64,000 bases of DNA from Prochlorococcus sp. AG-409-P01 (lineage in GTDB: Bacteria > Cyanobacteriota > Cyanobacteriia > PCC-6307 > Cyanobiaceae). The translations under genes and the position numbers were made by a program. This document shows, piece by piece, positions 1 to 64,000 of the stretch. Positions within the stretch are counted from its first letter, which is position 1; each line of letters starts with the position of its first letter. The stretch spans positions 62,001 to 126,000 of the forward strand of contig QCKM01000002.1 in NCBI GenBank assembly GCA_003215335.1. Reading direction: 5' to 3'. A model generated the notes under the pieces. That model was not told the DNA's origin. It was given only the letters and a program-made list of their open reading frames with translations, and did no database searches.

Positions 1-261
1 ATCATGTACTTCGCACGCAAGGAACAATGCTTGGCCTTGGGTACTCAATTAAGGAGTCAATTCAAGCCAAAAATTGAGGACTACAAGATTTATCGCATCT
101 TCCCTGGTGGGGACACTGAATTCCTACACCCTAAAGATGGGGTATTCCCTGAGAAAGTAAATGAGGGGAGGACAATGGTGGGTCATAACCCCCGTCGTAT
201 CGGGGAGAATCCAAACCCAGCCAGCATTAAGTTCACTGGCAGGGCCACTCACGACGCCTGA
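1..261 (+). CDS. psaD: Photosystem I subunit II PsaD (C-terminal part)
   Basis: This is the stromal/cytoplasmic-side PSI subunit that docks ferredoxin and stabilises the PsaC iron-sulfur subunit. The window starts inside the gene, and only the last 86 codons are present. The visible protein contains the family's characteristic stretch [14 protein letters not shown], then [29 protein letters not shown] and a GxNPxPAxIKF tail, which match cyanobacterial PsaD C-termini. The stop codon is TGA at 259-261. The usual family length is about 140 residues, so roughly 55 codons lie before the window. trpE follows after 63 bases on the same strand. Confidence 0.95.
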
Positions 262-324
262 TTGACTTTCTTGTTGCTTGTCAGGGATCTTTGATTTCAA
301 GGCATCAGCTGCCAAGATCCCTAC

Positions 325-1845
325 ATGCTCAGTTCTGATAGAAGATCATTCAAAGAGGCTGCCTCTAATGGGGCCAATTACATTCCTGTGGCTATTAGTT
401 GGCCCGCAGATCTTGAGACGCCTCTTACTACTTGGCTAAAGATTGGAGATGGTAGACCTCCTGGGGTTTTACTGGAATCCATTGAAGGTGGAGAAAGATT
501 AGGTAGATGGAGTGTGGTTGCTTGTGATCCTCTATGGACAGCCACCGCAAGAGGCAATCAATTAACTAGACTTTGGAGGGATGGGCGTGAAGAGGACTTT
601 GAAGGTAATCCATTCATAGGACTAAGGGACTGGCTTGCTCCATACAACACTTGCTCATTGCAAGGCCTTCCTCCTGTTGGACAGCTTTATGGCATGTGGG
701 GCTATGAATTGATTCGATGGATTGAGCCGAAAGTGCCTGTTTATCAAGTTGATGAAGAAGCGATCCCAGATGGGATTTGGATGTTTATGGACAATATTTT
801 GATATTTGATCAAGTCAAACGTCTGATTACTGCAGTTGCTTATGGGGATTTAACTAATGGACAATCTATTGACTTCGCTTGGGAACAAGCGAAAGGACGC
901 ATTAAAGATCTTCAAAAGCGTATGGCTTCCAGACTTCCTGCAATGAAGCCTTTGCCATGGAGGCCTAAGCCGAACAAGTACCCTTCAACGAAGAGTAATT
1001 TTTGCCAATCTGATTTTGAATTAGCAGTTGAAAAAGCGAGGGAACATATCGCAGCTGGTGATGTCTTTCAGTTGGTTATTAGCCAAAGATTAGAAACAAC
1101 AATCTCGCATCAACCTCTTGATTTATATCGCAGTCTCAGGATGGTCAATCCGTCCCCTTATATGGCTTTTTTTGATTTTGGTGATTGGCAATTGATTGGC
1201 TCTAGTCCTGAGGTGATGGTTAAGGCAGAACCCACTGAGAGGGGACTTCGTGCCAGTCTGAGGCCTATTGCAGGCACCAGACCAAGAGGTGCTAATGATT
1301 CGCAAGACCTCAATCTTGAGAGTGAATTACTTGCAGACCCCAAAGAGCGAGCAGAGCATGTGATGTTGGTTGACCTAGGGCGTAATGACTTAGGAAGAGT
1401 ATGTAAACCAGGAAGTGTTTTAGTGAAGGATCTCATGGTGATAGAGAAGTATTCGCATGTGATGCATATCGTCAGTGAAATTGAGGGATATTTATCTAAC
1501 GATTTGGATGTTTGGGATCTTTTAATGGCAGCATTTCCAGCTGGAACTGTGAGTGGAGCTCCCAAGATTCGTGCAATGCAATTGATTCATGCACTTGAAC
1601 CACAAGCTCGGGGAGCTTATTCCGGTGTTTATGGCTCTGTGGATTTAGGAGGAGCATTAAATACAGCTATTACTATTCGCACCATGGTTGTTAAACCTCA
1701 AAAGGGAGGTGACTGGAAAGTAGAGGTTCAAGCAGGTGCGGGAGTTGTTGCTGATTCTGTTCCTAGGGCTGAGTATCAAGAAACTCTTAATAAGGCCAAA
1801 GGAATGTTGACAGCACTTGCTTGTTTGAGTGGTAGCAAAAAATGA
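325..1845 (+). CDS. trpE: Anthranilate synthase component I
   Basis: It converts chorismate and glutamine-derived ammonia to anthranilate, the first committed step of tryptophan synthesis. The 506-residue protein has an N-terminal regulatory part with LLESIEGGERLGRWS, where the LLES element is the known tryptophan feedback site of the family. The catalytic C-terminal chorismate-binding domain has PIAGTRPRG, ELLADPKERAEHVMLVDLGRNDLGR and GTVSGAPKIRAM. Length is normal for TrpE. The ATG at 325 is the only good start, and the stop overlaps the next gene by the four bases ATGA at 1842-1845, suggesting translational coupling with gshA. The glutamine amidotransferase subunit is not in the window. 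Confidence 0.97.
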   Translation: MLSSDRRSFKEAASNGANYIPVAISWPADLETPLTTWLKIGDGRPPGVLLESIEGGERLGRWSVVACDPLWTATARGNQLTRLWRDGREEDFEGNPFIGLRDWLAPYNTCSLQGLPPVGQLYGMWGYELIRWIEPKVPVYQVDEEAIPDGIWMFMDNILIFDQVKRLITAVAYGDLTNGQSIDFAWEQAKGRIKDLQKRMASRLPAMKPLPWRPKPNKYPSTKSNFCQSDFELAVEKAREHIAAGDVFQLVISQRLETTISHQPLDLYRSLRMVNPSPYMAFFDFGDWQLIGSSPEVMVKAEPTERGLRASLRPIAGTRPRGANDSQDLNLESELLADPKERAEHVMLVDLGRNDLGRVCKPGSVLVKDLMVIEKYSHVMHIVSEIEGYLSNDLDVWDLLMAAFPAGTVSGAPKIRAMQLIHALEPQARGAYSGVYGSVDLGGALNTAITIRTMVVKPQKGGDWKVEVQAGAGVVADSVPRAEYQETLNKAKGMLTALACLSGSKK

Positions 1846-2981
1846 GAAATCAATTGTTATTGAAGGGGTTTGAAGTGGAGCTGTTTACGGGGCGTCCAAG
1901 TGGGGAGCACGTAGGAGTGGCAAATGAAGTTAAAAGGGACTTGCCTGATTTTGTGACGGAACCTGATCAACGTAATTTGGAATACATCACTCTTCCGCAT
2001 GCTCAATATCAATGTTTGCGAGAGGCGCTTCTTGAACCCAGGCGCAGATTGCGTGAGTGGCTTGCCCCCAGGCATTTGACGCTATTACCAGGAAGCACTC
2101 TTAGCCTTGGTGATAGCTCACGATTTGAAAGATCTGATTTAAGTAATTCATATCATCAACTTATTGAAACCAGCTATGGGAGCAAGGTCGTCACTGCGAG
2201 CATTCATATCAATCTTGGCTTGGAGGACTTGCCTTTGTTATTTGCTGCCCTTCGTTTGGTGCGATGTGAAGCAGCCTTATTTCTTTCTTTAAGCGCCAGC
2301 TCTCCATTCCTTGATGGATCTATTACTGGTGCTCATTCTCAAAGGTGGAGTCAATTCCCTCGCACTCCTGAACATGTACCACTTTTTATTGATCACAATC
2401 ACTATGTCGCATGGGTGGAAGAAAACCTGGCTAATGGAGTTATGTGGAATGAGCGTCATCTTTGGACATCGGTGCGACCCAATGGACCTTCTCGCCCCTA
2501 CGATTTAAATCGCTTGGAGTTAAGAATCTGCGACTTGATAACTGACCCTAATCTTCTTCTTGCTGTTACTACATTGTTAGAACTTCGTGTGCTCAGTCTT
2601 TTAAAGCACCCTGATAAATTTGACCCACTATTAGTGAGTCAATTGAATGCTAGAGAGCTGGAAACTTTAAGTGAAAAAAATGATGTGTCTGCATCCCAAC
2701 AAAGTCTAGATGCAACTTTGTATCATTGGTGTGATGGTAGCCCTGTTTTGTGTCGAGATTGGATTGAAAAATTGTTGTTAGAGATGTCTCCTCTTGCAAT
2801 GGAATTGGGTTTAGAAGATTATCTTCTTCCTTTGCATTTAATTTTAGATCAAGGAAATCAAGCTATTCAATGGCTACATCATTGTGCTTTAGGCAAAAGT
2901 GTTGAAGATGTTCTTCAAGATGGTATTGAAACAATGATTTCTGAAGAGTCTCAAATACAAAGATCAGAGGTTATTTTGTGA
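1842..2981 (+). CDS. gshA: Glutamate-cysteine ligase, cyanobacterial type
   Basis: It catalyses ATP-dependent gamma-glutamylcysteine formation, the first step of glutathione synthesis. The 379-residue protein resembles the cyanobacterial/plant-like GCS2 type. I recognise the core [21 protein letters not shown] followed by [16 protein letters not shown], and a conserved [15 protein letters not shown] region near residue 190. The ATG overlaps the trpE stop, and the gene ends within one base of the ppc start, so trpE-gshA-ppc looks like one transcription unit. No truncation is seen. The assignment rests on recognised family motifs rather than an alignment. Confidence 0.88.
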
Positions 2982-5900
2982 TGGTTATGCCAAAACATGA
3001 ATCAGAAAGAGTATCTATGAAGCAATCTCAGTTTGTAGACGCAGATGTTTCTGTCAATATTAGTCAAGAGAGTCAAGATACTGGACGTTTATTACAGCAA
3101 CGCCTTGAGCTTGTCGAAGATCTTTGGCAGACAGTCTTGCGTAGTGAGTGCCCACCAGAACAAACGGAGCGACTTCTTCGTTTGAAGAGGCTTAGTGACC
3201 CCTTAGCTCTTGATGGTTCGATTGAAAATAGCCAAAGCGTTGCAATAGTTTTGCTTATTCGAGAGATGGATTTGGCTGAAGCAATATCAGCAGCCAGAGC
3301 TTTTTCTCTTTACTTCCAACTAGTAAATATTCTTGAGCAAAGGATTGAGGAAGATAGTTATCTTGCAAGTATGAATCGTGGATTATCGAGCCTTGAAGAA
3401 GAGCCGTTAAATCCATTTGCACCCCCTCTTGCCAGTCAAACCGACCCGGCAACATTTCGGGACTTGTTTGAGCGTCTTCGAAGATTAAATGTCCCTCCCG
3501 CGCAATTAGAGACTCTTCTACAAGAACTTGATATTCGTTTGGTATTTACTGCGCACCCCACTGAAATTGTTCGCCATACAGTTCGTCATAAGCAACGTCG
3601 AGTGGCGAGTTTGTTGCAGCAATTGCAAACAGATCACTCTTCTACAGCTTCAGAGAAAGAGTCATTAAGACTGCAATTAGAAGAGGAGATTCGACTGTGG
3701 TGGCGAACTGATGAGCTGCATCAATTTAAACCTTCTGTTTTGGATGAGGTGGATTATGCATTGCATTATTTCCAACAAGTACTTTTTGATGCAATGCCTC
3801 AGCTGAGGCGGCGCATTACGTCAGCTTTGTCGGGAAGTTACCCCGATGTGCATCTTCCACCAGCAGCATTTTGCACATTTGGCTCTTGGGTTGGTTCAGA
3901 TCGTGATGGCAATCCTTCCGTAACACCAGAGATCACATGGAGAACGGCCTGTTATCAGAGGCAGCTGATGTTGGAACGTTATGTAACTGCTGTCCAGGAT
4001 TTACGTGATCAACTCAGCATATCTATGCAATGGAGTCAGGTCAGCGCCCCCTTATTGGAATCTCTGGAAATGGATAGGCTCCGATTCCCTGAGGTTTATG
4101 AGGAACGTGCTGCTCGATATCGCTTAGAACCTTATCGATTGAAACTTAGTTATACGCTTGAGCGATTGAGACTGACTCAACATCGCAATCAACAGTTGGC
4201 TGAAGCTGGATGGAGGACTCCACCAGAAGGTATTAATCCCAGCCTTCCAATTACTAGTTCTAGAGAAGCTCTCCATTACGGCTCTGTTGCGGAATTTCGT
4301 AGTGATTTGGAATTGATTCGGAACAGTTTGGTTAGGACTGATTTGACTTGTGAGCCATTGGACACTTTGTTGACTCAAGTCCATATTTTTGGGTTTTCTC
4401 TCGCAAGTCTTGATATTCGTCAGGAGAGTATTCGACATAGTGATGCGATTGATGAATTGACGCGCTATTTAAATCTTCCTAAGGCTTATGGAGAGATGAA
4501 TGAAGATGAAAGAGTTAAATGGCTGCTTGCTGAGCTTCAAACGCGAAGACCACTTATACCTGCTGCTGTGGAATGGACTAGCAGTACATCTGAAACGGTT
4601 GCCGTTTTTCGGATGTTGCATAGGCTTCAAGAGGAATTTGGTAGTCGCATATGTAGAACATATGTGATTTCAATGAGCCACACTGTTTCCGATTTGCTTG
4701 AGGTTCTTCTCTTGGCAAAGGAATCTGGGCTTGTTGATCCAGCATCTGGGTATGCGGATCTTCTTTTGGTGCCTTTATTTGAGACTGTTGAAGATCTGCA
4801 GAGGGCTCCATCAGTAATGGAAGAGCTTTTCCAAACCCCTCTTTATCGAAATCTCTTACCTCGAGTAGGTGAAAACTCACAGCAGCTCCAGGAGTTAATG
4901 CTTGGATATTCAGACAGCAATAAGGATTCTGGTTTCCTGTCAAGTAATTGGGAAATACATCAGGCTCAAATAGCTCTGCAAAATCTTGCTAGTCGTCATG
5001 GAGTAGCTCTTCGTTTATTTCATGGACGTGGTGGATCAGTGGGACGAGGGGGTGGGCCTGCTTATCAAGCTATTTTGGCCCAGCCAAGTGGAACTTTGCA
5101 GGGTCGCATAAAAATTACTGAGCAGGGAGAAGTCCTGGCCTCTAAGTACAGCCTTCCAGAGTTGGCTTTATACAACCTCGAAACAGTAACTACGGCTGTT
5201 TTGCAGAACAGTCTTGTGACCAATCAGTTGGATGCAACTCCAAGCTGGAATGAACTTATGACCCGTCTTGCGGCCAGTTCACGTGAGCATTATCGAGCCC
5301 TTGTTCATGATAATCCTGATTTGGTTGCCTTTTTTCAACAGGTCACTCCTATTGAAGAGATAAGTAAGTTGCAGATTTCTAGTAGGCCTGCTAGACGCAA
5401 AAGTGGAGCTAAAGATCTTTCAAGCTTGAGAGCTATTCCATGGGTATTTGGTTGGACTCAGAGTCGTTTCCTTTTGCCAAGTTGGTTTGGTGTGGGCACA
5501 GCCTTGGCTGAAGAGGTTGGGAATGATCCAGATCAACTTGATTTGCTGAGGATGCTTCATCAGCGTTGGCCATTTTTCAGGATGTTGATATCTAAGGTAG
5601 AGATGACTTTGTCTAAAGTTGATTTGGACCTGGCAGAACATTACGTAACAAGTTTGGGTAGTACAGCGAATAGAGATGCTTTTAATCGCATCTTTGAAGT
5701 TATTTCAACTGAATACAGTCGAACAAAGAGTTTGGTGCTTGATATAACAGGACACTCGAGGTTGTTAGGGGCTGATCCTGCATTACAGCTTTCAGTTGAT
5801 TTACGCAACCGCACGATTGTTCCACTGGGCTTCCTTCAGGTGGCTCTTTTGAGGAGACTTAGAGATCAAAAGAGACAACCCCCCATGAGTGAAGCTCCAG

Positions 5901-6001
5901 GATCTGACGGAGACAGTAGGACGTATAGCCGAAGTGAACTTTTGCGAGGTGCTCTGTTGACTATTAATGGAATTGCAGCGGGAATGCGTAACACTGGCTG
6001 A
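2981..6001 (+). CDS. ppc: Phosphoenolpyruvate carboxylase
   Basis: It carboxylates PEP with bicarbonate to oxaloacetate, the anaplerotic route into the TCA branch and amino acids. The product is about 1,006 residues and shows the catalytic histidine motif [12 protein letters not shown], the [15 protein letters not shown] loop, [10 protein letters not shown], the glycine loop [15 protein letters not shown] and the conserved C-terminus [12 protein letters not shown]. The start is ambiguous: GTG at 2978, ATG at 2981, ATG at 2987 and ATG at 3017 are all in frame. I chose 2981 because it overlaps the gshA stop by one base. A cyanobacterial-type N-terminal extension precedes the conserved core. Confidence 0.97.
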
Positions 6002-6467
6002 CTCCATTTTGTTCCCATTCCGTAAGAACCAAAGTCTTCCTAGCCTGCCTAGTGGATATGTTTTAAAAACCTATGAAGCACCAACTCCAGAGGCTTTAAA
6101 TCATTTGCTTTTTCAATGTGAAGAGTTGACTCATCCCCCAGAGAAATTCAGCTTGGCATTAGAGCGAAGTGCTTTTTATTTGAGTATTTGGGAGGAATCG
6201 ACTAATGATTTAGCAGGATTTGTTCGAGTGACAACTGATCATGGATTGAATGCAAATCTTTGGAATCTCGTTGCTAAACCTGGAGCTCAGCAGGCAAAGT
6301 TGCTTGCAGTTTTAGTCAATAGAGCTCTCACCATTCTTCGTAGAGATATGCCTGGATGCAGCATTTCAGTTTCTGCTCCTGCTGCATCGATTAAGTCCTT
6401 GCAGGAACAAGGTTTTCTATTGGACCCTGAAGGGATCAGGGCTATGGGTTTAAAGCTCCAAAATTAG
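5967..6467 (+). CDS. GNAT-like acetyltransferase family protein
   Basis: This small protein (up to 166 residues) has a fold consistent with GCN5-related N-acetyltransferases: a strand-rich middle with [23 protein letters not shown], followed by [20 protein letters not shown], which resembles the acetyl-CoA-binding beta4-alpha3 region. The substrate is unknown and the classic R/QxxGxG/A loop is not clear, so activity is uncertain. An ATG start at 5967 would overlap the ppc 3' end by 35 bases. A TTG at 6009 would avoid the overlap, and no Shine-Dalgarno decides between them. It is followed after 13 bases by tRNA-Arg on the other strand. Confidence 0.65.
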
Positions 6468-6480
6468 TGGAGCTTTAAAA

Positions 6481-6554
6481 CGAGCATGGAGGGACTCGAA
6501 CCCCCGACCCTCAGAACCGGAATCTGATGCTCTATCCAACTGAGCTACATGCCC
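6481..6554 (-). tRNA. tRNA-Arg (anticodon CCG)
   Basis: On the minus strand the 74-base sequence folds as a standard cloverleaf. The acceptor GGGCATG pairs with CATGCTC with one G-U pair. A D-arm contains AGCTCAGTTGGATAGAGC, the anticodon stem TCAGA/TCTGA encloses the loop TTCCGGT, and the T-arm has GGTTCGAGTCC. Loop positions 34-36 read CCG, decoding CGG. No CCA is encoded. Confidence 0.95.
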
Positions 6555-6629
6555 ATATGCCGACTGATGCCGGTATATCAGAGCGACTCGTTAGTCGCTT
6601 AAAGCAAGCTACCTTAACCAGAGGATGCC

Positions 6630-7757
6630 ATTAGACCAATTCGGCTTAATCAGCTTGAAATTGAGGGGTTTAGGAACTACCTAAGCTTTTGTTTGGAGCT
6701 GACTGATGAGCGCCTCTTGATTATTGGGCCAAATGGTATTGGCAAATCTAATCTCCTTGAATCTGTAGAGCTTTTGAGCAGCCTTCGGTCTCATAGATGT
6801 AGTCGTGATCAAGATTTGATTAATTGGGAACAACCACAATCATTGCTGAGAGGAATCACTAATCAAGGCGACAAGTTAGAGCTCAAATTGCAGAGAAAAG
6901 GAGGAAGAAAAGCATTTCTCAATGACAAGCTTTTGAAAAGGCAGCTTGATTTGATTGGCCCTTTGAGATGCGTGAGCTTTAGCTCTTTAGATCTTGAGTT
7001 GGTACGAGGTGAACCTGGCTTAAGGAGGAATTGGCTTGATCGGGTTGTACAGCAACTTGAGCCGGTCTATTGCGATTTGATCAGTCGATATAACAAGTTG
7101 CTTCGTCAGCGGAGTCAGTTATGGAGAGGGTGGCGAAAGGGAACAACGAATGAGCTTTATTCATTGCTTGATACTTTTGATGTTCAGATGGCCTTAGTGA
7201 GTACGCGAATTCATCGAAGACGAAGACGAGCGTTGCAGCGCATTGAGCCTCTCGCTTCAAGATGGCAAGAGGTGCTGAGCAAAGGTAGAGAAAAGTTCAG
7301 TATGTCCTATTTGCCTGGCAGTAGCCTGGAGGGTGAGGAGAAGGAAGAGTCATGGAGGCTGTCCATTGAAAAACAGTTGTTTTCCCAACGAAGTGATGAG
7401 GAGAGAATTGGCAGCTGTAAGATTGGTCCTCACCGAGATGAGATCTTCTTTCTTCTCGATGGAGTTGAAGCAAGGAGGTTTGGTTCTGCAGGGCAGCAAA
7501 GAACACTTGTTTTATCGTTAAAACTTGCCGAGCTAGAGCTGGTAGGCAAGTTATTTGGAGAATCTCCGCTGTTGCTTTTAGATGATGTATTGGCGGAACT
7601 TGATCCAACTAGACAGCTTCAGCTCCTTGAGGCAGTAGGAGATAAACATCAGTGTCTGGTGAGTGCGACACACCTTGAAGCGTTCGAGGGAACTTGGCGA
7701 AGAAAATCTCAAATAGTCAATGCTGAATCATTCAAGGCAAGGGGTTTTATCGGTTAA
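6630..7757 (+). CDS. recF: DNA replication/repair protein RecF (start codon anomalous)
   Basis: RecF is an ABC-type ATPase that helps load RecA at gaps and stalled forks. The sequence shows Walker [10 protein letters not shown], the LxGxxRxFLDRV-like segment LRRNWLDRV, the signature [19 protein letters not shown] and Walker [13 protein letters not shown]. The first standard start codon in frame is TTG at 6693. That start would remove the conserved first strand [10 protein letters not shown] (6651-6680), which is clearly coding. Between the in-frame stop at 6615 and 6693 the only candidates are ATT at 6630 or 6639. Alternatively an ATG at 6625 is one base out of frame (see findings). The 3' end lies 25 bases before speD. 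Confidence 0.9.
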
Positions 7758-7782
7758 GGTGGTCAGTCATTTTTGTTTTTTG

Positions 7783-8280
7783 ATGGAGCAGATTCCTTCT
7801 TGCGATCATCCCATTCCTGGATGGGTAGATGCTGATGTTGATTATCAAGGGGGCACTAGCTCCATTGTTCATACATCCACAGAGGTCATTGGTAAACATT
7901 GCATTTTGGAGCTGTATGACTGTGATAAAAACAAGCTGAATGATGAAGCTTTTGTAAGGACTTCCATCACGATTGCTTCCAAAGTTGCAGGTGCCAAACT
8001 TCTCAATCTCATTACTCACAGGTTTGATCCTCAGGGAGTAACTGGTTTGGCTCTTTTGGCGGAATCACATATTTCTATTCATACATGGCCAGAGAATGGC
8101 TATGCAGCTGTAGATGTTTTTACATGTGGCAATCACACTGTGCCTGATAGGGCTTGTGATGTTTTGAGAACCGAATTTGGGGCTCAAAGTCATGAATTAA
8201 AAAGTTTTTCTAGAGAGGCGCCTACTGGTTTACGGGGGCAGCTTAGAAACCCTTTTGAATCCGCTACAAGTTTTTTTTAA
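7783..8280 (+). CDS. speD: S-adenosylmethionine decarboxylase proenzyme
   Basis: This pyruvoyl enzyme decarboxylates S-adenosylmethionine to supply aminopropyl groups for spermidine. The motif [12 protein letters not shown] marks self-cleavage between Glu94 and Ser95, with Ser95 expected to become the pyruvoyl group. FTCGNH contains the conserved cysteine of the active site. The protein is 165 residues from the ATG at 7783, as expected for a prokaryotic class 1B enzyme plus a short C-terminal tail. An upstream in-frame start at 7720 would lie inside recF and add 21 unrelated residues, so I reject it. Confidence 0.93.
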
Positions 8281-8347
8281 TCTAAGTATCAATATTTTCT
8301 TTTAGGTTAGAAAGTTTTTGTAATTATTAGAACATTAATATGTGTTT

Positions 8348-9211
8348 TTATGGAGTCAATTGCAAGAAGTTAGATTTTATTGATTTGCTTCGATTTAGTT
8401 TGCCACTGATTAATCCATCCATATCAATGCTTATGGATGTAAATCCAAAACTTAAGAAGCTTGTTATGAGTTGATCTCTATCCAGCTTGATAATCAACTC
8501 TTCAATTTGCTCATGGGGAACTTCAATGCTTGCTGATAAACCTTTACTTCTTACTCTGACTTCATTAAATCCCTTTGCTCTTAGCCAATCTTCAGCCTGA
8601 CTAACTTGCTTTAATTTGTTTTCGTTGATTTCTTCTCCATAAGGGAATCTGGAAGCAAGGCAAGGTTGAGCAGGTTTTCCCCACCATGGAAAACCAAGTG
8701 CATAAGATATTTGCCTTATTGAAGTTTTCCCAATCTTTAATTCAGCGAGTGGAGAAAGTGCCCCAGCTTCCTTCGCTGCATCAATTCCAGGACGATGATC
8801 GTGAAGATCATCAAAATTAACTCCATTTAATACCTGGGAATCGTTAGCCGCTTCTGCTATTGCTGTTAGATGTTTGTGCAATTCACGTTTGCATGCATAA
8901 CAACGATTCGTAGGGTTCTTGTTGTAGGAGGTATCTTCTAGTTCGCTTGTTTTGCATTCTTGGTGATGGATGCCTATCCAAGTCGCCTGTTCTCGTGCTT
9001 CTTTTAATAGATGCGGTGCAAGTGAAGGCGAAACTCCTGTAACGGCTAATGCTTTAGAACCAAGTTGTTCTTTCGCAATCGCTGCGATGAGTGAGCTGTC
9101 AACTCCCCCTGAATAAGCCACACATACACTTTGGTATCCGCCAATATATTCACGTAGCAACCTCAGCATCTTCTGATCTGGATTTGTGAGTGTGTGAATC
9201 TGTTTAAACAT
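8348..9211 (-). CDS. larE: LarE-type ATP-dependent sacrificial sulfur transferase (PP-loop)
   Basis: The 287-residue protein belongs to the PP-loop ATP pyrophosphatase family of LarE. LarE adenylates pyridinium dicarboxylate nucleotide precursors and transfers sulfur to make the nickel-pincer cofactor of lactate racemase. Seen here are the PP-loop SGGVDSS at residues 34-40, CYAC (Cys104, Cys107) and PCLASRFPYG with Cys184. Three such cysteines are the pattern of the iron-sulfur subtype, whereas the single late cysteine alone is the sacrificial type. No LarA, LarB or LarC is nearby, so the real acceptor is unknown. The gene is convergent with speD and divergent from the next gene. Confidence 0.85.
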   Translation of the reverse strand: MFKQIHTLTNPDQKMLRLLREYIGGYQSVCVAYSGGVDSSLIAAIAKEQLGSKALAVTGVSPSLAPHLLKEAREQATWIGIHHQECKTSELEDTSYNKNPTNRCYACKRELHKHLTAIAEAANDSQVLNGVNFDDLHDHRPGIDAAKEAGALSPLAELKIGKTSIRQISYALGFPWWGKPAQPCLASRFPYGEEINENKLKQVSQAEDWLRAKGFNEVRVRSKGLSASIEVPHEQIEELIIKLDRDQLITSFLSFGFTSISIDMDGLISGKLNRSKSIKSNFLQLTP

Positions 9212-9290
9212 TTTTTAGTTCAGGCTTTCTTACTCTGGCCAGCTTCTGCTTGCTTGGCTAGTTAAGCTCCAACGGTAGAAGAGACCGTCC

Positions 9291-10496
9291 ATGAAGCCCA
9301 AGACGGAAGCAAGGAGAATATCCACCGGTGCAAAGGCATCATCTGGAAAAGGTCGACCTGGAATTGGCATTGTTACTGCTGCAGATAGTCGGGAACGAAG
9401 TCTTGGTCAATTACATATTTATGATGGTGATGGCAAGGGTAAAAGTCAGGCTGCACTTGGGGTTGTTCTTCGTACCATTGGTTTAGGTATATGTGAAAAG
9501 CGGCGAACACGAGTTCTGCTCCTTCGTTTCCTGAAAGGTCCTGGTCGTGCATACGATGAGGATTCTGCCATTGAGGCTTTGCAGCAGGGTTTTCCTCATC
9601 TGATCGATCAAGTGCGGACTGGAAGGGCAGATTTTTTTACAGCCAGCGAAGCTAGTCAGTTTGATCGCCAGGAAGCTCAGAGGGGTTGGGATATTGCTAA
9701 GGGGGCTATTGCTAGTGCTCTTTATTCAGTAGTGGTACTTGATGAACTCAACCCGGTTTTGGATTTAGGGCTTCTCGAAGTTGAGGAAGTGGTTAGGACA
9801 CTTACTCATAGATCAGAAGGAATGGAAATAATCGTTACTGGTAGAGCGGCGCCAGCTGCATTAGTTCAAGTTGCTGATTTGCATTCTGAGATGCGTGCTC
9901 ATCGGACGACTGCGCTAATGGAAGAACAATTAGGGACTTTTGCGCCTGGAGGAATAGAGATTTATACAGGAGAAGGTAAAGGCAAATCAACGAGTGCTTT
10001 AGGGAAGGCTTTGCAGGCTATTGGAAGAGGTATTAGTCAGGACAAGAGCCATCGGGTGTTAATACTTCAATGGCTTAAAGGGGGCAGTGGGTATACAGAG
10101 GATTCAGCTATAGCTGCTCTTCGTGAAAGTTATCCGCATTTGGTTGACCATCTGAGATCAGGTCGTGATGCAATTGTCTGGCGTGGGCAACAGCAGCCTA
10201 TCGACTATGTAGAAGCAGAAAGGGCTTGGGAAATAGCTAGAGCTGCCATTTCAAGTGGTTTATATAAAACGGTCATCCTTGATGAGTTAAATCCAAGCGT
10301 TGATCTTGAATTGTTGCCAGTAGAACCAATTGTGCAGACGTTGCTACGTAAGCCTGTTGAGACTGAAGTAATTATTACTGGGCGATGTAAACATCCTCCT
10401 GCTTATTTTGATTTGGCAAGCGTTCATTCGGAAATGGTATGCCATAAGCATTATGCAGAGCAGGGAGTAGATCTTAAAAGAGGGGTAGATTATTAA
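9291..10496 (+). CDS. Tandem-duplicated corrinoid adenosyltransferase-like protein (CobO/BtuR fold)
   Basis: This 401-residue protein is two consecutive copies of the P-loop corrinoid adenosyltransferase domain. Copy 1 has GDGKGKS at residues 46-52, a VLLLRFLKG strand, AYDEDSAIEAL, VVVLDELNPVLDLG and EIIVTGR. Copy 2 has GEGKGKS at about 227-233, VLILQWLKG, YTEDSAIAAL, VILDELNPSVDLE and EVIITGR. CobO normally has one domain of about 200 residues and attaches the 5'-deoxyadenosyl group of ATP to cobalt(I) corrinoids. Both P-loops and both DELN motifs are intact here. The N-terminal 35 residues are basic and low in complexity. The 3' end overlaps the convergent moeB-like gene by four bases. Cobalamin synthesis is represented elsewhere in the window by CobJ. 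Confidence 0.85.
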   Translation: MKPKTEARRISTGAKASSGKGRPGIGIVTAADSRERSLGQLHIYDGDGKGKSQAALGVVLRTIGLGICEKRRTRVLLLRFLKGPGRAYDEDSAIEALQQGFPHLIDQVRTGRADFFTASEASQFDRQEAQRGWDIAKGAIASALYSVVVLDELNPVLDLGLLEVEEVVRTLTHRSEGMEIIVTGRAAPAALVQVADLHSEMRAHRTTALMEEQLGTFAPGGIEIYTGEGKGKSTSALGKALQAIGRGISQDKSHRVLILQWLKGGSGYTEDSAIAALRESYPHLVDHLRSGRDAIVWRGQQQPIDYVEAERAWEIARAAISSGLYKTVILDELNPSVDLELLPVEPIVQTLLRKPVETEVIITGRCKHPPAYFDLASVHSEMVCHKHYAEQGVDLKRGVDY

Positions 10497-11686
10497 TCTG
10501 ATGTATTTTTGGAATAAGAAGTGATTAATGACTCTGGAAAGTTGATACTGTATTCGTCGATTCCGCCGGCTACATTAATTGCATCAATTTTATGTGCTTT
10601 TAAAATCTTAATTGCTTTTGCAGATCTCTTTCCACTTTTGCAAATAACATACAGCTTTCGTAAACGTGCGAGATTTTTTAGATGTTGAATTGAATGTTGA
10701 TTCTCAAGGGTGCAAAGAGGTATTAATTCGGAATTCTCAATCTTGGAAATTGATGTTTCACTGGGATTCCTAACATCTATTAAAGCCGTTATTTTCGAGC
10801 TTTTTTCTAGTATTGATTTAAGCTCTTGAACCGAAATGCTTGTTATAGAAACCTCTTCTTCCTCTTCAGGAGAATCTTTTCCAGAGTTGTAAAATTTGTT
10901 ATAAATAGAGGGGTTGTCAATTATCTTCTGCTCATCATCATGCATGATTTTCAACTCTTTGAAAGTCATTGTTAGAGCATTAAAAACTAATAACCTTCCG
11001 CTAAGCACTGCTCCAGTACCAGTAATAATTTTGATTGCTTCTGTTGCTTGGATTATTCCTATTAGTCCTGGGACTACTCCAAGCACGCCTCCTTCTGAGC
11101 ATGAGGGGACAAGCTCACTTGGGGGGGCCTCGGGAACTAGGTCCCTATAGTTAGGGCTATTAGTGTGTAAGTTGAACACACTAACTTGCCCTTCAAATTT
11201 TTGAATAGACCCATAGATGTTTGGTTTTCCAAGTAGAATGCATGCATCATTAATTAAATATCTTGTAGGGAAATTATCTGTACAATCGCAAACTAAATCA
11301 TACTTTTTGATTATATCAATGGCGTTTTTGTAAGTAAGCTTCTTTTCGTAAATATCAACTTGGCAATGTGGATTTATTTCATTAATCCGAGCACTAGCCG
11401 AGGTTGTTTTTAGCTGTCCAACAAAACTGGTCCCATGGATAACTTGTCTTTGCAGATTGGAGGTTTCTACTACATCAAAATCGACAATCCCAATTCGACC
11501 AATTCCTGCAGCGGCAAGGTAAAGCAGCAATGGGGAGCCGAGCCCTCCACTGCCTATACAGAGAATTGCAGCGTTTTTTAGATTCTTTTGGCCATTCACA
11601 CCAAATTCAGGCAGAGCTATATGAGATGCAAAACGCACCATTTCCTCAGGGCTCAAATCCATTTCTTTGGATTCATCAGATTGCAT
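10493..11686 (-). CDS. moeB: MoeB/ThiF-type E1-like adenylyltransferase fused to a rhodanese domain
   Basis: The N-terminal half is an E1-like enzyme that adenylates the C-terminal glycine of ubiquitin-fold sulfur carriers (MoaD, ThiS). It shows GSGGLGSPLLLYLAAAGIG, DFDVVETSNLQRQ, DCTDNFPTRYLIND and the catalytic-cysteine region LVPSCSEGGVLG. The CxxC zinc pairs of E. coli MoeB are absent, since NYRDL replaces the first pair. The C-terminal rhodanese domain (about residues 280-390) has the active-site loop VICKSGKRS, so it could carry persulfide sulfur to the carrier. An acidic linker, EEEEE, separates the halves. It follows the JAMM peptidase by 28 bases on the same strand, which suggests an operon. 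Confidence 0.88.
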   Translation of the reverse strand: MQSDESKEMDLSPEEMVRFASHIALPEFGVNGQKNLKNAAILCIGSGGLGSPLLLYLAAAGIGRIGIVDFDVVETSNLQRQVIHGTSFVGQLKTTSASARINEINPHCQVDIYEKKLTYKNAIDIIKKYDLVCDCTDNFPTRYLINDACILLGKPNIYGSIQKFEGQVSVFNLHTNSPNYRDLVPEAPPSELVPSCSEGGVLGVVPGLIGIIQATEAIKIITGTGAVLSGRLLVFNALTMTFKELKIMHDDEQKIIDNPSIYNKFYNSGKDSPEEEEEVSITSISVQELKSILEKSSKITALIDVRNPSETSISKIENSELIPLCTLENQHSIQHLKNLARLRKLYVICKSGKRSAKAIKILKAHKIDAINVAGGIDEYSINFPESLITSYSKNTSD

Positions 11687-11714
11687 TAATGAATTGGATC
11701 ATTTAGGGACTCTC

Positions 11715-12218
11715 TTAATACTGACTCAAATGCTTGATTTGGATTTCTTCGCTAGTTCTATTTCTACATACCCACCATGCACGGACATGACCTTGCCCAT
11801 CAACGATAACTTTTAAACCTGGAGCAAAGGATAATTCTTGATCAGTTAATGATGGAATTGCGGCACTTCTGGGATGAGAATGAGCACTTCCTAGGATTTC
11901 GAGATTGTTTTTTCTTGCCCATCGTTGGGCATCAAGTTGCTCAAGTGGATCTATGACATATCGATTAAGACGAGATAAACCTGCTCTGGTGGTGTTTTCA
12001 GTAATACTTGATTGTTCAAATTGCTCAGAAAAAGAAGGTGCCCAAACATTCCGACAGGGCCAAATTCGTTGTATTTGCCAATAGGGCTCGTTGGGATGTT
12101 GAAATGATTTCTTTTTCTCACCCAGCAATAGTGCGCAGCCTTCTTCTGGTGCGACAGCCAGGAGGTTGTCACGAAGAAGTATGAGGCATTCGCGATAGAA
12201 ATCAACGAAAACTGGCAT
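11715..12218 (-). CDS. JAMM/MPN+ metallopeptidase (M67 family)
   Basis: The 167-residue protein has the complete JAMM zinc site: Glu25/26 in PEEGCALLLG, His113 and His115 in SAHSHPRSAA, then PSLTD with Ser123 and Asp126. Family members of this size cleave after the terminal glycine of ubiquitin-like sulfur carriers; Mec, which releases cysteine from CysO, is a characterised example. Position directly upstream of the MoeB-rhodanese fusion supports a role in sulfur-carrier processing. No carrier gene is adjacent, so the substrate is inferred only. Confidence 0.86.
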   Translation of the reverse strand: MPVFVDFYRECLILLRDNLLAVAPEEGCALLLGEKKKSFQHPNEPYWQIQRIWPCRNVWAPSFSEQFEQSSITENTTRAGLSRLNRYVIDPLEQLDAQRWARKNNLEILGSAHSHPRSAAIPSLTDQELSFAPGLKVIVDGQGHVRAWWVCRNRTSEEIQIKHLSQY

Positions 12219-12270
12219 AAATCAGTGTAGTTCGATACTCTCAGCGCATATTTTGCTTTTAGTTCTCTTC

Positions 12271-12654
12271 ATGAGCGACGTAAGCACTGAGGCAAACCAA
12301 GTCTCCAACAGTGTCCCAAGCCCCGATACTGGCAGCCAAGGCAGTGAGAGCTCTCTCTCTGATCGCTATGGGGAAGTCATGGGAAAGGTCAATGAGGCCT
12401 TGAATCAAGTTGATTGGAGTCAGATGGGTCGTTATGGCAAGGCCTTGGGGATAATTGCTCTTGTCATTATTGCCCAGGTCATTATTAAGGGAGTGCTTGA
12501 CACAATCAATTTGCTACCAGTAATACCAGGCTTGCTTGAACTTTTAGGTGTTGTAGTTGTTGGGCAATGGAGTTGGCAGAATTTAATTACTAGTGAGAAG
12601 CGAAATGCATTATTTGAGCGAGTCCAAACTCTTAGAAAAGAATATTTAGGCTAG
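12271..12654 (+). CDS. CAAD-domain thylakoid membrane protein (CURT1-like)
   Basis: The 127-residue product has a polar, serine-rich N-terminus, an amphipathic stretch (RYGEVMGKVNEALNQV), two hydrophobic helices (GIIALVIIAQVIIKGVL and LLPVIPGLLELLGVVVV), then a basic C-terminal helix ending KRNALFERVQTLRKEYLG. This is the layout of the cyanobacterial CAAD domain. That domain is found on some aminoacyl-tRNA synthetases and is homologous to plant CURT1, which bends thylakoid margins. The start is taken as ATG 12271. A CTG/TTG start 18 bases upstream would add only six hydrophobic residues. Confidence 0.8.
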   Translation: MSDVSTEANQVSNSVPSPDTGSQGSESSLSDRYGEVMGKVNEALNQVDWSQMGRYGKALGIIALVIIAQVIIKGVLDTINLLPVIPGLLELLGVVVVGQWSWQNLITSEKRNALFERVQTLRKEYLG

Positions 12655-12662
12655 ATAACTGT

Positions 12663-13556
12663 TTAAGAAATCGATAATGATTCGAGATCTTTGAAATATG
12701 AAATACATTGAGATATATAACTGCCTCCAAAAAGGTTTGCATGATTAAGCAGGTGGTAAAAATTATAAATTTCTACTCTTTTTTTAGCCGAAGAGCTTAT
12801 AGGCCATTCAAGTTCATAACCTTTATAAAATTCATCTGAAAAGCCCCCAAAAAGTTTTGTCATAGCTAAATCAACTTCTCTATCAGCCCACCATGTGGCT
12901 GGATCTAACAGTACGCCACTTCCATTTCCTAATACAGAGGCATTCCCACTCCAAAGATCCCCATGAACTAGAGATGGAGATGGGTCATGTTCGTTTAGAA
13001 GAGTTATTAGGAAGTGCTTTACCTCATCTAACTTTGTAGTACTTAGACCCCATTTGGAGGCAATTTTTAGTTGTGGTATCAGGCGAAGTTCGACAAAGCA
13101 TTCGCCCCAGTTTTTTCGCCATCCTCCAGGTTGAGGACCTAAGCCGATATATGAATCTTCATTCCAACCGAACTTGCCTGGTCCATTCTTCTTTGAATAC
13201 TTATGGATTTTTGCTAAGCCTTGACCAAGTTTTTTTTGATTCCCTTGTTGAAGATCTAACCATGGCATCAATAGAACTGCTGATTTATCAAATTTTTCAA
13301 GTGCCAGTGGTTCTGGTATTTCGATCAGGCTGGGTTCAGCCCATTTCCTTAGTTCATTAAGGCCTTTACATTCACATTGGAGCATTTGCCATGAAGCCTC
13401 ATTGCATGTTTTGGCAAAAATTTTGTGGCCATCTTCCATTTGCAGTTGCCAAGTTTGATGGATGCATCCACCAGCAACTGAAGTCACTTTTGTGATGACC
13501 GACCCTTCTAAAGGGCCCCTTGGTTCTATTAGTTTTTGTTGAAGTAGTTGCTCCAT
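12663..13556 (-). CDS. Fructosamine/ketosamine-3-kinase family protein
   Basis: The 297-residue protein has a protein-kinase-like fold of the fructosamine kinase family, which phosphorylates ketoamine adducts on glycated proteins and promotes deglycation. Visible landmarks are the glycine-rich VAGGCIHQTWQL near residue 29, an ATP-contacting lysine in KIFAKT, the hinge VLLMPWL, the catalytic loop LVHGDLWSGN, and the metal-binding LLDPATWWADREVDLAMT. All the expected catalytic residues appear present. It is convergent with the CAAD gene (8-base gap) and divergent from the carotenoid desaturase (34 bases). Confidence 0.85.
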   Translation of the reverse strand: MEQLLQQKLIEPRGPLEGSVITKVTSVAGGCIHQTWQLQMEDGHKIFAKTCNEASWQMLQCECKGLNELRKWAEPSLIEIPEPLALEKFDKSAVLLMPWLDLQQGNQKKLGQGLAKIHKYSKKNGPGKFGWNEDSYIGLGPQPGGWRKNWGECFVELRLIPQLKIASKWGLSTTKLDEVKHFLITLLNEHDPSPSLVHGDLWSGNASVLGNGSGVLLDPATWWADREVDLAMTKLFGGFSDEFYKGYELEWPISSSAKKRVEIYNFYHLLNHANLFGGSYISQCISYFKDLESLSIS

Positions 13557-13590
13557 AACCTTTCAAGCCTGCTCTTCTTTGTGTTTTTAG

Positions 13591-15102
13591 ATGGAAACAG
13601 ATTCTGTAATAGTTATAGGTGGTGGGATTGCTGGCCTTACTGCCGCCGCATTGCTTGCGAAGCAAGGTTATCCAGTCCAACTCTTAGAGGCTCATCATCA
13701 ACTTGGTGGTTGTGCAGGAACCTTTCGTCGTGGACCTTATGTATTTGATGTAGGTGCCACTCAAGTGGCTGGGTTAGAGCCTGGAGGGGCTCATGAGAGG
13801 CTCTTTCGGCATCTCAAACTCGAACTGCCAGAGGCCATTCTTTTGGATCCTGGTTGTTTGGTTGATCTTGCAGATGGGTCAGATCCGATTCGGCTATGGC
13901 ATGATCCAAAGCAATGGATCGAGGAATATCAAAGACAATTTCCTGATTGTCAGACTTTTTGGAATTTAATTAGTTATCTCCACAAAGTTAACTGGGCATT
14001 TTCGGGTAGAGATCCTGTGGTATCCCCTAGGAATGCTTGGGATTTGGGCCAGCTGGTTAAAGCATTACGGCCCAAAACTTTTACTTCAGGGTTTTTTGTA
14101 AGACTTTCTGTTGCAGATTTGCTGAAATTATCTGGTTGCGAAAAAAATTATCGATTAAGAAAATTTTTAGACCTTCAGCTAAGGCTTTATTCACAAGAAC
14201 CTGCTCATCGTACTGCAGCTTTATATGGGGCAACTGTGCTCCATATGGCACAGGCTCCTCTTGGTCTTTGGCATTTAAAAGGGTCTATGCAGCGACTCTC
14301 ACAATTATTGGAGAGGTGCGTGATTAGAGAGGGCTCCCAAGTGATGTTGCGACATCGAGTTGTTAGGTTGCAACCCTCAACTTCTCGGCAGCGATGGAGC
14401 GTTGATGTAATTGACCCTTCTGGACGATTGTTGAAGTTAGAGGCTTCTGATGTGGTTTCTAGTCTTCCTCCTCAGTGTTTGCTTGATTTGATTGCGCCTG
14501 GTTCAGGGATGCCATTTTCATATCGCAACCGTCTTAAAAAATTACCTCAACCAACCGGCGCCTTAGTGTTCTATGGGGCGATTGATCGCAGTGTTCTCCC
14601 TGAAAATTGTCCTTGTCATATACAAATAGGGGTTGATGATCCAGGGCCGCTGTTTGTTTCTATAAGTTTTGAGGGAGATGGCCGCGCCCCATTTGGGGAG
14701 GCAACTGTTATAGCTAGTACCTTTACTAAAACTGATCTTTGGCACTCTCTATCTGAAGAGAGTTATCAAGCTCAAAAAACTTTCATGCTCAAATCTATTC
14801 GTAGGGTTTTGGATGATTGGTTTCATTGTGTTCAAGAGGATTGGAAGCATCAAGAATTGGCAACACCTCGAGGTTTTGAGTATTGGACTGGTCGTCCTCA
14901 GGGGATGGTTGGTGGGTTAGGTCAGCAGCCAAAGGATTTTGGTTTGTTTGGTCTTGCAAGTCGCACACCAATGAATAATTTTTGGTTGTGCGGGGATTCA
15001 ATTCATCCAGGCGAAGGGACTGCGGGAGTAAGTCAGTCTGCTTTGGTTGCATGTCGTCAACTTGTTGCACAGCGTGGAGGCAAGCTTCAGTTGGATAGTT
15101 AA
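13591..15102 (+). CDS. crtD: Carotenoid desaturase/isomerase-family FAD oxidoreductase, CrtD-like
   Basis: The 503-residue flavoprotein belongs to the phytoene desaturase/CrtISO superfamily. It opens with the Rossmann motif VIVIGGGIAGLTAAALLAKQG and ends with the FAD-contacting WLCGDSIHPGEGTAGVSQSALVA. Within the superfamily it resembles the cyanobacterial C-3',4' desaturase CrtD and the carotene isomerase CrtH, and the sequence alone does not firmly separate them. Product assignment is therefore an inference. It overlaps the convergent tyrA by four bases at its 3' end. Confidence 0.7.
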   Translation: METDSVIVIGGGIAGLTAAALLAKQGYPVQLLEAHHQLGGCAGTFRRGPYVFDVGATQVAGLEPGGAHERLFRHLKLELPEAILLDPGCLVDLADGSDPIRLWHDPKQWIEEYQRQFPDCQTFWNLISYLHKVNWAFSGRDPVVSPRNAWDLGQLVKALRPKTFTSGFFVRLSVADLLKLSGCEKNYRLRKFLDLQLRLYSQEPAHRTAALYGATVLHMAQAPLGLWHLKGSMQRLSQLLERCVIREGSQVMLRHRVVRLQPSTSRQRWSVDVIDPSGRLLKLEASDVVSSLPPQCLLDLIAPGSGMPFSYRNRLKKLPQPTGALVFYGAIDRSVLPENCPCHIQIGVDDPGPLFVSISFEGDGRAPFGEATVIASTFTKTDLWHSLSEESYQAQKTFMLKSIRRVLDDWFHCVQEDWKHQELATPRGFEYWTGRPQGMVGGLGQQPKDFGLFGLASRTPMNNFWLCGDSIHPGEGTAGVSQSALVACRQLVAQRGGKLQLDS

Positions 15103-16001
15103 GGGTCTAATTTCTCTAAAAAGTTGGATCGTAGAGCCTGAGCTTTTTCTAGTTCTAGCTTTAATTTGCACCATTCTTCAGAAAGAATTACCTGTTCAAG
15201 TGTTTCTAAATGGTTTTTATATTCCTTTATACCTTTAAGAATTTCCTTTCTATTGAATGATGCCATCGCCTTTCCCAGCAATGGGTTTCCCGCACCAACT
15301 CTTGTTGTATCTTCAAAACCGCTAGAGGCGAGCTGTTTGCATAAATTGCTAATAGTTGGATTCGTTTCATTCCCAATTGTTCGCAATAGGGCTGCACTGA
15401 CCATTACAGGTAAGTGTGAGATAAGTGCAGCTGCTTGATCATGGTTCTCGGGAGTTGCCGTGATCAAATCACTTCCTAAAGCCTCAGCAAGTTTTTGAAT
15501 AATTTGTATAGCTTGTTTATCTGTATTTTGATTGGGTGTTATTACCCAAGGGCGCTGAACAAATAAGCCTTTTCTTCCTGAGTTGACTCCTGACTCTGTA
15601 GAGCCTGCCATTGGATGGCTTGCTACAAAGCGAGGATGTAGCTTTTCCCAAATTTTGAGAATGGGAAGTTTGACAGATCCCACATCAGTTATTACAGCGC
15701 TCTTAGGTATCGACTGCAGAATTGATGGATCTGGTTTGATGAGTTGATCTAAAGGTAGGGCAAGGATCACTATTTCGCATTCAGCCAAGATTTCTGGATG
15801 AGTGCTTATTTCAGAAGCCAGGCCTCTTTCTTTTGCTCTTTTTGCAGTTTTAGATCTATGTACGAGTCCTCGTACCTCCCAACCTAATTCTTGAAGATCT
15901 AGGCCAATGGAACCCCCAATGAGGCCTAGCCCCACAATCCCAACAGATCTTGATTGATTGTTGTCTTCGTTATCAGTTGTTTTTAGAGGCCTGCTGTTCA
16001 T
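15099..16001 (-). CDS. tyrA: Prephenate/arogenate dehydrogenase
   Basis: It performs NAD(P)-dependent oxidative decarboxylation in tyrosine synthesis; cyanobacterial enzymes usually prefer arogenate with NADP. The 300-residue protein has the Rossmann motif VGIVGLGLIGGSIGLDL (about 20-36), the substrate-binding region DVGSVK and SHPMAGSTESGVNSG, and a C-terminal helical dimerisation part with AALISHLPVMVSAALL. No ACT domain is fused. The N-terminal 18 residues are polar and poorly conserved. Confidence 0.92.
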   Translation of the reverse strand: MNSRPLKTTDNEDNNQSRSVGIVGLGLIGGSIGLDLQELGWEVRGLVHRSKTAKRAKERGLASEISTHPEILAECEIVILALPLDQLIKPDPSILQSIPKSAVITDVGSVKLPILKIWEKLHPRFVASHPMAGSTESGVNSGRKGLFVQRPWVITPNQNTDKQAIQIIQKLAEALGSDLITATPENHDQAAALISHLPVMVSAALLRTIGNETNPTISNLCKQLASSGFEDTTRVGAGNPLLGKAMASFNRKEILKGIKEYKNHLETLEQVILSEEWCKLKLELEKAQALRSNFLEKLDP

Positions 16002-16057
16002 GTTGATGGAATGAATTAATGAAATATTTAATTGCTATGGGTTATTAGTCTTGCTCA

Positions 16058-17503
16058 ATGTTGGAAGCTCATGCACATAAGCAGCTCAAGAATCTTCTAA
16101 AGAGCTCATCTCCTTCATGGCCGCATGATTTGACCTTGAGCCGTCTTGTGGCAAGGAGTCTTCGACGTATGGACCATACTCATATTCAACTGGAGCATGG
16201 TAGTCAGGATAAATTTTGGCTTGGTTTGTTGGTACCTCTTTGCCTTGATGAAAGTGGAGCAGTACTAGTTCTTACAGACTCTCAACGACGCAGATTGTTT
16301 AATTCAGAGCTCCCCCGCTTAAAGCAAAAAGGCTTCACACTCTGTTGTTGGGAAGCAATTAATCCTCCTCCGTCAGGCCAACTCTGGTTGTTGAATCCAA
16401 CTGGTTTGATTCATGCCTACAAAAATGGTTATCTCAAATCAAGGCAACTAATTATTCCTGAGGCAGAGCGACTCAGTGAGCGTCTTAGAGAATCTATGTC
16501 TTTAGTAATTACTGATCAAGATTGGGATCGTTTAAGAAGGGCGCATCCTTCTGCAGAGAGTTCTTTAATCGAATTGCATAAGAAACTGACCTTTAGGCTT
16601 TTTTCACACGCCACTCGAGAAGATGCTCATATCAGAATTCCTAGTAACGGGATTTTGGCATTAAAAGATTTGCTCAGAATGATCGCTCCGTTGCCTCCCC
16701 CATGGTCTGCCTTTATTGAGGCTGACAGCCTTAACTGGGCGAGTTGGGCTGAACTTGATCACCGTATGTTGACTTGGTCTTGGCAGTTAATGCCGCTTGA
16801 ACCTCTTGAGGTTCTGCCTGGTTTATTAAAAGATCAACCTGTGGTTTTGCTTACAGGATCAGGGAAAAATGATTTTCTTTCTACTCAATTTCAAGCTGTA
16901 GCTTTCCCAGCGACTGTTGTTGCGAACTTAAGTGAACCCAGCTTGCAAGAACCCATTTCATTGTTTGCACCACCAAGGCAACCTATGCCAAATACTGAAG
17001 TTTATGGTCAGCATTTACTTGATCAATGCAGACGATTGATTTTGGGACAACAAGGCCTCACTATTGTTTTGCTGAATGATCAACAACTACGTCGACAACT
17101 TGCGAGCGAATTAGCTGCAGAATTTGGTTCGAGGGTCATTCATGAAACTACTGCCCCTGATTCCAATGGTGTTTTGTGTTGTCGTTGGTCTTGGTGGATA
17201 GAACATCAAGATCAGGTGCCACTTCCTGAACAACTGATTGTTGGATTGCTCCCAATACCTAGCTTGGAATCTCCACTAGTTGCAGCACGGGTTGAGTCGT
17301 TGAAGGCAAAACGACGAGATTGGTTTCGTGACTTGCTTTTGCCAGAAGCATTAAGCCTTCTTCCATCGGCAGTGGCTCCACTTAGGCGAAATTGTGGGAG
17401 GTTAGCGATTCTGGATGGCCGCTTGCGAAGAAGAAGCTGGGGCGAACAAGTTCTTAAAGCTCTCGAACCATGGTCTCCACTTCAGCATCTTTTACCTGAT
17501 TAA
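16058..17503 (+). CDS. DinG/XPD-like helicase-fold protein with degenerate ATPase motifs
   Basis: The 481-residue protein resembles the DinG branch of superfamily 2. The C-terminal part, with SPLVAARVESLKAKRRDWF, LLLPEALSLLPSAVAPLRR and LAILDGRLRRRSWGEQVLKAL, matches the conserved end of DinG-like helicases. The motif I region reads EHGSQDKFWLGLLVPL where DinG proteins have a GTGKS P-loop, and the motif II region reads IIPEAERL where DEAH is expected. The four DinG iron-sulfur cysteines are not apparent. It is therefore probably unable to hydrolyse ATP. The reading frame is open throughout and of normal composition, so it seems maintained. Function is unknown. The family assignment comes from reading the motifs, without alignment. 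Confidence 0.6.
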   Translation: MLEAHAHKQLKNLLKSSSPSWPHDLTLSRLVARSLRRMDHTHIQLEHGSQDKFWLGLLVPLCLDESGAVLVLTDSQRRRLFNSELPRLKQKGFTLCCWEAINPPPSGQLWLLNPTGLIHAYKNGYLKSRQLIIPEAERLSERLRESMSLVITDQDWDRLRRAHPSAESSLIELHKKLTFRLFSHATREDAHIRIPSNGILALKDLLRMIAPLPPPWSAFIEADSLNWASWAELDHRMLTWSWQLMPLEPLEVLPGLLKDQPVVLLTGSGKNDFLSTQFQAVAFPATVVANLSEPSLQEPISLFAPPRQPMPNTEVYGQHLLDQCRRLILGQQGLTIVLLNDQQLRRQLASELAAEFGSRVIHETTAPDSNGVLCCRWSWWIEHQDQVPLPEQLIVGLLPIPSLESPLVAARVESLKAKRRDWFRDLLLPEALSLLPSAVAPLRRNCGRLAILDGRLRRRSWGEQVLKALEPWSPLQHLLPD

Positions 17504-17543
17504 CGTTCTAGTCTTCGTTATGAAGTAAGTGTTCATTAAGGCA

Positions 17544-17783
17544 ATGGGAGAGGCCCGTCGAAGAGCTGATCAAGGTTTATCACCACGCCAGAGCAAAGCT
17601 GAAAAGGATGATTCTCCAAGGATTGTTTCTTGGTTGCCAATCACCCAGAATCAAAAAAATCAGTTTTATGCCATTACTACTCGTGGCGCTTGGATCGGTA
17701 TAGGTCTTCTTGTGACTGTTTGGGTTGTTGTTCGCTTTATTGGACCCTTCGCGGGATGGTGGACACCAGCAGATGCAAGATGA
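17544..17783 (+). CDS. DUF2839 small membrane protein
   Basis: This 79-residue protein starts MGEARRRADQG, continues with a polar linker, then SWLPITQNQKNQFYAITTRGAWIGIGLLVTVW, which is the hallmark of the cyanobacterial DUF2839 family. There is one transmembrane helix and a short tail, FIGPFAGWWTPADAR. Function is unknown. ATG 17544 gives the usual family N-terminus; a GTG 15 bases upstream is less likely. The last codons and stop form one arm of an 18-bp inverted repeat (17764-17812). Confidence 0.85.
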   Translation: MGEARRRADQGLSPRQSKAEKDDSPRIVSWLPITQNQKNQFYAITTRGAWIGIGLLVTVWVVVRFIGPFAGWWTPADAR

Positions 17784-17812
17784 ATATTTGATTTATCTTG
17801 CATCTGCTGGTG
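17764..17812. repeat. 18-bp perfect inverted repeat at DUF2839/recA convergence
   Basis: CACCAGCAGATGCAAGAT at 17764-17781 is exactly complementary to 17795-17812, leaving a 13-base loop. The left arm includes the last six codons of the DUF2839 gene. There is no T-run after either arm, so it is not a classical intrinsic terminator. It could still end or stabilise the converging transcripts, with recA ending 50 bases further on. Confidence 0.85.
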
Positions 17813-17861
17813 GTGGATCGAACTATTGGATGATTGAGAGCTTGCCTGAAAAGTGTGTTAA

Positions 17862-19001
17862 TTAGGCGGCCTGCGAATCTTGAGTAATAGTTGCTTTAGC
17901 TGCCGCCGTGCGAGCAGCAGCAGCTAAAGGACGCATTGAGTTGGCTGTCACTTCAGACCCTTCAGTGAGCTTTTGGCGAACTAATACCTCAATTTGATCT
18001 CGTGGTTCTGGATTTTGTTCAAGCCAGTTAATCGTGTTATCACGACCTTGGCCAATGTTGTCTCCTTCGTAGCTGTACCAAGCACCTTTACGCGTCACGA
18101 CATTCGTTTCTTCTGCTAGATCAAGCAAGCATCCCAGTGTGCTTATCCCACGACCAAAAAGAATGTCAAATTCGGCGATACGGAAGGGAGGCGCAACTTT
18201 ATTTTTTGCCACCTTTACTTTTGCACGAATTCCATACTCTTCCGTTCCACGTTTTAATGTTTGGATTCGGCGGATATCCAATCTTACTGAGGCGTAAAAC
18301 TTCAAGGCATTGCCTCCAGTTGTTGTTTCTGGATTGCCATAAGTGATTCCAATTTTGAGTCGTAGTTGGTTTAAGAAAATTACGGTGCATCCAGATTTTC
18401 CGATGTTCCCAGTGATCTTGCGCATGGCTTGACTCATTAGACGCGCTTGGCTGCCTACCGCCAGATCTCCCATCTCGCCTTCGATTTCTGATCTAGGAGT
18501 TAGTGCGGCTACTGAGTCGACAACGACGATATCAACGGCGGCTGAACGCACTAGTTGATCGACAATTTCTAATGCCATCTCCCCTGTGTCTGGTTGTGAT
18601 ACCAGCAAGTTTTCAATATCAACACCTAATGAGGCGGCATAGACCGGGTCGAGAGCATGTTCAGCATCGACGAAGGCTGCAACACCACCATTGCGTTGAA
18701 CTTCTGCTATGGCATGAAGGGTGAGAGTGGTTTTGCCTGAGCTTTCTGGTCCATATACCTCTACGACTCGTCCCTTGGGGTAGCCACCACCTAGTGCGAG
18801 ATCGAGGGTGAGGGCGCCGGTGGAAATGGTTTCGACCCTCATCCTTGAGGCGTCACCAAGTCGCATGATTGAGCCTTTCCCAAAGTTGCGTTCGATTTGG
18901 TTCAGGACGAGTCCTAGAGCTTTATCCCTTTCTCCTGGCCTCGTTTCACTTTGCCGTAGCTCTGTACCAGAGGTTTGTGTGGTTTTTCCTTCAATTGACA
19001 T
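17862..19001 (-). CDS. recA: Recombinase RecA
   Basis: RecA is the strand-exchange ATPase and SOS co-protease. The 379-residue protein has Walker [15 protein letters not shown], the MAW region [11 protein letters not shown], Walker [11 protein letters not shown], loop L2 [17 protein letters not shown] and a C-terminal domain with [15 protein letters not shown]. The N-terminus is slightly extended relative to E. coli. Upstream, 129 bases from the start, lies a near match to the cyanobacterial LexA box. It is convergent with the DUF2839 gene. Confidence 0.98.
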
Positions 19002-19129
19002 GGCGAGTTTTGGTTAATAGTTGCAAGCTGCCTTTGGCTTTTGACTGGTAAAGAGCAGATGGCATTACGCGATTAGCGGTGGAAGCTGGACCAGGGCTCC
19101 AGTTTTCCACGAACGCGAATGCCTTTGGT

Positions 19130-19143
19130 AGTACAGACGTACG
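19130..19143 (-). promoter_or_regulatory. Near-consensus LexA box upstream of recA
   Basis: AGTACAGACGTACG contains two GTAC half-sites four bases apart. It fits the cyanobacterial LexA consensus RGTACNNNDGTWCB with one mismatch in either orientation. Location in the recA upstream region supports a role, but no -10 or -35 is certain and the consensus match is imperfect. Confidence 0.4.
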
Positions 19144-19151
19144 CTAACGAA

Positions 19152-19931
19152 TCATTTCCATCTCGCCAAGGGGGCCGCCAGTGTTTCTGGCTTTAGAAGA
19201 TGTATTCCTCGAGGTAGCTCTTGGCTGTCTTCAGGTTTGAGGTAGCCCCAGCTTGCTAAGTAGCAAGGCAAATGGTTGAGCTTGGGATTGCCTCGAATAG
19301 TTTTTAGGGTCTCAAGTCGGTCTTCTATAAAGCCTTGAAGAGATCGCTTTGTGGCCAACTCAAGTAGAACCTGAGTTTTAGATCCTGATTCGTGGCCATA
19401 TAGAAGATGAGGGGCAAGATGGAAGTTGTCTAAAAGTTCGCTTGTGAAATCTTTTCCTTTTGTTGTTAATACTGCTAGGTCGAAACCTTCACTATCTAGA
19501 GAGCTTAATCGTTCAACTACTTCACGGAAGGGTTGATGAAGGCTTAGCCAACCTGATCGATTTTTTGTTAATTCTTGGTAGCGAACATAGTCCAGAGCTG
19601 TTTGGAGTTCTTTTGATGTCCATCCTCGTGATTGAAGTGCTTTTTGACAACTTAAGGAGTATTGATCAGTGAAAAATTTCCAACCAGATTTAATTAGAAT
19701 GCTTTCTGGGTGAGCAAGTTCGGCGGCCATTAGAACCATCTCCCAACCATGATTGATCCAAGGCCGCATTAGGCGAAAAGTGTCGGGTATTTCTTCTGGA
19801 AGTAATTGATTACTTGCATGATTTCCAATTAGATGAAAATAAGCTTGACGTGAACTCCACCAGTATTCGCGCATCCCATCAACAATGACACCGTCAAAAT
19901 CGGATATCAATATCGGGCGAGATTTATTCAA
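19152..19931 (-). CDS. HAD-superfamily hydrolase
   Basis: The 259-residue protein has HAD motif I DFDGVIVDG at residues 11-19, with Asp11 and Asp13 as nucleophile and acid/base. Motif II is LAVLTTKG, motif III is the lysine around SGSKTQVLLE, and motif IV is GFIEDRLETLKTI. A helical cap lies between motifs I and II. It is probably a small-molecule phosphatase of the phosphoglycolate phosphatase-like group, but the substrate cannot be deduced. tRNA-Gln starts 12 bases upstream of the coding start on the same strand. Confidence 0.8.
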   Translation of the reverse strand: MNKSRPILISDFDGVIVDGMREYWWSSRQAYFHLIGNHASNQLLPEEIPDTFRLMRPWINHGWEMVLMAAELAHPESILIKSGWKFFTDQYSLSCQKALQSRGWTSKELQTALDYVRYQELTKNRSGWLSLHQPFREVVERLSSLDSEGFDLAVLTTKGKDFTSELLDNFHLAPHLLYGHESGSKTQVLLELATKRSLQGFIEDRLETLKTIRGNPKLNHLPCYLASWGYLKPEDSQELPRGIHLLKPETLAAPLARWK

Positions 19932-19943
19932 AAGGAAGGAAAA

Positions 19944-20015
19944 CTGGGCCGCTAGGATTCGAACCTAGGAATGGCGGGACCAAAACCCGCTGCCTTACCA
20001 CTTGGCGACGGCCCA
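19944..20015 (-). tRNA. tRNA-Gln (anticodon TTG)
   Basis: The 72-base minus-strand cloverleaf has the acceptor TGGGCCG paired with CGGCCCA, anticodon stem GCGGG/CCCGC around loop TTTTGGT, and T-arm GGTTCGAATCC. Positions 34-36 read TTG, decoding CAA/CAG. The unusual U1-A72 acceptor pair is typical of glutamine tRNAs. No CCA is encoded. Confidence 0.95.
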
Positions 20016-20262
20016 TTGATCCAGATCAGCATCTATTAAGAGGATGCTGTCACTGGCCTCTGATAGTTACCCATAGCGGAGTGACCTTCGTCAATCTAAC
20101 TTGACCATGGATTTACTAGTCAGGTTTCAAGCAGCTTCAATTTTGGTGATTGCTGCAGCTACATAAACGTTAGTTTGCCAAAGCTTTTCTAGAAAACCTG
20201 TATTTGCGAGGAGAGCAAAAAATTCAAAATTGCCTTAGATATTTAGTTAAAGCTCTCAAAGC

Positions 20263-20724
20263 TTAGGTTTCTAAAAAAAGCCTCATGGGTTGCCACCTGA
20301 GGCTACGGGCTCCTCCCATCTCTATGACTACTTTTAATCGGGGCTCTCGATCGCAAAGATCACAAAGTGCTAGGAGTTCAGATTTTGATAAAACTTGCCC
20401 TTCTAGGAGCCAAAGGACTACTGGTTGATCATTAAAGAGCAATTCTGAGAGTTGGGGCATCACTTGTTGAACCTCTCCTATTGCAGCAGTTCGACCAACG
20501 CTTTGATGTCCAAGATGGGGAGGCCTTATCCCATGAAGTTGACATAGGAAAACTTCTGGATCTCCGAGCCCTCTTGCAGAGGTTATTTGAGTTCGATAAC
20601 CATTGTTTCTAAGACGACGAAGTAAGCGTGTTTCATTTCCTCCTTCGAGGGGCACATGTATTGCTATGCATCCAGAAGACTCGAGTTCTCTTCGAAATTT
20701 TTGACCCGAGAGCAACAGTGGCAT
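20263..20724 (-). CDS. ndhN: NAD(P)H-quinone oxidoreductase (NDH-1) subunit N
   Basis: NdhN is a hydrophilic, oxygenic-photosynthesis-specific subunit of the thylakoid NDH-1 complex used in cyclic electron flow, respiration and CO2 uptake. The 153-residue protein has the recognisable family blocks [57 protein letters not shown] and [14 protein letters not shown]. It is divergent from rplC across a 381-base region. The stretch downstream (20016-20262) holds no gene that I can see. Confidence 0.95.
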
Positions 20725-21105
20725 TCATTTAAATCAATTGGTTATAAGTTTGGCAGCTCACATGCAAAAAATAGAACTATTTGATGGTGGTGTAGTGTTG
20801 TTGTTTGCTTGGGTTTTCTGTGCCCGTCCGCTAGCCGGGCCTCCAGGAGTTCAAGCGGGTCTGGCGATAGCGCCGGATCTATTTGGTTAGTGCAGTAAAA
20901 GATTTTGTTTTTGCTGCCGGGAAACTAACCGACTACTACGTCGGCTAAGTCTCAGCCAGCTGATTAGTTCGCTAGCCCAGTCCGATAGCACCACTCCAGT
21001 TTTTGACTGTTTGTAGCTCTATTCGGTTAATGCCTGCGGCACCCATCTGATCAGTATTTTTCAAGCCTCTTTATAGAGGTTTTCCCGCTGGCGTTCCTTC
21101 CTCAA
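20725..21105 (+). promoter_or_regulatory. Structured leader and promoter region of the rplC ribosomal operon
   Basis: This 381-base region between divergent ndhN and rplC has no recognised gene. It contains several potential RNA hairpins on the plus strand: GCCCG/CGGGC (20822-20840), CTGGCG/CGCCGG with loop ATAG (20861-20876), CCGAC/GTCGG (20929-20944), and CCTCT/AGAGG followed by TTTT (21066-21083), 22 bases before the rplC ATG. The last resembles a weak attenuator. No clear Shine-Dalgarno precedes rplC. A 42-codon open frame starts at ATG 20762, but I cannot assign it. Confidence 0.45.
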
Positions 21106-21762
21106 ATGGCTATTGGCATTCTTGGGAAGAAACTGGGGATGTCCCAGTTCTTCGATGAAACAGGCAGAGCGGTCCCGGTCACTTTGATCGAGGCAGGTCC
21201 CTGTCGAATTACACAACTCAAAACTACTGAGACTGACGGCTATTTGGCTGTTCAGATAGGGTTTGGCCAAGTTCGTGAAAAGTTGGTCAACAAGCCTTCT
21301 CAAGGACATCTTGCAAAGTCAGGAGATGACCTTCTTCGTCATTTGCACGAGTATCGGGTTGAGAATTTTGATGAATTAGAGCTTGGCGCCCCAATTACTG
21401 TTGGCCTTTTTCAAGTTGGGCAGAAAGTTGATGTTAGTGGTGACACTATGGGGCGGGGTTTTTCTGGTTATCAGAAGCGGCATGGTTTTAGTCGCGGCCC
21501 AATGAGTCATGGTTCAAAAAATCATCGTGAGCCAGGTTCGACTGGAGCTGGCACCACACCAGGCAGAATTTATCCTGGTAAGAGAATGGCTGGACGTTAT
21601 GGCGGGAAAAAGACCACTACCCGAGGCCTCACCATTCTTAAAGTGGATAATGATCGCAATCTCTTAGTTGTAAAGGGTTCTGTGCCAGGGAAGCCTGGTG
21701 CTCTCCTCAATATTCGTCCTGCCAAGAAGGTAGGTGCGACAGCTACTCGAGGAGGTAAGTGA
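21106..21762 (+). CDS. rplC: Large ribosomal subunit protein L3
   Basis: L3 is an early-assembly 23S rRNA binding protein near the peptidyl transferase centre. The 218-residue protein begins [20 protein letters not shown] and has the conserved [21 protein letters not shown] loop that reaches into the core, followed by [11 protein letters not shown]. It is the first gene of the ribosomal supercluster; rpsJ, which starts this operon in many bacteria, is not here and in cyanobacteria commonly follows tuf. Confidence 0.98.
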
Positions 21763-22397
21763 TGGCTAAATGTATTGTTCGAGATTGGCAGGGCAAGGAG
21801 GCTGGAGAGGCCACGCTTGAACTGAAAATTGCAAAGGAGTCTACGAGTGCTGATTTAATGCATCGTGCTGTACTTCGTCAGCAGGCGCATATTCGCCAGG
21901 GCACGGCAAGTACTTTGACTCGTGCAGAAGTCCGCGGCGGTGGACGGAAACCTTACAAACAGAAGGGAACTGGACGGGCTAGGCAAGGTTCGATTCGCAC
22001 ACCTTTGCGTCCTGGTGGCGGAATTATCTTTGGACCTAAGCCAAGGTCATACAACCTAGCTATGAACCGAAAGGAGCGTCGTTTAGCTCTTCGGACTGCC
22101 TTAATGGCCCGTATCGATGATTTATTGGTGGTCAAGGATTTTGGGAGCAGTCTCAAGACCCCTAAGACTAGTGAAATCACTCAAGCCCTATCTCGTTTAG
22201 GCATTGACTCCGAATCAAAGGTTCTCATTATTCTTTTCAGTCCCTCTGAATTAATTAAGAGATCAGTGCGAAATTTGGAGAAGGTCAAGTTGATTTCTGC
22301 TGATCAACTTAATGTCTTCGATTTGCTTCACGCCAATTCTTTAGTAATAGGCGAGAAGGCTCTTTCAAAAATCAAGGAGGTGTATGGAGATGACTGA
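21762..22397 (+). CDS. rplD: Large ribosomal subunit protein L4
   Basis: L4 (211 residues) lines the exit tunnel. The loop [20 protein letters not shown] and [13 protein letters not shown] are diagnostic. ATG 21762 shares its first base with the last base of the rplC stop codon (TGA), and a GTG three bases earlier is possible. In some bacteria L4 autoregulates the operon by binding the leader. Whether that happens here is unknown, but a structured leader is present. Confidence 0.97.
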
Positions 22398-22692
22398 ACG
22401 CTTTAGAGATCGTTTGGCTGATGTAATTCGCAGGCCGCTCATTACTGAGAAGGCAACAACTGCTTTGGAACTCAATCAGTACACCTTTGAAGTGGATCAT
22501 CGGGCTACTAAGCCAGACATCAAAGCAGCTGTTGAAAAGCTTTTTGATGTGAGGGTTATTGGAATTAGCACTATGAACCCTCCCAGACGAACACGTAGGG
22601 TTGGTCGTTTCTCAGGTAAACGTGCTCAGGCTAAGAAAGCCGTAGTTCGTCTTGCCGAGGGTAATACGATTCAACTTTTCCCTGAGTCATAA
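22390..22692 (+). CDS. rplW: Large ribosomal subunit protein L23
   Basis: L23 (100 residues) sits at the tunnel exit and is the docking site of trigger factor and SRP. Motifs are [32 protein letters not shown] and [13 protein letters not shown]. Two in-frame ATGs exist at 22384 and 22390. The Shine-Dalgarno AAGGAGG at 22374-22380 is nine bases before 22390 but only three before 22384, so 22390 is chosen. The start overlaps the rplD end. Confidence 0.96.
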
Positions 22693-22706
22693 GGAAGTTA
22701 GCAGTT

Positions 22707-23570
22707 ATGGCAATCCGTACTTACCGCCCTTACACCCCTGGAACTCGAACTCGAGTCGTTACAGATTTCAGTGAGGTTACTGATCGCAAACCAGAGCGCT
22801 CTCTTGTCTTTTCTAAGCATCGCCGAAAGGGTCGCAATAATCGTGGGGTAATAACTTGCCGACATCGTGGTGGAGGCCATAAGCGCCTTTATCGACTCGT
22901 TGATTTTCGTCGGAATAAACATGGCATACCAGCAAAGGTAGCTGCTATTCATTACGATCCCCACCGCAATGCCCGCTTAGCGCTTCTTTTCTACTCTGAT
23001 GGAGAAAAACGGTACATTCTTGCTCCTGCAGGCATTGTTATAGGTCAGGAAGTTATTTCTGGCCCCAAGTCTCCAATTGATGTTGGGAATGCACTGCCGC
23101 TTTCTGCTATCCCATTAGGTTCAAATGTACATAATGTTGAGCTTTATGCTGGTCGAGGCGGCCAGATGGCACGAACAGCTGGGGCAAGTGCTCAGGTAAT
23201 GGCTAAAGAGGGTAATTACGTTGCCTTGAAGCTACCTTCTACCGAAGTACGCCTTGTCAGACGAGAGTGTTATGCGACTGTTGGAGAAGTAGGTAATGCA
23301 GAAATAAGGAATACAAGTCTTGGCAAAGCTGGTCGCCGCCGTTGGTTGGGGAGAAGGCCACAAGTTCGTGGAAGTGTCATGAATCCTTGTGATCACCCTC
23401 ATGGTGGAGGTGAGGGCCGTGCACCTATTGGTCGCTCAGGTCCTGTCACGCCTTGGGGTAAACCAACTCTTGGTCTAAAGACTAGGAAGCGGAATAAGCC
23501 TAGTGACAAGCTTGTACTGCGCAAAAGGCGGCGCACTTCTAAACGCAGTAGAGGAGGACGGGACTCTTAA
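22707..23570 (+). CDS. rplB: Large ribosomal subunit protein L2
   Basis: L2 (287 residues) binds the 23S core and is needed for subunit association and peptidyl transferase assembly. Clear blocks are [19 protein letters not shown], the OB-fold region, and the C-terminal [23 protein letters not shown] with the functionally important HPHGGG histidines. A Shine-Dalgarno-like AAGGAAG lies just before the start. Confidence 0.98.
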
Positions 23571-23605
23571 TGAAACTCACTCTTCTTTTATCCGCTTAAT
23601 TCTCC

Positions 23606-23881
23606 ATGGGACGTTCACTCAAAAAAGGCCCTTTCATTGCCGACAGCTTGCTTCGTAAGCTTGAAAAGCAAAATGCTGACGATGACAAGTCAGTTATCAA
23701 GACTTGGTCTAGGGCCTCCACGATTCTGCCTTTGATGATTGGTCACACAATTGCTGTTCACAATGGCAGAACCCATATACCTGTTTTCATTACTGAGCAG
23801 ATGGTTGGGCATAAGTTGGGGGAGTTTGCTCCGACTCGAACTTTTAAAGGCCACATAAAGGATAAAAAAGGAGGCCGTTGA
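23606..23881 (+). CDS. rpsS: Small ribosomal subunit protein S19
   Basis: S19 (91 residues) binds 16S rRNA in the head and contacts S13 and the A-site tRNA. The sequence [35 protein letters not shown] and [17 protein letters not shown] is diagnostic. Starts at ATG 23606 and is followed four bases later by rplV. Confidence 0.97.
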
Positions 23882-23885
23882 TTCA

Positions 23886-24254
23886 ATGACTACATCACCA
23901 CCCACAAATTCACCTATTGCTAAGGCTCATGGCCGTTTTATTCGTGGCTCTGTTTCCAAAGTAAGGAGGGTGCTTGATCAAATACGCGGTTGTTCATATC
24001 GCGAGGCATTGATCATGTTGGAGTTCATGCCTTATCGCTCCACTGGCCCTATCACCAAAGTGCTTAGGTCTGCTGTGGCGAATGCCGAGAATAATCTTGG
24101 CTTAGATCCAGCCTCTTTGGTGATTACTCAGGCCTTCGCTGATATGGGACCTTCTATGAAGCGTTATCGGCCTCGTGCTCAAGGTCGTGCTTATGCGATC
24201 AAGAAGCAGACCTGTCACATCAGTATTGCTGTGACGGCCCAAACCGACTCTTAA
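23886..24254 (+). CDS. rplV: Large ribosomal subunit protein L22
   Basis: L22 (122 residues) forms part of the exit tunnel constriction through its extended hairpin. The C-terminal block [24 protein letters not shown] is the tunnel hairpin and strand, and [27 protein letters not shown] is the N-terminal helix pair. The gene is in the conserved rpsS-rplV-rpsC order. Confidence 0.97.
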
Positions 24255-24273
24255 CCACTGATTCGATCGACTG

Positions 24274-25002
24274 ATGGGACACAAAATCCATCCAACTGGC
24301 CTAAGACTGGGAATTACCCAGGAACATCGCTCACGTTGGTATGCAACAAGTAAGACGTATCCACTTCTTTTGCAGGAGGATGACAGAATTCGCCGCTTTG
24401 TTCACAAGAAGTACGGCGCTGCAGGTATTAGTGATGTATTGATTGCGCGTAAAGCTGATCAACTAGAAGTAGAGCTCAAAACAGCACGCCCAGGTGTTCT
24501 AGTGGGTCGTCAAGGTAGTGGAATTGAAGAACTTAGAAGTGGCATACAAAAGACAATTGGCGATCATAACCGTCAAGTTCGTATCAACGTGGTTGAGGTA
24601 GATCGAGTTGATGCGGATGCCTTTTTGTTGGCTGAATACATTGCTCAACAGCTCGAGAAACGTGTGGCATTTCGTCGCACTATTCGGATGGCGGTTCAGA
24701 GAGCACAGCGTGCAGGTGTCCTTGGTTTGAAAATCCAGGTTGGTGGCAGGCTTAACGGGGCTGAGATTGCGCGTACTGAATGGACTCGCGAAGGCAGGGT
24801 CCCACTTCATACTCTTCGTGCTGAAATTGATTATGCAACACGAATTGCCAGCACTACTTATGGAGTCTTGGGTATTAAGGTTTGGGTATTTAAAGGCGAA
24901 CTGCTAGCAAAAGAAGAGCAGCAAGTGCCTGTTGGTGCTAGTCCTCGTAGGAGGGCTAATCGCAGGCCTCAAGAGTTTGAAGATCGCTCTAATGAGGGTT
25001 GA
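24274..25002 (+). CDS. rpsC: Small ribosomal subunit protein S3
   Basis: S3 (242 residues) lies at the mRNA entry site and contributes helicase activity. [14 protein letters not shown] and the KH-domain [14 protein letters not shown] are clear, followed by [14 protein letters not shown] and a C-terminal [15 protein letters not shown] basic, arginine-rich extension ends the protein. It is preceded by rplV and followed 12 bases later by rplP. Confidence 0.98.
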
Positions 25003-25014
25003 GGAGATCTAACA

Positions 25015-25491
25015 ATGCTTAGTCCAAAACGCGTCAAATTCCGCAAACAACAGCGAGGTCGTATGCGCGGCGTCGCCACCAGAGGCAACACGATTGCTTT
25101 TGGTCAATTTGCTTTGCAAGCACAGGAATGTGGCTGGATTACTTCACGTCAGATTGAGGCGAGTCGTCGAGCAATGACTCGTTATGTCAAACGAGGTGGA
25201 AAGATTTGGATTCGAATTTTTCCTGACAAGCCAGTAACCATGCGTCCTGCTGAAACAAGAATGGGTTCTGGTAAGGGCAACCCAGAATTCTGGGTTGCTG
25301 TGATCAAGCCAGGCAGGATCCTTTTTGAGATGGGGGGTGAAGAAATCACCGAAACCATCGCAAGAGAGGCTATGCGTCTTGCCCAGTACAAGCTTCCTGT
25401 CAAAACGAAGTTCGTTTCTTTGAATGATCAGGATCAGCCCGCTGCAGGTAAAACGTCTGACAGTGTTTCAGCTATCAAAGTGGAGAGTTGA
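25015..25491 (+). CDS. rplP: Large ribosomal subunit protein L16
   Basis: L16 (158 residues) helps position A-site tRNA. The motifs [19 protein letters not shown], the [14 protein letters not shown] strand and [19 protein letters not shown] are diagnostic. The C-terminus has about 18 extra residues beyond the core, as in other picocyanobacteria. Its stop is two bases before the rpmC start. Confidence 0.97.
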
Positions 25492-25493
25492 CG

Positions 25494-25712
25494 ATGCCAC
25501 GTTCTCAAACTGCTGAGGTTCGCAAGTTGACCGATGCAGACATCACAAAACAAATCGATGAAATCCGTCGAGAATTGTTTGACCTTCGCTTTCAGCGTGC
25601 CACTAGGCAGCTGACTAATACACACCGTTTCAAGGAGGCTCGCATTAAGTTGGCCCAGCTTTTAACGGTCCAGCAGGAGCGGAGTAGCTCCACTTCCTCT
25701 GCTGCTTCTTGA
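25494..25712 (+). CDS. rpmC: Large ribosomal subunit protein L29
   Basis: L29 (72 residues) is a two-helix protein near the tunnel exit. It is recognised from [33 protein letters not shown]-type helices, here split by the conserved LFxLRFQ segment. ATG 25494 has GGAGAG immediately upstream, inside the rplP 3' end. A serine-rich tail follows the second helix. Confidence 0.94.
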
Positions 25713-25728
25713 CCCCCTTCTTAAACCC

Positions 25729-25995
25729 ATGGCATTAAAGGAAAGGCTCGGTACCGTCGTAAGTGACAAGATGGATAAAACAGTCGTTGTTGCGGTGGAA
25801 AACCGCTTCCCGCATCCCATCTACCAGAAAACGGTTAGTCGGACTAGGCGTTACAAGGTTCACGATGAAGAGAATGCTTGTCGTGTAGGCGATCGTGTTC
25901 GGATTACTGAAACTCGCCCGATTAGCGCATCAAAAAGATGGGCTGTATCTGAAGTTCTTAGCCATAGCCCAAAAGTTAAGGAGGTCTCTAAATGA
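25729..25995 (+). CDS. rpsQ: Small ribosomal subunit protein S17
   Basis: S17 (88 residues) is an OB-fold 16S primary binder. The blocks [43 protein letters not shown] and [18 protein letters not shown] are diagnostic. It overlaps rplN by four bases (ATGA at 25992-25995). Confidence 0.97.
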
Positions 25996-26357
25996 TTCAG
26001 CAGGAAACTTTTTTGACCGTCGCTGACAACAGTGGCGCGAAGCGAATTCAATGTATTCGTGTCCTTGGATCTAATCGTCGCTATGCCCATGTAGGGGATG
26101 TGATAGTTGCTGCCGTCAAGGATGCAATGCCAAATATGGGTGTTAAAAAGTCTGATGTGGTTAAGGCTGTGGTGGTTAGGACTAAAGCAACTATGCGTCG
26201 TGAGACGGGTAATTCAATCCGTTTCGATGACAATGCTGCTGTCTTAATTAACGAAGACAAAAACCCCCGTGGTACAAGAGTTTTTGGGCCTGTAGCACGT
26301 GAGCTTCGCGAACGTAACTTCACCAAAATTGTTTCTCTAGCTCCTGAGGTGATTTGA
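25992..26357 (+). CDS. rplN: Large ribosomal subunit protein L14
   Basis: L14 (121 residues) lies at the subunit interface and contacts 16S helix 14. The pattern [18 protein letters not shown], then [19 protein letters not shown] and [23 protein letters not shown] is diagnostic. The start overlaps the rpsQ stop by four bases, implying coupled translation. Confidence 0.97.
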
Positions 26358-26358
26358 A

Positions 26359-26715
26359 ATGGCACTAGCAACGCAAAAAGTGAAGTCTCTTAATCGAATC
26401 AAAATGCGAATTCGCAAAGGAGACACTGTGCAGATTATTAGTGGTAAGGACAAGGGCAAAACAGGTGAGGTCCTTCGAACTCTTCCTATTGAGAACAGAG
26501 TGGTCGTTGAGGGCATCAATCTTCGTACAAGACATGTCAAGCCAACTCAAGAGGGTGAGACAGGCAGGATTGTCAATGAAGAAGCTTCAGTTCATGCTTC
26601 CAATGTCATGCTTTATTCAACGGCAAAGAAGGTAGCTAGTCGAGTTGAGCTAGTTAATCAAAAAGATGGATCTAAAAAACGACGATTGAAGAAAACCGGT
26701 GAGTTGATTGATTAA
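26359..26715 (+). CDS. rplX: Large ribosomal subunit protein L24
   Basis: L24 (118 residues) is an assembly initiator with a KOW motif: [24 protein letters not shown]. The NLRTRHVKP and [17 protein letters not shown] blocks follow. It starts one base after the rplN stop. The 112-base gap to rplE is the longest inside the cluster before secY and holds a small hairpin (26791-26810). Confidence 0.96.
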
Positions 26716-26827
26716 TCACCGATGTTTTTCTCCTTTTTAGTAGGGGGGCCTCTTCACAAAAAACTTTTAACGTATCAACCTCATTGCATTCTTCTGACTA
26801 AGACCAGAAGCAAATCTCAATCCAGCC

Positions 26828-27367
26828 ATGTCACTTAAAAAGCGCTACCGGGAGAAAATTCAGCCCAAATTGCTGAAAGACTTAAGTCTCTCCAATATTC
26901 ACGAAGTCCCCAAGGTGGTGAAAGTCACTGTTAATAGGGGATTGGGCGAAGCGGCTCAGAACTCCAAGGCATTGGAAGCGTCTATTTCCGAATTGGCAAC
27001 AATTACTGGCCAAAAGGTTTTAGTAACGAGAGCTAAGAAAGCTATTGCTGGCTTTAAGATTCGTCAGGGCATGCCAATCGGCTGTGCTGTCACCCTTCGT
27101 GGTGAAAGAATGTATGCCTTCCTAGAACGCTTGATCAATCTGGCTTTGCCAAGGATTCGAGATTTTCGTGGTGTTAGTCCAAAAAGTTTTGATGGACGAG
27201 GTAATTACACCCTTGGTGTACGAGAACAAATTATTTTTCCAGAGATTTCCTTTGACAAAATCGATGCTATTAGGGGCATGGACATCACCATCGTGACCAG
27301 CGCCCGTTCAGATGAAGAGGGCAGGGCCCTCCTCAAAGAAATGGGAATGCCGTTTCGCAGTAATTGA
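26828..27367 (+). CDS. rplE: Large ribosomal subunit protein L5
   Basis: L5 (179 residues) binds 5S rRNA and contacts P-site tRNA. Diagnostic segments are [38 protein letters not shown] and [18 protein letters not shown]. rpsN does not follow, as is usual in cyanobacteria, where S14 is encoded elsewhere. rpsH is next. Confidence 0.97.
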
Positions 27368-27387
27368 GCCCTATTTATTAGACGACT

Positions 27388-27789
27388 ATGGCTAATCACG
27401 ATCCAATTTCAGATATGCTCACCCGCATTCGTAATGCCAGTGAGAAGCGTCACCAGACTACGCGTGTTCCCGCTTCGCGCATGTCCCGTAGTATCGCCAA
27501 AGTCCTTCAGCAGGAGGGCTTTATTGCAGAAATCAATGAAGAGGGTGAGGGAGTACGGTCTCAACTTGTCCTTCAATTGAAATACAGCGGCAAGCATCGC
27601 CAACCTACTATTCGTTCAATGCAGCGGGTGAGCAAACCAGGTCTTCGGATTTATAAGAACACTCGAGGCTTACCAAAGGTTCTTGGTGGCTTGGGAGTTG
27701 CGATCATTTCTACTTCTAAGGGTGTCATGAGTGATCGCGATGCCCGTAAGCAAGGTGTTGGGGGAGAAGTCCTCTGCTACGTCTATTAA
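27388..27789 (+). CDS. rpsH: Small ribosomal subunit protein S8
   Basis: S8 (133 residues) binds the 16S central domain and in some bacteria represses the spc operon through its m[24 protein letters not shown] and the C-terminal [21 protein letters not shown] are diagnostic. It follows rplE by 20 bases and precedes rplF by 15. Confidence 0.97.
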
Positions 27790-27804
27790 TTAGGAGCTCG
27801 ATTC

Positions 27805-28344
27805 ATGTCTCGTATAGGTAAAAACCCAATCTCAATCCCTGAAAAAGTTGCGATTTCTTTAGATGGTCTTTCTGTAACGGTCAAGGGTCCAAAGGGAGAA
27901 TTGAGTCGCACTCTTCCAGAGGGCGTTTCGGTAAGTCAGGTGGAAAATCAAATTGTTGTTGTTCCAGTGAGTGATAAGAGAAAGTCTCGTGAGCGCCATG
28001 GCCTTTGCCGCACTTTGATTGCAAATATGGTCGAAGGAGTAAGCAAGGGATATAGCCGGAAATTAGAAATTATTGGAGTCGGTTCTCGAGCACAAGTGAA
28101 GGGGAGAAATCTTGTTGTTAGTGCAGGTTTTAGTCATCCAGTCGAAGTTGTGCCTCCTGCTGGCATTACTTTTGCAGTTGAGAACAATACCAATGTGACA
28201 GTATCAGGTGCTGATAAGGAACTAGTAGGCAATGAGGCGGCCAAGATCCGCGCCATTCGGCCTCCTGAGCCTTATAAGGGTAAGGGAATTAAATACCTTG
28301 GAGAAAGAATACTTCGCAAGGCAGGTAAGTCTGGCAAGAAGTAG
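27805..28344 (+). CDS. rplF: Large ribosomal subunit protein L6
   Basis: L6 (179 residues) lies at the base of the L7/L12 stalk. Two repeated domains are visible, with [15 protein letters not shown], the [16 protein letters not shown] strand pair and the C-terminal [20 protein letters not shown] signature. Length is normal. Confidence 0.97.
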
Positions 28345-28376
28345 ATGTCATCTTAATTTCTTTTTTATTTAAACCA

Positions 28377-28745
28377 ATGTCTTCTTTATCTCGAAAACAG
28401 CAAACTCAAAAGCGACATAAGCGATTGCGGCGTCATTTGAATGGAACTGCGGATCGTCCTCGGCTTGCAGTTTTTCGTTCCAATAACCATATCTATGCTC
28501 AGGTCATAGATGATGAGGCTCAAAACACTCTTTGTGCAGCTTCAACACTTGATAAAGACTTACGCTCTAACCTTAAATCTAATGGCAGCAGCTGTGACGC
28601 CTCGGTTGCTGTTGGCGAGTTAGTAGCTAAGCGTGCTCTTTCTAAGGGTATCGAAAAGGTTGTCTTCGATAGAGGTGGCAACCTATATCACGGAAGGGTT
28701 AAGGCCCTAGCCGATGCAGCCCGGGAAGCGGGCCTTCACTTTTGA
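28377..28745 (+). CDS. rplR: Large ribosomal subunit protein L18
   Basis: L18 (122 residues) binds 5S rRNA with L5 and L25. [62 protein letters not shown] are the family blocks. The stop lies 14 bases before the rpsE ATG. Confidence 0.97.
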
Positions 28746-28759
28746 CCCCTGTCCCTAAA

Positions 28760-29383
28760 ATGACTGAATCAAACAAGCAGACAAATTCGAAAGAAGTTCC
28801 AGCAGCCGCTGACGGCCAACAGGAACAACGTCGAGGCGGCGGCCGAGGAGATCGAGAACGCAGAGGTGGCCGGCGTGGAGGCGGCCGTGGACAGGATAGA
28901 GATTCTGAATGGCAGGAGCGCGTGGTTCAAATTCGTAGGGTTTCTAAAACCGTAAAGGGTGGTAAAAAGATGAGCTTTCGGGCAATAGTTGTTGTTGGAA
29001 ATGAACGTGGCCATGTAGGTGTAGGAGTTGGAAAGGCCAGTGATGTTATTGGTGCAGTAAGAAAGGGCGTGGCAGATGGAAAGAAGCACTTGGTTAAGGT
29101 GCCCCTGACTAGACATAGTTCGATCCCTACGCTTTCCAATGGTCGAGATGGTGCAGCAAGTGTTCTTATTCGTCCAGCCGCTCCAGGAACGGGTGTAATT
29201 GCTGGAGGATCTATTCGAACTGTTCTTGAGTTGGCTGGTATTAAAAATGTATTGGCTAAAAGGCTAGGCAGTAAAACACCATTGAACAATGCTCGAGCCG
29301 CCATGGTGGCTTTGGCTGGTCTCCGCACCCATAAGGACACCGCTAAGGAACGGGGGATATCCCTCGAGCAGATTTATTCTTGA
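28760..29383 (+). CDS. rpsE: Small ribosomal subunit protein S5
   Basis: S5 (207 residues) is involved in decoding fidelity. The core [33 protein letters not shown] and [24 protein letters not shown] is diagnostic. A picocyanobacterial N-terminal extension is rich in Gly and Arg ([20 protein letters not shown]), resembling RGG boxes. ATG 28760 is preferred over a TTG at 28742 that overlaps the rplR end. Confidence 0.96.
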
Positions 29384-29389
29384 TTCACA

Positions 29390-29842
29390 ATGACTTTTAA
29401 ACTTGATTCCTTGAAGCCAAATGTTGGAGCTCGCCGCCGCAAGCTTCGCAAAGGTCGTGGTATAGCTGCTGGCCAAGGTGCTAGCTGTGGCTTTGGTATG
29501 AGGGGCCAAAAATCTCGATCAGGCAGACCTACCAGACCTGGCTTTGAAGGTGGTCAGATGCCTTTATATAGAAGGGTCCCTAAGCTCAAGCATTTCACCA
29601 GGATCAATCCAAAACACTATACGGTTGTGAACGTATCTGTTTTAAATGCATTGAAAGCTGGCAGTTCCGTCAGTTTGGACTCTCTAGTTAAGGAAGGTCT
29701 CGTAACTAGTCCTAAATATCCTCTTAGGGTTTTGGGTAATGGAGATTTAAAAGTGAAATTAGAGGTTCAGGCAGCTTCATTTACAGCTACTGCTCGTAGC
29801 AAGATTGAAGCAGCAGGTGGGAGCTGTAAAACTCTTGATTGA
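29390..29842 (+). CDS. rplO: Large ribosomal subunit protein L15
   Basis: L15 (150 residues) is a late assembly protein with a basic glycine-rich N-terminus: [31 protein letters not shown] and [19 protein letters not shown]. rpmD (L30), which precedes rplO in many bacteria, is absent, as in other cyanobacteria. Confidence 0.97.
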
Positions 29843-29934
29843 GGTAATGTCTGTACTTTATTTTTTAGGGCTCATAGTAGATCCAGCCTTTTAACGCTTG
29901 GACCACTATCAATCCAACCAAACATTTTTCCTTC

Positions 29935-31254
29935 ATGCTTGTTAGTAGGGGCCGCAATCCTAGTGCGGGTGAAGTGATAACCCAGTTAGTGAGTAACCCT
30001 GAGCTCCGTGGCAGGGTTCTTACGACTTTGGGATTACTTCTTTTAGTTCGTCTTGGCATTTACATTCCTATGCCAGGTATCGACCGTGTTGCTTTTCAGG
30101 ATTTCCTCCAACAAGGGGGACAGTTGATTGGCTTTTTGGATATTTTTACTGGAGGAGGAATATCCACTTTGGGTGTCTTTGCGTTGGGCATTCTTCCTTT
30201 TATAAATGCATCGATTATTTTGCAGTTATTGACAGCAGCACTTCCTCAATTAGAGGACCTTCAGAAAAACGAAGGTGAAGCTGGTCGACGAAAGATTGCA
30301 CAGATAACTCGCTATGTTGCTCTCGGGTGGGGACTTGTTCAGAGTGTAATTTTTGCTTTAATTCTTCGCCAATATGCAATTGAGGGTTTAGGCGAAGTTT
30401 TTTTTGTGGTTCAAACTGCTCTTGCACTTGTTACTGGTTCAATGGTAGTGATGTGGCTTAGCGAGATAATTACTGATAAAGGAATCGGACAGGGAGCTTC
30501 TCTAGTGATTTTTTTGAATATAGTTGCAACTCTTCCGAAAGCACTTGGGTCAACAATCGAGAAAGCTCAGACTGGTGATAGAAGTGATGTGGTCGGAATT
30601 GTTGTTTTAGTTTTAGTTTTTTTATTTACTATTGTTGGCATAATTTTTGTACAAGAAGGCGCCAGGCGTCTTCCAATTGTTAGTGCCAAGCGCCAAATTG
30701 GCAGCACAGGACTTCTACGAAATCGACAGAGTTATTTGCCTTTGAAGCTCAATGCTGGAGGCGTCATGCCAATTATCTTTGCTTCTGCATTGATTTTCTT
30801 GCCAATTACAGTTGCAAATATCACTAAAAATGAATTGCTTATTCGTGCAGCGAGCGCTCTTAACCCTGGAGCTGCCAATCCTTGGCCTTATGCAATTGTC
30901 TTTTTTGCTTTGATACTTGGATTTGCTTATTTCTATGCATCTTTAACGGTTAACCCAACGGACATTGCGACTAATTTGAAGCGAGGTGGTGTTGCGATCC
31001 CAGGTATTCGTCCTGGACGGGCTACGACCCTTTATTTATCTGGAGTTCAGAATAGACTCACTCTTCTTGGTGGGTTATTCCTTGGTTCAGTTGCAATTAT
31101 TCCAGCAGCCGTTGAGAGGGCAACAAATGTTCAGACTTTTCAGGGTTTAGGAGCTACTTCACTGCTTATTCTTGTTGGTGTGGCAATTGATACTGCTAAG
31201 CAAGTTCAGACTTACGTGATTTCGCAACGTTATGAAGGTCTTGTTCGTCAATAA
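29935..31254 (+). CDS. secY: Protein translocase subunit SecY
   Basis: SecY forms the protein-conducting channel in the plasma and thylakoid membranes. The 439-residue protein has ten hydrophobic segments, the plug region GGGISTLGVFALGILPFINASIILQLL, the cytosolic loop with GQGASLVIFLNIV, and the C5 loop containing RPGRATTLYL. The 92-base gap before it can form an imperfect hairpin (29874-29909). It is followed by adk, a common arrangement. Confidence 0.97.
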   Translation: MLVSRGRNPSAGEVITQLVSNPELRGRVLTTLGLLLLVRLGIYIPMPGIDRVAFQDFLQQGGQLIGFLDIFTGGGISTLGVFALGILPFINASIILQLLTAALPQLEDLQKNEGEAGRRKIAQITRYVALGWGLVQSVIFALILRQYAIEGLGEVFFVVQTALALVTGSMVVMWLSEIITDKGIGQGASLVIFLNIVATLPKALGSTIEKAQTGDRSDVVGIVVLVLVFLFTIVGIIFVQEGARRLPIVSAKRQIGSTGLLRNRQSYLPLKLNAGGVMPIIFASALIFLPITVANITKNELLIRAASALNPGAANPWPYAIVFFALILGFAYFYASLTVNPTDIATNLKRGGVAIPGIRPGRATTLYLSGVQNRLTLLGGLFLGSVAIIPAAVERATNVQTFQGLGATSLLILVGVAIDTAKQVQTYVISQRYEGLVRQ

Positions 31255-31291
31255 CGATTGCTTTTTGACTAGTCAATCTAATTAAGAAAAA

Positions 31292-31840
31292 ATGAACCAA
31301 CGTATTTTATTCCTTGGACCTCCCGGTGCTGGTAAGGGCACTCAAGCAGAGCGCCTTAGTAAAAAACATCATTTGGTTCATTTATCAACTGGTGACCTTT
31401 TGAGAGCAGAAGTTGCATCGAACTCTTTATTAGGTCGTCAGGCTGATGCTTTGATGAAAGAAGGTGAACTAGTCAGTGATGAATTGGTTCTCTCAATAGT
31501 GGAGAGCAGATTAAAGCTGATTAATACTGGCTGGCTTTTGGACGGCTTTCCTCGCACCGTTGGTCAGGCTAAAGCTCTTGAAAAGCTGCTTGAGGAAATT
31601 AATCAGCCAATTCAGAATGTTCTTTATCTTGAATTACCTGATGCAGAATTAATTCAAAGGTTGTTAGCTCGAGGACGGGCTGATGACAATCAGTCAGTAA
31701 TTTGCAATAGATTAGAGGTCTATCGAGAGAAGACTTCTCCACTTGTTGATTACTACAGTCAGCTAGGCATTCTCAAAACTGTTGAAGCTAATGGGACTAT
31801 CGAAGAGATAGCTTCACGTATAGAGAATTTTTTGAGTTGA
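31292..31840 (+). CDS. adk: Adenylate kinase, short-LID type
   Basis: It interconverts AMP, ADP and ATP. The 182-residue protein has P-loop GPPGAGKGTQAERL, STGDLLRAEV, the AMP-binding LDGFPRTVGQAKAL and RADDNQSVICNRLEVY. The LID domain is the short form lacking the zinc-type insertion found in enzymes of about 215 residues, explaining its length. It lies between secY and rpmJ. Confidence 0.96.
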   Translation: MNQRILFLGPPGAGKGTQAERLSKKHHLVHLSTGDLLRAEVASNSLLGRQADALMKEGELVSDELVLSIVESRLKLINTGWLLDGFPRTVGQAKALEKLLEEINQPIQNVLYLELPDAELIQRLLARGRADDNQSVICNRLEVYREKTSPLVDYYSQLGILKTVEANGTIEEIASRIENFLS

Positions 31841-31885
31841 ATGGTGGTGTAGGATTACCGTTTGCAAAATTGGAGAGCCACACCC

Positions 31886-31999
31886 ATGAAGGTGCGTGCC
31901 TCAGTCAAGAAAATGTGTGAGAAGTGCCGGGTGATTCGACGCCACGGCCGGGTAATGGTCATCTGTACCACCCCCAAGCACAAACAGCGTCAGGGTTGA
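31886..31999 (+). CDS. rpmJ: Large ribosomal subunit protein L36
   Basis: This 37-residue protein starts at ATG 31886 and reads [20 protein letters not shown], then [17 protein letters not shown]. Cys11, Cys14, Cys27 and His32 form the zinc-binding pattern of the C+ type L36. It sits between adk and rpsM as in other bacteria; infA is not adjacent. Confidence 0.97.
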
Positions 32000-32097
32000 T
32001 TCCCCGATTAATTAGAAAAACAATGAACATTGATTCTTTGTTTTTCTAGCATTAGCCACTTTTTGTGGCACCTGTCCCTCACCGATTCATCTGCTCA

Positions 32098-32463
32098 GTG
32101 GCAAGAATTGCTGGCGTCGACATACCCCGCGAAAAGCGGGTCGAAGTTGCCCTCACCTACATCTATGGCATTGGCCTAACACGTGCCAAAGCTATCTTGA
32201 CCAAATCAGGCGTTAATCCTGATATTCGGGTAAAAGATTTAGAGGATGGTGATGTTCAGAAACTACGAACTGCAACTGAAGCTTTCACTATTGAAGGCGA
32301 TTTGCGGCGTCAGGAAGGCATGGCGCTTAAGAGACTTCAGGACATCGGTTGCCTTCGAGGCCGCCGGCACAGAATGAGTCTTCCTGTCAGAGGACAGCGT
32401 ACTCGGACAAATGCCCGTACCCGCAGAGGATCTCGTAAGACTGTGGCAGGTAAGAAGAAATAA
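32098..32463 (+). CDS. rpsM: Small ribosomal subunit protein S13
   Basis: S13 (121 residues) sits at the top of the head and contacts P-site tRNA and L5. [25 protein letters not shown] and the C-terminal [14 protein letters not shown] are diagnostic. The GTG at 32098 gives the standard N-terminus. An upstream TTG at 32065 would add 11 unrelated residues and is rejected. Confidence 0.96.
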
Positions 32464-32526
32464 TCTTGCTGTCCTGCGTTTGTCAGGCAGAACACCTAAA
32501 TACCCTATCAATTCAGGCCCCAATTT

Positions 32527-32919
32527 ATGGCCACACCCACCAAGAAATCAGGTTCTAAAAAAACCAAACGCAACGTTCCAAACGGAGTTGTTCATATTCA
32601 GAGCACCTTCAATAACACAATTGTTTCTATCACGGACACTTCAGGTGAAGTTATTTCATGGTCATCTGCTGGGGCTAGTGGTTTCAAGGGTGCTCGGAAG
32701 GGCACGCCTTTTGCAGCTCAAACAGCAGCAGAGGCTGCAGCACGTCGTGCTCTAGAGCAGGGCATGCGTCAAATAGAGGTGCTTGTTCGGGGGCCAGGCT
32801 CTGGACGTGAAACAGCCATTCGCGCTCTGCAGGTGGCTGGATTGGAGATCACACTCATTCGAGATGTGACGCCTCTTCCTCACAATGGTTGCAGACGGCC
32901 TAAACGCCGTCGTGTTTAA
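32527..32919 (+). CDS. rpsK: Small ribosomal subunit protein S11
   Basis: S11 (130 residues) is on the platform near the E site. [52 protein letters not shown] and the basic ending [15 protein letters not shown] are diagnostic. It lies between rpsM and rpoA. Confidence 0.98.
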
Positions 32920-32966
32920 TCGTTGTCTATCTATCTGTCTTAAAAACCCTTCACCCGCTTCAGACC

Positions 32967-33905
32967 GTGCTGCAATACCAGATTGACCGTATCGATCATC
33001 AAGTTTCTGAAGATCGAGCTCAGACAGGAATTTTCCTAATTGGGCCTCTAGAACGTGGTCAGGCCACCACTTTGGGGAACTCTTTGAGAAGGGTTCTCAT
33101 GGGTGGCCTTGAAGGGAGTGCAGTTACGGCTGTTCGTATTTCAGGAGTCAATCACGAATACGCAACTGTTCCTGGAGTTAGAGAAGATGTTTTAGACATC
33201 CTCTTGAATTGCAAACAGCTTTCTGTTAATAGTCGAGCTCAAGAACTTGAGATAGGTCGTCTTGTTGTTTCAGGACCTGCTGAAGTTAAAGCTAAAGATC
33301 TTCAATTTTCTTCTCAAGTCCAAGTTGTTGATGGAGAGCGACCAATTGCAACAGTCCATGAGGGACATAGCCTTGAGTTGGAAGTGCATGTTGAAAGAGG
33401 TGTTGGTTACAGACCTGTAGATCGTCACACTGAAGAAGTCAGTGCGATTGATCTTTTGCAGATCGATGCAGTCTTTATGCCTGTAAAGAGGGTCAATTTC
33501 ACTATTGACGAGACAGCTGTTGCTGAGGGGGGGTCAACCAGAGAGAGACTTCGTATGGAGGTGGTTACTGATGGTTCCACTACACCAGATGATGCAATGG
33601 CCGAAGCGGCCAATTATTTGATTGAGCTTTTTCAGCCACTAGCAACGGTGACTATGGTTGAGGAGGTTCCAGAGGAACCAGAACCAACAGCAGAAGCTCA
33701 GATTCCGCTTGAAGAGCTTAATCTTTCAGTAAGGGCATACAACTGCCTAAAAAGAGCTCAGGTGAACTCTGTTTCTGACTTAATGGGCTTCAGTTACGAG
33801 GATCTACTCGAAATTAAGAACTTTGGCTCGAAGTCTGCTGATGAGGTAATTGAAGCACTTGAGAGAATAGGAATTTCTATTCCTCAGAGTCGCACTTCTG
33901 GTTGA
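32967..33905 (+). CDS. rpoA: RNA polymerase alpha subunit
   Basis: The alpha subunit (312 residues) has the assembly domain with [23 protein letters not shown] and [14 protein letters not shown]. An acidic linker follows ([14 protein letters not shown]). The C-terminal domain contacts promoters and activators through [20 protein letters not shown] and [16 protein letters not shown]. The start is GTG 32967; no ATG fits. Confidence 0.98.
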
Positions 33906-33943
33906 CTTAATTTCACTTTGCTGTTTCAGAATTACTCCAAGTC

Positions 33944-34294
33944 ATGCGCCACCAATGTCGAGTTCCAAAATTAGGACGACCAGCCGATCAACGTAAGGCG
34001 ATGCTTCGTGGCTTGACCACACAATTAATACGTGAAGGCCGTGTGACTACTACAAAAGCAAGGGCTAAAGCATTGCGTGATGAGGCAGAGCGAATGATTA
34101 CTCTTGCAAAGGAAGGTAGCCTTGCTTCAAGACGAAGGGCTATTGGGTATATCTACGATAAGAAATTGGTTCATGCGCTTTTTGAAAAAGCCCAAGAGCG
34201 TTATGGGGATCGCATGGGTGGTTACACCAGAATCATTAGAACTGTGCCTCGTAGGGGAGATAATGCTCAGATGGCAATTATCGAGCTTGTTTAA
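33944..34294 (+). CDS. rplQ: Large ribosomal subunit protein L17
   Basis: L17 (116 residues) is at the tunnel exit. [49 protein letters not shown] and [17 protein letters not shown] are diagnostic. It is the last gene of the alpha part of the cluster before truA. Confidence 0.97.
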
Positions 34295-34334
34295 CGTCTG
34301 ACAAACACTGAATAAATATTTGTCCAGTCTTGTA

Positions 34335-35222
34335 ATGGGACCTGAAAGTTCGTTTGTGCGAGCCGATTATTCAGATTCAAGAAGAATCGCATTAACTTTG
34401 CAATATCAGGGTTCAAGTTTTTGTGGTTGGCAACGTCAACGAAACCAGTTGAGCGTTCAGCAAGTTTTAGAGGATGCGATTTCCAAGCTTGACCCAATGA
34501 GGCCAATCAAAGCAATTGCTGCAGGTCGAACAGATTCAGGAGTGCATGCTTCTGGACAGGTGGTTCATTTTGATTGTTGTGGGCCAATACCAGAGCAAAG
34601 ATGGGCTTCTGCACTTAACGGAATCCTTCCTCAAACAATTCGTGTTCTTGAGTCAATCGGAAGGCCATCCAGCTGGCATGCTTGTCATTCAGCTCTCTAT
34701 AGACGCTATCGATATACGATCTATAACGGCTTGTCTCCCAATCTTTTTCTTGCACCTTGGTCTTGGCATCGTTATCAATTTCGTCTAGATGAAACCCTCA
34801 TGGGTGAAGCCCTTCAAGGACTTCTGGGACACCACGATTTTTCAGCTTTTCAGCGATCAGGGAGTAGGCGAGCCAATGCTTTAACAACAATTCAGTCAGT
34901 TCAACTTGAACGACAGGGTGATTTATTGACACTTGAAATCCAGGCAACTGGGTTTTTGTATGGAATGGTTCGATTAATTGTTGGTCAATTGGTAGCAGTC
35001 GGTGAACACAGAGTGAGTTTGCAAACTTTTGAGCGACGCTGGATGGAAAGACAAAGGTCTGAAGTGAAGGAGGCTGCCCCTGCTCATGGTCTTTGTTTTT
35101 TGCGGGTAGGGTATGAAGAGGAATTATTTTCAAAGCCTTCTAGTTATCTGTCTTTACCAAGGTATTGCTTGGAGACTAGTGACTCACCAATCAAACCTCC
35201 GAGATCGAATTCAATTAATTGA
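34335..35222 (+). CDS. truA: tRNA pseudouridine(38-40) synthase
   Basis: TruA isomerises uridines 38-40 of tRNA anticodon arms. The catalytic aspartate lies in [15 protein letters not shown], and [23 protein letters not shown] and [14 protein letters not shown] are typical. From ATG 34335 it is 295 residues. TTG 34320 would add five residues. It is encoded between rplQ and rplM, a common arrangement. Confidence 0.94.
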
Positions 35223-35409
35223 TTGCTTGGTGAAAACAAGCTTTTTAAACCTTTTTGATGGGCTCTTCTGAAAAATTAATTCAGGTGATGCCCTCTGAAG
35301 TGTAAAATTTGAAGTTCAGCTTCAGTCAGGTTTTTATTTCTGATTCTGATGTTGATTGTCCAGCCCTGTCGCTTGCGATAGCGCATTTGAGAACCGGCAT
35401 GCCGGCGCG

Positions 35410-35862
35410 ATGAACAAGACTTCTGTACCTTCCATCACGACTGCCGACCGCCAGTGGTATCTGGTGGACGCAGAGGATCAGACCCTTGGCAGGTTGGCTG
35501 CTGAGGTGGCTTCTGTTTTGAGGGGTAAGAACAATCCACAGTTCACTCCACATTTGGATGCAGGTGATTTTGTCGTTGTTGTGAATGCTGAAAAAATTAG
35601 AGTTTCAGGCACCAAAGCTCAGCACAAGTTATATCGACGACATTCTGGTCGGCCTGGAGGTATGAAAGTAGAAACCTTTCAGGCTTTACAGGAGCGTTTG
35701 CCTGAGAGAATTGTGGAGAAGGCAATTAAAGGAATGCTTCCACATAATGCCCTTGGCAGACAATTGTTCCGCAAATTAAAGGTGTATCGAGGTTCAGAAC
35801 ACCCTCATTCTGCTCAGCAACCCAAGATTCTTAAGCTTGACCCTGCCTCTTCAGCCAAATGA
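35410..35862 (+). CDS. rplM: Large ribosomal subunit protein L13
   Basis: L13 (150 residues) is an early assembly protein. [37 protein letters not shown] and [25 protein letters not shown] are diagnostic. ATG 35410 is preferred because the upstream reading would run through a leader that holds GCGATAGCGC-like and CCGGCATGCCGG palindromic stretches (35369-35401). Confidence 0.96.
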
Positions 35863-36269
35863 CTAGCTCTACTAACAACTCCGTCGTTTATTGGGGGACT
35901 GGCAGAAGGAAGACATCTGTCGCAAGAGTTCGTTTGGTTCCTGGTAAAGGCATGATTACCATCAATGGTCGTCCTGGTGATCATTATTTAAATTTCAATC
36001 CAGCTTATTTGGCTTCTGTTAAGGCGCCTCTTCAAACATTGGGTTTAAGTGAACAATATGATCTTTTAGTCAATGTTTATGGAGGTGGTCTTACTGGACA
36101 AGCTGATGCAATTAAGCAAGGTGCTGCACGTGCGCTTTGTGAGTTGTCGACTGATAATCGTAAGCCTTTGAAAATTGAAGGGCATCTCAGTCGGGACCCT
36201 CGAGCTAAAGAACGACGTAAGTACGGACTCAAGAAAGCTCGTAAAGCCCCTCAGTTTTCCAAGCGTTGA
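35859..36269 (+). CDS. rpsI: Small ribosomal subunit protein S9
   Basis: S9 (136 residues) has a long C-terminal tail that reaches the P-site t[44 protein letters not shown] and the terminal [17 protein letters not shown] are diagnostic. The start overlaps the rplM stop by four bases. Confidence 0.97.
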
Positions 36270-36305
36270 CCATTTCTACTTCTCTTCTTTTATCTATTTT
36301 TTGAT

Positions 36306-36587
36306 ATGCCAAAACCAGATATCCATCCAACTTGGTACCCAGAATCCAAGGTTATATGTAACGGTGAGGTGGTAATGACCACTGGCTCCACTCAACCAGA
36401 AATACATGTTGATGTATGGAGTGGTAATCATCCTTTCTTTACTGGAACTCAAAAGATTTTGGATACTGAAGGTCGTGTTGATCGATTTATGCGCAAGTAC
36501 GGTATGGGGAGCCCAAATGATGAGGTTGACAAGAAGAAATCAACTGCAAAAAAAAATACCCAGGAGAATAAGTCAACCGAAGAGTGA
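36306..36587 (+). CDS. rpmE: Large ribosomal subunit protein L31
   Basis: L31 (93 residues) bridges the central protuberance and the small-subunit head. MPKPDIHPTWYPESKVICNG, STQPEIHVDVWSGNHPFFTG and VDRFMRKYGM are diagnostic. Only one cysteine remains in the zinc-ribbon region, so it is a C-minus form. The lysine-rich C-terminal tail is variable. Confidence 0.96.
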   Translation: MPKPDIHPTWYPESKVICNGEVVMTTGSTQPEIHVDVWSGNHPFFTGTQKILDTEGRVDRFMRKYGMGSPNDEVDKKKSTAKKNTQENKSTEE

Positions 36588-36641
36588 TTTATTGAGTTAT
36601 AGGTCCAAGCTTTTTTTTAATAGAGTCAGGGTCTGAAGGGT

Positions 36642-37739
36642 ATGGATTCCTCAATACTTAAATCACGATTAGAAACTGCAACTTTAAGCTTTCAAAGTCT
36701 AGAGAGACAGCTTGCGGATCCAGATGTGGCCTCTGATCCAAAGCGATTAGAAAATATTGCCAGAGAAAGAGCAAGACTTGAGCCACTTGTATTGGATTAT
36801 GAGGCTCTTAAGCAAGTAGAGCTGCAATGGGCAGAGAGTAAGGAATTACTTCGTGAAAGTCGAGGTGATGAAGATATGGAGAATTTGGTACAGGAAGAAT
36901 TACACAATTTGGAGGGTCGCAAAACAGATCTTTTGCAGAGATTGACGCTTGCATTATTGCCTCAAGACCCTAGAGATCAGCGAAGTGTCATGCTTGAGAT
37001 ACGTGCCGGTGCTGGTGGAGATGAAGCATGTATTTGGGCAGGAGACTTGGCCCGTATGTATGAGCGCTATGGACAAAGAGTCGGATGGTCAGTAAACCCT
37101 ATAAGTTCTTCTGAGGCTGATCTTGGTGGTTTTAGAGAGTTGATTATTTCAGTAAAAGGTAAAGCTGTTTTTAGTCAACTGAAATTTGAGGCTGGAGTGC
37201 ATAGGGTTCAAAGAGTTCCAGCAACAGAATCGCAGGGTCGAGTTCATACTTCAACCGCAACGGTAGCTGTGATGCCTGAGGCTGATCCTGTGGAGGTTCA
37301 GATTGAGTCAACTGATGTAGAAATCAGTACTGCTCGTTCAGGGGGGGCTGGAGGTCAGAACGTTAATAAGGTAGAGACAGCGGTCGATTTGCTTCATAAG
37401 CCAACAGGGATAAGGGTATTTTGTACACAGGAGAGATCTCAACTTCAGAATCGTGAAAGGGCTATGGAGATCTTGCGAGCAAAGTTGTTGGAGAGACAAT
37501 TAGCAGAAGCCAATGAGAAGGAAAGCTCAGCAAGAAGGGCTCAAGTGGGGACTGGCGATCGGAGTGAAAAGATTCGTACTTACAACTACAAGGACAATCG
37601 GACTACTGATCATAGGTTGGGTCAAAATTTTTCTTTGGAACCAGTACTTGCCGGTCAATTAGAGGAACTTATTGGATCTTGTATTGCTGAAGAACAAAGA
37701 CTTCAGATTGAAGAATTAAGTGTTCAAGAAGAGAACTGA
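36642..37739 (+). CDS. prfA: Peptide chain release factor 1
   Basis: RF1 recognises UAA and UAG. The 365-residue protein has the tripeptide codon-recognition site PAT in [18 protein letters not shown] and the catalytic GGQ in [17 protein letters not shown]. The PCRF domain [21 protein letters not shown] precedes them. It ends three bases before the convergent HNH gene. Confidence 0.97.
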
Positions 37740-37741
37740 CT

Positions 37742-38278
37742 TTACTCTTCTCTTCCCCAACCAATCACGTATTTGCGCCATTCTGAATGATGCCCAGCGT
37801 TAATCTGTCTATTGGCTTCAAAGGTAAGTCCACTTAGTGGTCTATGAGGCCGACTTTTTAAGGGCATATTGGCTTCTTGGGGTGTCCTATTGCCTTTTTG
37901 AATATTGCAAGAAAAGCATGCGGTAGTGACATTTTCCCAGGAATCAGTGCCATTGCGACTACGTGGAATGACATGATCTATTGAAAGTTTGTCTCCGATA
38001 TATCCGCAATATTGGCAGCTGTGACTATCTCGATGAAGAATATTGCGACGGGTAAGTGGTAGTTCACGGAATGGGACTCTCACGAACTGTCGCAGTCTTA
38101 TGACAGTAGGAAGCATGATGTCGCTTCTAATCATGCGACTTGAATCTTCTTCTAGGCTTTCTGCCTTGCCTTTAAGCATCATCACCATCGCTCTTCGCCA
38201 AGTGGTGATATTCAGCGGCTCATAGGACGCATTAAGAACGAGAACTTGTCCCATGCGAGCCAGATGATTAAGCGGCAT
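37742..38278 (-). CDS. HNH endonuclease family protein
   Basis: The 178-residue protein contains an HNH domain with two CxxC zinc knuckles: CQYCGYIGDKLSIDHVIPRSRNG, then NVTTACFSCNIQKGNRTP. Asp-His in SIDHVIP gives the catalytic histidine. The N-terminus MGQVLVLNASYEPLNITTWRRAMVMMLKGKAE is the conserved start of a widespread cyanobacterial HNH family, so ATG 38254 (residue 9) may be the true start. Biological role is unknown. There are no signs of an intron or a toxin partner nearby. Confidence 0.85.
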   Translation of the reverse strand: MPLNHLARMGQVLVLNASYEPLNITTWRRAMVMMLKGKAESLEEDSSRMIRSDIMLPTVIRLRQFVRVPFRELPLTRRNILHRDSHSCQYCGYIGDKLSIDHVIPRSRNGTDSWENVTTACFSCNIQKGNRTPQEANMPLKSRPHRPLSGLTFEANRQINAGHHSEWRKYVIGWGREE

Positions 38279-38380
38279 GCTAACTGCAACACAAGGGTTG
38301 CGCAGTCCTCTTGCATAGCTTTATTCATGCAAAATGTGATCGCCAGCTCAGGTGAAACTTCTTTGAGTATTAACTCAGAA

Positions 38381-39523
38381 ATGGCAACCAAAGCTGACCC
38401 ACGTCATAGGGCTTGGGTAGAGGTCAAGCCTTTGGCGGTCGAACAGAATGCAAGATTGATTAAGAGTTTTCTTGAAGCTGATTGTTCTCTCATGGCTGTT
38501 GTTAAGGCCGATGGGTATGGACATGGGGCGACAACAGTTGCACGTGCGGCATTGCAAGGTGGTGCAAGCAGTTTAGGAATAGCGACTTTGCAAGAGGGGA
38601 TAGAACTAAGAGAATCAGGTTTAGAGGCTCCAATTCTTGTATTGGGCAACTTGACTAACCCTGAGGAGCTCAGTGCATGCTTGCATTGGCGGTTGATGCC
38701 CACAATTAATTCTCATAGGGAGGTCGAGCTTTGTCAGTACCTTGCTGAAGCTAGTGGTCGATTTTTTGATGTCCAACTCAAGTTTGATACTGGCATGACC
38801 AGACTTGGTTGTGATTTGCAGGATGTTCCACGTTTGTTGGAGTTAATCCAAAGCAGTAGCCATTTGGTCCTAAAAGGTATATACAGCCATTTGGCTCTTG
38901 CTGATGGGGATGTTGATGGCAAGGCTTCAGATTTCACTGCGATGCAACAAGAGAGATTTGATTCAATCTTGAGGCAAATGCCACCACAGCCAGATGGATT
39001 TTATAGACATCTGGCTAATTCAGCTGGAACCTTTAGGGATCGCTCCCTTCATTACGACATGGTGCGTGTTGGCTTGTCACTATATGGATATAGGCCTACA
39101 AACAACCTCTCAACCGACTTGGCCCTTAAACCAGCACTAGCTGTTAAAGCAAGAGTGATTCTTCTTCGAGATGTTCCTTCTGGAGTTGGTGTGAGTTATG
39201 GACATCGCTTCTATACGAAAAGGCCCAGTCGATTAGCTGTAGTTGCTATTGGTTATGCAGATGGTGTTAATCAAGCCCTTTCAGGAAGGATCTCGGCATT
39301 AATAAACGGCAAATTTATGCCTCAGGTAGGAGCAATTACTATGGATCAGCTTGTATTAGATGCTACTGATAATCCTGAGCTAGAGGTTGGGAGTGTGGTC
39401 ACAATGCTTGGTGAAGATGGTAAGGCTGTTATTACTCCTCAACAATGGAGTGATTTGAGTGGATCAATTCCATGGGAGGTTCTCTGCAGTTTTAAGCATC
39501 GACTCCCTAGAGTATTAGTCTGA
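38381..39523 (+). CDS. alr: Alanine racemase
   Basis: This PLP enzyme makes D-alanine for peptidoglycan. The PLP lysine is in AVVKADGYGHGA, and GVSYGHRFYTKRPSRLAVVAIGYADG with AITMDQLVLDAT are typical; the catalytic tyrosine is in the GVSYGH region. In-frame ATGs at 38246, 38327 and 38381 are all possible. I use 38381, which gives 380 residues and begins eight residues before the first conserved strand RAWVEV. The 38246 start would overlap the divergent HNH gene. Confidence 0.92.
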   Translation: MATKADPRHRAWVEVKPLAVEQNARLIKSFLEADCSLMAVVKADGYGHGATTVARAALQGGASSLGIATLQEGIELRESGLEAPILVLGNLTNPEELSACLHWRLMPTINSHREVELCQYLAEASGRFFDVQLKFDTGMTRLGCDLQDVPRLLELIQSSSHLVLKGIYSHLALADGDVDGKASDFTAMQQERFDSILRQMPPQPDGFYRHLANSAGTFRDRSLHYDMVRVGLSLYGYRPTNNLSTDLALKPALAVKARVILLRDVPSGVGVSYGHRFYTKRPSRLAVVAIGYADGVNQALSGRISALINGKFMPQVGAITMDQLVLDATDNPELEVGSVVTMLGEDGKAVITPQQWSDLSGSIPWEVLCSFKHRLPRVLV

Positions 39524-39595
39524 TTTTTCTATAAGCTTGCTTTTGAACAAAGACATCATTGATCATCAACTACTTGATAAGGTGTAGATGCTGCT

Positions 39596-39684
39596 GGAGA
39601 GGTGGCTGAGTGGTTGAAAGCGGCTCCCTGCTAAGGAGTTACAGGAGGCAACTTCTGTCGAGGGTTCGAATCCCTCCCTCTCCG
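39596..39684 (+). tRNA. tRNA-Ser (anticodon GCT)
   Basis: The 89-base class II tRNA has the acceptor GGAGAGG paired with CCTCTCC and discriminator G. The anticodon stem CTCC/GGAG lies around CTGCTAA with GCT at 34-36, followed by a long variable arm (TTACAGGAGGCAACTTCTGT) and the T-arm GGTTCGAATCC. It decodes AGC/AGT. Confidence 0.96.
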
Positions 39685-39879
39685 TTTTAAACCTTGGAAA
39701 GTCTCAAAGATTTTGAAACCGTTTAAAAAATTAGGCATCAACTGGCCATATCAATTTTAGTTTTTTATATCTTTCAAAAATTCTTTTTTTAGAGAGGATT
39801 TCATGTATTCGTGATTAGAAGCTAATGATTGGAATGGATTTCAAGGAAGCGCTTTAGGAAGTTGTTGTTGCGACCAGGG

Positions 39880-39889
39880 TGCTTGAATA
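39880..39889 (+). promoter_or_regulatory. Shared element TGCTTGAATA, copy 1
   Basis: This exact 10-mer also occurs at 40341 and 41080, each time 28-35 bases before the start of one of three related small membrane-protein genes. A further similarity upstream, TTTAGGAAG, is shared by copies 1 and 3. It could be part of a promoter or of the 5' leader; the sequence does not decide. Confidence 0.45.
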
Positions 39890-39913
39890 CCTTGATAGCT
39901 CTTGGATTAATCA

Positions 39914-40261
39914 GTGGCAGATCGCAAAGCCGAAGCAGATCGCAAAGCAGCAGAGAAGAAGAAAGCCGAAGCAGATCGCAAAGCTGCAGCAGATCGCAAA
40001 GCAGCAGAGAAGAAGAAAGCTGACGCAGATCGCAAAGCCGCAGCAGATCGCAAAGCAGCAGCTAATAAGAAGACAATTTCTTCAACTCAAGTTGCTTCTG
40101 GTAAGCCAATCAAGACAGTCTCTGAACAAAAACGCGATAGTCGAAATGAATTCCTGACCGTCTCTGTCTATTTGAATGCAGGCAAAATCGCTGGACTTGT
40201 TTCGGTGGGGGTTGTCGCTGCAGCGGTTCTTGTAACTGCCCTCACTTTTTTAGCAAGGTGA
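39914..40261 (+). CDS. Repeat-containing small membrane protein with SVYLN signature (member 1)
   Basis: I do not recognise a named family. From GTG 39914 the product has 115 residues. Residues 2-53 are charged repeats, nearly three copies of an 18-residue unit built from ADRKA(A/E) and AEKKKA(E/D), predicted to be helical and TolA-like. A linker follows, then NEFLTVSVYLNAGKIAGLV and one transmembrane helix ending TFLAR. The end NEF-TVSVYLN plus helix is clearly similar to the 44-residue protein at 41115, which supports this reading frame. The other two forward frames are also open across the repeats but lack this homologous end. Confidence 0.65.
   Translation: MADRKAEADRKAAEKKKAEADRKAAADRKAAEKKKADADRKAAADRKAAANKKTISSTQVASGKPIKTVSEQKRDSRNEFLTVSVYLNAGKIAGLVSVGVVAAAVLVTALTFLAR
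39917..40072 (+). repeat. 54-nt tandem coding repeat (about 2.9 copies)
   Basis: Units begin at 39917, 39971 and 40025 with GCAGATCGCAAAGC. Each 54-base unit contains two GCAGATCGCAAA submotifs and a GAGAAGAAGAAAGC segment, replaced by GCTAATAAGAAG in the last copy. Period and phase keep the frame. Copies differ at a few third positions. Confidence 0.9.
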
Positions 40262-40340
40262 TTGGAGCAGACTTTCTTGGAAAAATGACCTTTCTTGTCT
40301 GAGGCAACTTTTTTCAGTTCACCAACATGCTCCTTTTCAG

Positions 40341-40350
40341 TGCTTGAATA
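40341..40350 (+). promoter_or_regulatory. Shared element TGCTTGAATA, copy 2
   Basis: Second exact copy of the 10-mer, 28 bases before the TTG at 40369 or 34 before the TTG at 40375. Like copy 1, it continues with C at the next base. Confidence 0.45.
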
Positions 40351-40374
40351 CTTCCCTGAACTAAGGATTTGAAA

Positions 40375-40962
40375 TTGGTACGGATACGAGAGCGAGTCCA
40401 GGAGATTGTCGATTTTGCAAAGACAGAATCTCCATATAGATCTGCAAATAAAGGATGGGTCACTGACGATGTTTATTTGCAGTGGGGCCCTGCTGCAGAT
40501 GAGTCTTCTACTGATGGCCGAGAGCTTGCAGAGGTTTCTATTTATTGGGAACCAATCAATCAAATTGCATTAATAATTTTTGCCGTTGTTTTGATTGCAA
40601 CAATCTTCGTTTTCTCTGCAGTTTCCTTGTCTCATGGGAAGTTCAGGATATTCCCAACCACTTTTGACTTCACTCCTAAACAAACGATTCAGGAGGTGAA
40701 GGTTCTTTCGACTTCTGAAGTTGACCAGCCTCAGATTGATGCCTCTACATCTGAAGATTTGATAGTCGAATCTGAAGTAGATGCAACAAAGCCTCTGACT
40801 GAGACTTCCTCTGTGATGTCCAGACCAAAGACTGAAGCTCCCAAAATTGATTTGACAGGTCCACAGGCTGGCAAAGATCGTTTTGGTGATAATCAAAGAA
40901 ATGTTGCGAGAAAGTTCAAAGCTAAAACTGCTGTTGATTTGTTCCAAGCGAAATCCCGCTAA
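40375..40962 (+). CDS. Membrane protein with related SIY signature (member 2), unknown function
   Basis: The 195-residue protein has a charged N-terminus (VRIRERVQEIVDFAKTE), then GRELAEVSIYWEPINQIALIIF leading into one transmembrane helix near residues 65-88. After that comes a long acidic, Ser/Thr-rich tail ending in basic KFKAKTAVDLFQAKSR. ELAEVSIYW before the helix resembles NELATISVYLN in member 3 and NEFLTVSVYLN in member 1, although this similarity is weaker. AAGGA at 40363-40367 is seven bases before TTG 40375 and only one base before TTG 40369, so 40375 is preferred. Function is unknown. Confidence 0.6.
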   Translation: MVRIRERVQEIVDFAKTESPYRSANKGWVTDDVYLQWGPAADESSTDGRELAEVSIYWEPINQIALIIFAVVLIATIFVFSAVSLSHGKFRIFPTTFDFTPKQTIQEVKVLSTSEVDQPQIDASTSEDLIVESEVDATKPLTETSSVMSRPKTEAPKIDLTGPQAGKDRFGDNQRNVARKFKAKTAVDLFQAKSR

Positions 40963-41079
40963 TCCTGGTTCCCAGTAAATAGTCTGTTTTGGTGGAGTTT
41001 CCTTGAAAAAAGGTTGTCTGCGTTTTTTTGAAGGAATTGTTTTAGGAAGGAATTCTTTGGACCTTCTCTTAATAGTTGA

Positions 41080-41089
41080 TGCTTGAATA
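41080..41089 (+). promoter_or_regulatory. Shared element TGCTTGAATA, copy 3
   Basis: Third exact copy, 35 bases before GTG 41115. Upstream TTTAGGAAG at 41041 and GACC at 41060 match the same elements before copy 1, suggesting that both upstream regions share ancestry. Confidence 0.45.
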
Positions 41090-41114
41090 TTGGTTCGTAT
41101 TTAGGTCCTCTCAA

Positions 41115-41249
41115 GTGGCAGAAAAAAAAGGAAATGAGTTGGCAACCATATCTGTTTATCTAAATACACCAATAGCAGCAATCCTTTTGGGTGTTGGCTT
41201 CATTGTTGGCTCAGTTCTTTTCGCTGGTGTCATGTTGATTGCTAGATGA
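41115..41249 (+). CDS. 44-residue membrane protein with SVYLN signature (member 3)
   Basis: From GTG 41115 the frame encodes MAEKKGNELATISVYLNTPI followed by one transmembrane helix rich in glycine and ending MLIAR, then TGA. The core and the helix end (VYLN...LxAR) match the C-terminal 38 residues of the protein at 39914, so a paralogous domain is encoded by itself here. No function is known. Evidence for translation is the paralogy and frame conservation; the Shine-Dalgarno is poor. Confidence 0.6.
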   Translation: MAEKKGNELATISVYLNTPIAAILLGVGFIVGSVLFAGVMLIAR

Positions 41250-41309
41250 ACCCTCAGAATCTCTAGAAGCTTGATTTGGGAACTTTTTAAGAGGCATGAT
41301 GCTCCTTAC

Positions 41310-41579
41310 TTACGGTTCTAAATCAAGACCCCATTGAGGATCAACCACCTTCCACCCGCCTGCTTGTAATCCATTCCAGATTTTCCTTGCGGCTCTCTTA
41401 GGTAAATGTCGCCTGCTTTTAAGTAAGGCTGGTGATCCATCGTTCATGGATTTCCCTTTATCCATAAAGACGTATTTATTGTTAGCCCAAGAGAGTTGAT
41501 CTTGATGGAAGTGAAGCGACCACTCTCCCATTGGATCTTGCATCCACCCTTCTGGATCGCTTGCTAGGTTTTGTGCCAC
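41310..41579 (-). CDS. DUF1651 family protein
   Basis: The 89-residue protein matches the small picocyanobacterial DUF1651 family: a tryptophan-rich WSLHFHQDQLSW, then YVFMDKGK, ALLKSRRHLPKRAARKIWNGLQAGGWKVVDPQWG. No catalytic residues or signal are recognisable, and function is unknown. It lies alone between two hypothetical genes. Confidence 0.8.
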   Translation of the reverse strand: MAQNLASDPEGWMQDPMGEWSLHFHQDQLSWANNKYVFMDKGKSMNDGSPALLKSRRHLPKRAARKIWNGLQAGGWKVVDPQWGLDLEP

Positions 41580-41700
41580 AGCCGCAGCTCAAGTACATAA
41601 GTACTAGCGAAAAAGCTTCTCTGCGTCAACTCTTTTATAGATTAAGGATTAGGGAAATCCTGAAATTATTTTTGGGGTGGCAATTAATAGGCTCGCTTGT

Positions 41701-41937
41701 TTAGTTACCGCCTTTGCAGTAGTGAACTGCCTTGGCTATGCCTTGAGAAGCTTTGAGCTCCTTGACGCAGTCATTGAATGATGCTGATTCTTTTTTGATT
41801 GGGCAAATCATGAAGGCGATTGCCAATAAAGAGATTGCGCCCAATGCTCTAGAACTTAGACCTGCTGCTCCAAAGACATACCAAAGAATTCTTTTCCTTG
41901 TTGAGCACTTCTTTGCTTTTTTGCCCATGGATTTCAT
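41701..41937 (-). CDS. Small membrane or secreted protein of unknown function
   Basis: The 78-residue protein has a basic N-terminus (KKAKKCSTRKR), one or two hydrophobic stretches (ILWYVFGAAGLSS, LGAISLLAIAFMICPI), then a polar tail FNDCVKELKASQGIAKAVHYCKGG with two cysteines. The tail, with its spaced cysteines, may lie on the outer side of the membrane and could form a disulfide. I do not recognise the family. A second start, ATG 41928, would shorten it by three residues. Confidence 0.55.
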   Translation of the reverse strand: MKSMGKKAKKCSTRKRILWYVFGAAGLSSRALGAISLLAIAFMICPIKKESASFNDCVKELKASQGIAKAVHYCKGGN

Positions 41938-42017
41938 TCGAGTATTAAGACCTTAGTTCGACTTGCTTGCAGGGTTTTTAGAGAAAGTGAAGCCAAGCTT
42001 TTCAACCTATTGTCCTG

Positions 42018-42045
42018 ATTACACGTTATTTAAATAACATGTAAT
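42018..42045. repeat. 28-bp near-perfect palindrome
   Basis: ATTACACGTTATTT (42018-42031) is followed directly by its reverse complement with one mismatch (42032-42045). It lies in a 273-base gene-free region, 41938-42210, about 165 bases beyond the 3' end of the beta-lactamase-like gene and 81 bases upstream of the start of the small protein at 41701-41937. It could be an operator for that gene. Confidence 0.6.
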
Positions 42046-42082
42046 ATTATCTCTATATGCTTTCTTTCTAATGCATATGACT

Positions 42083-42132
42083 GTTCCAAAAAAGAATTTT
42101 TAATTGTAGTTTTAACTAGTTGTTTTTGGAAC
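42083..42132. repeat. 10-bp inverted repeat with 30-base loop
   Basis: GTTCCAAAAA (42083-42092) is complementary to TTTTTGGAAC (42123-42132). The loop contains an AACTAGTT palindrome. Neither side is followed by a T-run beyond the arm, so a terminator for the gene at 42211 is possible but weak. Confidence 0.45.
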
Positions 42133-42210
42133 AAACAATTTTCTTTGAATGGTTTCAAGACCTTTGACTCTTTGCTAATAGAAAATAATTTCTTTTTGAT
42201 TTGATTTTGT

Positions 42211-43107
42211 CTAATGTGGAGGAAAGCTAGCTAGTTGTTTGGTCATTTCTGGCAGAAGGAGCTCATCTTTAGCGCGCTCTTTGCCAAGGCTAAAAACAAC
42301 TAATAACATTGGGCTTTTCCCTGGTGAATTCCACCAGGCAGCATCATGTCGGGCCTGACTCATCCAACCTGCTTTGCTCCACAAGCGTGAGCCTTGAGGT
42401 AACCCTTCGCCAATAAAGCCATCAACTTGATTCTCTGGATTTTCCTTTCGATTAATTAAATCTATTGATCTCGCAAACAGCTCCCTAAGTCGCTTACATG
42501 CTCTAGGAGATATCAGTCCATTAGTCATTATTCCTTCCAGCATACGAGCAGTCGCAGAAGTTGTGAGTGCATTTCGGTTGCCGTTCATTGCTCCGTAGAA
42601 ATCTCTTTCTCGACCATATGGACCATCTTCCCAGGTTTTTTGGCAACAATTAATACTCTTTAGCTCTGGCCATCCCAGCTCATTAAGCCATTTATTGACA
42701 AGTTGTCTTTGTTGCTTCCAGTTTTCCCAAGAATCAGCTTGCAATGAGGGGCCGCTTGATGTGCCTGTTAAAAGATCTACAATCAGGCTTGTTGCATCAT
42801 TGCTTGAGTGGAGCACCATTTCTTTGAGAGCCCTTCGCAGTTCTTCGCTTTCTGGTAAGAGATCTTTGTGAAGCCATTGCTCAACTGCTATGGCATAAAT
42901 TAGCTTCACTACGCTTGCTGGGTAAAGGAGCCTCTCTTCGCACCAACCTGTACCGAATCCGCTACAAGGGGCAGGGTCTGCTTTGTTATAACGGATCCAA
43001 GTAAGTGCAATACTGTTTCTTAAACCAGGCCTTCCATCTGTTTCAAGTTGATCTAGCAGGCCCTCTAGGTGAGCATGCATATTGGAATCGGAACGGTAGA
43101 ACGCCAT
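42211..43107 (-). CDS. Serine beta-lactamase/penicillin-binding-like protein
   Basis: The 298-residue protein has the three signatures of the class A beta-lactamase fold: SxxK in YPASVVKLIYA, SxN in HSSNDATS, and a KTG-like KAG in LWSKAGWMSQARHDAAWW. The SND triplet and KAG vary from true beta-lactamases, so it may be a D,D-peptidase or esterase. No clear signal peptide is seen. The start is taken as ATG 43107 (MAFYRSD). An in-frame start at 43191 would overlap the divergent NlpC/P60 gene. Divergence from a cell-wall hydrolase suggests a peptidoglycan role. Confidence 0.75.
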   Translation of the reverse strand: MAFYRSDSNMHAHLEGLLDQLETDGRPGLRNSIALTWIRYNKADPAPCSGFGTGWCEERLLYPASVVKLIYAIAVEQWLHKDLLPESEELRRALKEMVLHSSNDATSLIVDLLTGTSSGPSLQADSWENWKQQRQLVNKWLNELGWPELKSINCCQKTWEDGPYGRERDFYGAMNGNRNALTTSATARMLEGIMTNGLISPRACKRLRELFARSIDLINRKENPENQVDGFIGEGLPQGSRLWSKAGWMSQARHDAAWWNSPGKSPMLLVVFSLGKERAKDELLLPEMTKQLASFPPH

Positions 43108-43123
43108 AGCGCTCGCATCACTA

Positions 43124-43876
43124 ATGCCGACACTAGGCACTTTTAGAACTTTGAACAGCTTTGCTATTGGCACTTTCTGGAAGCTGACCAAGCCGGTTAA
43201 TTGTTATGCGAATCAAACCGGCCCTGAATTGTCAACACAGCTATGCATTGGTCGCAATTTTGAAGTTCTTCAATCTTTCAACAAAGAAAGTTCTGATGAA
43301 AAACAGAAACGGATTCGTGTGAGGTCTCTTGAGGATGGTTATCTTTCTTGGGTCCAAATTTCTGATGTATTTGGCTCGTCCATTCCAAGTGAAAAATGGG
43401 AGCCTTATTCTTTTACTTATCAGGAAATCATTGCTCGCCTCTCTGCAGTATTGACTTGGGTTGATAGAGCTTCACGTAAACCAAATCAATATCTTTGGGG
43501 AGGAAGCTTAGGTCCAAACTTTGATTGTTCTGGCTTAGTCCAATCAGCATTTGCTAGTCAAGATATTTGGATTCCTCGTGATGCCTATCAACAGGAGCAT
43601 TTTTGTAAACCTGTACGAGATTGTTTGGATGATTACAAAGCTTTGATTCCAGGAGATTTACTTTTCTTTGGCAGTCATGCCAAATGTACCCATGTCGCTA
43701 TTTATAAAGGGGAAGGTTTTTATTGGCACAGTTCAGGCCCTGAGAATGGACATAATGGGATTTGTCTAGATGGCTTAGATATATCTGATAGAAATTCGGT
43801 AGCTTTTTATTATCGGTCTAAGTTTCGTGGAGCGGGCCGAGTCTATCGCTGCCATGACGGCACTACTTTGCCTTGA
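43124..43876 (+). CDS. NlpC/P60 family cell-wall hydrolase
   Basis: The 250-residue protein has an N-terminal SH3-like region (about 20-80, with KLTKPVNCYANQTGPELSTQL) and a C-terminal NlpC/P60 cysteine peptidase domain. The catalytic cysteine is in NFDCSGLVQSAF, the first histidine in CTHVAIYKG and a further one in YWHSSGPENG. Such enzymes cleave gamma-D-glutamyl-diamino-acid bonds in peptidoglycan. No obvious signal peptide is visible. Several alternative starts exist. It is divergent from the beta-lactamase-like gene by 16 bases. Confidence 0.85.
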   Translation: MPTLGTFRTLNSFAIGTFWKLTKPVNCYANQTGPELSTQLCIGRNFEVLQSFNKESSDEKQKRIRVRSLEDGYLSWVQISDVFGSSIPSEKWEPYSFTYQEIIARLSAVLTWVDRASRKPNQYLWGGSLGPNFDCSGLVQSAFASQDIWIPRDAYQQEHFCKPVRDCLDDYKALIPGDLLFFGSHAKCTHVAIYKGEGFYWHSSGPENGHNGICLDGLDISDRNSVAFYYRSKFRGAGRVYRCHDGTTLP

Positions 43877-43917
43877 AAACCATTGCTTAATTTGGTCTTG
43901 ACTGTCAGATTAAAAGT

Positions 43918-44880
43918 ATGAGTTTGCCCCTTGAGTTATCTGTAGTAATCCCTCTTTATAACGAGGCGGAAAGTCTTCCTGAACTGGTTGAACAGCTTCT
44001 TAAGGTCCTACGGCCAATGGAAGAGAGCTTTGAATTGGTTTTGGTGAATGATGGATCGACTGATAGCACTTCAGATGTTCTGGAATCCATTAGCAAAAAA
44101 ACATCAGAAGTTGTGGGAGTTCTTCTTAGAAAGAATTATGGACAAACAGCTGCTATGGCAGCGGGCTTTGATGTTGCTACAGGCAAGGTTGTTGTCAGTT
44201 TGGATGGTGACTTGCAAAACGACCCTGCCGACATCCCAGTCCTTTTGGCAAAATTGCGAGAGGGTTATGACTTGGTAAGCGGCTGGCGCTATGACCGTCA
44301 AGATGCTGCATTGCAACGCAAGCTGCCTTCAAGGATTGCTAATCGTTTAATTGGCCGGGTTACAGGAGTCCGTTTACATGACTATGGCTGCTCTTTGAAG
44401 GCATATCGGAGTGAAGTTCTTGCTGATATGAGGTTGTATGGAGAGCTACATCGGTTTTTACCAGCGTTGGCTTCTATTGAGGGCGCCAGGATTACAGAAG
44501 TGAAGGTCAATCACCGTGCTCGTCAATATGGAAATAGTAAATACGGAATAGATAGAACCTTCAGAGTTTTGATGGACTTGCTAACTGTTTGGTTTATGAA
44601 TAGTTTTCTTACCAGACCAATGTATGTGTTTGGTTTTGGGGGGTTGGTTGCAATAGCAGGGAGTCTGCTGGCGAGCTTTTATCTTTTTTCAATCAAGCTT
44701 TTAGGAGAAGACATAGCAAATAGGCCTTTGTTGACTTTGGCAGTAGTTATGGGCTTGGCTGGCGTTCAGCTCTTTTGCTTTGGTCTACTAGGTGAGCTTC
44801 AGATTCGGACATATCACGAAAGTCAAGGCCGCCCTATTTATCGCATTAGGGCTACGTTGCGCGGAGGACGCTCTACTTGA
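43918..44880 (+). CDS. GT2 glycosyltransferase, polyprenyl-phosphate glycosyltransferase type
   Basis: The 320-residue protein has the GT2 core SVVIPLYNEAESLPELVEQ, VNDGSTDSTSDVLE and the metal-binding VVSLDGDLQNDPADIPVL. Two C-terminal transmembrane helices follow (about 235-260 and 275-300), giving the dolichol-phosphate mannose synthase/GtrB layout. It probably transfers a sugar from a nucleotide to a polyprenyl phosphate for surface glycans. The sugar is unknown. The last 43 bases overlap the convergent HEAT-like gene. Confidence 0.87.
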   Translation: MSLPLELSVVIPLYNEAESLPELVEQLLKVLRPMEESFELVLVNDGSTDSTSDVLESISKKTSEVVGVLLRKNYGQTAAMAAGFDVATGKVVVSLDGDLQNDPADIPVLLAKLREGYDLVSGWRYDRQDAALQRKLPSRIANRLIGRVTGVRLHDYGCSLKAYRSEVLADMRLYGELHRFLPALASIEGARITEVKVNHRARQYGNSKYGIDRTFRVLMDLLTVWFMNSFLTRPMYVFGFGGLVAIAGSLLASFYLFSIKLLGEDIANRPLLTLAVVMGLAGVQLFCFGLLGELQIRTYHESQGRPIYRIRATLRGGRST

Positions 44881-45317
44881 GCGATTTTTTTTGTGGTTTT
44901 TCCTCGATGGTTATTTAGTGCTGCAGCTGCGAGATTGACAATACGACTATCTGCATCTTTAAGGCCTCTTCTTAGAAAAGGCAAAGTCTTTGGGTGGCCC
45001 CATAAAAAAGCGATTGAAATCGCTTCTAGACGTTCTTCTGGACCACCTTTTGTCAATTTACGAAGTTTTCGAAGCAGTTTGAGCTGTTCTTGAGGATTTA
45101 GTGGTGATTGCCATTCGGCTTGAGCAGAATTTTTATCAGAAGAAGATTGAAACGTCTTTGATGAACTGAGTTGGACCAAGCTCATTTGTTCACGGTTAAG
45201 GCCTGAAAGTGAGTCTGCATCTTTGTTTTTCAGAGTGAGTTTGTTTGGACGCTTGCCTAAACTCCATATGAAAAGTGTTAAAACTAAGGCAGCTCCGCCT
45301 GCAAAAAGCTGGTTCAT
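44838..45317 (-). CDS. Membrane-anchored HEAT-like repeat protein
   Basis: The 159-residue protein has an N-terminal hydrophobic anchor (LFAGGAALVLTLFIWSLG), a polar serine-rich linker, and a C-terminal part with two helix pairs typical of HEAT repeats (RLEAISIAFLWGHPKTLPFLRRGLKD, ADSRIVNLAAAALNNH). Function is unknown. Its 3' end overlaps the glycosyltransferase gene by 43 bases. Confidence 0.7.
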   Translation of the reverse strand: MNQLFAGGAALVLTLFIWSLGKRPNKLTLKNKDADSLSGLNREQMSLVQLSSSKTFQSSSDKNSAQAEWQSPLNPQEQLKLLRKLRKLTKGGPEERLEAISIAFLWGHPKTLPFLRRGLKDADSRIVNLAAAALNNHRGKTTKKIAQVERPPRNVALMR

Positions 45318-45411
45318 GAGGAAAGAAGTTGAAGGATTCTCGTTGATTAGTGGTTATGGAAGCTCGAATTGGATTGAACTTTTATGTCACCACAGGGACT
45401 GAAATAGGTTC

Positions 45412-45439
45412 TTGAGAAAGTCCATCTATACAGTAACTA
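45412..45439 (+). promoter_or_regulatory. Possible promoter for psaI-psaL
   Basis: TTGAGA at 45412-45417 and TAACTA at 45434-45439 are 16 bases apart, an acceptable sigma70-type arrangement, 22 bases before the psaI start. This is a pattern judgement only. Confidence 0.3.
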
Positions 45440-45460
45440 TGGACCTAATTGGCGTATGCC

Positions 45461-45577
45461 ATGACTAGCGAATTTGCTGCCGCCTGGCTACCTGCCGTGT
45501 TTGTTCCCTTGATAGGGCTAGTGACACCTGCGGTATTCATTGTTCTGGTAGGCCGACATATCACAGCAACTGACTGA
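45461..45577 (+). CDS. psaI: Photosystem I subunit VIII PsaI
   Basis: This 38-residue single-helix PSI subunit reads [20 protein letters not shown], then [18 protein letters not shown]. The AAWLP, one transmembrane helix and ITATD ending match cyanobacterial PsaI. PsaI helps anchor PsaL at the trimer interface. It lies 44 bases before psaL on the same strand, an arrangement seen in picocyanobacteria. Confidence 0.96.
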
Positions 45578-45621
45578 TTCGGTTGCTTTTTCCAACCAGC
45601 CAACCCAGCTCTCCTTATCAA

Positions 45622-46221
45622 ATGACCGAATTCCAAGACCCGTTTCTTCGCTCCAATAAGCCGGCTAAATTCCCTGAGAAGTACGTCGACAGTACACCTC
45701 GTCCAAATGACATAGGGATAGCCGACCAATGGGCAGTAAACCCTCCTGCTGACCCATGTGTTGGTGATCTGGCCACTCCTGTTAACAGCGGCTATTTCAC
45801 AAAAGCTTGGCTCAATAATCTTCCTTTCTATCGTCCAGGACTTTCTCCTAATTTTCGTGGACTAGAAGTAGGAGCCATGTTTGGATATTTCCTGTTTGGA
45901 CCATTTGCTATTACTGGCCCATTTAGGAATACAGATTTCGCTTTGACTGCAGGCTTGCTAAGCGCTGTTGGAGCGATGCATATCCTTACAGCTCTATTGG
46001 TTCTATATAACTCTCCTGGGAAAGCTCCAAGCGTTCAGCCAGCTGATTGCACAATTGACAATCCACCAACTGATCTATTCACCAAGATTGGTTGGGCAGA
46101 TTTCACAAGTGGATTTTGGTTAGGTGGTTGTGGTGGTGCAGTTTTTGCTTGGTTGTTATGTGGAACTTTGCATGTTGATACTTTGATGCAGCAGGGCGCG
46201 TTCTTCCCTTGGGTTGGCTGA
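45622..46221 (+). CDS. psaL: Photosystem I subunit XI PsaL
   Basis: PsaL (199 residues) forms the PSI trimerisation domain and binds chlorophyll. The sequence shows [57 protein letters not shown] and [21 protein letters not shown], with three transmembrane helices. ATG 45622 is preferred over an upstream frame start at 45583. A strong intrinsic terminator follows at 46253. Confidence 0.97.
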
Positions 46222-46252
46222 TTGTTGGCCTGACTCTAAAACCTAAAAAAAT

Positions 46253-46292
46253 ATTGTCCTGAGCATGAACATTGCTTCAGGACAATTTTTTT
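46253..46292 (+). terminator. Intrinsic terminator of psaI-psaL
   Basis: ATTGTCCTGA (46253-46262) pairs perfectly with TCAGGACAAT (46277-46286) around a 14-base loop, followed by a run of seven Ts. It is 31 bases after the psaL stop. Confidence 0.9.
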
Positions 46293-46366
46293 GACTAGTG
46301 TTGATGATTAGTGAAGATTCGAAGTAACTTTGTCTTGTCCAATACGGTGCTTTTTCTTTCCTAGGA

Positions 46367-46669
46367 ATGTATAACACAATTGCTATGGAGAGCACTTTCA
46401 CTTGGAGTGATCAACTTTATTCAAATCTTTCGAATATTAATCATCCCTTAGAAGGGATTTTCTATTTGTTTGTAATTGGCCTCATAGTGAGATGGAGGTG
46501 GCCGATAACTTGGAATAATCTTCTGAAAAGAATTGAAGCTGAAACTAGTTCAAACCCAAACCTTGAATCTGATGGATTAGCCTCTATAGCTTCATCTGAG
46601 GCTAATAGAAATCAATCTGATGATCAGCTAAAAAGTGTTTCTAGCAGTCATGAACAAGCAAAAGATTGA
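46367..46669 (+). CDS. Small hypothetical membrane protein
   Basis: The 100-residue reading frame has a short polar N-terminus, one transmembrane helix (LEGIFYLFVIGLIVRWRW), then a basic helix (ITWNNLLKRIEAE) and a Ser/Asn/Glu-rich tail. I do not recognise it. AGGA directly precedes ATG 46367, and ATG 46385 is a possible alternative. It lies between psaL and the tail of psaB. The downstream 46670-46904 stretch holds no gene that I see. Confidence 0.45.
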   Translation: MYNTIAMESTFTWSDQLYSNLSNINHPLEGIFYLFVIGLIVRWRWPITWNNLLKRIEAETSSNPNLESDGLASIASSEANRNQSDDQLKSVSSSHEQAKD

Positions 46670-46904
46670 AAAGACTTTAGCTTGATTGATTAGTATCAAG
46701 ATAATTCTTTTTGACCCTTTTAAAATACATCTACATTTTAAATATTTAGTTTAAAAGCTGACAAGAAGGAATTTCTTTAAGGTAGTAGGAATGTTTTTAA
46801 TAGTTTTTTCTTGCATGAAGTACAGCTTAGGTCTACTAATTCTATGAAAAGCAATTGAATTATTTTAGCCTTGATTTGTTGTTGCCACACATAACATAAA
46901 AAAA

Positions 46905-46930
46905 CCCCGCCAATTTTGGCGGGGTTTTTG
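46905..46930 (-). terminator. Intrinsic terminator of psaA-psaB (bidirectional)
   Basis: CCCCGCCA (46905-46912) pairs with TGGCGGGG (46917-46924), flanked by A8 on the left and T5 on the right. Read on the minus strand it follows psaB by 36 bases. It could also stop transcription from the other side. Confidence 0.9.
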
Positions 46931-46966
46931 TTAAAGCGGCTTAGTGAATTTGAAGATAGCTAGATG

Positions 46967-49216
46967 CTATCCAAATTTGCCAGCTGTGGAAGCTATGACG
47001 AATGCCCCGAAGGTTATGGCCGTACCAACCACGAAGTGAGCTACACCAACCAATCGAGCTTGAACAATCGAAAGAGCAACAGGCTTGTCACGCCAGCCAA
47101 CAAGGTTAGCTATTGGTGTGCGTTGATGAGCCCAAACGAGTGTTTCAATGAGTTCTTGCCAGTAACCTCTCCAGGAGATAAGGAACATGAAACCGACAGC
47201 CCATACCAGGTGACCATATAGGAACATAAACGCCCAAGGAGATAGGGAGTTTACGCCGAATGGGTTATATCCATTGATCAGCTGTGAGCTGTTCAACCAG
47301 AGATAATCCCTAAACCATCCCATGAGGTAGGTGCCTGACTCATTGAACTGAGCTACGTTTCCTTGCCAGATCGCAAGGTGCTTCCAGTGCCAGTAAAACT
47401 GAACCCAAGAGATTGTGTTTACTGCCCAGAAGAGAGCCATGTAAGTAGCGTCCCAAGCGGAGGCATCACATGTGCCACCACGTCCTGGTCCATCACAAGG
47501 GAATGAGTATCCAAAATCCTTTTTGTCAGGAATTAATTTGGATCCCCTTGCATCTAGGGCTCCTTTGATCAGGATCAAAGCTGTTGTATGGATACCAAGG
47601 GCAATGCCATGGTGAACCAAGAAGTCAGCAGGACCAATTGGAAGGAAGTTGGTCGTGGCATCAGGTGCGTTGACCATGTCCAACCAATAATGGTTGCCAG
47701 GGATGTTCGCTGAAGCAAGGCTGGCAGCACTATTGGCATTAGCCAACAACATGTCCATGCCATACATCACTTTGCCACTCATCCCCATGAGTGCCTGAGC
47801 AAAAATTGGCTCAACGAGAATTTGCTTCTCAGGTGTACCAAAGGCAACACATACGTCGTTGTGAACGTAAAGGCCCAGGGTATGGAAGCCAAGGAGCATC
47901 GTTACCCAGCTCAAGTGGCTGATAAGTGCTTCTTTGGAATCCAGAACTCTTGCAAGGACATTGTCCTTGTTGAGCTCTGGGTCATAGTCACGGACGAAGA
48001 AGATTGCTCCGTGGGAGAACGCACCAACCATTAGCAGTACAGCTATGTATTGGTGGTGTGTATAGAGGGCTGCTTGCGTTGTGTAGTCCTGCGCAATGTA
48101 TGCATAGGAAGGAAGAGCACCCATATGATGAGCTACAAGGCTGCAAGCAACTCCAAGGCAAGCAAGAGCAAGTCCTAGTTGGAAGTGCAGGGAGTTGTTT
48201 ACTGTCTCGTAGATACCGTTGTGGTTCAGGCTGAAATGGCCATAACCTTCGCGGTAACCATCTTTGTGAGGATCGTTAGGGTGACTGGTGTTGTGAGCTT
48301 CGGTGATCTCCTTGAGGGTGTGACCAATACCGAAGGTATTCCTATACATATGACCACCGATAATCATCACAACGCCAAGAGCGAGGTGGTGATGAGCAAT
48401 ATCAGTTAGCCAAAGGGAACCACTATCAGGATGCATACCACCTAAGAAGGTGAGCATTGCAGTGCCAGCACCTTGAGAGGTACCAAATACGGCATCCAAG
48501 GAATCTGGGTTCTGTGCGTAAGCACCCCAGTTACCTGTAAAGAAAGGGGTTAAACCATCTGGATGTGGCAGCACTGTTAGCCAGTTATCCCAGCCGACGT
48601 GTTGGCCACGGGACTCAGGAATGGCTACGTGTACAAGGTGTCCAGTCCATGCGATGTTGGAGAAGCCGAACAAGACAGCAATGTGGTGATTCAGCTGTGC
48701 TTCAGCATTCTTGAACCACGCCAGTGATGGGCGGAACTTTGGCTGAAGATGCAACCAACCTCCAAACAGGAGCCAGCAAACCATGATGTTGATAAAAATC
48801 GCACCTTGGTAGAGCTCTGTGTTGGAGCGCATGCCGATCGTGTACCACCAGTGGTAAAGACCGGAATAGGCAATATCAACTGGGCGGTTAGCACCAGCCT
48901 GGGTTAATGCCTCAGTAATACCCTCACCAAAATGAGGGTCCCAGATTGCGTGAGCGATTGGGCGAACATTCGTTGGGTCGGCGACCCAAGCCTCGAAGTT
49001 GCCCTGCCAGGCGATATGGAACAGGTTTCCTGCAACCCAAAGGCCAATGATGGCAAGGTGACCGAAATGTGTGGAGAACAGCTTTTGGTAAAGCTGTTCT
49101 TCGGTCATGCCGTCATGACTCTCGAAATCGTGAGCCGTGGCGATGCCGTACCAAATACGGCGGGTTGTAGGGTCCTGTGCCAGACCCTGGCTGAACGAAG
49201 GAAATTTCGTTGCCAT
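46967..49216 (-). CDS. psaB: Photosystem I P700 apoprotein A2
   Basis: PsaB (749 residues) with PsaA binds P700, the A0/A1 cofactors and the FX cluster. Visible are [24 protein letters not shown], many histidine-rich transmembrane helices, [18 protein letters not shown] with the two FX-ligand cysteines, and a C-terminal [22 protein letters not shown] segment, here [21 protein letters not shown]. It starts 21 bases after the psaA stop, so the two are co-transcribed. Confidence 0.99.
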
Positions 49217-49237
49217 GTGGGAAAAGGTCAGGAAAGG

Positions 49238-51487
49238 TCAGCCAAGCCCAAGAAGTCGGGCATGGAAGAAGGTCCAAGTGGTCACGATGCCACCCAACAA
49301 GAAGTGGGTTACACCTACAGCACGGCCTTGGGTAATGGAAAGTGCGCGAGGCTGAATGGTAGGAGCCAATTTCAGCTTGTTATGAGCCCAAATAATGGAT
49401 TCAAACAATTCCTGCCAGTATCCGCGCCCACTGAACAGGAACATCAGGCTAAATGCCCAGATGAAGTGTCCACCTAGGAATAACAGCCCGTAGCCACTGA
49501 GATTAGTGCCATAAGCAGTTAGTACCTGAGAAGACTGAGCCCATAAGAAGTCTCTTAGCCATCCATTGATGGTGATGGAACTTTGAGCAAAGTTGCCACC
49601 TGTTAGACCCCATACATCGCTTTGCATCTTCCAAGAGAAGTAGAAGATGATTACTGAGATGGAGTTGTACATCCAAAACAGGCCAAGGAAAACATGGTCC
49701 CATGAAGACACCTGACAGGTGCCACCCCTTCCAGGGCCATCACATGGGAAGCGGAAACCTAGTTGAGCTTTGTCTGGGATGAGACGAGAACTTCTTGCGT
49801 AAAGAACACCTTTTAGAAGGATGAGGCAAGTCACGTGGATTGTGAATGCATGCACATGGTGAATCATCAAGTCTGCTGTTCCTAGAGGCATTGAGAATGC
49901 ATCACTAACAGCACCAGGAAGATCACCAGCTCCAACCAGAGAGGCTGTTCCTATGGAGTTTTGCCAAACGCTCTGAGTCCATTGAGCGAAAACGGGCTGA
50001 ACTTGGATAGCCGTATCGCTGAACATGTCCCCTGGGCGACCAAGGGCGCGCATTATGTCGTTATGGATATAAAGCCCGAAGCTATGGAAGCCTAGGAACA
50101 TGCAAACCCAGTTGAGTTGACTGATGATTGCATCACGAGCTTTCAGAATCCTGTCAAGAACATTGTCTACGTGAGTTGCAGGATCGTAATCCCGAATTAT
50201 TGCAACACCACCATGAGCGGCAGCCCCGCAAATCATTAAGCCACCTATCCACATGTGATGGGTAAATAGACCAAGCACAGTTGCATGGTCTCCAGCCAAA
50301 TAAGGGTAGGGCGGTAGCGCATACATATGATGCGCAATGATGATGCTTGCGGAACCAACGCAGGCAAGGTTAATGCTCAGTTGTGCATGCCAGCTGTTGC
50401 TTAAAAACTCAAAGATTCCTTCGTGACCTTTGGGAGCAGGGAAAAGGATTGGATCGCCTTTGGCGTTATCCATGATCTCTTTCATGCTGTGGCCAACACC
50501 CATGGTGTTACGCCACATATGACCTCCGAAGATTGCAAACACGCCCCATGCCAAATGATGGTGGGCAATGTCAGTCATCCAAAGTCCACCAGTTACAGGA
50601 TTCACTCCACCGTTATTAGTGAGGAAATCGCTGAAGGCCCACCAGTTAAGAGAGAAGAAGTTACCAACTCCTGAGGCGAGACCAGGGAAGATTTGGCCGA
50701 CTAGATCAGCGTTGTAGAGATCATGAGGCAATGGAATGTCAGCAACACTGGCAATTGTTTGGCCATTAAGGACAAGTGGATTACCAGAGTCAATCGCATC
50801 AAGCATTGCGTTTGTTGGGTTTGCCACGTGAATTAAGTGACCCCCCCAACCAATGGATCCAAGACCTATCAGACCAATCTGATGGTGCTGGAGCATCGAC
50901 TCAATCTTTTTGAACCACTCGAGCTTTGGAGCTGCTTTGTGGTAGTGATAAATGCCTCCATGGAGCACTAAGGCGGCCATGACCAGAGCGCCAATGGCCA
51001 AAGCCAGAAGCTCGGTCTCGCTTGTTATGCCCCAGGCCCTCCACATTGAGAAAATGCCGGAGGTGATTTGCATGCCGTCGTATCCGGCACCCAAATCGCC
51101 ATTCATAATTTCTTGGCCGACTATTGGCCAGACCACCTGCGCACCGGGTTTCACGTGCGTGGGGTCGGCAAGCCAACCGGAATAATTGGAGAAACGTGCG
51201 CCGTGATAGAAGGCACAGCTCATCCAGATAAATACTACGGCTAGATGGCCGAAGTGGGCCGAAAAGATCTTCCGGCTCGTCTCTTCCACATCACCGATGT
51301 GGGTTTCAAAATCGTGAGCGTCAGCGTGGAGGTTCCAAATCCAGGTTGTGGTTTTGGGACCTTTTCCGAGACTACGAGACCAAAGACCGGGTTCTCCGAG
51401 CTTTTGAACGTCAGCAGGGACAGCATCCCTGTCAACGGGTTGGTCGTAAATAGCCTTCGTCCCACGCTCTGGTGGGCTAATGGTCAT
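49238..51487 (-). CDS. psaA: Photosystem I P700 apoprotein A1
   Basis: PsaA (749 residues) has [12 protein letters not shown] at the start, an N-terminal extramembrane part, eleven predicted helices with conserved histidine chlorophyll ligands, [18 protein letters not shown] (FX cluster cysteines) and the C-terminal [20 protein letters not shown]. An in-frame start 42 bases upstream (51529) is rejected, because ATG 51487 has GAGG nine bases before it and gives the family N-terminus. Confidence 0.99.
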
Positions 51488-51496
51488 CGAGAGGTT

Positions 51497-51660
51497 CCTC
51501 GAGGTACGGGTATCGAGGTGGAGGGCCACCCCTTCGACAAGTCAGAACACTTGCCGGGGCCCCGAAATCATCATTGCCGGAGCAATGCTGCTTTCGGGCG
51601 CCAGTGCTTAAAGGGTCGAAACCGATTTCAGCACTGGAGCGAGTGGGCCCCTGCAAGGGG
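51497..51660 (-). ncRNA. Structured psaA 5' leader (psaA RNA motif candidate)
   Basis: On the minus strand the 5' leader can form at least four hairpins. From 5' to 3' they are: CCCC/GGGG (51648-51660); CCAGTGCT/AGCACTGG (51601-51637) with an inner GGT-UUCG-ACC tip; CCCGAAA/TTTCGGG (51561-51598) closing CATTGC-UCCG-GCAATG; and CCTCGA/TCGAGG (51497-51518). Two tips are UNCG tetraloops. A conserved psaA leader RNA motif with hairpins is known from marine picocyanobacteria, and this most likely represents it. The last stem includes the psaA Shine-Dalgarno GAGG (51497-51500). Confidence 0.75.
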
Positions 51661-52362
51661 ACCGCTTTATGAAGCATAAAGGGGAGAGCCTGTCACTACT
51701 GAAGCAAGTAACAAATGTTCTATCCGGGGTGTAGTCAGTGTGGGCCTGCAGTCTTCAGGACGGGCTCTGCTTTCATCTGTTTTTAAATAGACGGAAATTT
51801 TAACTTTCAAGCTGTATTTTTTAAGTGATCAGTCCAGATTGATAAATCCACTAATCACTTTCCCTGAAAGCTTAGTGAGGCAATATTTTTTGTACCCATC
51901 GACGACCTTATTGATTGCATAAAATACCTAAAAATTTTCAATCGTCTGCTTCATCCATTCGAATTGCATTTTTTAGTAGGATTATTTGTAATGTAATTTC
52001 AAACGAGTTTATTAGAAGACTTATGATGTTGATCTCCATTGGTATGACTGACATCTCCTTTCTCTTAAGCGAAGACAGCCTTATGAAAGATTGAAAACAT
52101 TCAAAACAGTGCAAGTCTTTCGCGTTAGGCGTGCAGTCTTAAGAAGGAGTTAAGATTTTTTTGGATTTCCAGGTCAAATTTCTTTAGAAAACTTGGTTTG
52201 TACAAGTTTTTTGTTCTCCTTATGATTTTGTTGGCAAAGCCTTTTTATTGTTGAAGCTTGTGCTGATTTAAGGTTTCTTTTGATAGATCAGCTTTCAAAT
52301 CGATTGCTTCCAAAAGCTCTGCTCGAAAAATAGCTATTGGACTTTCTTCAAGTTCTTGGCCA
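51661..52362. other. Gene-free region between psaA and cobJ
   Basis: About 700 bases between divergent psaA and cobJ hold no recognised gene. Two features stand out: TCTTAA/TTAAGA plus T7 at 52137-52162, and AAAACTTG/CAAGTTTT followed by TT at 52188-52212, both terminator-like on the plus strand. GTGCA(A)GTCTT is repeated at 52110 and 52131. The psaA promoter must lie somewhere here but cannot be placed. From 52267 on, the sequence is open in the cobJ frame. Confidence 0.4.
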
Positions 52363-54168
52363 TTGCTTTTACAGCTTTCTGCTAAGAGCTATGTAGATCA
52401 ATTGGCTCTAACTCCTGGAGCTGCTTCAGCTTTGAAATCTTTGCCACAAGGCATTCTCATTGCTGAAGCATCAAATGTTTTTCGCGATAATTGGAAAAAA
52501 GGTGGTGCTTTCTTGGTCGTAGGGGCAGTAGGAGCAGTGGTTCGTTTGATAGCACCTTTATTGAGGTCTAAGGAACAAGATCCCGCGGTAGTTGTTATTG
52601 ATGCAAAAGCTGAGCTGATTGTTCCTTTGTTGGGAGGCCATACGGCTGGGGCTGAATCTTTGGCCTTTTTATTGGCTGCTGATTTTGATGGCAATGTTGT
52701 AATTACTTCTGATTCCAACAGTCAAGGCCAATTGGCTTTAGATAGTTTTGGGAGTCCTTGGGGCTGGATCCGCAGTGGAGAGCGGACAGATTGGAACAAC
52801 TTGTTGTTTTCTCAAGCTCATGGAGACAAGTTGTTAATAGCTCAGTCGAGTGGTACGGAATTTTGGAAAACCACTTTGGCGGCTCAAAATTCAGTTTCTG
52901 AGGTTGTCCGCAACGATTCATCAATTTCGCCTCATTTGCATATAGGTCCTGATGCACGGGCTTGTTGTTCATGGCATCCCCCAACTCTTTGGATAGGTAT
53001 TGGTTGTATTTATCAAACAAGTATTCATTTGCTTGAAAGAGCTGTTGAAGAAATGCTTTCTCAAGCCAAGCTTTCATCGAATGCAGTTGCTGGTATTGCG
53101 AGTATTGACCTTAAAGGTGATGAAATAGCTTTGATCTCGCTTGCGAAAGCAAAAGGTTGGCCGATAAGGCTTTTCACTGCACAAGAGCTCTCGAAAGTAA
53201 GTGTTCCTAATCCATCTACTGTTGTTGAAGAGTCAGTGGGTACTCCTTCGGTTGCAGAAGCATCAGCATTATTGGCTGCCGGAGAAGGAGGTTCGCTTAG
53301 AAAATCAAAAAAAATATTTCGTGCTGAGCTTTCTGAACAAGGGGCTGCAACATTAGCTATCTCAGAAGCAGTACAAGCTTTTGCACCTCAGCGTGGAGAG
53401 CTGCATTTAATTGGAAGTGGGCCTGGGGATTTGGCTTTTCTTACTTCAGATGCACGTTCCGCACTGGCCAGAACTGCTGTTTGGTTGGGATATGCTCCTT
53501 ATTTGGATCTTTTGGAGCCTTTAAGAAGAATTGATCAGGGACGCATAGACGGGAAATTGACTTTTGAGCGTGAACGCTGCTTTCAGGCTATTCAACTCGC
53601 GAAACAAGGGGTTCGTGTCGCTTTAGTTTCCTCTGGTGAAAGTGGGATATATGGAATGGCAGGTTTGGCTTTGGAAATGTGGTTGAAAGACCTTCCTCAT
53701 GAGAGGCCATTTTTCCAAGTGCACCCTGGGATTTCTTCTTTTCAAGCTGCTGCAGCTCGATTGGGGGCTCCACTTATGCAAGATTTTTGTAGTGTGAGTC
53801 TTAGTGATCGTTTAATCCCTTGGGAAAAAATAGAACAACGTATTGAAGGAGCTGCTATAGGCGATTTTGTGGTCGTTTTGTATAACCCACGTTCTAATCA
53901 ACGAGATTGGCAGATTTCTAGAGCAATTGAGATTTTGTTGGAGCATCGACCTGCAAATACTCCTGCTGCACTTGCAAGGCAGGTAGGTAGAGAAGGAGAG
54001 AAAGTTCAGGTCTTCACCCTCGATACTTTGCCGGTCAATCAAATTGATATGTTTACGCTGGTTTTAATTGGAAATAATTGCACTAAATTTCATGATGGAT
54101 TTCTTGTTACTCCTAGGGGATATAAAGAGAGAGACAAGACCTCACCTTTTTTCGAAAAATCGGGATGA
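52363..54168 (+). CDS. cobJ: CbiG-CobJ fusion: cobalt-precorrin hydrolase region and precorrin-3B C17-methyltransferase
   Basis: The roughly 600-residue protein joins two corrin-ring enzymes. Residues 1-310 resemble CbiG (GAFLVVGAVGAVVRLIAPLL, VIDAKAELIVPLLGGHTAGAE, IGIGCIYQT, ASIDLKGDEIALISLAKAKGWP), which opens the delta-lactone after ring contraction. Residues 345-590 are the tetrapyrrole methylase CobJ (LHLIGSGPGDLAFLT, VALVSSGESGIYGMAGL, VHPGISSFQAAAARLGAPL, VVLYNPRSNQRDWQ). In-frame coding continues upstream of TTG 52363 (AIGLSSSSWP before it), but no standard start codon is found back to the stop at 52264. The stop codon lies inside tRNA-Pro on the other strand. Confidence 0.9.
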   Translation: MLLQLSAKSYVDQLALTPGAASALKSLPQGILIAEASNVFRDNWKKGGAFLVVGAVGAVVRLIAPLLRSKEQDPAVVVIDAKAELIVPLLGGHTAGAESLAFLLAADFDGNVVITSDSNSQGQLALDSFGSPWGWIRSGERTDWNNLLFSQAHGDKLLIAQSSGTEFWKTTLAAQNSVSEVVRNDSSISPHLHIGPDARACCSWHPPTLWIGIGCIYQTSIHLLERAVEEMLSQAKLSSNAVAGIASIDLKGDEIALISLAKAKGWPIRLFTAQELSKVSVPNPSTVVEESVGTPSVAEASALLAAGEGGSLRKSKKIFRAELSEQGAATLAISEAVQAFAPQRGELHLIGSGPGDLAFLTSDARSALARTAVWLGYAPYLDLLEPLRRIDQGRIDGKLTFERERCFQAIQLAKQGVRVALVSSGESGIYGMAGLALEMWLKDLPHERPFFQVHPGISSFQAAAARLGAPLMQDFCSVSLSDRLIPWEKIEQRIEGAAIGDFVVVLYNPRSNQRDWQISRAIEILLEHRPANTPAALARQVGREGEKVQVFTLDTLPVNQIDMFTLVLIGNNCTKFHDGFLVTPRGYKERDKTSPFFEKSG

Positions 54169-54233
54169 CAGGATTTGAACCTGCGGCCCCTTCGTCCCGA
54201 ACGAAGTGCGCTACCAAACTGCGCTACATCCCG
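54160..54233 (-). tRNA. tRNA-Pro (anticodon CGG)
   Basis: The 74-base minus-strand cloverleaf has the acceptor CGGGATG paired with CATCCCG and discriminator A. The anticodon stem CTTCG/CGAAG lies around TTCGGGA with CGG at 34-36, and the T-arm is GGTTCAAATCC. It decodes CCG. Its 3' nine bases are antisense to the end of cobJ. Confidence 0.95.
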
Positions 54234-54316
54234 TAAAAAGACTTTAGAAGATTTTCCCTTACGGATTTTTATGAGGCAATTTAGACACTCTAATGTCAAC
54301 TCTTTCTTAAAACGAC

Positions 54317-55186
54317 TTGCTTAAACCCGATTGGTTGCGTGTAAAGGCTCCCCAACATGAACGTATTGGTGGTGTTGCTGAACTGCTTTCAGATCTCAAG
54401 CTGAATACGGTTTGTCAGGAAGCCAGTTGCCCAAATATTGGCGAATGTTTTGCTGCTGGCACAGCGACTTTTCTAATAATGGGGCCTGGTTGCACGAGGG
54501 CTTGTCCGTATTGCGATATAGCTTTTGATAAGAGCCATAGACCTCTCGATCCCACTGAACCAAAACGTCTTGGTGAAGCTGTCTCGCGATTGGGCCTTCG
54601 ACATGTAGTTATAACTTCAGTTAATCGTGATGATCTGCCTGATGGCGGGGCTAGCCAGTTTGTGGCATGTATCGATGAAGTTCGTCAGCTTTCACCGGCA
54701 ACCAGTATTGAATTATTGATTCCAGATTTTTGTGGAAGTTGGGGTTCCCTATCAACGGTGCTTGATGCTTCGCCAGAGGTCTTGAATCACAATATTGAGA
54801 CAGTCCCACGTCTTTATCGACAAGTTCGGCCACAAGGAACTTATAAAAGATCACTTGAATTGCTTAATCGTGTTAGGGATGGATGGCCAAAGGTTTATAG
54901 CAAGTCTGGCTTGATGGTTGGTCTTGGAGAAACAGATGCAGAGGTCTTGGAAGTTTTAGAAGATTTGAGCAGTAATAAGGTCGATATCGTCACGATTGGT
55001 CAATACCTCTCACCGGGTCCCAATCACTTGAGAGTTGATCGATTTGTATCCCCGAAACAGTTCGACTATTTCAAGCATAAAGGTGAAAGTGAATTGGGCT
55101 TTTTGCAGGTAATTAGTTCACCCTTGACAAGGAGTAGTTATCACGCTGGTGAGGTTGAAAAACTAATGACTCAGTACCCTCGATGA
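54317..55186 (+). CDS. lipA: Lipoyl synthase
   Basis: This radical SAM enzyme inserts sulfur into octanoyl groups to form lipoate on 2-oxoacid dehydrogenases and glycine cleavage H protein. The 289-residue protein has the auxiliary cluster [12 protein letters not shown], the radical SAM CxxxCxxC in [32 protein letters not shown] and a C-terminal [13 protein letters not shown]. The start is TTG 54317; no ATG or GTG fits. It is convergent with the YciI-like gene. Confidence 0.96.
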
Positions 55187-55188
55187 TT

Positions 55189-55497
55189 TCATGGCATTAA
55201 TTGTCCAGAAACAGGAAGCCATTCATGCAGTTGCCAATTGACAAGCTCTCCCAAAATCATTGGATCTTTTTGTATGATTGATTTAGCAACTTCGAAAGAC
55301 TCGGCTTCTAGCACGACTAACCCACCACCACCTGGAATATTGTTTTCATCTACTAAATATCCACTAGAGATGTTTATTCCAGTTTCACTTAATTCTTTCA
55401 CCCAGCTCTTATGAGCATCTAAGTATTTTTTTCGTTGGTTTGGTAGTAATTTTAGTGTTTGTTTTGTAAAAGTTTCAGTTTTTACGAAGAAAGGCAT
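55189..55497 (-). CDS. YciI-like protein
   Basis: The 102-residue protein matches the YCII-related ferredoxin-like fold: HKSWVKELSETGINISSGYLVDE, then GGGGLVVLEAESFEVAKSIIQKDPMI and WQLHEWLPVSG. The histidine in the first block is near the putative active site of the family. Function is unknown. It starts three bases after the glsF stop on the same strand, suggesting co-transcription. Confidence 0.8.
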   Translation of the reverse strand: MPFFVKTETFTKQTLKLLPNQRKKYLDAHKSWVKELSETGINISSGYLVDENNIPGGGGLVVLEAESFEVAKSIIQKDPMILGELVNWQLHEWLPVSGQLMP

Positions 55498-55500
55498 GAA

Positions 55501-58500
55501 TCAGGTTAAAACTTTTTCTTGAATATCTAGACCAAGATTTATTTTCTCGCTTGGCGGTACAAGCACCTTGAAACTTTTTTTCCATCGAGGCCAATCAGAT
55601 AAAATTTTTGTTGCAGCATTGCTTTTTGTTTGTTTTAAATGAGCTTCTAATAATGGCTTTAGAATTTCTTCTTGCTTAATAGTTGTGAGATTAAATACTT
55701 CAATAATTTCATGATTTACTCTTTCTATAACTCGGTCATCTTGATCAAGTAGGAAGATCACACCCCCTGTCATGCCAGCGCCAACATTTCTGCCAGTTGA
55801 ACCCAGAACAACCACAATTCCTCCAGTCATATATTCACAGCAGTGGTCACCTGCACCCTCTATTACTGCTTTGACTCCGCTGTTCCTTACGGCAAAGCGT
55901 TCACCAGCTCTTCCTAGGGCAAAAAGTTCACCACCTGTAGCGCCATAGAGACAGGTGTTGCCAAGGATTACTTGATTTTGGATTTGATTGATATCAGTTG
56001 CTGGTACAACAGTTATTCTTCCACCGTTGATTCCTTTTCCTACATAGTCATTTGCTTCTCCTATTAAACGAATATTCATGCCTTGGAGAACAAATGCTCC
56101 AAAGCTTTGGCCTGCAGAACCCTTAAAAGTCAAATCGAGCTGCCCTTTAAAGCCTTTATTGCCATGGCGAGATGCAATCTCTCCTGAGATCCTGGCGCAG
56201 ACACTTCTATCTGTATTGACTATTTTAAATTTGCGGGCGATCTTTTGGTTGTCTTGAATGGCGGAAATTATTTCAGGGTCATTTACTAGTTGATCTTCCA
56301 GAATGGGGCCATTGCCATGAGCCTTGATTTTGTGTGCTAGCCAGGATCTATTAGAAGAACTTTTGATCGGAGTAAGGAGGCAAGATAAGTCAATGAATTG
56401 AGTTTTTGTTAGCTTTATTTTGCGAGGCTGAAGAAGTTCCGTTCGACCAATAAGCTCGTCAAGATTCCTGACGCCAAGAATGCTCATTATTTGGCGGACT
56501 TCTTCAGCTACAAATAGGAAGAAGTTGACAACGTGTTCAGGGATCCCTGGAAAACGCTTCCTAAGATTTTCCTTTTGGGTGGCTACTCCAACAGGGCAAT
56601 TGTTTGTATGACAAACTCGCGCCATTATGCAGCCTTCGGCAATCATGGCAATTGACCCAAATCCATACTCTTCGGCGCCAAGTAATGCAGCTATGACAAC
56701 GTCCCAGCCAGTTTTTAAGCCTCCATCAGCACGAAGTAATACTCGATCTCTTAACCCATTTTCCAGGAGGGAGCGATGTACTTCTGTCAGTCCAAGTTCC
56801 CATGGACATCCTGCATGCTTGATGGAGCTAAGTGGGGAGGCACCAGTTCCACCATCATGTCCCGAGATTTGGATGACATCAGCATTTGCCTTGGCAACTC
56901 CTGCTGCAATAGTGCCGATACCAATTTCAGCTACTAATTTCACGCTTACTTTTGCTTCTGGATGTATTTGGTGGAGATCATGGATGAGTTGGGCTAGATC
57001 TTCTATTGAATAAATGTCATGGTGAGGAGGTGGAGAAATCAATGCCACCCCTGGCTTGCTATTTCTAAGCTTGGCGATGTAAGGATCCACTTTTGGACCA
57101 GGCAGTTGGCCTCCTTCACCAGGTTTGGCCCCTTGCGCAACTTTTATCTCAAGTTGTTTTCCGCTGCGAAGATATTCAGGAGTGACACCGAATCTTCCAG
57201 AAGCAACCTGCTTAATTGCTGAACATGCAGTGTCGCCATTTTGTAGGCCTTTAATACTTGGAAGAGTGGCAGATCGAGTTTCTGAATCGACATCGCTAAG
57301 AACTTTGAAACGAGCTGGATCTTCGCCCCCTTCGCCACTGTTGCTTTTTCCGCCTATTCGATTCATTGCAACAGCGAGCACCTCGTGAGCTTCTCTGGAT
57401 AGAGCCCCTAGGCTCATTCCACCTGTGCAAAATCTTTGGCAGATGGCTTCCGCTGTTTCTACTTCTTCTAATGGCAGCGGATGAGGAGCTTTCTTAAAAG
57501 TAAGGAGGTCCCTTAAAGCGGTGCAAGGTCGATTCTCAAGAAGTGTTTGATAAGTCGAGAAATGGTCGTATCCACTCCCAGCTTTGACAGCTGCATGGAG
57601 AGCTTTTGACATTTCTGGACTATTGAGATGAAACTCTCCATTCGTTCGGTATTGAACGAAGCCCATGAATTCAAGCTTTTTGTTGTTTAATTCTGGAAAG
57701 GCTTTTTTATGGAATGTATAAGTTTCCGTAGCTAATTCTTTTAGACTTAGACCAGCAATTCGACTAGTAGTACCTTTGAATGCCAAGTTAATTAAGTCTG
57801 CCCCGATACCTATCGCTTCAAATATCTGTGCACCATGATAACTAGCTAGAAGGGAAATTCCTATCTTGGAAAGTATTTTGCGCAAGCCATCTTCTAAGGC
57901 TTGTTTTAAATTTTCTTGGGCTTGAGTAATTGTTAGGGATGGTAATTTGCCGTTTTCGATCATCTTTTGAGTTTTTGGATGATGCCACCAATGTCGTGTT
58001 GTTTCCCATGCAAGCCATGGAGAAACTGCACTTGCTCCATATCCAATTAGGCAGGCCAGGTGATGCGTACTCCAGCATTGAGCGGTATCTGCAATTAAGG
58101 AAGCTTCTAGGCGCAACCCTTTTCTAAGGAGGTGATGGTGAACTGCTCCAATTGCAAGCATCATTGGGATATAGCTTCTCGTGGCACTAACACCTCTATC
58201 TGAAAGAACCAAGATTTGATTGCCCTCAAGTACAGATTCTTCTGCATCAATGCAAAGCCTTGTAAGGGATTTCTTTAATTCTTCAGGGCCATCATTCGCA
58301 GGGATTAATGTTGAAAGATTTTTTGTGGAAAGACCACTTTTTGCTAATGAACTAAGTGATGATTCATTTAGGATTGGAGTCTCAAGATGCAGGACTGATG
58401 CAGTGGATGATTTTGGAAGCAAAGTTGATCCGCGCTTTCCTAGATGCATCTCGAGACTCATTACGAGTTTCTCTCTGAGAGGGTCAATTGGTGGGTTTGT

Positions 58501-60090
58501 GACTTGAGCAAACCTTTGCTTGAAGTAGTCGTAAAGCAGATGTGGCTTGTTAGAAAGAATTGGGAGAGGGATATCATCACCCATGCAGAATGTTGGTTCT
58601 TTGGCGCCACCTGCCATTGCATCAATGACGATGTCAAAATCTTCAGAGGTGAAGCCAAAAGCAGTCTGTTGTTGAAGTAGATCTGATGCTTCTAAATAGA
58701 GATCTTTTTCCCAGCTTTTATTGTTAATAGTTTTTCGATGATCTTTGAGCCATTCTCCATATGGATGGCGTTTAGCAACTTCTTTTTTGACATCCCAGTT
58801 GCGTAATAAGCGACCTTCTTCTAGATCTACTGCAAGCATTTGTCCTGGGCCTAGGCGGCCCTTCTCAATAATTTTGTTTTCCTCAAGTTCGACTACACCT
58901 GTTTCTGAGCCCATAACGACAAAACCGTCATTTGTTATGCAATATCGGGCTGGTCTAAGTCCATTTCTGTCGAGGGTTGCACCAACGAATCGCCCATCTG
59001 AAAAAACCAAAAGTGCTGGGCCATCCCAAGGCTCTTGAGTGCATGCGGAATATTCGTAAAAGTCTTTAATTTCAGGTTTGTTCTGAAGTTCAGGTTGCTT
59101 ATGAAAAGCTTCTGGAACGAGAGTTAAAAGACTGTCTGTAATTGGCCTTCCACTGCGAACAAGTAATTCAAGAGCTGAATCCAGGTTGGCTGAATCACTT
59201 AAAGCAGCATTTACTACTGGCTTTATGTCTTCAGTATTAGAACCCCAAATTTCATTGAGGTGGACTTCGCTTGCGCTGGCCCAATTTAGGTTGCCTAGAA
59301 GTGTATTGATTTCGCCGTTATGACCTAGCAATCTCATTGGCTGAGCTAGTGGCCAACGGGGCAGAGTATTGGTACTAAATCTGCGGTGGTAAACGGCAAA
59401 ACTGACCTCGAAGCGTGGGTCTATCAAATCTGCATAGAAAGAAGAGAGCACTTCTGAACGAACCATGCCCTTGTACACAATTGTTCTGCTGCTAAGAGAC
59501 GCCATGTAGAGATCGATTGCGGCTTCATTACCCCAATCTTTTTTTGCTCGACTATCGATACGTCTTCGTAGGCGGAATAAAAGACTTTCTAATTTTTCTC
59601 CTTTCTCAGTTCCTTCTATTAACCATTGCTCGATAAAAGGAGAGTTTTCTTTTGCCAGAGGACCTAATACAGACGAGTTGATTGGTACAGTTCGCCATCC
59701 TTTTGAGATAAGGCCAAGAGAGCGTGCTTCTTCTTCACAAAAAACATGGGCATCTTTTCTTTTGTATTCATCCTGAGGCATAAAAATCATTCCAAGGCCA
59801 TGAAATTCTTCTTGTTGCACATTGGCTATAGGCCAGACGGCTCCAAGGTATGACCAGGGAATTGAACAAAGGACACCTGCACCATCGCCTGAATCGGAAT
59901 CTCCTCCACAACCACCTCTATGCTCCATGCAATTGAGCCCTCTCAGGGCTTGTTTGAGAATCCAGTGGCTTGATGCACCGTCGACTCTTGCAAGGAAGCC
60001 CACACCACAAGCGTCTTTTTCTCCGGCAACTGCCATAGGGGCAGGGCTGTCGCAGTAGGGCCAATTAAGACTTCTGGGAGCGTTAGACAT
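55501..60090 (-). CDS. glsF: Ferredoxin-dependent glutamate synthase
   Basis: Fd-GOGAT transfers the amide of glutamine to 2-oxoglutarate, making two glutamates in the GS-GOGAT cycle. The 1529-residue protein starts with a 27-residue propeptide before nucleophile Cys28 in DACGVGF. The amidotransferase domain is followed by the central domain, the FMN-binding synthase domain ([38 protein letters not shown]), the 3Fe-4S cysteines in [19 protein letters not shown] and the C-terminal beta-helix. There is no NADPH subunit, and size fits the Fd type. It is transcribed towards the YciI-like gene. Confidence 0.96.
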   Translation of the reverse strand: [1529 protein letters not shown]

Positions 60091-60302
60091 GATTTCGTAT
60101 TTTTGTTTCTCTGTTCAACAGTGGACTTGGAAAAGACTTAAAGCGTCAATTAAGAATCCTAGAGAGGTGACCTGCTGCATATTGGACTCTGCCTTTGAAT
60201 TGGGTATTTAAGCCATTAACGGTAATTTTTCAGCTGATTTGATCTTTGCTTTAGTGGCATAGTTTTTCACCTGACAAAGTAGTATGGGAGCTTGTCGAAT
60301 TG

Positions 60303-60325
60303 GGTCGGGAGTCCGACCGTACTCC
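60303..60325 (+). promoter_or_regulatory. Mutually exclusive hairpins in rpsL leader
   Basis: GGTCGG (60303-60308) pairs with CCGACC (60313-60318) around GAGT. Alternatively GGAGT (60308-60312) pairs with ACTCC (60321-60325). The two stems share bases and cannot coexist. They lie 8 to 15 bases before the rpsL ATG at 60334. Confidence 0.4.
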
Positions 60326-60333
60326 GATCGTCG

Positions 60334-60705
60334 ATGCCAACTATTCAACAACTGATACGTACTGAGCGACAACGCCTCACACGTAAGACCAAATCTCCTG
60401 CATTGCGAGCTTGCCCAGAGCGCAGAGGTGTTTGTACAAGGGTGTATACCTCAACCCCGAAAAAGCCCAATTCGGCTTTGCGGAAAGTTGCTCGTGTGCG
60501 ACTCACCTCAGGGTTTGAGGTTACAGCTTATATACCAGGTATTGGGCATAATCTTCAAGAACACTCTGTTGTCCTTATTCGAGGAGGAAGAGTTAAAGAT
60601 CTACCTGGCGTTCGGTATCACATTATTCGGGGAACGCTTGATACTGCCGGTGTTAATGATCGACGTCAGGCACGATCAAAATATGGTGCCAAATCGCCTA
60701 AATAA
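60334..60705 (+). CDS. rpsL: Small ribosomal subunit protein S12
   Basis: S12 (123 residues) is the decoding-centre protein linked to streptomycin resistance. It reads [13 protein letters not shown], then [46 protein letters not shown] and RSKYGAK. The conserved Asp for the methylthio modification is in VKDLPG. ATG 60334 is the true start; an extended TTG frame from 60292 is not used. First gene of the str operon. Confidence 0.98.
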
Positions 60706-60767
60706 AGATTGATTCCATGTTCTTTAGAATTATCTTTCTCGTCCCTAATTCACTTATCTGACCTTTT

Positions 60768-61238
60768 ATGTCCCGTCGTAACGCTGCTGAAAAACGTCCG
60801 GTTTTACCTGATCCGCAATTCAATAATCGTCTTGCGACCATGATGATTGCAAGGCTTATGAAACACGGGAAGAAATCAACTGCTCAGCGCATTCTTTCCG
60901 AAGCTTTTGGATTGATAAATGAAAGGACGGGTACTGACCCAATAGAGCTATTTGAAAATGCGGTTAAGAATGCAACTCCGTTAGTTGAAGTAAGAGCACG
61001 AAGAGTAGGAGGGGCAACATATCAAGTGCCAATGGAAGTTCGCCAGGAGCGTGGAACAGCCATGGCTTTGCGTTGGCTTGTAAATTTTTCCAGGGCCAGG
61101 AATGGGCGAAGCATGGCCCACAAGCTTGCAGGAGAGCTTATGGATGCTGCTAATGAGGCCGGTAGTGCTGTTCGCAAACGAGAAGAAACACACAAGATGG
61201 CAGAGGCCAATAAGGCCTTCGCTCATTATCGGTATTAG
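60768..61238 (+). CDS. rpsG: Small ribosomal subunit protein S7
   Basis: S7 (156 residues) is the primary 3'-domain 16S binder and contacts E-site t[58 protein letters not shown] and [21 protein letters not shown] are diagnostic. It lies between rpsL and fusA. Confidence 0.98.
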
Positions 61239-61326
61239 CTCGAAATCATGAGATCTAGTTCATTTTTTTCGGTTGACCTGTAGAGTCTGACCCGCATTTT
61301 CTCGCAAACTCCCGGAGACTTTTCTT

Positions 61327-63402
61327 GTGGCTCGCGCCTTTCCCTTGGAACGTGTAAGGAATATCGGTATAGCCGCTCATATTGATGCGGGTAAAACTAC
61401 CTGTACTGAACGCATACTTTTTTATTCAGGTGTGGTTCACAAGATGGGTGAGGTTCATGACGGTGCTGCAGTAACTGATTGGATGGCTCAGGAGCGAGAA
61501 CGAGGCATAACAATTACTGCAGCAGCAATTTCAACAACATGGAACGACCACCGCATAAATATTATTGATACACCTGGTCACGTTGACTTCACTATTGAGG
61601 TCGAACGCTCCATGCGCGTTCTGGATGGAGTGATTGCAGTTTTTTGTGCAGTTGGTGGAGTCCAGCCCCAGTCAGAAACAGTTTGGAGGCAAGCGGACCG
61701 ATATTCCGTCCCGAGGATGGTTTTTGTGAACAAGATGGACCGTACCGGTGCTGACTTCCTCAAGGTCCACAAACAAATTAAGGAACGCCTAAAGGCAAAT
61801 GCTGTTCCAATTCAGTTGCCTATAGGAGCAGAGAATGATTTGAAGGGAATTGTCGACTTAGTTAGAAATAAGGCTTTTATTTATAAAGATGATCTTGGTA
61901 AGGATATTCAGGAAACTGAGATTCCTTCAGAAATGGTTGAGCAGGCCGCTGAATGGAGGGCCATTCTTATGGAAGCTGTTGCAGAGACAGATGAAGGATT
62001 AATTGAAGTTTTCCTTGATTCAGGAGAGCTAAGTGAAGACCAGCTCATCTCTGGGATTCGTGAGGGAGTTCTTAAGCATGGTTTGGTTCCTATGCTTTGT
62101 GGATCAGCATTTAAAAATAAGGGTGTTCAATTACTTCTTGATGCAGTAGTTGACTACCTTCCCGCTCCTGTTGATGTTCCTCCTATTCAGGGTTTACTTC
62201 CAAATGGGGAAGAGGCTTTGAGACCCTCCGATGACAATGCACCTTTTAGTGCGCTTGCTTTTAAGGTCATGGCAGATCCATATGGAAAGCTCACTTTTGT
62301 CCGAATGTATTCAGGGGTACTGGAAAAAGGAAGCTATGTTTTAAATGCAACGAAGAATGAGAAGGAAAGGATATCTCGTCTAATTATTCTTAAGGCTGAC
62401 GATCGCGAAGAGGTTGAAGAATTAAGGGCAGGTGATCTTGGTGCGGTTTTGGGACTTAAAAATACAACTACTGGAGACACTCTTTGCACAACGGATGATC
62501 CAATTGTTTTAGAAACTTTATTTATTCCAGAGCCGGTTATTTCTGTTGCAGTTGAGCCTAAAACTAAAGCTGATATGGAAAAGCTTTCTAAGGCTTTAAC
62601 TTCTCTTGCGGAAGAGGATCCAACTTTCCGAGTTAGTACTGACCCAGAAACTAGTCAGACAGTGATTGCTGGAATGGGTGAATTGCACCTAGAGATTCTG
62701 GTGGATCGAATGTTGCGAGAATTCAAAGTTGAAGCAAATATTGGTGCCCCTCAAGTTTCTTATAGAGAAACCATTCGTACTAGTTCAAAAGGCGAAGGCA
62801 AGTTTGCTCGACAAACTGGAGGTAAGGGACAATATGGTCATGTTGTGATTGAGATGGAGCCAGGAGAGCCCGGCTCTGGCTTTGAATTTATTAACAAGAT
62901 TGTTGGAGGAGTTGTTCCTAAGGAGTACATCAAACCAGCAGAATCAGGTATGAAGGAAACCTGTGAATCAGGTGTTATTGCTGGCTATCCATTAATTGAC
63001 GTAAAGGTAACCATGGTTGATGGGTCCTATCACGATGTGGACTCCTCAGAGATGGCCTTCAAGATTGCTGGCTCTATGGCGTTTAAAGATGGCGTCAAGA
63101 AGTGCAATCCTGTATTACTTGAACCCATGATGAAAGTCGAAGTTGAGATACCCGAGGATTTCCTAGGGTCTATCATCGGTGATCTTTCGTCCCGTCGAGG
63201 CCAGGTCGAAGGACAGTCCATTGATGATGGACAGTCCAAAGTCCAGGCCAAAGTGCCTCTAGCCGAAATGTTCGGTTACGCTACCCAGCTCCGATCAATG
63301 ACTCAGGGTCGGGGTATCTTCTCGATGGAGTTCAGCCATTACGAGGAAGTTCCTCGAAATGTGGCTGAAGCCATCATCTCCAAGAATCAGGGCAATTCCT
63401 GA
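61327..63402 (+). CDS. fusA: Elongation factor G
   Basis: EF-G (691 residues) drives ribosomal translocation. It shows G1 [16 protein letters not shown], switch [28 protein letters not shown], the domain [25 protein letters not shown] and the C-terminal domain [16 protein letters not shown]. The start is GTG 61327 with GGAGA at 61314-61318, eight bases before it. Single copy in this window. Confidence 0.98.
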
Positions 63403-63445
63403 TCTCTAACATCCAACTTTTTCATCCCCCGATTCTTTAAAAACA

Positions 63446-64000
63446 ATGGCTCGCGAGAAGTTTGAGAGGAACAAGCCTCACGTCAACATTGGCACCATTG
63501 GTCATGTTGACCATGGAAAGACAACTCTTACGGCAGCAATTACTAATGTGCTTGCCAAGAAGGGCCAGGCCAAAGCCCAAGATTATGGAGACATTGATGG
63601 TGCTCCTGAGGAACGTGAACGCGGCATCACAATCAACACTGCCCATGTCGAATATGAGACTGAAGGCAGGCACTATGCCCATGTTGATTGTCCTGGTCAT
63701 GCTGACTACGTGAAAAATATGATCACGGGTGCTGCTCAGATGGATGGGGCAATCATTGTTGTGGCTGCCACTGATGGTGCTATGGCTCAAACAAAAGAGC
63801 ACATTCTTCTGGCTAAGCAGGTAGGTGTTCCTTCTTTGGTCGTGGCGCTAAATAAATGTGACATGGTCGATGATGAAGAAATGATTGAGCTTGTCGAGAT
63901 GGAGATTCGTGAGCTCCTTACGAGTTATGACTTCCCAGGTGACGACCTTCCAGTTATACAAGTTTCCGCCCTGAAAGCCCTTGAGGGGGATTCTGAATGG
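63446..64000 (+). CDS. tuf: Elongation factor Tu (5' part)
   Basis: EF-Tu delivers aminoacyl-tRNA to the ribosome. The first 185 codons are present. G1 is [14 protein letters not shown], switch I is [17 protein letters not shown]3 is [12 protein letters not shown] and G4 is NKCD. The gene runs off the window at 64000. In cyanobacteria rpsJ commonly follows it. Confidence 0.97.

Follow-up and report, generated by a model that had tools for sequence, protein, structure and literature searches.

Three small neighbouring genes of Prochlorococcus sp. AG-409-P01 are, close to certainly, paralogs of one family. They share a core of about 38 residues (N-E-L-x-x-(I/V)-S-V-Y-L-N followed by one predicted membrane helix) and differ in their N- and C-terminal extensions, as the original prediction had proposed and as our profiles and alignments bear out. 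The main oddity of the cluster, which this prediction missed, is the long polycationic helical rod carried by gene 1. The family is restricted to Prochlorococcus, and all three genes are preceded by a 10-mer, most likely as an element of a common promoter.

In the window, i.e. the whole stretch of 64,000 nucleotides analysed, the gene order is tRNA-Ser, genes 1 to 3 and a DUF1651 gene (Table 1), and a few kb beyond the latter lie psaL-, psaB- and psaA-like genes, so named from reading their sequences. The ORF listing and the alignments returned the three frames, their motifs and their coordinates as first described. The start of gene 2 was set at the TTG codon in position 40375, because the relatives begin there with GTG or TTG; the TTG at 40369 called by the ORF tool is unsupported by these starts. 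A basic small protein of 78 aa, with a hydrophobic stretch and no significant family match, is encoded on the opposite strand at 41701-41937.

Table 1. Features of the three-gene cluster and of one gene-1-type paralog outside it (window positions unless a genome is named).
Feature	Position	Strand	Description	Evidence
tRNA-Ser (GCT)	39595..39685	+	upstream neighbour kept in several relatives	ARAGORN, window and relatives
TGCTTGAATA element, gene 1	39880..39889	+		motif count, slot test
Gene 1	39914..40261	+	GTG start, 115 aa; K/A-rich helical N-part, C-terminal membrane anchor	ORF, homologs, helical model of G010 homolog
54-bp (18-aa) tandem repeat	39917..40062	+	codes the K/A-rich rod of gene 1; possibly collapsed here	TRF
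Gene 1 family core	40145..40258	+	NEFLTVSVYLN + TM helix	HMM, BLAST
TGCTTGAATA element, gene 2	40341..40350	+		motif count, slot test
Gene 2	40375..40962	+	TTG start, 195 aa	51-sequence alignment, AlphaFold2
Gene 2 family core	40519..40641	+	RELAEVSIYW + TM helix	profile-profile match to gene 3
Gene 2 C-terminal KTAVDLFQAKSR peptide	40924..40959	+	recurs in many relatives	alignment
TGCTTGAATA element, gene 3	41080..41089	+		motif count, slot test
Gene 3	41115..41249	+	GTG start, 44 aa, minimal family member (core + TM helix)	ORF; dN/dS vs relatives
Gene 3 family core	41133..41246	+	NELATISVYLN + TM helix	own-genome search, gene 3 alignment
908-aa gene-1-type paralog	G051:C1:830500-839500 (L258), frame starting at 1856	-		open frame

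Using a combination of methods (own-genome search, HMM and profile-profile comparison, shuffled alignments and substitution rates), we found that the likeness of the cores goes beyond a mere hydrophobic helix. Used as a query, gene 3 matches gene 1 in its own genome (E=0.0013), and the score of the gene 1 and gene 3 cores is reached by 0/5000 shuffles, in which flank and membrane segment were randomised separately. The same test gave 4/5000 for the gene 2 and gene 3 cores, and the profile-profile comparison of these two genes yielded a probability of 96.7-96.9 % and a score of 54, as against a maximum of 22 over 100 column shuffles, again performed within flank and membrane segment. An HMM built from the gene-1 and gene-3 cores matches 88-aa gene-2 homologs in four genomes (E 2e-8 to 2e-11). 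Direct alignment of the gene 1 and gene 2 cores is not significant (889/5000 shuffles reach the score), which could be taken to mean that the cluster consists of small hydrophobic ORFs that have no common origin and share the 10-mer by chance. This reading carries next to no weight, as it is already refuted by the profiles, the bridging 88-aa homologs, purifying selection and the conserved upstream element; on the sequence evidence, gene 3 and the short homologs of gene 2 connect genes 1 and 2. Purifying selection acts on genes 2 and 3 (for gene 3 against relatives, dN is 0.02-0.08 and dS about 0.5-1.5, above 0.5 in every pair). Within the gene 3 alignment, G28 is invariant and mostly followed by a small residue four positions on; this invariant core glycine is lost from gene 2 in most relatives.

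The profile search in relatives, which the original prediction had called for, did recover the family, and each of the 79 loci confirmed in the collection of named genomes belongs to Prochlorococcus or to uncultured picocyanobacterial records. We surveyed 334 picocyanobacterial genomes with a completeness of 85 % or more; the gene-3 profile matches 81 and the gene-2 profile 39, none of the latter in genus g18, where about 41 genomes have gene-3-type matches only. We take g18 to be the high-light clades; MIT 9302, 9201 and 9401, whose loci in the named collection are of the same type, support this tentative equation. In this survey gene 1 was not seen in any high-light-type genome, and gene 3 is widespread, yet missing from many of them. 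The wider class gave one marginal partial match only. That the family has no name holds in the databases searched: no Pfam or NCBIfam model matches genes 1-3 above its curated cut-off (sub-threshold composition matches only), PHROGs gave no match at E<0.001, PDB sequences gave no match to any solved structure, and the literature searched yielded no paper that names the family. A phage origin was considered and rejected, as IMG/VR yielded no confirmed relative and PHROGs nothing significant.

The three genes had been viewed as the product of local expansion by tandem duplication, a view that our data do not support. In a tree of the cores, which is rough because it has only 38 columns, the gene 1 sequences form one clade (support 100/97, four partial gene-1 rows mislabelled as gene 3 being included) and the gene 2 sequences another (100/100). 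Both clades span species; therefore, the duplications predate the divergence of the carrier lineages and, as judged from these sequences, are ancient, with no recent local expansion. The genes are also dispersed in some genomes, such as G010, where gene 3 lies about 726 kb away from genes 1-2. In the genomes that we take to be of the MIT9313 type, a short gene 2 stands directly behind gene 3.

Concerning the upstream 10-mer, the claim of an exact copy ahead of each gene stands, with three copies of TGCTTGAATA in the window versus 0.28 expected (0/100 shuffles reach 3), and the spacing, formerly given as 28-35 bases, measures 34, 34 and 35 bases from the start of the element to the start codon of genes 1, 2 and 3, respectively. 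The whole genome harbours 8 copies, the other five of which are not ahead of family genes and apparently lie inside other reading frames. We then restricted the scan to the slot between 18 and 42 bases upstream of the start codon, using rows chosen without regard to the motif, many of which are related, so that the counts are not independent events. The 10-mer is exact in 18/18 gene 1 loci, has at most one mismatch (at least 9 matches) in 32/47 gene 2 loci, and reaches nine or more matches in 22/81 gene 3 loci, the element being absent from gene 3 in many lineages; the two control slots gave 0. Among rows picked for the exact motif, the modes of the spacing to the start codon are 24, 24 and 25 nt, and the start codon is GTG in 61/65. 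The G of TGCTTG is replaced (T, C, A) in some relatives. The near-fixed spacing thus suggests a promoter element, and coordinated expression of the three genes would follow, although the would-be -10 box has T as its second base, where the standard -10 hexamer has a critical A; a regulator site is possible. Exact and relaxed searches in up to 8 genomes for a wider regulon returned scattered matches, which fell mostly inside genes wherever we looked at the context, and revealed no further conserved target. An intergenic TGCTTGAATA occurs in genome G051 (L218, motif at position 1501), some 85 bases ahead of a frame for a response regulator (MTGNSSASKETILVADDE...), and may be there by chance.

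Gene 1 varies widely in length. Its homologs span 105-457 aa overall, with frames of about 280-457 aa in closed or single-contig genomes; most drafts either show 105-151 aa or have a contig that breaks off within the gene, and one of them, G183, shows 283 aa. The source genome is itself a draft (31 contigs, 1.78 Mb) and, in view of the longer frames of closed genomes, the 115 aa observed here may therefore reflect a collapsed repeat, an assembly artefact. Draft assemblies seem to interrupt or shorten the repeat, and gene 1 is thus probably under-reported and mis-sized in public genomes. The rod consists largely of six-residue A/K/D/E repeats, rich in lysine and alanine; in the intact copies measured it comprises 235-397 residues with a net charge of +39 to +65 (about +16 per 100 residues) and 1-3 P/G. 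For the G010 homolog, AlphaFold2 run without an alignment predicted helices at residues 6-166 and 202-358 (157-161 residues) and a terminal membrane helix at 372-394; reading of sequence and model places the single membrane helix at the extreme C-terminus, and no signal sequence was seen. Away from the main cluster, G051 has a second gene-1-type copy, a frame of 908 aa in which about 840 residues of charged helical repeat precede the family core. This second rod is nearly charge-balanced (+4.9 per 100), so not every copy requires the charge. Nor does the family depend on having a rod, since the MIT9313-type genomes have genes 2-3 and no clear gene 1.

Two described classes of proteins resemble gene 1 in part. 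Stable single alpha-helix (SAH) domains, as characterised in PMC4183817, are low-complexity charged helices without P/G, and the long continuous helix predicted for gene 1, together with its few P/G, agrees with this description. Acidic-basic i,i+4 pairs, which are regular in SAH domains, abound in the 908-aa paralog; the usual gene 1 rod, rich in A and with a strong net positive charge, has such pairs from K to E and almost none from E to K, so that in most other copies the pairing runs in one direction. Similarly to bacterial tail-anchored proteins, as described in PMC3087755, gene 1 is predicted from sequence and model to have a single C-terminal membrane helix, with no signal peptide seen; the family differs from them in that gene 2 has an extended C-terminal tail.

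This second gene comprises an N-terminal helix, a conserved ESPYRSANKGW stretch, the family core with its membrane helix, a disordered tail and a C-terminal TAVDLFQ peptide common to many relatives. The 51 aligned gene-2 sequences all agree at eight positions (E, F, S, P, Y, A, W, W). From these sequences AlphaFold2 predicted an N-terminal helix (2-15), a long one (46-86) that contains the membrane segment, a disordered tail and, where the recurring peptide lies, a short helix (185-189). The idea of a known fold was dropped, the model being helices and disorder only with a pTM of 0.31, i.e. no confident globular fold. The flanks of the membrane helix are slightly negative on the N-side (mean -0.9) and slightly positive on the C-side (+0.5), which leaves the positive-inside rule ambiguous; the opposite topology is therefore possible.

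From this anatomy we propose, with a probability of roughly 0.4, that the cores pack as membrane helices and that gene 1 acts as a cytoplasmic electrostatic tether or spacer. The family cores would share the same membrane, probably the thylakoid, and would pack together through a GxxxSmall motif, made up of the invariant glycine and a small residue at the fourth position after it. As the rod would be too long and too positive for easy translocation without a signal, we expect it to stay cytoplasmic, where it may serve as a tether or spacer on an anionic partner, e.g. the nucleoid or the surface of an adjacent membrane. Gene 2 would recruit a partner through its conserved peptides, and the 10-mer, as a shared promoter part, would coordinate the expression of the three genes. 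In a bolder form, which we hold to be distinctly unlikely, private interacting helices would keep polycationic rods of tens of nanometres on internal membranes, thereby forming a thylakoid/nucleoid ruler or tether of low-light lineages with its dedicated promoter element.

The genes might instead encode small accessory subunits of a photosynthetic membrane complex (a photosystem or the Pcb antenna), with the core helix binding the large complex and the extensions of genes 1 and 2 being regulatory. The antenna of Prochlorococcus differs from that of marine Synechococcus, so a Prochlorococcus-restricted family with a single short membrane helix would suit such a role, as would the psaL, psaB and psaA neighbours in the window and psaB/psaL-like genes, again named by reading, nearby in G109. 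This proximity is, however, not kept in G010, no sequence match to solved structures and no chlorophyll-binding motif were seen, and the absence of gene 3 from many high-light genomes also speaks against this role, which we regard as rather unlikely. We are slightly more sceptical of a nucleoid or polyanion anchor, in which the gene 1 rod, in the manner of histone H1, would tie DNA, ribosomes or polyphosphate to the membrane. Bacterial histone-H1-like proteins have a polycationic K/A repeat of variable length, as does the gene 1 rod, and the charge, lysine/alanine richness and few P/G of the rod fit this idea; the likeness is one of composition only, the rod differing in its few prolines, its acidic residues and its membrane anchor, and both the near-balanced rod of the 908-residue paralog and the lack of any DNA-binding domain found argue against it.

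A rod crossing the periplasm in the manner of TolA (TIGR02794 / PRK09510) is highly improbable. Like TolA, gene 1 has a long Ala/Lys/acid-rich helical segment on a single membrane helix, and it matches the TolA model of NCBIfam weakly (E=1.7e-4, 21 bits, below the cut-off of 59.45 bits), over the low-complexity part only and owing to its helical-repeat composition. The TolA architecture, with an N-terminal membrane helix and periplasmic domains II and III, is not that of gene 1, where the anchor is at the opposite, C-terminal end, the C-terminal TolA domain (domain III) is lacking and the adjoining paralogs are unrelated to TolA; moreover, export would have to proceed without a signal.

Prochlorococcus, which is among the most abundant photosynthetic cells, has a streamlined genome, and nevertheless keeps this unnamed family, genes 1 and 2 of which were seen only outside high-light-type genomes. 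Should the gene 1 rod serve as membrane spacer or tether, it would be a concrete candidate for what sets low-light and high-light lineages apart in the organisation of their internal membranes. As a separate observation, in 24 of 34 gene-3 loci of the VKVYLNT type examined (L149-L185), a small protein beginning MEVLLFALFF..., with an N-terminal membrane helix and an E/K-rich tail, is encoded on the opposite strand 0.3-0.7 kb from gene 3.
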